Shown piece by piece: positions 1 to 24,480 of a DNA stretch of 24,480 bases. A program made the position numbers and the translations under genes. The notes under the pieces were generated by a model. That model did not search any database. It had not been told where the DNA came from and saw only the letters and a program-made list of their open reading frames with translations. Position 1 is the stretch's first letter. Each line of letters begins with the position of its first letter. This stretch comes from a virus: the IMG/VR virus record IMGVR_UViG_3300018080_000576, positions 1-24,480 of that record, one strand, 5' to 3'.

Positions 1-378
1 GCTCTCGGCGAGCAGCACCCGGACTACGCAACGAGCCTCAACAACCTCGCCGGGCTCTATCGGGCCATGGGGCGCCACACCGAGGCCGAGCCGCTCTACA
101 AGCAGGCCATGGAAATCAAACGCACCGCTCTCGGCGAGCAGCACCCGGGTTTCGCAGTGAGCCTCAACAACCTCGCCCTGCTCTACAACGACATGGGGCG
201 CCACACCGACGCCGAGCCGCTCTACAAGCAGGCCATGGCAATCTGCCGAACTGCCCTCGGCGAGCAGCACCCGCACTATGCCGTCGTACTCAGAGGCCTC
301 GCCGGGCTCTACGACAAAATGGGCCGCGATGCCGACGCCGCTGAGCTGAAGAGGCAGCTCGACTCGCTGTCCGAGTAG
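1..378 (+). CDS. TPR (kinesin light chain-type) repeat protein, 3' end only
   Basis: This is the C-terminal 125 residues of a longer protein; the reading frame is open at base 1, so the true start lies outside the window. It consists of three 42-residue tetratricopeptide units, each opening with ALGEQHP and continuing with S/V-L-NNLA-LY, then MGR, EAEPLY and QAM. The last unit is degenerate and ends in SLSE. TPR arrays of this type form helical solenoids that bind other proteins, and nothing here tells the partner. It is the only plus-strand gene supported in the window and converges on the phage operon, so it is probably host chromosome rather than phage. Its function beyond scaffolding cannot be called. 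The family call is firm, the host origin is inference. Confidence 0.85.
   Translation, partial: ALGEQHPDYATSLNNLAGLYRAMGRHTEAEPLYKQAMEIKRTALGEQHPGFAVSLNNLALLYNDMGRHTDAEPLYKQAMAICRTALGEQHPHYAVVLRGLAGLYDKMGRDADAAELKRQLDSLSE
1..378 (+). repeat. Three tandem 126-bp units encoding TPRs
   Basis: Units lie at 1-126, 127-252 and 253-378. Units 1 and 2 are very similar at DNA level, including long identical stretches around the GCCGAGCCG and AACAACCTCGCC segments. Unit 3 has diverged, mainly in its second half. Near-identity at synonymous positions suggests recent unit duplication or gene conversion. More units probably continue beyond the left edge. Confidence 0.85.
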
Positions 379-397
379 CCGTGTCAACTCCCGTCCC

Positions 398-443
398 CCT
401 ACCAGCGCCCGGCCGGACACCGCGGCGCCCGCAGCCGCGTCAG
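398..443. repeat. 46-bp direct repeat, left copy
   Basis: This copy matches 1653-1698 at 43 of 46 positions without gaps. Read on the minus strand it encodes LTRLRAPRCPAGRW followed by TAG, the same ending as the 199-aa protein at 1654-2253 apart from one residue (P for V). Sequence further upstream on that strand does not continue the resemblance, so this is an isolated copy of a gene 3' end. It contains a 6-bp GC stem (CGCGGC/GCCGCG, 421-439) without a T tract. The two copies bracket a two-gene accessory cassette. Confidence 0.85.
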
Positions 444-504
444 ACCCGACCCGCGGCTCGCGTCATCCCTGTGAGGGGGGTGCGCGGGCTTGTTGAACGA
501 TGTG

Positions 505-747
505 CTACCGAGACGCACACAGGTTCCCATCTTCGACCGAAGCCCCGGTCAACGCAGCCAGCGCAGAGCCGCGGCGATCGGCGTCCGCCAACACCCTAAC
601 GGCGATGTCGCACGCCTCCTTTGCCGCTTCCCAGCCGGCTCGGTAGTATTCTCCCTTGCCAGCACACGGGTCCTCCTTGTCGGCTGCATAATAGTCCAGG
701 TAGTCCTCTAAACTTCGGAAAACCACAGGGTCATTGTGCGTACTCAT
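505..747 (-). CDS. Hypothetical protein, 80 aa
   Basis: I do not recognise this small, acidic, probably soluble protein. It starts MSTHNDPVVF, has an aromatic segment (YLDYYAADKED, residues 17-27) and then an Ala-rich helical middle (WEAAKEACDIAVRVLADADRR). ATG at 747 is preceded by GAAGG nine bases upstream, a usable ribosome binding site. It lies 113 bp downstream of the HEPN-motif gene on the same strand, so the two could be co-transcribed. Together they are the only genes between the two 46-bp repeats. Being next to a putative HEPN ribonuclease makes a partner or antitoxin role conceivable, but no known antitoxin fold can be named. The gene could also be unrelated cargo. Confidence 0.55.
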   Translation of the reverse strand: MSTHNDPVVFRSLEDYLDYYAADKEDPCAGKGEYYRAGWEAAKEACDIAVRVLADADRRGSALAALTGASVEDGNLCASR

Positions 748-860
748 GAGTGCCAGCCTTCACATGGTAGTTGCTAAAGAGGCGCGGGCTTATTTTGAGG
801 GCGACCAGGGGAAAGGCGGTCATGCATTCATCCGGCAGGAGGGGGCATACGTTCCAGGTT
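748..860. other. Intergenic gap inside the accessory cassette
   Basis: These 113 bp separate the 80-aa gene from the HEPN-motif gene and look less GC-rich than the flanking phage genes. I see no convincing promoter pair, no strong hairpin with a T tract, and no small ORF with a good ribosome binding site. Confidence 0.4.
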
Positions 861-1556
861 CTAGCTTTCTGGATTCTTCATTCGTGCCAATATCGGCTCG
901 TGAATGCACTTGTTCCACAGTTTGGCGAACACGTCCAGACACCACGGCAGAAATGACACGGTTGCTCGCAGAATGCCGTCCCCCACCTGCTGCTCGTCCT
1001 CCGACAAGTCAGTATCTACCGCAACGTACCAGACCCGCCTGCCCCCGTGCACGATCTGGTTTCGCCACCCCCGCAGTCGCGTGTAATTGGCCCAGAAGTC
1101 CTCCGCCCCTTTTTCGCCGGGGGCTCGCGTCAGCATCTTCTTGGCGCTGGCATCGAAGACGGTCTTCCATACCTTGTTCCTGCCACTCCTGTCCCGGGCG
1201 TTCTCCTTGAGGTACACGTGCGCCTGTTCGTCTCGATATCGGCATCCTTCGGGCATCGCACCGAGAATCGGCTCCTCTCGCACCCAATCAAGATGCAGCA
1301 ACCCGTCGTGGAGAAGCTGGTATTCTATCGCTTCACAGAAGGCCACGGCGACCACGAGCGCCAGCTCCGGCCTCTTGTGCTTAACGCAGAACGCGTGCTC
1401 GGCCCACAGTTCCTGCGGGGCACACTCAAAAGGCCACGTGCTGCAGCAGCCAGAATCGGTGCCGCATGCGGGGCATGGGCCACCGGGATTGACGTCATCG
1501 CCTACGTGCTTGCACTTGCCGCAAAGGCCGTACCTGGGGAACGAAGACACATCCAT
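861..1556 (-). CDS. Zinc-ribbon protein with HEPN motif (putative ribonuclease)
   Basis: The 231-aa protein (from ATG 1556) opens with a zinc ribbon: C12-x2-C15 and C28-x2-C31 in LCGKCKHVG and GPCPACG. A helical segment (about residues 63-85, ELALVVAVAFCEAIEYQLL) follows. A second helical region carries RGWRNQIVHGG (residues 162-172), which contains R165-N166-x3-H170. R-N-x3-H is the canonical catalytic motif of HEPN domains, found in ribonucleases of toxin-antitoxin, abortive-infection and CRISPR systems. The start at 1556 is chosen for GAGG nine bases upstream and a natural N-terminus just before the ribbon. ATGs at 1616 and 1622 and a TTG at 1637 also stay in frame. A TTGACA at 1637-1632 could be a -35 box, but the matching -10 is poor. 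Catalysis and a defence role are inference. It could be a non-catalytic HEPN protein. Confidence 0.65.
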   Translation of the reverse strand: MDVSSFPRYGLCGKCKHVGDDVNPGGPCPACGTDSGCCSTWPFECAPQELWAEHAFCVKHKRPELALVVAVAFCEAIEYQLLHDGLLHLDWVREEPILGAMPEGCRYRDEQAHVYLKENARDRSGRNKVWKTVFDASAKKMLTRAPGEKGAEDFWANYTRLRGWRNQIVHGGRRVWYVAVDTDLSEDEQQVGDGILRATVSFLPWCLDVFAKLWNKCIHEPILARMKNPES

Positions 1557-1652
1557 GGTTCGAGCCTCACAGCTTGCGACCGCAGTCCTGTCCGCCACTC
1601 TGCTTCGCAGTTTCATTCGCATTCGCTCGTTTGTCAAGGTGCGACCCCTCCA

Positions 1653-1698
1653 CCTACCAGCGCCCGGCCGGGCACCGCACCGCCCGCAGCCGCGTCAG
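1653..1698. repeat. 46-bp direct repeat, right copy (3' end of the last phage gene)
   Basis: This copy matches 398-443 at 43 of 46 positions. It covers the final 14 codons and stop of the 199-aa gene at 1654-2253 and includes the 12-bp palindrome GCCCGGCCGGGC, which is imperfect in the left copy. Two of the three differences change one codon (Val to Pro) and the third is silent. A repeat made from a gene 3' end plus stop is the geometry seen where mobile DNA inserts at gene ends. Confidence 0.85.
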
Positions 1699-2253
1699 GT
1701 GCTTGAGCGCCGCGAACGGCCACCAGCGGGCTTTCGGGCATCGACACCGCCTGGCCGTGCAGTAATCCGCCGCCCCGGGCCGGCCGAAGGACTCGGGCGC
1801 ACCGGCCGCCGGGCGCGGGACGCCGTCAGCCGTTGTGATGCGCAGCGTGCACCCGGCGCAGATCGCCCGGCGCCGCTCGCGGGTGGCCTTGCCGACCCAG
1901 CCCAGCGCGTGCGTCCCCACGAACGACGTGACGGCCGCGTAGGCCATGACGGCGGCGTGCAGCAGCGTGATGATCGCCGCGATGTCGAGTCGATCACCGC
2001 CGGCGAGCGATCGCTGAAACCGGTCGACGAGGGACGTCGGCAATCCGGCGAGCATGACGGCCGCTCGCGTTGTCCGGCGGTAGTGGGCACGCTGCTCGTC
2101 GGTCACCGCCTCGACGAGCGCGATCTGGTCGCGCTGGTACCGCTCGACCGCCGCGTCGATGATCTTCGGTTCCGTCGGCCGCTCGCCCGGCTGCCGTCGC
2201 CCGGATGCTGTCGACTGCTGTTCCATGTGCTGCTTGATTTCGTCGGTTGTCAT
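1654..2253 (-). CDS. Phage distal protein with hydrophobic segment and C-terminal Cys motif
   Basis: This 199-aa protein is the last gene of the phage operon. ATG at 2253 overlaps the upstream stop (ATGA), the coupling used throughout the operon; an in-frame ATG at 2460 would overlap about 210 bp of the previous gene and is less likely. Residues 1-60 are polar and helical. Residues 89-119 (LDIAAIITLLHAAVMAYAAV onward) are hydrophobic enough for one membrane or buried helix. The C-terminus holds C132-x2-C135, C165, C170, C172 and C194 and ends in RCPAGRW, suggesting a small metal-binding domain. From memory, similar Cys clusters ending in CP-x-G-K/R-W occur in phage-associated proteins, but I cannot name the family. 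The role is unknown. Confidence 0.7.
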   Translation of the reverse strand: MTTDEIKQHMEQQSTASGRRQPGERPTEPKIIDAAVERYQRDQIALVEAVTDEQRAHYRRTTRAAVMLAGLPTSLVDRFQRSLAGGDRLDIAAIITLLHAAVMAYAAVTSFVGTHALGWVGKATRERRRAICAGCTLRITTADGVPRPAAGAPESFGRPGAADYCTARRCRCPKARWWPFAALKHLTRLRAVRCPAGRW

Positions 2254-3881
2254 GTGTCGATTGTCCCGTCGCAGGTGCCGTGAAAACTCTGGTTCGCCGA
2301 GAGCACGATGTCGCCCGTGCAGTCCCATCGATTGCGGCCGCGGGTGTGTGACTCGGGATGCGACTCCCGAGCGGGGACGCGCAGGCCGCCTTCCTCGCCG
2401 GGCTCGGCGTACATGCCCTTGGCCATCAGGCAGCACGTCACACGCGTGTAGTAGTCCCATAGATCCTCGCCCATGATGTTGGGCCAGGGCGGATCACTCA
2501 GCGGGCCGAGGTGGCCGTGCCACACGAGGTCGAGCGGCGGGACGACCGGGCGATTGTGCCTGTCCCTGTAGTCGATGACGTCGTAGTCCGGGACGACGCG
2601 TGCCCACCCGCGGTTCGGCGTGGTCTCGATCGACAACTCCGTCTCGCGGCGTGGGTGGTTCTCGTCGAGATGCCACCGTACGTAAGACGGCGCGGCGCCG
2701 GGGAATCGACAGCGCAGCCCCATTTGCATTTCGAGCCGGATGCGCACGGCCGGGTAGAGCGGTCGGTAGATTCGTGGTATTTCCCCTGTCGTTTCAGTGA
2801 GGCGACGGATCACTTGGAAGGCCACCTGAAACCGCACCGATTGCAGAACGTAGTCCACGAGGACAGGTGTCCCCAGCTCCCGAAGTCGACCGGTCAGCAG
2901 CGCCCCGCCGCCTTCGGCCGTGATTGCGGGACATTTGTCCAAGGGGATCGGGGCATCGTTCGGCGGCCAGAGTCGTTCGAACTGCTCGAGCTGCGAATTG
3001 ACGTTGACGTAGTCGTTCTGCCCGCGCCGCATGGAATCCACTTCGTCCATGTGCGTGTTGCCTGCCGCACCCCGAGCCCGATCCCGCTCAAGCCACGCCA
3101 ACACGTCGTTACGCAACTCGATCTCGGCAACCTCGGCGAGCGGGTAGTCATCCTCGTCGGGGACATGGAATTGTGCATTGATCTCGCGCACGTCGAGCCA
3201 ATCCCACAGGCCGCGATAGCTCCCGACGATATCTGCAATGTAGCCTTCCCAGTAGCCGCCGGTCAGGCTGCACGGACCACTGTGCACATGGCCCGCACAC
3301 AAGGCCATGGCGTTGTCGGTGCACCCGGAAGGCATATGCGTAACGAGTGCCTCGGTGGTCGTCCTGACCGTCCCCAGGTTGTGCAGATGCGAGCCGCCGA
3401 AACTGACCGCGATAGGCCCGAGGGGGTACAGCAATCCGGCACATTGTATGTGCGGCGGCCATCCCGAGCCCTGGTACACGCCGCACGTGGGGAACGGGCG
3501 ATATTGCAGACCGAGGTCACCGCTACGGCACAGCTCGGGGCAATCGCATATCGTAGACTTGAACAGCTCCTGCCCGCTCGCCGGAACGAAACACTGCGCG
3601 AGCTGGTAGGTGGCAAACGGCGATGTGCGCACCGGGCTGTCTGCCCTGATAATCTCGTACTCGCCGGACGCGTTTCGCGACTCAAGCACCGGGTGGGGGC
3701 GAATCCATCGCTTGCCGTCGAGCGGGGATACCCAGTCCACATGGGGGACACCCGAATCCTCAACACACGGATGACAGCTCGCATCGCAACCCCAGTATAG
3801 AGAGTCGCGATCCTGGCAGATGAACCGCTCGTCATCCGGATCGTAGATGCCGCTGAGACTTCGCGGCTCGCATCGCGGCAT
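2250..3881 (-). CDS. Cys-rich phage distal tail protein, unknown function
   Basis: This 543-aa protein belongs to the distal tail/fibre end of the operon. ATG at 3881 sits one base past the previous stop and has GGGGAG eight bases upstream. I count roughly twenty cysteines, clustered in residues 20-40 (FICQ, WGCDASCHPC) and 105-120 (TICDCPELC), with more near the C-terminus (VTCCL, WDC, GTC). The middle (about 225-285) is charged and helical. The rest is rich in Gly, Pro and Trp, like a beta-rich surface protein. Such a cysteine count suggests disulfide cross-links in the finished virion or metal binding. No lysozyme, peptidase or lectin motif is recognisable. The start and frame are firm, the function is not. 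Confidence 0.75.
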   Translation of the reverse strand: MPRCEPRSLSGIYDPDDERFICQDRDSLYWGCDASCHPCVEDSGVPHVDWVSPLDGKRWIRPHPVLESRNASGEYEIIRADSPVRTSPFATYQLAQCFVPASGQELFKSTICDCPELCRSGDLGLQYRPFPTCGVYQGSGWPPHIQCAGLLYPLGPIAVSFGGSHLHNLGTVRTTTEALVTHMPSGCTDNAMALCAGHVHSGPCSLTGGYWEGYIADIVGSYRGLWDWLDVREINAQFHVPDEDDYPLAEVAEIELRNDVLAWLERDRARGAAGNTHMDEVDSMRRGQNDYVNVNSQLEQFERLWPPNDAPIPLDKCPAITAEGGGALLTGRLRELGTPVLVDYVLQSVRFQVAFQVIRRLTETTGEIPRIYRPLYPAVRIRLEMQMGLRCRFPGAAPSYVRWHLDENHPRRETELSIETTPNRGWARVVPDYDVIDYRDRHNRPVVPPLDLVWHGHLGPLSDPPWPNIMGEDLWDYYTRVTCCLMAKGMYAEPGEEGGLRVPARESHPESHTRGRNRWDCTGDIVLSANQSFHGTCDGTIDT

Positions 3882-3882
3882 C

Positions 3883-4416
3883 TCAAGTCTCCCCTCCGCA
3901 CAGCGGCGGCGTGTTTGTGAACATCGCCTCGATCCATATCGGGGCGGGCAGCGCGACGCCGATGGCTACCATGCCGTCCTCGACGAGTTCTGTGGGGTCA
4001 TTCGTCCCCTGCCGGAAAAAGTAGCCGCGTGACACGACCGGCGGTTGTGCGTAGTCCGGGATCGTGGCGAACCACGGCACAAGGAAACCCTCGGCGTCGC
4101 GGGTGAAGCCGAAGCCGTGAAGATGGCGACCGGCCTCCTTGCCCGCATCCTCTCTCGCAAAGTACTCCTGCGGCCGCACGGGTTGCAGCGTGACGGGTGT
4201 CACCACGGCGGGATTCCACTCCACGCCGTCGAGCCACCCGCCGTCACACGGGTAGGGCTCGTCACAAGGCGCGTCTTCCAACGGCAGACGACCGAGCCCG
4301 GCGACAACGTCAACAACCAGATCGTACGTCCACTGCATGGTCGGCGGGACGTACGTCGGCGACTGTACGTTGAGCTTGTTCACGTGCTCGTGGTGACTGA
4401 TGTCGATCGTCGGCAT
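3883..4416 (-). CDS. Phage distal tail protein, 177 aa, unknown
   Basis: I do not recognise the family. ATG at 4416 lies one base after the previous stop; the in-frame ATG at 4536 would overlap the upstream gene by 119 bp, so the internal start is preferred although its ribosome binding site is weak. The protein begins MPTIDISHHEHVNKL. It has a Pro/Cys patch around residues 48-58 (DAPCDEPYPCDGGW) and a predicted beta-rich second half with many aromatic residues (EYFARED, RGYFFRQG), ending TPPLCGGET. It has no signal peptide or membrane helix. Its place between the coiled-coil protein and the Cys-rich 543-aa protein suggests a virion component at the tail tip. Confidence 0.65.
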   Translation of the reverse strand: MPTIDISHHEHVNKLNVQSPTYVPPTMQWTYDLVVDVVAGLGRLPLEDAPCDEPYPCDGGWLDGVEWNPAVVTPVTLQPVRPQEYFAREDAGKEAGRHLHGFGFTRDAEGFLVPWFATIPDYAQPPVVSRGYFFRQGTNDPTELVEDGMVAIGVALPAPIWIEAMFTNTPPLCGGET

Positions 4417-4417
4417 A

Positions 4418-4882
4418 TCAGGCGTCCGGGTGATTCGCGTTGAACGGAAAGACCGCTGCTTGCTGAGGCATACCGTTACGCGTGTACAGCGTCTGGATCG
4501 GGTACCAAAGCAACGCATACCGGTTTCCGTCGGCATGCGTCAGGATCGGCAGGTACATCGCCGGAGCCCGGATCGCAAGCTGATAGTGCCGTGCCAGTGT
4601 CCCCGGCCACACACGCACGGGCACCGGCTCATCGCCGTCGTCGACCATGTCACCGGTCCACGGGCTGCCCGTCGTCTTGGCAAGCTGGGCGAGGATGTGC
4701 GTCTCATCCGTGTAGGTGTCCCCGTAGTCCGGCGGTCGGACGCGGCCGAACTCAATAGCGGCCGTCGCCGACGGCGGGATGTCCACGGGATACGTCGGCT
4801 GAGGCGCCGCCGCTCGGCGAAGGTTCGCTACCTCTTCCCGCAATTCCGCCAGTTGTCGTGCAACCTCTTGGGTCGTGCTCAT
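4418..4882 (-). CDS. Phage distal tail protein with N-terminal coiled coil, 154 aa
   Basis: ATG at 4882 overlaps the upstream stop (ATGA), so I take it over the in-frame ATG at 5056 that would run inside the previous gene. Residues 5-27 (VARQLAELREEVANLRR) have a heptad-like pattern of a short coiled coil, which could drive oligomerisation. An Ala/Pro linker and a 110-residue globular part follow, with VRPPDYGDTYTDETHILAQL and a Tyr-rich stretch (RHYQLAIRAPAMYLPIL). The layout of short coiled coil then small beta-rich domain is common in fibre-attachment and tail-tip proteins, but no family is recognised. Confidence 0.65.
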   Translation of the reverse strand: MSTTQEVARQLAELREEVANLRRAAAPQPTYPVDIPPSATAAIEFGRVRPPDYGDTYTDETHILAQLAKTTGSPWTGDMVDDGDEPVPVRVWPGTLARHYQLAIRAPAMYLPILTHADGNRYALLWYPIQTLYTRNGMPQQAAVFPFNANHPDA

Positions 4883-7065
4883 AGGGATATCCGTCCGGGA
4901 TCTATGTGCTTGGTGCGAATGGTGGTCGTAAACCCTTGCTTGCCGAAGCGCCAGGTGCGCGAGGCGACCGGCGCCAGGATCCATTGGACCCGCTGATGTT
5001 GCAGGATACCGTCGATCATGTGGCCGGGCGGGTACTCCGGCCGTATACCGTGCCAAGTCACCGTCATGTGCGTTCGCGGCCGCCTGGCGTACGCCTTCAA
5101 CACGGCAGCGGCGAACCGCAGGCGATCGGTGTCGTCGCGAACAGCCGGGTCGTCGTAGTGATGCCGCGGTCGACCGTCGTCCTGTAGCCCCACCACAGTA
5201 TTGGGGTCGACGAGCCAGTAGTGAGCGCCGGAGATGCGGCGTACGAGCGTACGGCTTGTCGACCCGGTTTGAGGCAGCGACACGACGACCCGCGGCCTGA
5301 CGTCAAGCTCGAACGCCAGGGTGACAACCATCTGATTGAAGTCGAACCGGGGTGGTTGGTCGATGACGTCTTCGTCGATATCGTTGATCGCCAGGATGTG
5401 ATGCGGCGTGCCGCGCATCTCGAAGGTGACGTCTCCCTCGCCGGGAACCAGGCTGATTCCCGCAGGATAGGGCTCGCCGTCACCGTCGACGCCCGGACGG
5501 TGAGCCAAGACGAAACGCCACGGATTCACCGGCACGCCCTCTTCATCCAGCACCAACAACAGTGCGAAGGGACGGGCGAACTGCTGCTCCGTCGATTCGG
5601 AGACGATGTCGCCGAACTCCTTGATGGGCAGCGTTGTCATCATGCGCCGCCGCTCGTCCATGTACTCGCCGGGCGCATGTCGGTCGCGTCGCCCATCGGC
5701 GTCAAACTTCGGCACCAGCGGGATCGAGCCGTCGGTCTCCCAGCCGTCGCGGACGCGGAATGATCGGAAGAGGCGATCGAAGACGCTCGACCGCCGATCC
5801 TCCTCTTCGGCCGCCTCGTACGGACCGGCAAGCGACCATGACCACGCCGGATCGATCCTCGGCATGTTCGGCAGCCGGGACGAGAAATCACCGTTGATAC
5901 GCGTCGTGAACGACGCACAAGTCTGCACCTTTTCGCCCTCGACGATGATCTCGCTGTAGGTCTCGGTGTTGTCGATACCCACGTCTGCACCGCGAACGTT
6001 CGAATCGTTGTCCAGACTCAGAAAGGACCACACCGGGTTGGACGGGAACTTCGCGCCTGCTACGTGGGTGATACTATGCGACAGCGAGTAGCAGTAGATG
6101 GACACCGCGCCGTCCGGGAAGCCGTTCGTGCCGGTACTCCACTCGATGCGTGCCGACAGCATGGCGCTCGGCGCGATCAGTTGCCGCAGAACCTCCCACA
6201 CGGAACGGTTGCCTTGCGGGATGACGGACACCCGAGCGTTCAGATAGTTCAGCACGGCAGCCGGGCCGCTCAAATGGAATGACGGGTCACCCCCTGCGTC
6301 GGACGTTCGATCCAACGACCGCATCAGCAGATAGTCGATCGCCTGGCGCCACGTCCATGTGTATCGAGCCTCTCGCGCCTCGTCGATGTCGGTCCCGAAG
6401 ACGTACGTTTGGCCGGCCCCTGTGCCCGTGGCGTGCTTCTCCGCCGAGCGGTTGCCGATCAGTTCACCGCGCGACCCGCCGCCGTTGAAATCCTCGCCCG
6501 ACGACTCGACAAACCGGACCGCAGACTCGTCCTGGTGCACGGTGTACGTCCCGCCCAACCGACGGCGAGCCAACAGGTACTCCAGCCCGAACGCCGTGAG
6601 GTGCTGGTTGCCGTAGCTCGCCATGTTGCCGTCTGCGTTCGTTCGTGCTCCGCCCTGTCTGGTCTGTTCCGCCGGCAGGTAGCCGCACCACAGGGTGTAC
6701 GGGTCCTGCCCTTCTGTGTGGATCCGCACGCAGATGAAGTGATCGAGTTGTTCGATTGCCCGCACGACGGCGAACGCGGCGACGTCTTGGTGTTTCATGT
6801 CACCGTAGGCATAGCGGAACTTCGCCTTGCTCATGTCCGGCATGGCGCCTTCCATGACATCGACGACCTCGAGGTAGGGCACGTAGGTCCAAGACCCGTC
6901 CCACCGCTCTTTGACCCACACCGTAGCGTACTGCCGCGGCTCATCGGGCGCGGCAGCAATGCCGCCGGACGGAGCCGACAGCGTGACAGTTGCCCGGTGG
7001 CTTACCGGCGGCGCAACGTAGTCAACCGAGCAGACGCCGTCACCGTGGACGCTGTGCGTCGTCAT
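4879..7065 (-). CDS. Probable tail hub / baseplate-like protein, 728 aa
   Basis: ATG at 7065 overlaps the preceding stop (ATGA) and has AAGGAG seven bases upstream, so the longer form from 7122 is rejected. The protein opens MTTHSVHGDGVCSVDYV, a single copy of the GDG-x-C-x-V motif repeated in the gene before it. Residues 40-200 are beta-rich with WTYVPYLEVVDV and the segment ending FGLEYLLARRRLGGTY. A middle part (about 270-400) contains VIPQGNRSVWEVLRQLIAPS and IIVEGEKVQTCASFT. The C-terminus is beta-rich and ends KHIDPGRISL. Size, position after the tape measure block and the pattern of split beta domains resemble the hub proteins that form the tail tip. That assignment is by position and texture; no catalytic motif is visible. 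Confidence 0.65.
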   Translation of the reverse strand: MTTHSVHGDGVCSVDYVAPPVSHRATVTLSAPSGGIAAAPDEPRQYATVWVKERWDGSWTYVPYLEVVDVMEGAMPDMSKAKFRYAYGDMKHQDVAAFAVVRAIEQLDHFICVRIHTEGQDPYTLWCGYLPAEQTRQGGARTNADGNMASYGNQHLTAFGLEYLLARRRLGGTYTVHQDESAVRFVESSGEDFNGGGSRGELIGNRSAEKHATGTGAGQTYVFGTDIDEAREARYTWTWRQAIDYLLMRSLDRTSDAGGDPSFHLSGPAAVLNYLNARVSVIPQGNRSVWEVLRQLIAPSAMLSARIEWSTGTNGFPDGAVSIYCYSLSHSITHVAGAKFPSNPVWSFLSLDNDSNVRGADVGIDNTETYSEIIVEGEKVQTCASFTTRINGDFSSRLPNMPRIDPAWSWSLAGPYEAAEEEDRRSSVFDRLFRSFRVRDGWETDGSIPLVPKFDADGRRDRHAPGEYMDERRRMMTTLPIKEFGDIVSESTEQQFARPFALLLVLDEEGVPVNPWRFVLAHRPGVDGDGEPYPAGISLVPGEGDVTFEMRGTPHHILAINDIDEDVIDQPPRFDFNQMVVTLAFELDVRPRVVVSLPQTGSTSRTLVRRISGAHYWLVDPNTVVGLQDDGRPRHHYDDPAVRDDTDRLRFAAAVLKAYARRPRTHMTVTWHGIRPEYPPGHMIDGILQHQRVQWILAPVASRTWRFGKQGFTTTIRTKHIDPGRISL

Positions 7066-9461
7066 TGGGTAACTCCTTGCTTGAGCGTGACGGCCGGCGG
7101 ACCGGCGGACTTGACGGGGCAACCGACACTCGTTGAGTTGTCACTCTGCCTGCCGTCGACCGATCGGTGCGTACGTACCACGGCGATGACCGTCCCCGGC
7201 TCACCGAGCGGCCCGACGCTGTGCGCGAGCTTGGCCACGCCGTCCTTCCGGTTCATCTCGATCAGGGTCGGCGGATCCTCCAGGTCCGGCGGATTGCCGT
7301 CGGTGCTCGACCAGACCGCCCAGCAATCGGCCGCTCGGCCGGCGTCCGCGGCGTAGAAGTAGGCGGCCGTGACGATCGCCGTGCAGTCAGGGCCAGGTGC
7401 GATGTCGTAGACCGGTACGGTCGGTCGCAACACGAGCCGACTGCCGTCGGCGTCAAGCTCGATGCGTTGCGTCGGAGCGACCGAGGCCAGCCCGAACTTG
7501 TTGCGCCGTACCACGACGATGTGGTGGATACCGGCCCCCGTGAGCGACAACTTGGTCGGCAACGCACCTACAACCTTTGCGGGTGTGCCGGTCAGATCCG
7601 GCTCCGCTCCGATCGCGGTGTAGATCTCGTAGCGGCTCAGCCCGACGTGCGACACGCTGCACAGGCCGTCACCGCCGCTTGGGTGTTGCTCCATGACGCG
7701 GCACAGGCCGTCACCGCCGGTCTCGCGCTGCAACAGGACGCGGCATACGCCGTCGCCGTGGGTGACGTACGGCCCGCCCAGGACGGCGCTCGCGCCGTCG
7801 CCGCCGGCCTCCCGAGCGGCCAGGACCCGACATGCACCGTCACCGTGCATCGCACACTGACCGATCCCCACGCCGCACGCTCCATCACCGCCGGAAGCCG
7901 CCTCGGCCAAGACGGCACACGCACCGTCGCCGTGGGTAGCGCCGGCCCCGAAGACGGCGCACACCCCGTCGCCGTGCATCGTGCAGGGGTGGATACCGAC
8001 GCCGCATGTCCCGTCGCCCTGCATGGCGGCCGCTCCGTAGACGGTGCACAGCGCGTTGCCGTGAACAGCACCCGGCGCCGAGTAGGCGTTGACCGGCGGT
8101 ACGAAGTCGCCGACCCAACTCGCGCCCCATGTCACACGGAATTGATCGAGGTACCCGTCCCAGGTGGTCAATCCGCTCTGCCCGACCCGCAACCCGCGCC
8201 CCACGTAGAGCGGCCGGCCGGACAGATCGACTTGTGTCGGGAACATCCCGCCCTCAAGCGCGGTCGCGGCATACGAGTCGCCGTTGACGTACATCGTCAC
8301 GATCGCCCCGGATCGCACTACGGCAAGGTGGAACCACTCGGAGCACGCGTCGATCATGGCGCCGGTCGGGTGGTCGAGTACAAACACATCGACGCCGTCG
8401 ACGCGGTACCGGCAGCGCAACTGCACCCTGTCGCCGGACGACCGAACGACCTCGATTGCCAGGTGATTGTCCGCGTCGGCGTACCAAGCCCACAGCGATC
8501 CGCGATCGCCTCGCCGAGCCAGCGCCCACGTGTCCACGGTCCAGTCGCGGCCGCCGAACGCGTAGTCGACGGACGGCTCCACCTCGAGGTACCGACCGGC
8601 TCCGTCGCAGTCGAGCGACGCGACGCCGTGCTTGACAACGTCCGTCGACGGCCCGACGTTGCCGTGGTGGTGGATCGTGCAGTCCCCCGAACCGGTCGCC
8701 CGATTGATGAACGTGGTTCCTTCGGCGAGCCGATCGAACGTCAGCAACAGCACGCAATCCGCATTGTTGCCGCCGATGTGGTACCAGGTCGTCGGCCAGG
8801 CGTTGGACTTCGCGGACACAGGCATCGGGTGCGGGTACGCGACCGGAATGTGCCTGGCGTTCGTCGTGCCGTAGTTGGTCAGCTGATCGCCGACCTCCGA
8901 CGCGTACCCGTCAAGCATCGGCACGTACAGTGCCAGGTTGTCGGGCCGCACGCCGGACGGTGCTGTACGGGCGGCCAGAGCCGACACGTCGCGCACGTCG
9001 AGCGGTGTGTCCCACACGGCCAGCTCGGCCATGTCGCCGCTGTAGTAGTTGACGTTGGGGTTCTCGCGTCGACCGACGACCAGCTTGGTCAGATCGGTCG
9101 CAGCCTTGGCCGTCGTGCTTCTGCCGTCCTCGACCCCGTCGACGTACAGCTTGACGTCGGACGTGGAGGTGAAGACGACGCAGACATGGTACCACGTGTC
9201 GGTGTCGAGCGATGAGGAGTAGATGCTGTCCGACACGCTCCCGTGGCATGTCATGACGCGGAGTCGATTCGGCGAGGAGTACGCCGCGACCGTCACGAAG
9301 TCGGCGTACCCCATGTCCCTTTGCAGCCAGACAATGCGCGGCAGGTCGGTGAACGCGGAGACGTTCACCCACATCGCCAGCGTCGTCCCCATGATCGCCG
9401 TAACGGGCGGGGGCTCTTGCTTCAGGAATTGGGAATCAGCGCCGACGAACCGCCGCGACAT
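7062..9461 (-). CDS. LamG-like tail fibre / adhesion protein with GDGxC repeats
   Basis: This 799-aa protein is probably a surface-exposed virion protein for receptor or glycan binding. ATG at 9461 has GGGAG eight bases upstream. Two concanavalin/LamG-like domains are visible. The first is at about residues 25-180 (WYHVCVVFTS, VKLYVDGVEDG, GDMAELAVWDTPL). The second is at about 230-460 (WTVDTWALARRGDRG, WFHLAVVRSG, MYVNGDSYAA, YLDQFRVTWG). Both show the strand pattern typical of pentraxin-type jelly rolls. Residues 467-609 are ten tandem 14-15-residue units with the core GDG-x-C-x-V. Residues 610-799 form a fibronectin-like beta-rich tail (RYEIYTAIGAEPDLTGTP). It lies just upstream of the hub-like gene. 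The domain calls are good, the receptor is unknown. Confidence 0.8.
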   Translation of the reverse strand: MSRRFVGADSQFLKQEPPPVTAIMGTTLAMWVNVSAFTDLPRIVWLQRDMGYADFVTVAAYSSPNRLRVMTCHGSVSDSIYSSSLDTDTWYHVCVVFTSTSDVKLYVDGVEDGRSTTAKAATDLTKLVVGRRENPNVNYYSGDMAELAVWDTPLDVRDVSALAARTAPSGVRPDNLALYVPMLDGYASEVGDQLTNYGTTNARHIPVAYPHPMPVSAKSNAWPTTWYHIGGNNADCVLLLTFDRLAEGTTFINRATGSGDCTIHHHGNVGPSTDVVKHGVASLDCDGAGRYLEVEPSVDYAFGGRDWTVDTWALARRGDRGSLWAWYADADNHLAIEVVRSSGDRVQLRCRYRVDGVDVFVLDHPTGAMIDACSEWFHLAVVRSGAIVTMYVNGDSYAATALEGGMFPTQVDLSGRPLYVGRGLRVGQSGLTTWDGYLDQFRVTWGASWVGDFVPPVNAYSAPGAVHGNALCTVYGAAAMQGDGTCGVGIHPCTMHGDGVCAVFGAGATHGDGACAVLAEAASGGDGACGVGIGQCAMHGDGACRVLAAREAGGDGASAVLGGPYVTHGDGVCRVLLQRETGGDGLCRVMEQHPSGGDGLCSVSHVGLSRYEIYTAIGAEPDLTGTPAKVVGALPTKLSLTGAGIHHIVVVRRNKFGLASVAPTQRIELDADGSRLVLRPTVPVYDIAPGPDCTAIVTAAYFYAADAGRAADCWAVWSSTDGNPPDLEDPPTLIEMNRKDGVAKLAHSVGPLGEPGTVIAVVRTHRSVDGRQSDNSTSVGCPVKSAGPPAVTLKQGVTQ
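7635..8063 (-). repeat. Ten tandem 42/45-bp coding repeats (GDG-x-C-x-V units)
   Basis: In reading order the unit starts are HGNALC, QGDGTC, HGDGVC, HGDGAC, GGDGAC, HGDGAC, GGDGAS, HGDGVC, GGDGLC and GGDGLC. Each is followed by one residue, Val and a variable 6-7-residue spacer. Seven units are 14 residues and three are 15, filling 143 codons exactly. Units 2-4 resemble units 5-7 (both trios open with CGVGI...C), suggesting that a 43-residue block was duplicated. Nine of ten units keep the core Cys; unit seven has Ser. Confidence 0.9.
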
Positions 9462-9464
9462 GCG

Positions 9465-9950
9465 CTACGTCTCCCGCATTTCGACCGCAATCAGTTGCAG
9501 GTCGCCCACCGCCTCGTCGGTCGTTGCGGCTTCGCGCGAAACGCGCAGGACTCCGAGCGAGCCGCCGACGATGCCGTCCATCTCCGAGCCGTTCGCGACA
9601 ATCAGCGGCGTCTGGAATTCAACCCCGCTGCCGGACGTCGGAACGGCGACGTCGGCTGTCGTCTTCAGGTCGGCGAACGTGTAGTCGTCAATGTCCACGC
9701 CGTCGAGCCGCGAGAACTGCGCCCCGAGTTTGACGTTGCCGGTTGCCGCGGCGGCGGTCATCAGCCGGAACGTGAGTGTCACACCGCCGCCGGCGTAGTG
9801 CCGCGGCATGCCGAACAGGAAGAGCGTCGCCTCGCCCACGTCGATCGACAGCAGGTCGATTCCGTTTCGACGGCCCATCGGTGCGGCGTTGCTGCTCGGC
9901 GGGCTGCTCGCGCGAGCCAGGTGTGTGTACAATGTGTCACCGGACGCCAT
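9465..9950 (-). CDS. Phage beta-rich (jelly-roll-like) tail protein, 161 aa
   Basis: ATG at 9950 shares its A with the previous TGA (TGATG); the GTG one codon earlier is a less likely start. After a 45-residue N-terminal arm the protein has alternating strands: GVTLTFRLMTA, GNVKLGAQFSRL, then DDYTFADLKT, GVEFQTPLIVA and LGVLRVSREA, ending DLQLIAVEMRET. This run of strands with a closing LQLxAVExRET is, from memory, typical of small jelly-roll domains in phage tail and fibre proteins of environmental bacteria. It lies just before the LamG-like fibre gene, so an adaptor or fibre-associated role is likely. There are no catalytic motifs. The exact family is not named. Confidence 0.7.
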   Translation of the reverse strand: MASGDTLYTHLARASSPPSSNAAPMGRRNGIDLLSIDVGEATLFLFGMPRHYAGGGVTLTFRLMTAAAATGNVKLGAQFSRLDGVDIDDYTFADLKTTADVAVPTSGSGVEFQTPLIVANGSEMDGIVGGSLGVLRVSREAATTDEAVGDLQLIAVEMRET

Positions 9951-10204
9951 CACAGCACCCCCTCTCGAAACGCGACAAACGCCAGCTTCTCCAGCACACG
10001 CAGCACCTGGACCGTTGTCAGCTTGCTGCGCACGCTCTCAGGAATCGACGCGGCTACCGTGGCGTAGATCCCCGGAAACGCCTCGTCCATCGCCAAGAAC
10101 GCTGCCTTGAGCTCCTCCCGCGTGACGCCTGTCTGCTCATTGTGTGTGGTTTGATACGCAGCGAAGTCCGCCGCGGCGGTCGCTCGTTGCTCCGGTGTCA
10201 ACAT
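9950..10204 (-). CDS. Small helical phage protein, 84 aa
   Basis: ATG at 10204 has GAGGAG six bases upstream, and the stop of the preceding gene sits just before that ribosome binding site (TAGAGGAG). The protein is predominantly helical: LTPEQRATAAADFAAYQTTH, then TREELKAAFLAMDEAFPGIYATVAASIP, then LTTVQVLRVLEKLAFVAFREGVL. It has no Cys, signal peptide or membrane segment. Between two beta-rich virion proteins it may be a minor structural or assembly protein. I do not recognise the family. Confidence 0.65.
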   Translation of the reverse strand: MLTPEQRATAAADFAAYQTTHNEQTGVTREELKAAFLAMDEAFPGIYATVAASIPESVRSKLTTVQVLRVLEKLAFVAFREGVL

Positions 10205-10215
10205 GGCTGTCTCCT

Positions 10216-11235
10216 CTATGCGGCGTCAAACGCCAAGCGAAATCCGCTCGCCAAGGCCGGCGTCGTGGTCGCCCCCGGCGGCAACTGACGTCGGAACCAC
10301 AAGCCGCGCAGGGCGCCCGCGGGAATCGCCCCGACAGACAACGGGGCGGAGGCGATCGGCAGCGAGAACGTCACGCCGGCCGGTGCATCCGTCTCGGTGG
10401 CGACGGACGCCAACTGGTTGCCGGTGGCCGGATCCCAGCCCACGGCGATCGGCGGAATCGCCACCGCGGTGTCGTTGGATGCCCCCTCGACCGCCGACGT
10501 GCCCTGCAACCCGCGACAGTTGCTCGGCACCGTAAGCGCGGATGAACTGCGGGACGGGTAGTACGCTGCCTCGCGCATGGCCCCGCCGGCCTGTGCGATG
10601 CGCACCATGCCGAAGTCCGGCCACGAGTTGAGCGTCATGGCCGTCCCGAGCGATCCGGCGCCTGACGCCGGCAGAAACGCGGCAGACGTGGTGAAGGGCC
10701 CGGCATAGGTCGGCAGGTAGACGCCCACGTTCTCGACCGGCGCGTCCGACTGATTGACGATAGCCAGGCAGCGGTATTCGATCAGCCCGGCCGTCCGCTC
10801 CGCGCTCGAAACGTTGTCGAACCCGACAACGTCGTTCAATGCGATCGCCGCAGTGATCGAACACTCGCCGGTCAGTATGGCCGTCGATGTTCGCTGAACG
10901 CGGATCCACTTGGTCGAGTCGGCTCCGCAGACGGTCTTGGTTTCGCCGTCAGCGATCGCAACCGCATCGCCCTCTTCGCCCCCGTCGGGGATGAACGTCA
11001 GGGACGACGCCGTCAACGACTTAAGCGTGTGCGTCCCGGGTCCGCAGGCGGCCGACACCTCGAGTATGTCGACGTTCGCGATAGGTGTCCCGATCGACAA
11101 CGTCAGAAACTCGGCCGGCGTCGACGAGCGATAGTTGCCCAGCGATGCGTTCGGGTCGCTCTGTGATCCGTTGTGCGACGCCGCTCCCGTCAGAAAACAC
11201 TGCAAGGCAGCCGAACCGGCAAAGGCCTCAGGCAT
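10216..11235 (-). CDS. Phage virion protein, 339 aa, beta-rich, unknown
   Basis: ATG at 11235 is chosen because it has AGGAG eight bases upstream inside TAGGAG, where TAG is the stop of the previous gene. The in-frame ATG at 11259 has no such site. Composition is high in Ala, Ser, Thr and Gly with many short strands (EFLTLSIGTPIANVDILEVS, SSLTFIPDG, KWIRVQRTSTAILTG, ENVGVYLPTYAGP), as in virion surface proteins. A segment near residues 150-175 (LIEYRCLAIVNQSDAPVENV) reads like a repeated beta domain. The C-terminus (LRGLWFRRQLPPGATTTPAL) is also beta-like. There is no enzyme motif. It sits between the tape measure block and the fibre genes, which fits a tail-tip or upper-baseplate protein. 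Confidence 0.7.
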   Translation of the reverse strand: MPEAFAGSAALQCFLTGAASHNGSQSDPNASLGNYRSSTPAEFLTLSIGTPIANVDILEVSAACGPGTHTLKSLTASSLTFIPDGGEEGDAVAIADGETKTVCGADSTKWIRVQRTSTAILTGECSITAAIALNDVVGFDNVSSAERTAGLIEYRCLAIVNQSDAPVENVGVYLPTYAGPFTTSAAFLPASGAGSLGTAMTLNSWPDFGMVRIAQAGGAMREAAYYPSRSSSALTVPSNCRGLQGTSAVEGASNDTAVAIPPIAVGWDPATGNQLASVATETDAPAGVTFSLPIASAPLSVGAIPAGALRGLWFRRQLPPGATTTPALASGFRLAFDAA

Positions 11236-11245
11236 GGTTGCGCTC

Positions 11246-11758
11246 CTATGTAGCTGCAATCGTCAGCGATTGCGTATCCTCGTCGTATCGCGTCAGCACA
11301 TCAGGCTGCGCCGGGTGCTGCGCGGCCGCCACCTCGGTGCTTGCGGTCTCGCCCTTGTTGCCGTCGTCACCGAGCGGGAAGACCGAGACAGTCACCTGTT
11401 CCGCCGACCCAAAGGGCGGCGATACAACACGGTGTCGCTCGCCGACCGATCGGTGTTCCAGGAGTCCGACCGGTACGCCGTCCGCCTCGATCTTGTACGT
11501 CCTGCCCTCCGGCACGCCGTCCCATTCGACGGCGACTCGTGACGGTTTGGCGTAGCCGGGCGGCGCGTCGTCGTCCCGGATTTCGACGGTTACGGTATCC
11601 CCATCGCCCACACTTACGTCGTGTCGGTTGATGCTTGTTTCTGATATCAATTCCCCGTCTATGTAGACTCGGTACAGCGGATCCGGCAGGTCCGACGCAA
11701 ACGAGACGCGCCACGCGTTGGCGCTCATCTTCGCAGCGTTGATCGACTGTACGGTCAT
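11246..11758 (-). CDS. Phage tail protein with Ig/FnIII-like domains, 170 aa
   Basis: ATG at 11758 overlaps the previous stop (ATGA). The sequence reads as two small beta-sandwich domains. Residues 1-90 contain WRVSFASDLPDPLYRVYIDGELI and DTVTVEIRDDDAPPG. Residues 75-170 contain RVAVEWDGVPEGRTYKIEADG, SAEQVTVSVFPLGDDGN and VLTRYDEDTQSLTIAAT. Such Ig- or fibronectin-like modules are common decorations of phage tails and often bind carbohydrate weakly. The assignment is from strand pattern only. Coupling to the 132-aa gene before it suggests both belong to the tail-tip complex. Confidence 0.65.
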   Translation of the reverse strand: MTVQSINAAKMSANAWRVSFASDLPDPLYRVYIDGELISETSINRHDVSVGDGDTVTVEIRDDDAPPGYAKPSRVAVEWDGVPEGRTYKIEADGVPVGLLEHRSVGERHRVVSPPFGSAEQVTVSVFPLGDDGNKGETASTEVAAAQHPAQPDVLTRYDEDTQSLTIAAT

Positions 11759-12153
11759 CGCGTCGCCCTCAACTCGAACCGGAACGAAGCTATGATCTTA
11801 GCCGACGTGCCCGACAGACCGCCGACCGCCTTGATCACATCCTGTCGCTGGAGCGGCGTGACCGATACGACCAAGACGTCGTGCGTGTTGTCTCCGTCAT
11901 GCTCCGTGACGGTTACGAGCCGCCCCACCATCCCCATCGCCTTGTCTCTGAACAGTCGGTACTGTGCATCACTGACGAGATCCACGATGCCGATACGCGT
12001 ATGGACAGGCGCACGAACACCTGTCCGCCGAGCGACGAATCCGTCCGACCCCGCTCGCTCGAACGTTTCCGTCGTCTCGACCGGCGGCGCCGCCTGGTAC
12101 CTGAGCGACAGAAACGAGATCGAGTTGCCCGCGTTGTCGGAGATGGTAGGCAT
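11755..12153 (-). CDS. Phage tail protein, 132 aa, follows tape measure gene
   Basis: ATG at 12153 shares one base with the tape measure stop (TGATG), so translation is coupled. The protein is beta-rich: NSISFLSLRYQAAPP, ARRTGVRAPVHTRIGIVDLV, MGMVGRLVTVTEH, THDVLVVSVTPLQRQDV and KIIASFRFELRATR. A small beta protein directly after the tape measure occupies the slot of lambda gpM or distal tail proteins, and the VTV..HDVLVVSVTPL pattern resembles small tail-tip OB- or LysM-like folds. Similarity is by position and texture only. I would not assign gpM without a structural comparison. Confidence 0.65.
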   Translation of the reverse strand: MPTISDNAGNSISFLSLRYQAAPPVETTETFERAGSDGFVARRTGVRAPVHTRIGIVDLVSDAQYRLFRDKAMGMVGRLVTVTEHDGDNTHDVLVVSVTPLQRQDVIKAVGGLSGTSAKIIASFRFELRATR

Positions 12154-13607
12154 CAGTGCAGCGGCTCCCCGGAGATTGCGGCCGTCGCGGCCTCGTCGCG
12201 CTGCTCGATTGCTCGCTCAACACCGACGGCGATTCGCTCCAAGATCGCAGTATCGCGATTCCGCTGCGGGACGTTGTCGGGAACAGGCACCCCGGAGTCT
12301 CGCCACTCCTGTAGAATACGATCGCGCTCGTCCCAGTACGCCTGACTCGTCGGGAGTCCGCCGATTGACATCTGCAACCGTGCGCGAGCGTACTCGGCAC
12401 CCTCGTCACCTTCCCATCTCGCCAGCCAACCACCTACTCTCGAAAATGCACGCCGGGCGAGTCCTGCGTCGCTCTCGGCAAGATATGTATCGATGTGGTC
12501 GTCAATCGCCTCCCGGATGAGCTCCTTGCTGCCCCACTTCCCCTCGCCCGCGATCGTCTTGCGTGCCCTTGCTCGTCCCACAGCTTCCAACGCAGACAGA
12601 TGCTCGTCCTGCCCCGCCAGTGCAATGGCCTCCTCGACCGGGCTGTGCGCAGTGCCGGACAACTGTACCGCTCGAGTCACGTTGGCCAGTGCCGCGTCGT
12701 ACTTCTCGATGTTCTCGATCAGAATGCCCGCACCTTTGTGGGCGCGTAGATTCTCGCCGATGATCCGCTCCTGTTGCGCGAACGGCATGTCGTGAAGCAT
12801 GTGCAACGATTCTGTGAGCGTTCTGCCCTTGAATCGTCGATTCTTGCGCAGCACATCTGCGAGCCGGCCGACGACAACGCCGCCGGTTTCGCCCGATTTC
12901 GTCGCACCGGCCGCCACAGCAAGCGCGGCGAGTGTCTCTTCCGCCGTGCCACCCAAATCCTTGACGGAACGCGCGGGGTCCATCACGTTGGCGGCGATGC
13001 CCTCAATGTCGAGCCGCGACGTCGTCGCTGCACTCAACATCGCGTTGACCCTGGATTCCGTTGTGCCGCCGGCAGCCTGCTCGCCGAATGCCTGCGCCAT
13101 GCCGCCGGCACCCTTGATCAGCGGAATGACGTCGCGAGAGAAACGCTTATACGCTCCGGACCGCCGTATGTCGGCCTCGCTCAGACCGAGCGACGTACCC
13201 TCGAACACCATGCCATGGGCGGTGTTGAGATCAATGCCCCACGTGCCGGCAAGTTCGTTCGCCAGACTGTGGTATCCCCTAAGCGTCGACTTCCTGCCGC
13301 CGGCGATCTGCACGAGCCGCTTCAGGTTGTCTTCTCCCTCGACAATCCCCGTAGTAGCCGCCTTCCGTGCGGTCTCCAGGTCCTGAAACGCCGTGGTGAT
13401 CAGCCCAACCGCGGTCGCGATGCTTGCAAGCCCCACCGCACGATCCGCAAGCCCTTCGACTGCACGACGCGCCGCCTTCCCCGCCCGTCCGATCTTCCTG
13501 AATCCGTTCTCTATCTTGGGCTGCTGCACAAGGATCTTCTGTAGCGACTGCCACAGGCGGGCTTCGTCGCCGGTCATCTCGACAGCCATGGTGTTCGACC
13601 GACCCAT
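12153..13607 (-). CDS. Tail tape measure protein (short)
   Basis: The tape measure sets tail length and passes through the tail lumen during infection. ATG at 13607 is chosen because CAGGAG lies seven bases upstream and the -1 frameshifted chaperone frame ends two bases before it; the in-frame ATG at 13640 has no such support. The 484-aa product is largely helical with Ala-rich stretches (GRAGKAARRAVEGLADRAVG, ASIATAVGLITTAFQDLETA). The segments HSLANELAGTWGIDLNTAHG, IEGIAANVMDPARSVKDLGG and ETLAALAVAAGATKSGETGG have the look of tape measure proteins of lambda-like and Mu-like phages. The hydrophobic stretch at about residues 50-70 could be a membrane-insertion segment. At the usual 0.15 nm per residue it predicts a tail of about 70 nm, half of lambda's. 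Confidence 0.8.
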   Translation of the reverse strand: MGRSNTMAVEMTGDEARLWQSLQKILVQQPKIENGFRKIGRAGKAARRAVEGLADRAVGLASIATAVGLITTAFQDLETARKAATTGIVEGEDNLKRLVQIAGGRKSTLRGYHSLANELAGTWGIDLNTAHGMVFEGTSLGLSEADIRRSGAYKRFSRDVIPLIKGAGGMAQAFGEQAAGGTTESRVNAMLSAATTSRLDIEGIAANVMDPARSVKDLGGTAEETLAALAVAAGATKSGETGGVVVGRLADVLRKNRRFKGRTLTESLHMLHDMPFAQQERIIGENLRAHKGAGILIENIEKYDAALANVTRAVQLSGTAHSPVEEAIALAGQDEHLSALEAVGRARARKTIAGEGKWGSKELIREAIDDHIDTYLAESDAGLARRAFSRVGGWLARWEGDEGAEYARARLQMSIGGLPTSQAYWDERDRILQEWRDSGVPVPDNVPQRNRDTAILERIAVGVERAIEQRDEAATAAISGEPLH

Positions 13608-13608
13608 G

Positions 13609-14432
13609 CTATCGCTCCTGCGCCAACCCCCAGAGATCAACCATCGTCGGCCGGTACCCCGGATCCCGACCCGCTACCCACCGTCGGTACTGGAGCCACC
13701 GGACGGATCGCCCGCCTCCAGTTTTTTTTTGATCCAGTCGAGGTACGTCGGTCCGTCAATCAGGGCGTCGAGGATGTCGACGACGGCTTGGCCATGGAAC
13801 AGACCGAGGTGGGCGACCTCGACCTTGCCCACGTGGTAGTTGGTCGCCAAAGCCGTCAGCGCGGCATCGTTCTCGCCGGCAAAATCGAGTACTGCGAAAC
13901 TCTTCGTCTCGTCGTACGTCGCAGCTATGCGAGCATCCCACCACTGCTCGGCGATCGCCCACAGTTCGGCGTATCGGTCGATGACCTCGCCGACCGTCCA
14001 GTCACCGTTTTTGTCAACGCCCGTTCGCCGCGGCACGCAGACCTTGTGCCGCAACTCGCCGTCTTCCTCCACCAGTGCGCGGGCTACAGGAACGAGGTAT
14101 TCGTTGCCGTCTCCAAGGGTGACGACATGGCCGTTGAGCCCTTCGCTCCGCACCAGGTCAACAGGCGTCGGCGGGTCGTCGGTCAGGTACCCCATCCACG
14201 CTTCCGACCTCGGGACCTGGTGCCACGTCTGCTTGTCGGGGTAGTACCCGAGCAGATTCGCCGGCACGTGCTCGGACGCACCCAGTATCACGCCGGAACC
14301 GCCGTCGGGCCCCTTGTGCGCAGGACGGGGTACAAGCGGTCGGCCAAGGATGTGCTCCAGGCCCGCGGAGACAACGTCCTTCGCCTTGTAGTCTCGGCCG
14401 AGCTTTGGGATGTAGTAGACGGGAGCGGACAC
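13609..14432 (-). CDS. Tail assembly chaperone, long form by -1 frameshift (G-T-like)
   Basis: If ribosomes slip back one base on the nine-A run at 13722-13730, the first 237 residues are joined to 37 more from the -1 frame: after KKK comes TGGGRSVRWLQYRRWVAGR, then a segment ending DLWGLAQER and TAG at 13609-13611. This frame closes two bases before the tape measure ATG, whose ribosome binding site is inside it. The same layout (short form, -1 fusion, tape measure next) is known for lambda G and GT and is conserved across long-tailed phages. The predicted fusion is 274 aa. The extension is short compared with lambda T, and an assembly indel in the homopolymer remains the alternative. Confidence 0.75.
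13674..14432 (-). CDS. Tail assembly chaperone, short form (G-like)
   Basis: This 252-aa zero-frame product lies between the probable major tail and tape measure genes, the slot of tail assembly chaperones, which coat the tape measure during tail assembly and are not in the virion. The start is GTG at 14432 with TAGGAG six bases upstream, the TAG being the stop of the previous gene. Visible segments are YYIPKLGRDYKAKDVVSAGL, WMGYLTDDPPTPVDLVRSEG, IDRYAELWAIAEQWWDARIA and ILDALIDGPTYLDWIKKKLE. The last 15 residues after KKK are Gly/Ser-rich and look unstructured, as expected for a short form that ends soon after the slip site. It is longer than lambda gpG (140 aa). The role is by position and frameshift, not sequence similarity. 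Confidence 0.75.
   Translation of the reverse strand: MSAPVYYIPKLGRDYKAKDVVSAGLEHILGRPLVPRPAHKGPDGGSGVILGASEHVPANLLGYYPDKQTWHQVPRSEAWMGYLTDDPPTPVDLVRSEGLNGHVVTLGDGNEYLVPVARALVEEDGELRHKVCVPRRTGVDKNGDWTVGEVIDRYAELWAIAEQWWDARIAATYDETKSFAVLDFAGENDAALTALATNYHVGKVEVAHLGLFHGQAVVDILDALIDGPTYLDWIKKKLEAGDPSGGSSTDGG
13689..13730 (-). promoter_or_regulatory. Programmed -1 frameshift signal: A9 slippery run plus stem-loop
   Basis: On the minus strand the zero frame reads ATC AAA AAA AAA CTG, a nine-A run (13730-13722). Downstream, ACTGGAG (13722-13716) pairs perfectly with CTCCAGT (13695-13689). Inside, CGGGCG (13714-13709) pairs with CGTCCG (13705-13700), one pair being G-U, around the loop ATC. The inner stem starts seven bases after the run's flanking C, typical spacing for a stimulatory structure. 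On the plus strand this appears as a T9 run and should not be read as a terminator. Confidence 0.8.
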
Positions 14433-14441
14433 AAATGTCTC

Positions 14442-15368
14442 CTATGCAAGGGCTGCGCCGGTCGCAACCGTGAACGGGTCGTTGGTGCCGTCGTAGTTGA
14501 CGTCGACCACCAAACTCGTGCCCGACGAGCCGACGGCCTCGTCGATCGTCGCCATACCGGCGGCGGCGATCGTGATGTGCACCTCTTCGGCATCAGCGTG
14601 GGTTGTGTCGTGATGCTTCAACTTCCGCAGACGAATGATCGTATTCGCCTGCGAGCATGACAGGCCGCCGAGCGGAATGTTTGCCGAGCCGAACCACGTG
14701 GGGTCGACACCTTGGATTCGAATCTTCGGTCGCACCTCATTGACGGCTATTTGAGTGTCCCAGGTCTCTCCGTCCCCACTCCTGCCGTTCGCAGTCAGGC
14801 CGAATTCGATCTCGACAGACTGCATTCCGCTCAACTCCTTGCCGCCGATGATGCACGGCCCCAGCGTGAAACGCTCGGAAGCCGACAGTCCCGGCAGCGA
14901 AGCCGCGGAATCGAGTACGAGCGGATCGTTCACGCCGTCTGTGATCGCCTGCAACCTGCACGTCAGCGACGCCTCGGCCTGATGAGGAATCGACAGCGCG
15001 CCCGGCAACAGCAGTCCGTCACCGAACGTGTAGGCGCGATGCACCGAACCTGCTGCCGGTTTCCCGTTCCGCTCGATCTTCTGCTGATACAGCGTGATGC
15101 CCGTCTGCGACTCGGACACAACCGACAACCCGAGCGACGGGATCGCCGTCAACGCACGTGCGATCTCGAGCGTCGTGAACGATGCAGTCGGCTTCTGCGA
15201 CATGAGCGAGAGGTGGCGAACCATCGCCTCGCCGTCCGCCGCCTGCCCCTTCACCTCGGACCCGGTCGGCACGTTCTGCTCGGTGACGCCGCCGAGCATG
15301 ACGGAGGACGTCAGGTCGTCCGCGTCCAGCTTGACCGCGTAGTTTTTCCAGATGTCACTGACGCCCAT
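14442..15368 (-). CDS. Probable major tail (tube) protein, 308 aa
   Basis: The gene sits just before the tail assembly chaperone, the conserved position of the major tail protein, which polymerises into the tube. ATG at 15368 has AGGAG ten bases upstream, embedded in TAGGAG whose TAG ends the previous gene. The N-terminus, MGVSDIWKNYAVKLDADDLT, is followed by strands such as VKLDADDLTSSVMLGGVTEQ and KPTASFTTLEIARALTAI. A middle beta region contains SVEIEFGLTANGRSGDGETW and EVRPKIRIQG. The C-terminus (VHITIAAAGMATI onward) ends DPFTVATGAALA and reads like a small beta domain. There is no Ig2-type motif to confirm. Function is inferred from gene order, size and abundant beta strands. Confidence 0.65.
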   Translation of the reverse strand: MGVSDIWKNYAVKLDADDLTSSVMLGGVTEQNVPTGSEVKGQAADGEAMVRHLSLMSQKPTASFTTLEIARALTAIPSLGLSVVSESQTGITLYQQKIERNGKPAAGSVHRAYTFGDGLLLPGALSIPHQAEASLTCRLQAITDGVNDPLVLDSAASLPGLSASERFTLGPCIIGGKELSGMQSVEIEFGLTANGRSGDGETWDTQIAVNEVRPKIRIQGVDPTWFGSANIPLGGLSCSQANTIIRLRKLKHHDTTHADAEEVHITIAAAGMATIDEAVGSSGTSLVVDVNYDGTNDPFTVATGAALA

Positions 15369-15380
15369 ATTCGTTTGCTC

Positions 15381-15899
15381 CTACGCTACGCGTTTGCTCA
15401 CTCTTGCCTTGCTGCGCATCACCGCGGCGGCCAGATACCTCTCGCCGCGCCTGATGAGTTGCTGCCGTTCGCGCATCGATATCCGCGTCATTTCATCGCG
15501 CATATGAATCGGCGAACCACGGTAGCGGTAGTTGAGCTTGTTCGCCTTGATCGGGATACGCACGCCCTTCGAATCAGCCCGAACGATCCGCATGCGTGTC
15601 AGCGCCCGGGACTCGCCGGTCAACACGAGCGGCCGCGTATGCCCGCGTTGCCTGAGCTTTCGGCCCGTGTAGGTTCGGTAGAACTTGCCCTTGGGGTGCG
15701 GTCGGCCGCGCTCGCCCTGTCGCGGCGTGTAGCCGTACTCCCGCGCACCCGGGTTCGTGAAGTGCTTCGGCCGCATCTTCCGATGCCAGTAGATGCCGAG
15801 TTCCCGCCACACCCCGCGCATGCACTTCGCCATTTCCCGCTTGTTGGGCTTGAGCAGCACAGCCGCCGAACCGGTCAGGTGGATATCCATGCGGATCAT
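15381..15899 (-). CDS. Tail completion / minor tail protein (gpZ- or HK97 gp10-like), 172 aa
   Basis: ATG at 15899 overlaps the previous stop (ATGA) and has GGGGGA four bases upstream, so it is preferred over the ATG at 15911. The protein is very basic, with many Arg and Lys throughout (RGERYLAAAVMRSKARVSKR at the end). Its N-terminal half reads AKCMRGVWRELGIYWHRKMR, a helical pattern seen in gpZ and gp10-type proteins that close the tail end or join it to the head. A central GHTRPLVLTGESRALTRM carries the L-x-x-T/S-G-x-L/S-R segment that such proteins often have. The location between the joining and major tail genes agrees. Sequence similarity was not tested. Confidence 0.6.
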   Translation of the reverse strand: MIRMDIHLTGSAAVLLKPNKREMAKCMRGVWRELGIYWHRKMRPKHFTNPGAREYGYTPRQGERGRPHPKGKFYRTYTGRKLRQRGHTRPLVLTGESRALTRMRIVRADSKGVRIPIKANKLNYRYRGSPIHMRDEMTRISMRERQQLIRRGERYLAAAVMRSKARVSKRVA

Positions 15900-16399
15900 G
15901 ACGTCCCCCATTGAATCGTGACAGGCAGCGTAATGATGTGGCCGATCGTCTCGCCCTCATCTTCGGTCGTGCGCGTGAATTCCGACGCACCGCCGAACTG
16001 CACGTTCACGTTGTGCAGTGAGCCCTGCTCGTTGAGCTGCTCCGGCAATTGGCCCAGCAGAGCCTGCATGTCGCCCAAGGCGGCCCCGGTGTTGCGCACC
16101 TGATCCGGCGGAATGGTCTGCTCGAACGCGAAACGCACGGTGAACGATCCGCTCAGCGTGCCGGTCGCCGGCGTCGATATGTCGACATGCTCCGTGGTGT
16201 AGATCGCATACGGGAGCAACGCCGCCAGTTCGTCTTTGGTGTACGCCACGTCATCGGCGGACTGCGGCAGTTCCCCCCGGTACATCTTGGCCAAACCGGC
16301 CTCGGTCGTCCCGACACCTGCCCACGTGCGGAAGGCCGGGCAATCGGCAATCGCCGTCGTGACCGCCTCCTCCGCCTGATTGATGATGCCGGTCGCCAT
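15896..16399 (-). CDS. Probable tail terminator / minor tail protein (gpU-position), 167 aa
   Basis: ATG at 16399 directly follows the stop of the joining gene (TAGATG). A helical N-terminus (MATGIINQAEEAVTTAIADC) is followed by a beta-rich body: LLPYAIYTTEHVDI, GSFTVRFAFEQTIPPD, NVNVQFGGASEFTRT and GHIITLPVTIQWGTS. Helix then beta sheet, with FTVRFAFE and closing strands of the LPVTIQW kind, fits tail terminators of the gpU type that cap the finished tube. Here the candidate comes before the gpZ-like gene, whereas lambda has Z then U, so the two calls could be swapped or another completion role may apply. No active site is visible. Confidence 0.55.
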   Translation of the reverse strand: MATGIINQAEEAVTTAIADCPAFRTWAGVGTTEAGLAKMYRGELPQSADDVAYTKDELAALLPYAIYTTEHVDISTPATGTLSGSFTVRFAFEQTIPPDQVRNTGAALGDMQALLGQLPEQLNEQGSLHNVNVQFGGASEFTRTTEDEGETIGHIITLPVTIQWGTS

Positions 16400-16735
16400 C
16401 TACTGCCTCTGCCTGCGCGTGATCGCGCGATTCCGTACGACGTTCATGACCACCAGGCCGCCGGGCGCCTTGGCTACCGTTTCCACGCTCCAGACCTCGC
16501 CGTCGATCTCGACCGTCGCGTCCGATCGCGGCTCGGTTACGACGTCCGTCTTGATCGTCACCTCTCGTGTCGTGCGGATCGTGGCCTCGTCCATCTCGTA
16601 CGACTGCTCACGCCCGACGATCGCCTGGACGGCCACGCCGGTCCCGCCGCGCGGGACGTAGGACATCTCCCGAGCACACTGCTCAAAGAGCGTCGGGACG
16701 CCCATGTCGGCCATCATGGCGTCAAATGCGCTCAC
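16400..16735 (-). CDS. Head-tail joining protein (gpFII-like), 111 aa
   Basis: I take GTG at 16735, which overlaps the previous TGA (GTGA); the in-frame ATG at 16762 would overlap the upstream gene by 31 bp. From GTG the protein begins MSAFDAMMADMGVPTLFEQC. A beta-rich body follows: GVAVQAIVGREQSYEMD, TREVTIKTDVV, ATVEIDGEVWSVETVAKA and GLVVMNVVRNRA, ending ITRRQRQ. Length, the short N-terminal helix and the VEIDGEVWSVE turn match my memory of lambda gpFII and its relatives, which sit at the bottom of the connector and receive the tail. The downstream gene begins directly after the stop. The family call rests on pattern and position. Confidence 0.6.
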   Translation of the reverse strand: MSAFDAMMADMGVPTLFEQCAREMSYVPRGGTGVAVQAIVGREQSYEMDEATIRTTREVTIKTDVVTEPRSDATVEIDGEVWSVETVAKAPGGLVVMNVVRNRAITRRQRQ

Positions 16736-16959
16736 GACTTGTCCACGCCGGCCAGGTCGCAACGGACGGCGTCGACCAGGTAGTTCAACGACACGTTGTC
16801 CTCGAGGTGGACAACGCCCAACAGAGCGCCGCGCCGGATGGCACGATCCCCGATCTTCAAGTCTCGCCGCGCGATGACACGGACACCCGCCGATTCCGTG
16901 GGTTCAACGGTCTCTGCGGGCTGTTCCGGTTTCGTCTCTTTGTTCTTGGCCTTCGCCAT
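16732..16959 (-). CDS. Small phage protein in the gpFI position, 75 aa
   Basis: ATG at 16959 has AAGGAG seven bases upstream, the strongest Shine-Dalgarno in this region. The first 25 residues are a charged, Pro-rich, probably disordered tail (KAKNKETKPEQPAETVEP). The rest is a small domain containing VRVIARRDLKIGDRAIRRGA and LEDNVSLNYLVDAVR. It follows the major capsid gene across a 79-bp gap that holds a hairpin. In lambda this slot is gpFI, which helps packaging, but there is no visible sequence similarity and it could equally be a minor head-completion protein. It is coupled to the next gene through GTGA. Confidence 0.6.
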   Translation of the reverse strand: MAKAKNKETKPEQPAETVEPTESAGVRVIARRDLKIGDRAIRRGALLGVVHLEDNVSLNYLVDAVRCDLAGVDKS

Positions 16960-16983
16960 GACAATCTCCTTTGAGCCGATGCG

Positions 16984-17022
16984 GGTGGGGTCGCCACGGA
17001 GGCGGCCGAGGCGAACCCCACC
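16984..17022 (-). terminator. Hairpin after the major capsid gene (attenuator or RNA stability element)
   Basis: GGTGGGGTCGCC (16984-16995) pairs with GGCGAACCCCACC (17010-17022) as a 12-bp GC-rich stem with one bulged base and a 14-base loop. It lies 16 bases past the capsid stop codon. No T tract follows on the minus strand, so a strong intrinsic terminator is unlikely. Partial attenuation or protection of capsid mRNA from 3' decay is more plausible, which would help the capsid exceed downstream products. Confidence 0.5.
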
Positions 17023-17038
17023 GCAAACGGCATTGTTC

Positions 17039-18016
17039 TTACGCCGTGATGTTGCTCAGCAGGTGAGCTGACTCGACGTGCAGGACTTTCTCCTGCACCT
17101 CATGCCGTGCCCGAATGATCTCGGACCGAACCTTCTCCTCTCGATAGCTCTCGACGATCGCGTCGACGTCGGATCCATCGCCGCCCCAGTGGAACGTCCG
17201 ACCGACACAGGGCTCTTGCACGTCGTCGGTCTGTGCCACCGTCGCGACCATCGCGTACTCACTGCTCCACAGTTGAGCGATGGCCGGCGTCGCACCCTCC
17301 TGGGCCGTGTTCTGTGCACCGCCGGCGACGATGACGTCGTCAACATCCAGCACCTCGGCGAGCAATGCCGTGGTGATGTCCCGCGGCTTGGCCGCACTGC
17401 CGGCGCCGGACGCCGTGACGCTGTCGATCACTTGGGCACAACGCCGGAGGTTCTGGAAAACGTACCGATTGATGATCAACGCGTTGGGCCAAAGCCCGCA
17501 CGCCTCGTACGTCTTGCGACGTGCCGCCAACACATCGTCGACCGGTGTCGCGGCAGCCTTATTGCTCCATTCGGTTCCGACGGCCGTAGTCAATCCGGAA
17601 CCGTTCCAAGTGGTTTCATTGAACAACAGATCCGCAGCCCGCATTTCAGCGTTACGCAGAACGAAGTCCACCGCTCTCGCCGTTGCGAACACCTCGGCCT
17701 TGAAGTAGTTCCTGTACATCCTCCGCTCACGATCGTCGACGGGCTCCTCCCACCCGTGTTCCTCCGTGGCGTAGCTCCCGGTCTTCCACTTCCAGTTCCC
17801 GCGAGCATACGTGCCCGCCACGGCCCGAATGGTGTCCTTGTGCTGCAGGAGTTCCTCGAGCGGAATGATCCCGAACGTCCCCGACTGACTCGCCACGTCA
17901 AGGACGGGCAAAACGCGATGCGCAATGCAGTTCTTTCTGTCCCCTGCGAGGTCGAACTCAACCAGGCTCGCGAGGTCCGGCCGTAGCGTGGCCGGTGTGT
18001 CTGTAGGGTGCGGCAT
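17039..18016 (-). CDS. Major capsid protein (HK97 fold, lambda gpE position)
   Basis: This 325-aa protein forms the icosahedral shell. ATG at 18016 has AGGAG nine bases upstream. Recognisable capsid features are IAHRVLPVLDVASQSGTFGI (residues 32-51), KWKTGSYATEEHGWEEPVDD (about 75-95, the strand-turn that precedes the backbone helix) and the ERRMYRN helix region. In the C-terminal half are PNALIINRYVFQNLRRCAQV and LLAEVLDVDDVIVAGGAQNT. The final stretch EIIRARHEVQEKVLHVESAH also looks capsid-like. It lies after the decoration gene, exactly as in lambda. Length is close to gpE (341 aa). It is the best candidate for the most abundant virion protein. Confidence 0.85.
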   Translation of the reverse strand: MPHPTDTPATLRPDLASLVEFDLAGDRKNCIAHRVLPVLDVASQSGTFGIIPLEELLQHKDTIRAVAGTYARGNWKWKTGSYATEEHGWEEPVDDRERRMYRNYFKAEVFATARAVDFVLRNAEMRAADLLFNETTWNGSGLTTAVGTEWSNKAAATPVDDVLAARRKTYEACGLWPNALIINRYVFQNLRRCAQVIDSVTASGAGSAAKPRDITTALLAEVLDVDDVIVAGGAQNTAQEGATPAIAQLWSSEYAMVATVAQTDDVQEPCVGRTFHWGGDGSDVDAIVESYREEKVRSEIIRARHEVQEKVLHVESAHLLSNITA

Positions 18017-18083
18017 GTTGTGATGCTCCTATTTTGGTTGCATCTCACGGTGGCCGCCTCCACAGAATGAGTTGTTCAGTTGT

Positions 18084-18440
18084 CTAGTCGAAGAGAACCT
18101 CGATCAGTTCGTCGATCGCCGTCGTAGCCGACATCGCAATGCCGACACGGTTGGCGCCTGAGGCCACGTCATTCACTCGGCCCGTATTCGCTGTGTACAC
18201 AATAGCGCCCTTGGCAATGGCGCCGCCCGCGATACAGAGGTGTGTTCCCTCTGCATTGTGCAGCCGGACAGCGACGTACTCATCCGCCGCCGCCGTGGGT
18301 CGTTCCAGCGTTCCGAGGAAATCGTTGTCCCCGATGGCGCAGTTGGCCAACTTTCCGGCCGAAAAGCGCACGAGCGCGTGTTCATTGAGTTTGGCCCCCG
18401 CCTGAAGCGTTATGGTCGGGCCTTGTGTAACTTGCGTCAT
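18084..18440 (-). CDS. Capsid decoration/cement protein (DUF2190-like)
   Basis: This 118-aa beta-rich protein precedes the major capsid gene, the lambda gpD position. ATG at 18440 has AGGAG about ten bases upstream. Its second half reads HLCIAGGAIAKGAIVYTANT, then GRVNDVASGANRVGIAMSAT and ELIEVLFD, which is the characteristic progression of DUF2190-type decoration proteins (AGGAIAKGxxVY, then a short G-x-A-x3-A ending in hydrophobic strands). Such proteins bind the expanded capsid surface and stabilise it against internal pressure. There is no signal or metal motif. The DUF2190 call is from memory and strong, though lambda gpD homology is only by position. Confidence 0.8.
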   Translation of the reverse strand: MTQVTQGPTITLQAGAKLNEHALVRFSAGKLANCAIGDNDFLGTLERPTAAADEYVAVRLHNAEGTHLCIAGGAIAKGAIVYTANTGRVNDVASGANRVGIAMSATTAIDELIEVLFD

Positions 18441-18482
18441 CGCATATGACTCCTGTGTGTTGTCTGATCCGTACTTTGCCCG

Positions 18483-18902
18483 CTACACGTTGACCGCGTC
18501 GACCAACGCCTGACGCAGCTCAGGATGCTTCATGCCGGCGGCGATGACCGCCTTCATCCGGCTCTTGCCGCTCTCCATCTCCGTCTTGACCGCTGCATCC
18601 CATTCCGCCTGCGGATCGGCGAAGGTCTCGGTCTTCGCGCTCCCGCCGTTGCCCAGCGGCTCGACACCGGGTGCCTCAGCTTTGGCCTTCGCCTCCGCCG
18701 CCTCGGCCTTCACCGCCTCGATGCGCTTGTTCTGCTCGGCCATCCACGCGATTTGCGCCTGAGCGACCGTCGCGTCCTGCTTGAGCTGAGCGACCAGAAA
18801 GTCATTGTCCGCACCGGGACATGCCGCCTGAATCTCCGCCAACGTCGCAGCAACCGGACCCGCCGGAGCCGGCGCCTCTTGAACCTGTGTCGTTTCTGTC
18901 AT
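18483..18902 (-). CDS. Internal-start scaffold protein (Nu3-like), predicted
   Basis: An in-frame ATG at residue 282 of the protease gene (18902) would give a 139-aa product, MTETTQVQEAPAPAG onward, ending in VDAVNV. Upstream is GGAG ten bases away and AAGG closer in, so internal initiation is plausible. The product has a Pro/Ala linker and a helical, Ala/Lys/Glu-rich stretch (IEAVKAEAAEAKAKAEAP) of coiled-coil character, then a Gly-rich segment and a basic C-terminus with EMESGKSRMKAVIAAGMK. Lambda Nu3 arises in the same way inside C. Existence is inferred from start context and composition only. Confidence 0.5.
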   Translation of the reverse strand: MTETTQVQEAPAPAGPVAATLAEIQAACPGADNDFLVAQLKQDATVAQAQIAWMAEQNKRIEAVKAEAAEAKAKAEAPGVEPLGNGGSAKTETFADPQAEWDAAVKTEMESGKSRMKAVIAAGMKHPELRQALVDAVNV

Positions 18903-19745
18903 TGCCTTTGTACTCCGTGGGTTGTCCCCGGTGTTGCCGAACGCCTGCAACGCCGCAAGCGTCTGGTCGAATGTCTGTATCCCGTCGATCAGGCCGTGAA
19001 CCATCGCCTCCGGCGCCAAGAAGATCTGAGCGTCGGATACGGCTTCCCATGCCTTGGCCGACATGCCGCGACCGCGCCTGACCGCCGCCTCGAAGTCCTC
19101 GAAATATCCATCCACGAGGCCCTGGAAGTAGTCTCGCTGCGAGTCGGTGATCTTCGTCCCCATCGCGCCGGCGGATTTGAATTCGCCCGTGTTGATCGGG
19201 ACGGCTTCGATACCCTCCGACTCAAACTGCTTCGAGAAGTCGTAGAGCATCATTTGCACACCGATCGATCCGATCACGTCCATCCGTCCGGCGAAGATCT
19301 TCGTGCATTGACTCGCCACGTGGTACGCAGCCGATGCGGCGATCCCCTCGACCTGAGCGTGAACCGGCTTGGTGACCGCGGCCGCTCGGACGGCGTCTGC
19401 CAGCTCCGCGACACCCGATACCGAGCCGCCGGGCGAGTCGATCCGCAGCAGGATCGCATTGACGCGAGGATCGGCAGCCGCCTGCGAGACGGCGGCCTCG
19501 ACGTCCATCGTGCCCGCACCGCCGAAGTACCGAGTCCAGAACGACGCATGCCGCGTCATGATGCCGGTGATCGGGATGACAGCGACGCCGCCCTGCATGT
19601 CTACGAGGTCATCCGCAGCAGTGCTTCCCTTCGCACGAACCGCAGCCTCAGGCAACGCCAACATGGCGTGGGCCCTTGCATACCGCATCTGTTCGACCGC
19701 CCAGATCGGATCAAGCGGCGCGCTGTTTGTCGGTGTCTTCGCCAT
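18483..19745 (-). CDS. S49-family head maturation protease with C-terminal scaffold region
   Basis: This gpC-type protease cleaves scaffold and itself during head maturation. ATG at 19745 follows GAGG with six-base spacing; the ATG at 19757 has none. The fold starts with AVIPITGIMT (residues 55-63). It continues through VNAILLRIDSPGGSVSG (95-111), then EGIAASAAYHVAS with candidate nucleophile Ser138, and TGEFKSAGAMG with candidate general base Lys190. Ser-Lys at this spacing is the S49/SppA dyad. Residues 282-420 are helical, Ala/Glu-rich and scaffold-like, as in lambda C with embedded Nu3. It overlaps the portal gene by 35 bases. The family call is firm, the residue roles are by analogy. Confidence 0.88.
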   Translation of the reverse strand: MAKTPTNSAPLDPIWAVEQMRYARAHAMLALPEAAVRAKGSTAADDLVDMQGGVAVIPITGIMTRHASFWTRYFGGAGTMDVEAAVSQAAADPRVNAILLRIDSPGGSVSGVAELADAVRAAAVTKPVHAQVEGIAASAAYHVASQCTKIFAGRMDVIGSIGVQMMLYDFSKQFESEGIEAVPINTGEFKSAGAMGTKITDSQRDYFQGLVDGYFEDFEAAVRRGRGMSAKAWEAVSDAQIFLAPEAMVHGLIDGIQTFDQTLAALQAFGNTGDNPRSTKAMTETTQVQEAPAPAGPVAATLAEIQAACPGADNDFLVAQLKQDATVAQAQIAWMAEQNKRIEAVKAEAAEAKAKAEAPGVEPLGNGGSAKTETFADPQAEWDAAVKTEMESGKSRMKAVIAAGMKHPELRQALVDAVNV

Positions 19746-21273
19746 CGTCTCCCTCATTCGCCGGAGCAGTCGTAGCCGGTACCTTGTTGATCAGTTCGCG
19801 CCAATCGAGCCGAGCCTCGGGATTTGTCTTGTTGATATCTGCCGCCTCGGCGATCGCGGACCTGGCAGCCACACCCTGGTCGCGGACAATCTCCTCAACC
19901 ACTTCCGCCCAGTCGGCGCCGCGCTCGCCGTGAAGTCTCGACGGGCTCGTCAAGTTTTCACCAAGCCGGAGCGCATCCGTCTTGGCGTCCTTCTCCGGGT
20001 CGACGTACGGCCAAAGCGGCGGCCGCCAAACGACGGATTGTGCGTTCTCGCCAACGGCCTCGAGTCGGCTGCGCAACGCCGGATCGTGCGAGGTTTCCTG
20101 ACGCACCCACCACCGCCACGCCGGACGGTGGAATCGCCGGATCATCTGATCCTGCAACTGCCGAAACCCAAGCCGAGCTTGGTCGACCGCCCCGCGATAG
20201 CCGGAATAGGTCGTGTCACTCACATCCATGAACGCAATGATGAACGGCAGCCCCAAATTCACCGAGACCATCGTCCACATCATCTGAACATGCTTGAAGA
20301 ACTCGTCGTTGGGCACATTCGGCGAGAAGCCGTGGAGCTTCTCGCCCGGTGCCCCAAGAACCTCAAGACCCGGTGCGATGCCTTCGATGATGCGCGTCGA
20401 GCCGTCGTACTGCGTCTCAACCGTCCGCGGCCCCGTCTGCAAATCGCCACCGCCGCGGAAGGTCGGTTCCCGTTCGCGGAAAACAGCGAAACACGAGACG
20501 ATCTGCGACTGAACCAACTTGGCGAAGTTGATGTCCTCGAACATACCCAACAGGTCGAAGATCGGCGCCAGTGCCGTTACGCCTCGGGACTGACTGATTC
20601 GCTTGGGCTTGTATACATGGAAGATCTGACGCTCTCCGCCGGCGTCCCGTGTCGGATACGGCTTGGTGTCGGAGACGCGAACCAGTGGTCTGAGCGGATC
20701 GATGTCTTCCGCCGTCAGCCAATACTCCAGACGCCGACGGTTGGCGTTCATCAGGATCCCATGGACGACGTTGCGCTTGGTATTTCGCGGCGTCCGCAAC
20801 CGATGCCCCTCGACCAGCTCCAAAGCACCGCACTTGGAAGCCAACGCCACCACGTCGCCGTCAACCAAGACATGCCGCAGAACCAGCGATTCCATCTCCG
20901 GAAAGGTCAGCTCACCGGCCACATCGCACCGATCCGCGTCGTTCGCCCAGGCCGTCCATCGTTTGGCCAACTCAGCGTCGAGTTCCGGATCCCCTGTCTG
21001 CGGATCCGGCCGGAAACCGCCCTGCATGATATTGATGACGGCTCGGTCGATCAGAGCGCCGACGATCACGTCGTTGCGATCCATGTCGCGCGCCAGCTCG
21101 ATCAGCTTGAGGTAGTCGCCCTCGTTGCGGTAGTGGTAGTCTGCCCCGCCGCCCAGCGGCGCCAGGCCCGTGCGCCGACGCCGGAACCGCGAGTCCTTCG
21201 TGGCCGCATAGTCGGCACGGAGATCGTCAAACCGTTCAGCGAGCGTCTCAGGGTTGTTCCGTCGCCCGGCCAT
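19711..21273 (-). CDS. Portal protein (lambda gpB-like)
   Basis: The portal forms the dodecameric ring at one vertex through which DNA is packaged. ATG at 21273 shares its A with the gpW-like stop (TGATG), so I use it rather than the ATG at 21342 that would overlap 70 bases. The 520-aa product has lambda-portal hallmarks: an N-terminal FDDLRADYAATKDSRFRR; YLKLIELARDMDRNDVIVGA and ALIDRAVINIMQGGFRPDPQ; QIFHVYKPKRISQSRGVTAL around residues 230-250, typical of phage portals. Later come IIAFMDVSDTTYSGYRGAVD and RFHRPAWRWWVRQ. Length is close to lambda gpB (533 aa). Downstream it overlaps the S49 protease gene. Confidence 0.9.
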   Translation of the reverse strand: MAGRRNNPETLAERFDDLRADYAATKDSRFRRRRTGLAPLGGGADYHYRNEGDYLKLIELARDMDRNDVIVGALIDRAVINIMQGGFRPDPQTGDPELDAELAKRWTAWANDADRCDVAGELTFPEMESLVLRHVLVDGDVVALASKCGALELVEGHRLRTPRNTKRNVVHGILMNANRRRLEYWLTAEDIDPLRPLVRVSDTKPYPTRDAGGERQIFHVYKPKRISQSRGVTALAPIFDLLGMFEDINFAKLVQSQIVSCFAVFREREPTFRGGGDLQTGPRTVETQYDGSTRIIEGIAPGLEVLGAPGEKLHGFSPNVPNDEFFKHVQMMWTMVSVNLGLPFIIAFMDVSDTTYSGYRGAVDQARLGFRQLQDQMIRRFHRPAWRWWVRQETSHDPALRSRLEAVGENAQSVVWRPPLWPYVDPEKDAKTDALRLGENLTSPSRLHGERGADWAEVVEEIVRDQGVAARSAIAEAADINKTNPEARLDWRELINKVPATTAPANEGDDGEDTDKQRAA

Positions 21274-21560
21274 CAGTCGCGGAACCCCCGAAATGAAGCG
21301 TACTTGGCCCCGCCGGCCGTACCGCCGCCGACCGCCGACCACTGCTGAGCGGCCTCGAGCTCCTTGGCAATCAGGCTCAGATCAAGCTCGATCTCCGCCC
21401 CGCCGTGCGACACGCGCCGCGGCTTGCGAAGCAAGAGCAACCGGCAAGCCGTGACGAATCCGCGAGCCTTCTCTGCGGATCCGTCCTCGGCGTACGACGC
21501 GTTGTCCGCGTAGGCCGCGACGATCTCTTCGAGCGTTGATGTAGATCCGAGCGTTGCCAT
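21273..21560 (-). CDS. gpW-like head-tail connector, 95 aa
   Basis: The protein lies between terminase and portal, where lambda has W. ATG at 21560 lacks a clear Shine-Dalgarno, so expression may depend on the upstream region. After an N-terminal arm, residues 35-75 show CRLLLLRKPRRVSHGGAEIE and LDLSLIAKELEAAQQW. This mirrors the gpW layout from memory: helix, short basic beta hairpin (…KRV..VQKDGRRVEF), then a helix beginning near a D/S-L-x-x. gpW joins the connector before the tail docks. Similarity is by pattern only. The C-terminal Gly-rich GGGTAGGAKYASFRGF is typical of gpW-family tails. The 121-bp gap before it contains the octamer array. Confidence 0.65.
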   Translation of the reverse strand: MATLGSTSTLEEIVAAYADNASYAEDGSAEKARGFVTACRLLLLRKPRRVSHGGAEIELDLSLIAKELEAAQQWSAVGGGTAGGAKYASFRGFRD

Positions 21561-21597
21561 GACCCGAGTTTGAGCAACGCCGGATCAGGCGTCTCGA

Positions 21598-21677
21598 AAA
21601 ATACCGAAATACCGAAATACCATTCCGGCGAAATACCGAAATACCAAAATACCATTTCGGCGAAATACCAAAATACC
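21598..21677 (-). repeat. Array of ten phased octamers (GGTATTTY with two GCCGRAAT)
   Basis: Read 5' to 3' on the minus strand, eighty bases divide exactly into ten octamers. Eight are GGTATTTT or GGTATTTC. The third and seventh are GCCGAAAT and GCCGGAAT. The order is T, C, X, T, C, C, X, C, C, T (X = GCCGRAAT). Each X after a GGTATTTC creates a small hairpin (ATTTC-GCC-GAAAT; the second has one G-U). It fills most of the 121-bp gap between the 78-aa gene and gpW, in a much more AT-rich composition than its neighbours. It could bind a protein cooperatively, or be a simple sequence expansion. Confidence 0.9.
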
Positions 21678-21681
21678 GCGG

Positions 21682-21918
21682 CTACTCTGTTGCCGCTGCC
21701 ACGGCCTCAAGGAGCCACTTGACCGCATCTGCGTTGGTCTGCACGTGGCGCCCGCCCGTCAGCGTCGCCCCGCGAGCGTCCAAGCCGTCCCGCAGCGCTC
21801 GAAGCGTCAAACCGTGAGCCTGGGCCAGCTGCACATTGAGATGCCGCTGGATGTACTGATGCCCCATCGGTGCGCCGAGCGGCACGACAATCGTCCTCGT
21901 CTCTTCCTTTTTTGCCAT
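21682..21918 (-). CDS. Small hypothetical phage protein, 78 aa
   Basis: ATG at 21918 is three bases past the terminase stop and has GAGGTGA just upstream, so expression is likely. The sequence begins MAKKEETRTIVVPLGAPMGH and continues with helical segments YIQRHLNVQLAQAHGLTLRA and LRDGLDARGATLTGGRHVQT before NADAVKWLLEAVAAATE. A short basic beta strand followed by two helices could be a small nucleic-acid-binding or adaptor fold, but no helix-turn-helix or ribbon-helix-helix signature is convincing. Position between terminase and the octamer array suggests a link to packaging, though this is only location. Confidence 0.6.
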   Translation of the reverse strand: MAKKEETRTIVVPLGAPMGHQYIQRHLNVQLAQAHGLTLRALRDGLDARGATLTGGRHVQTNADAVKWLLEAVAAATE

Positions 21919-21921
21919 ATG

Positions 21922-23862
21922 TCACCTCTGTGTGATCAAGAACGGACGGCCGTCCGGCATCCGTATGCCGCCGCCCGTCTCGCGTTGTGGTTCCGGTCTC
22001 GGCGGACGCGGCAACTCCGGCTGCAAGTAGAAGGCCCCGGAGAAGTCGGCCAGCGCCACGGCGTACACCTCGCAGTCCAAGTAGTGATTCGCTGCCCCTA
22101 CGTGCTTCAAATCCCACACCGCCGCCATACGCTTGCTGCGGTTGACGGTCACGAGCTTCATCACGTGATGCTCGCTGCAGAATTGCTCGCAGTAGTCGTC
22201 CGTGGCGTCCCGATGCAGAGCCCAATACTCCGGATCCCCCGGTGCGGCGCGAGCGTGCCGGTAGACGGTCTCCTTGTACTGGTCCGTGTTGACGTGGTGC
22301 AGCAGGAGCGAGTACTTGTCCAGCGTGCCGTCAGGCATGTAATCGATCCGTGAAGGCTGCACCCCGTGCGACTTGCCGCCGCCTTTGACGGCATAGGCGC
22401 CGGGCTGGTGGGCACGAACGAAGGCATACACCTCCTGCGTGCGGTAGCCGCTGTCTACAGCCATGCGGGAAACATGCAGAATGTCGCCGTTCAAGCGCCG
22501 GTACGGCTTCATGACGATCTTGTAGACGTCCTCCAGCGTGCCCGTCACGCCCTCATGGATCAGCCAAGACTTCTTGTCGTAGCCCCATCCCCGGATGACG
22601 TAGTAGCAGCAAGTCGCCTGGACATCGACGCCGGCGTACATGACAAGACACTCGTCGGGCACGACACCGCGAGGCAGTGCCCCAAGACGCTTCTCCCGGT
22701 ACAATTCGATGTCAACATCCTCGCTGGTCTCCTTAAACGTCTCCCCCAACCAGGAGTTGGTGAATACCCGCAGCTTCTCCCGATCATGCCCCGCACGCAG
22801 GAACGCCGCCGCAATCTCCGAGAACGTTCGCCATGGGCTGTAGGCACTCCAGATGTGGAAACCGACGCGCCGCGTTACCGGCGGTTCGCCGTCGAGTTTC
22901 GGCCGCCATTGCTCACGCCCGACGCCGGCCGCCTGCTTCACAATCGCCGCGTCATCGACCGGCAGTCTCTCGGCAACCGTCTGCGCTTCAGGCACCCACA
23001 CCCCACGCGCGACCATCCATAGCCGATCGATGTCGAAGATCTCCTGCTCGCAGTGAGCACACGCGTACCACGCCAACTTACCTGCCTCGATCCGTTCCGG
23101 ATCACGCACGTCCTCCGGGATCTTGATCCGCGAGAACGTCAGGTCCTGATACCCACCGCAGTGGGGACATGGAACGTGGTACCGCCGCCGGTCGCTCGCC
23201 TCCCACTCCTTCCAGGCCGCGGCATCCGGGTGCGTCGGCGTCGTGGCCGACATTACCTTCCCCCGATACCCGTACGTCGTCACACGCTCGGCCGCGACGG
23301 ACAGGTGGTTGCCCAGCGAACCGGCCTCGCTCTCGCAGTTGTCCAACTCGTCAAAGAACACATGCCGGCAGGTTCTCCGGATCATCGTGCGCGGCGCCGC
23401 TGCCCAAGCCATCCAAATCGTTCGCCCACCTCGGAGGTACAGAGCTCTCGCCGTCGCAAATCCGTCGCGAACAATGTGCTTGGCGGCCTCCGGGCACGAC
23501 TCGATCATCTTCTTCAGCCGCCCGGTCGCTTCATCTTTGGCGTCTTGCTCGGTCGGCAACACGTACAGCGACGGACCCGGGGCCCCGGCGATGGCGTACA
23601 ACAGACAGTTGTTCATCGCTTCGGAACCGCCGACACGGGCACTCTTGACGAACGTGATCCGAGACACGCTCGGGTCGCAGAATGCGTCCATCACCCCCCG
23701 AATATACGGTGTACGCGCCGATCGATACCGCCCCGGCTCCGAAGCGTCGTCGTCAATGATCCGATGCTTGTCGGCCCACTCGGTAACGGTGAGTACCGGG
23801 GCCGGGGCAAAGCAATGCGCCAGCCCCGCAAGGCACGACTTGTCCGGTCGCCTACGTGCCAT
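21922..23862 (-). CDS. Terminase large subunit (GpA family)
   Basis: The packaging motor and DNA-cutting enzyme, 646 aa, similar in size to lambda gpA (641). ATG at 23862 overlaps the end of the small-subunit gene by 11 bases. The ATPase shows an adenine-binding/Walker A-type segment, VKSARVGGSE (residues 72-81), which matches the deviant Walker A of lambda gpA, and Walker B HVFFDELD (167-174). A zinc-finger-like insertion (CPHCGGYQDLTF, then CAHCEQE) is typical of the GpA family. The nuclease domain begins near LVMYAGVDVQATCCYYVIRG and includes MAVDSGYRTQEVYAF. It works with the small subunit and portal to fill heads. This is one of the firmest calls in the window. Confidence 0.93.
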   Translation of the reverse strand: MARRRPDKSCLAGLAHCFAPAPVLTVTEWADKHRIIDDDASEPGRYRSARTPYIRGVMDAFCDPSVSRITFVKSARVGGSEAMNNCLLYAIAGAPGPSLYVLPTEQDAKDEATGRLKKMIESCPEAAKHIVRDGFATARALYLRGGRTIWMAWAAAPRTMIRRTCRHVFFDELDNCESEAGSLGNHLSVAAERVTTYGYRGKVMSATTPTHPDAAAWKEWEASDRRRYHVPCPHCGGYQDLTFSRIKIPEDVRDPERIEAGKLAWYACAHCEQEIFDIDRLWMVARGVWVPEAQTVAERLPVDDAAIVKQAAGVGREQWRPKLDGEPPVTRRVGFHIWSAYSPWRTFSEIAAAFLRAGHDREKLRVFTNSWLGETFKETSEDVDIELYREKRLGALPRGVVPDECLVMYAGVDVQATCCYYVIRGWGYDKKSWLIHEGVTGTLEDVYKIVMKPYRRLNGDILHVSRMAVDSGYRTQEVYAFVRAHQPGAYAVKGGGKSHGVQPSRIDYMPDGTLDKYSLLLHHVNTDQYKETVYRHARAAPGDPEYWALHRDATDDYCEQFCSEHHVMKLVTVNRSKRMAAVWDLKHVGAANHYLDCEVYAVALADFSGAFYLQPELPRPPRPEPQRETGGGIRMPDGRPFLITQR

Positions 23863-24424
23863 CAGACTTCCGGGGCCGACCGGGGCCGCGCCTTCTAATC
23901 TTCGTCTTTGCGGCCAATAGGGCGTCCTGGCGCAGGCACTCCGCTCTCACGATCGCTCGGTGCTGCTCGCATCGGTCACGCAAATACTCCTCCTCTTCGG
24001 CCGGGTCCATGCCGGCCGTCGCCATCGGTACGCCGGCACATACGGCCTCGAGCGTACGATTGAGTATCTCGCACAGGTCGTCACGTTCCCGGTCGCGGAT
24101 CTCCCGTGAGACGTACTTGCTCCGCTCAACCTCATTGGCGTGCTCGAGCTTGGAGGCTTGCGCAATCCTGAGCCGCCGGTTGGCCTCGGCCAACGTGCAG
24201 TCGTCGTCGATCGCAACCGGCCCGCGCTTGAGCGTTTCACGCCGCCATTCCAGCACCTGGGCGAGGTCAAACTTGGCGCGCCCGAACGGCCAATCCGCAC
24301 GCTTGATGTACTGGGCAACCGTCTGCCGACTCACCCCCAAAGCGGCCGCCAAGGCCGTCTGCGTGGGGATAATCTCCGTCGCATCACGTTTGGCGGAACG
24401 TCGTTTTGGCTTCTTGCCGGCCAC
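23852..24424 (-). CDS. Terminase small subunit (Nu1-like, helix-turn-helix)
   Basis: The small subunit recognises the phage DNA packaging site and hands it to the large subunit. The 190-aa frame starts at GTG 24424; no ATG or clear Shine-Dalgarno exists upstream before the in-frame stop near 24458, so GTG is the only reasonable start. Residues 18-50 (IPTQTALAAALGVSRQTVAQ, YIKRADWPF, then FDLAQVLEWRRETL) form a winged helix-turn-helix like lambda gpNu1. Residues 75-110 are charged and helical (ANRRLRIAQASKLEHANEVE), suitable for oligomerisation. The C-terminus is basic (KTKIRRRGPGRPRKSDGT) with an AT-hook-like GPGRPRK. It overlaps the large-subunit gene by 11 bases, as expected for a co-translated pair. 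Confidence 0.88.
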   Translation of the reverse strand: MAGKKPKRRSAKRDATEIIPTQTALAAALGVSRQTVAQYIKRADWPFGRAKFDLAQVLEWRRETLKRGPVAIDDDCTLAEANRRLRIAQASKLEHANEVERSKYVSREIRDRERDDLCEILNRTLEAVCAGVPMATAGMDPAEEEEYLRDRCEQHRAIVRAECLRQDALLAAKTKIRRRGPGRPRKSDGT

Positions 24425-24446
24425 GGATTGTCTGTAAATGCGACGT

Positions 24447-24466
24447 TTTGGGTAATATTAACCAAA
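24447..24466. promoter_or_regulatory. 20-bp near-perfect palindrome upstream of terminase (candidate operator)
   Basis: Nine of ten pairs match around the centre at 24456/24457, with arms TTTGG and CCAAA flanking GTAATATTAA. It is AT-rich in a GC-rich region and lies 22 bp upstream of the terminase small-subunit GTG. It could be an operator, a terminase-binding site, or include the -10 of the late promoter. The right edge of the window cuts off any further context. Confidence 0.45.
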
Positions 24467-24480
24467 GTGCGGGCGAAAGA

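What the first reader, a model, noticed from the sequence alone, without database searches (positions are those of the whole stretch)
398..1698. Putative HEPN ribonuclease cassette at a duplicated gene 3' end
Two non-structural genes lie between 46-bp direct repeats at the end of a phage tail operon. One has a zinc ribbon and the exact R-N-x3-H HEPN motif. Seen directly: motif, cysteines, repeats. Known: HEPN domains with this motif are often toxin or anti-phage ribonucleases, and prophages often carry defence cargo at operon ends. Inference: this is a moron or defence unit, with the 80-aa gene as a possible partner.
Basis: partly seen in the sequence, partly recalled or inferred. Interest (0 to 1): 0.7.

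Follow-up and report, generated by a model that had tools for sequence, protein, structure and literature searches.

The report
Phage accessory gene resembling HEPN ribonuclease
A phage from an uncultivated source carries, tucked between the end of its tail genes and a large immune-type gene, a small zinc-binding protein with the catalytic signature of RNA-cutting HEPN toxins; it is probably one more phage-borne infection-blocking RNase, but no relative was found and its fold could not be confirmed.

Summary
The described features are real. A 231-aa gene (864-1556, minus) has a CxxC...CxxC zinc-ribbon-like N-terminus and R165-N-x3-H170-G. An 80-aa gene (505-747, minus) follows. Both score as coding. 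A 46-bp stretch containing the last codons of the preceding gene recurs on the far side (1653-1698 and 398-443, 93.5% identical; 54 bp at 91%).

HEPN rests on the motif, a sub-threshold Pfam hit on the motif region, and a helix pattern from models too poor to use. No homologue was found in the phage, plasmid or IMG/VR searches or in about 1,790 genomes, so conservation of R165/H170 and of the gene pair is untestable. The 80-aa gene has no recognisable antitoxin or nucleotidyltransferase feature. 'Prophage' is unsupported: a second record overlaps the window at both ends, giving a closed ~44.2-kb genome with no integrase found and no host flank. The cut TPR gene belongs to the phage: an HNH/NB-ARC/TPR (STAND-type) protein convergent with the cassette. 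The phage also carries a pentapeptide-TIR gene.

Best reading: a phage accessory HEPN RNase working like Tha or phage-borne AbiF. If so, it is a new, orphan member of a known kind, not a new kind.

The parts
864..1556 (-). 231-aa zinc-ribbon plus putative HEPN protein (stop codon 861-863); TTG extension to 1637 looks non-coding
   Evidence: coding score, start choice; PF18735 at E 0.062 whole protein, 0.016 C-terminal part, below cut-off
1047..1064 (-). R165-N-Q-I-V-H170 motif (coordinates computed from the ATG at 1556)
1464..1523 (-). zinc-ribbon-like cysteines C12xxC15...C28xxC31 (C37/C38 lie just after)
   Evidence: sequence; no Pfam zinc-ribbon hit for this part
505..747 (-). 80-aa gene of unknown function, possible partner
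   Evidence: coding score 0.183 per codon; no relatives; no Pfam, PADLOC or NCBIfam family
1653..1698 (-). repeat copy A: 3' end and stop codon of the 196-aa gene 1654-2244
398..443 (-). repeat copy B: same 3' end without the rest of the gene, just past the 80-aa gene
1654..2244 (-). 196-aa gene with cysteine-rich C-terminus ending CPAGRW, last gene before the cassette
   Evidence: no family above cut-off
1..378 (+). 3' part of a phage-borne HNH/NB-ARC/TPR gene that continues at L009:1-1773 (minus) in the overlapping record; convergent with the cassette

Best explanation
The 864-1556 gene is a phage accessory gene encoding an HEPN-type, metal-independent RNase with an N-terminal zinc ribbon. 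By analogy with Tha and with phage-borne AbiF, it would sit inactive in the carrier cell. The zinc ribbon, or a bound partner, would sense a signal of infection by another phage. The dimeric HEPN domain would then use R165 and H170 to cut RNA and stop growth, which excludes the competitor. Shown here: the motif, the cysteines, coding status, position and repeats. Inferred: the HEPN fold, RNase activity, the trigger, the exclusion role, and arrival of the two genes as one insertion marked by the duplicated gene end.
For: Exact R-N-x3-H with N after R, as in experimentally supported phage HEPN proteins: Tha R265NSIMH270 (PMC11087260) and AbiFCd RNQCAH (PMC12373285). The only Pfam hit is an HEPN family and covers the motif region. 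The low-confidence helix pattern puts R165 at the end of one helix with a long helix after it, as described for HEPN in PMC3710099. Zinc ribbon plus HEPN fusions are known (PMC3710099). Neighbouring accessory genes are of immune type: HNH/NB-ARC/TPR and TIR-pentapeptide. Phage HEPN genes near the end of late operons have precedent (AbiF in or after the lysis module).
Against: No homologue anywhere searched, so no conservation test. PF18735 score 13.6 against cut-off 28.4. A profile built from cyanobacterial PF18735 members aligned only nine residues around the motif and did not beat shuffles. The Ex3[KR] motif common in HEPN helix 2 is absent. Structure models are unusable. No promoter-like site of its own was found, so it could be read through as a late gene, awkward for a toxin. 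No lysogeny gene was found, which weakens a role in protecting a lysogen.
Confidence: 0.5

Rival explanations
1. It is an HEPN-fold protein but serves the phage's own infection: expressed late with the tail operon, it cuts or binds host RNA (shut-off, translation control) rather than excluding other phages.
For: Same strand as the tail genes, directly after the last one, with no promoter- or terminator-like site between them; no integrase found in the closed phage genome.
Against: The cassette is not in the relative G002, whose tail-operon end holds a serine recombinase instead. The neighbouring STAND and TIR-type genes suggest exclusion functions.
Confidence: 0.2
2. The two genes are a toxin-antitoxin pair: HEPN toxin and 80-aa antitoxin, kept for stability of the phage or as an abortive-infection switch.
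For: Same strand, adjacent, both coding; HEPN proteins are common toxins; the small inhibitor gene of Tha is a precedent for a small partner.
Against: 113-bp gap between the genes; the 80-aa protein has no DNA-binding or nucleotidyltransferase family hit and no homologues, so co-occurrence cannot be tested.
Confidence: 0.12
3. The protein is not HEPN. It is an orphan zinc-binding phage protein in which R-N-x3-H arose by chance.
For: About 0.3 chance R-N-x3-H motifs are expected over the window; no significant family hit; poor models.
Against: The motif has the full local form (polar N, hydrophobic I/V, H-G) at a predicted helix end, and the only Pfam hit is an HEPN family.
Confidence: 0.18
4. 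On origin only (compatible with any of the functions above): the repeats do not mark a cassette insertion. They are the leftover of a tandem duplication or recombination of the 196-aa gene, and the two genes were already there or came separately.
For: Only the last ~46-54 bp are duplicated; there is no integrase, inverted repeat or target duplication of fixed size; the composition of the two genes is only slightly different (GC 0.60 against 0.62-0.67 for most late genes), and early genes overlap that range.
Against: A duplicated gene end exactly bracketing two non-core genes is what insertion by recombination at that gene end would leave.
Confidence: 0.4

Closest known systems
Tha-1/Tha-2 of Staphylococcus aureus prophages (PMC11087260)
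   Same: Phage-borne single HEPN protein, R-N-x3-H motif near the C-terminus, small neighbouring gene, non-core position
   Different: Tha is 301 aa with no recognised N-terminal domain and sits in the lysogeny region with an overlapping antisense inhibitor; here 231 aa with a zinc ribbon at the end of the tail operon, no antisense inhibitor shown, no lysogeny genes, no sequence relation demonstrated
Phage-borne AbiF / Abi_2 (PMC12373285)
   Same: HEPN RNase motif RNQCAH, toxic when expressed, located in or after late genes of phages
   Different: AbiF has a cognate structured RNA (Rfam RF03085); no abiF RNA match near this gene and no Abi_2 Pfam hit
HEPN_RiboL-PSP (PF18735)
   Same: Only Pfam hit; covers the R-N-x3-H-G region
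   Different: 13.6-15.6 bits against a cut-off of 28.4; only profile positions 143-170 of 191 matched; profile of cyanobacterial members does not recognise it
Zinc ribbon-HEPN fusions of the DUF4145 and related groups (PMC3710099, Table 1)
   Same: Architecture: zinc ribbon plus HEPN, including an example labelled Plim_2023 with zinc ribbon
   Different: No DUF4145 hit; the Plim_2023 example also has two transmembrane segments

Membership tests
HEPN superfamily | Rx4-6H motif with a polar residue (N, D or H) after R | tested here: met
   R165-N-Q-I-V-H170; definition from PMC3710099
HEPN superfamily | Four-helix fold with the motif at the end of helix 3 | tested here: inconclusive
   Models with mean pLDDT 36.6 and 38.4; the helix pattern of the first fits, the second does not
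HEPN superfamily | Conserved acidic residue, often Ex3[KR], in helix 2 (many but not all families) | tested here: not met
   Predicted helix 63-83 has E75 and E78 but no Ex3[KR] (sequence). Optional feature.
HEPN superfamily | R and H conserved in homologues | tested here: inconclusive
   No homologues found
HEPN superfamily | Metal-independent endoRNase activity, usually as a dimer | not testable with these tools
   Needs purified protein
HEPN_RiboL-PSP (PF18735) | Score above Pfam gathering cut-off 28.4 | tested here: not met
   13.6 bits whole protein, 15.6 bits best fragment
DUF4145 (PF13643) | Pfam profile match | tested here: not met
   No hit up to E 10
Tha system | HEPN protein encoded with an overlapping antisense inhibitor gene in the lysogeny region | tested here: not met
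   The 80-aa gene is on the same strand and does not overlap; the gene lies at the tail-operon end; no lysogeny genes found
AbiF / Abi_2 | Abi_2 profile match and abiF RNA motif | tested here: not met
   No Abi_2 hit; no RF03085 match
HEPN-MNT toxin-antitoxin | Adjacent nucleotidyltransferase antitoxin | tested here: not met
   80-aa neighbour has no nucleotidyltransferase hit
Prophage | Integrase or host flanks | tested here: not met
   Two overlapping records close into ~44.2 kb; no integrase among the ORFs examined. An unrecognised one is not excluded.

The most novel reading that the evidence does not exclude
A phage without recognisable integrase carries several exclusion genes of different kinds: a zinc-ribbon HEPN RNase, an HNH/NB-ARC/TPR sensor-effector and a TIR-pentapeptide protein. 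Its convergent late-operon end would be a cargo slot where genes are swapped by recombination between copies of a short conserved gene end. The zinc ribbon would be a new sensor or substrate-binding part for an HEPN RNase.
Probability: 0.12. Interest if true: 0.55.

Novelty: new member of a known kind. Interest (0 to 1): 0.32.

Why it matters
If correct, it adds an orphan zinc-ribbon HEPN protein to the small set of phage-borne HEPN exclusion factors, in a phage lineage with almost no sequenced relatives, beside two other immune-type genes. It would show such cargo in a phage with no sign of lysogeny, where who benefits is an open question. As it stands it is a lead, not a demonstrated system.

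Tried and rejected
Homologue searches of the 231/258-aa protein: exact-peptide scans of genome contigs and viral contigs, tblastn of phages and plasmids (best E 6-9, noise), about 1,790 genomes drawn from seven phyla chosen through terminase relatives. The one hit (L095) and the hit (L096, 38% over the zinc-ribbon stretch only, ORF without HEPN motif) are not relatives. Planctomycetota could not be reached as a centre, and these searches had no positive control.

PDB, PADLOC, NCBIfam, PHROGs: nothing for the HEPN protein.

Home-made profile from 30 cyanobacterial PF18735 loci: aligned only RNQIVHGGR, score below top shuffles.

AlphaFold2 on the whole protein and on residues 45-231 without homologues: pLDDT <40; I did not run fold searches because they would be meaningless.

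abiF-type RNA or structured antitoxin RNA in the gaps: Rfam empty apart from one chance match; gap sequences fold no better than shuffles.

Search for more copies of the repeat: none in the two records, none in IMG/VR.

Host-flank reading of the TPR gene: rejected because it continues in the overlapping phage record.

Host inference from the IS4 transposase: best plasmid hits only 45% identical, no host assigned.

Full report
What is there. On the minus strand, after the tail genes, lie a 196-aa gene (1654-2244), a 231-aa gene (stop at 861, ATG at 1556) and an 80-aa gene (505-747). Copies of a 46-bp sequence containing the end of the 196-aa gene lie at 1653-1698 and 398-443. Both copies read LTRLRA[VP]RCPAGRW-stop, so the duplicated piece is a protein-coding end; it extends to 54 bp at 91%. 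A codon model trained on 15 late genes scores both small genes as coding: 0.186 and 0.183 per codon, where in-frame windows average 0.234 and out-of-frame windows average -0.21 with a maximum of 0.190. The upstream TTG extension to 1637 scores as non-coding. The protein starts MDVSSFPRYGLCGKCKHVGDDVNPGGPCPACG, a zinc-ribbon-like pattern, and contains LRGWRNQIVHGG, where R165 and H170 match the HEPN Rx4-6H signature with N after R (definition in PMC3710099).

How strong is the HEPN call. R-N-x3-H is not very rare: 8 occurrences in 193,978 aa from 555 ORFs of other loci, 3 with a following G. About 0.3 and 0.1 are expected over this window's genes. Of the three R-N-x3-H-G cases, one is in a shadow ORF; the other two are in small proteins that look HEPN-like by eye but have no Pfam hit. 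Pfam gives one family for the protein, HEPN_RiboL-PSP (PF18735), at E 0.062 for the whole protein, 0.035 and 0.016 for C-terminal parts, always over the motif region and always below the cut-off. A profile built from cyanobacterial members of that family aligned only nine residues and was not better than shuffles. I put HEPN fold at about 0.8 on motif form and profile together, and anti-phage RNase function at about 0.5.

Relatives. None found: IMG/VR and GTDB peptide-pattern scans, phage and plasmid tblastn, and about 1,790 genomes in seven phylum samples. Apparent hits L095 and L096 are noise or zinc-ribbon only. The 80-aa gene has none either.

The genome around it. The window is a whole IMG/VR record of 24,480 bp. 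A second record, IMGVR_UViG_3300017991_003087 (24,570 bp), matches it at 100% over 4,693 bp at the terminase end and over 123 bp at the TPR end, in the orientation that closes a circle of about 44.2 kb, apart from unresolved TPR repeats. The TPR gene at window 1-378 is therefore not host sequence. Its other part encodes an HNH-like region (PF13391, E 3.7e-4, just under cut-off), NB-ARC and TPRs, a STAND-type architecture. The same phage carries a pentapeptide-TIR gene, a second pentapeptide gene, an IS4-type transposase, a primase-polymerase and a helicase with intein-like segments. No integrase was recognised among the ORFs examined. The nearest other relative with long sequence (G002, 43% terminase) has no cassette and has a resolvase at the end of its tail operon.

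Mechanism. The nearest functional models are Tha (S. aureus prophages; C-terminal HEPN, R265NSIMH270, RNase activated by tail proteins, inhibited by a small antisense-encoded protein; PMC11087260) and AbiF of C. difficile phages (RNQCAH, in the lysis module, restrained by an RNA; PMC12373285). This protein probably works like them: silent until a signal of another phage, then RNA cutting and growth arrest, with the zinc ribbon as the likely sensor or RNA-binding part. It is not a member of either system: no antisense inhibitor, no lysogeny region, no abiF RNA, no Abi_2 profile. The 80-aa gene could be an inhibitor but nothing in its sequence says so.

Origin. With one genome and no sister phage lacking the genes, insertion cannot be told from duplication and decay. 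Composition differs only slightly.

Verdict. Observation confirmed; interpretation partly supported; most likely an orphan, zinc-ribbon member of the known class of phage-borne HEPN proteins.

Noticed in passing
window 1-123 and 19788-24480; L009:1-123; L002:9383-14075: Two IMG/VR records overlap at both ends at 100% and close into one ~44.2-kb phage genome, broken at TPR tandem repeats.
   Followed up: yes
L009:1-1773 (minus) continuing into window 1-378: Phage-borne STAND-type gene: HNH-like N-terminus (PF13391 just under cut-off), NB-ARC, DUF7779, TPR; convergent with the tail operon.
   Followed up: partly
L002:7209-8261 (+): Pentapeptide repeats fused to a TIR domain (PF13676 E 1e-21, weaker ThsB_TIR match).
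   Followed up: partly
L002:827-3358 (+): Phage helicase interrupted by Hint/intein-splicing-like segments.
   Followed up: no
L009:2210-3181 and 3986-4558 (minus): ORFs ending in a shared hydrophobic C-terminus (ASAIGNNGLAIL[VI]VLLLGAGSY[LI]MRQRRA[AV]TA), resembling a PEP-CTERM/IPTL-type sorting tail on a phage.
   Followed up: no
L009:5215-5601 and 5589-6845 (+): Histidine-kinase ATPase fragment next to an ORF with receiver-like start, in a phage.
   Followed up: no
L008:4312-4794 (minus); L051:46-561 (+): Two other small proteins, one on a phage contig and one near a terminase gene, with R-N-x3-H-G and HEPN-like look but no Pfam family.
   Followed up: partly
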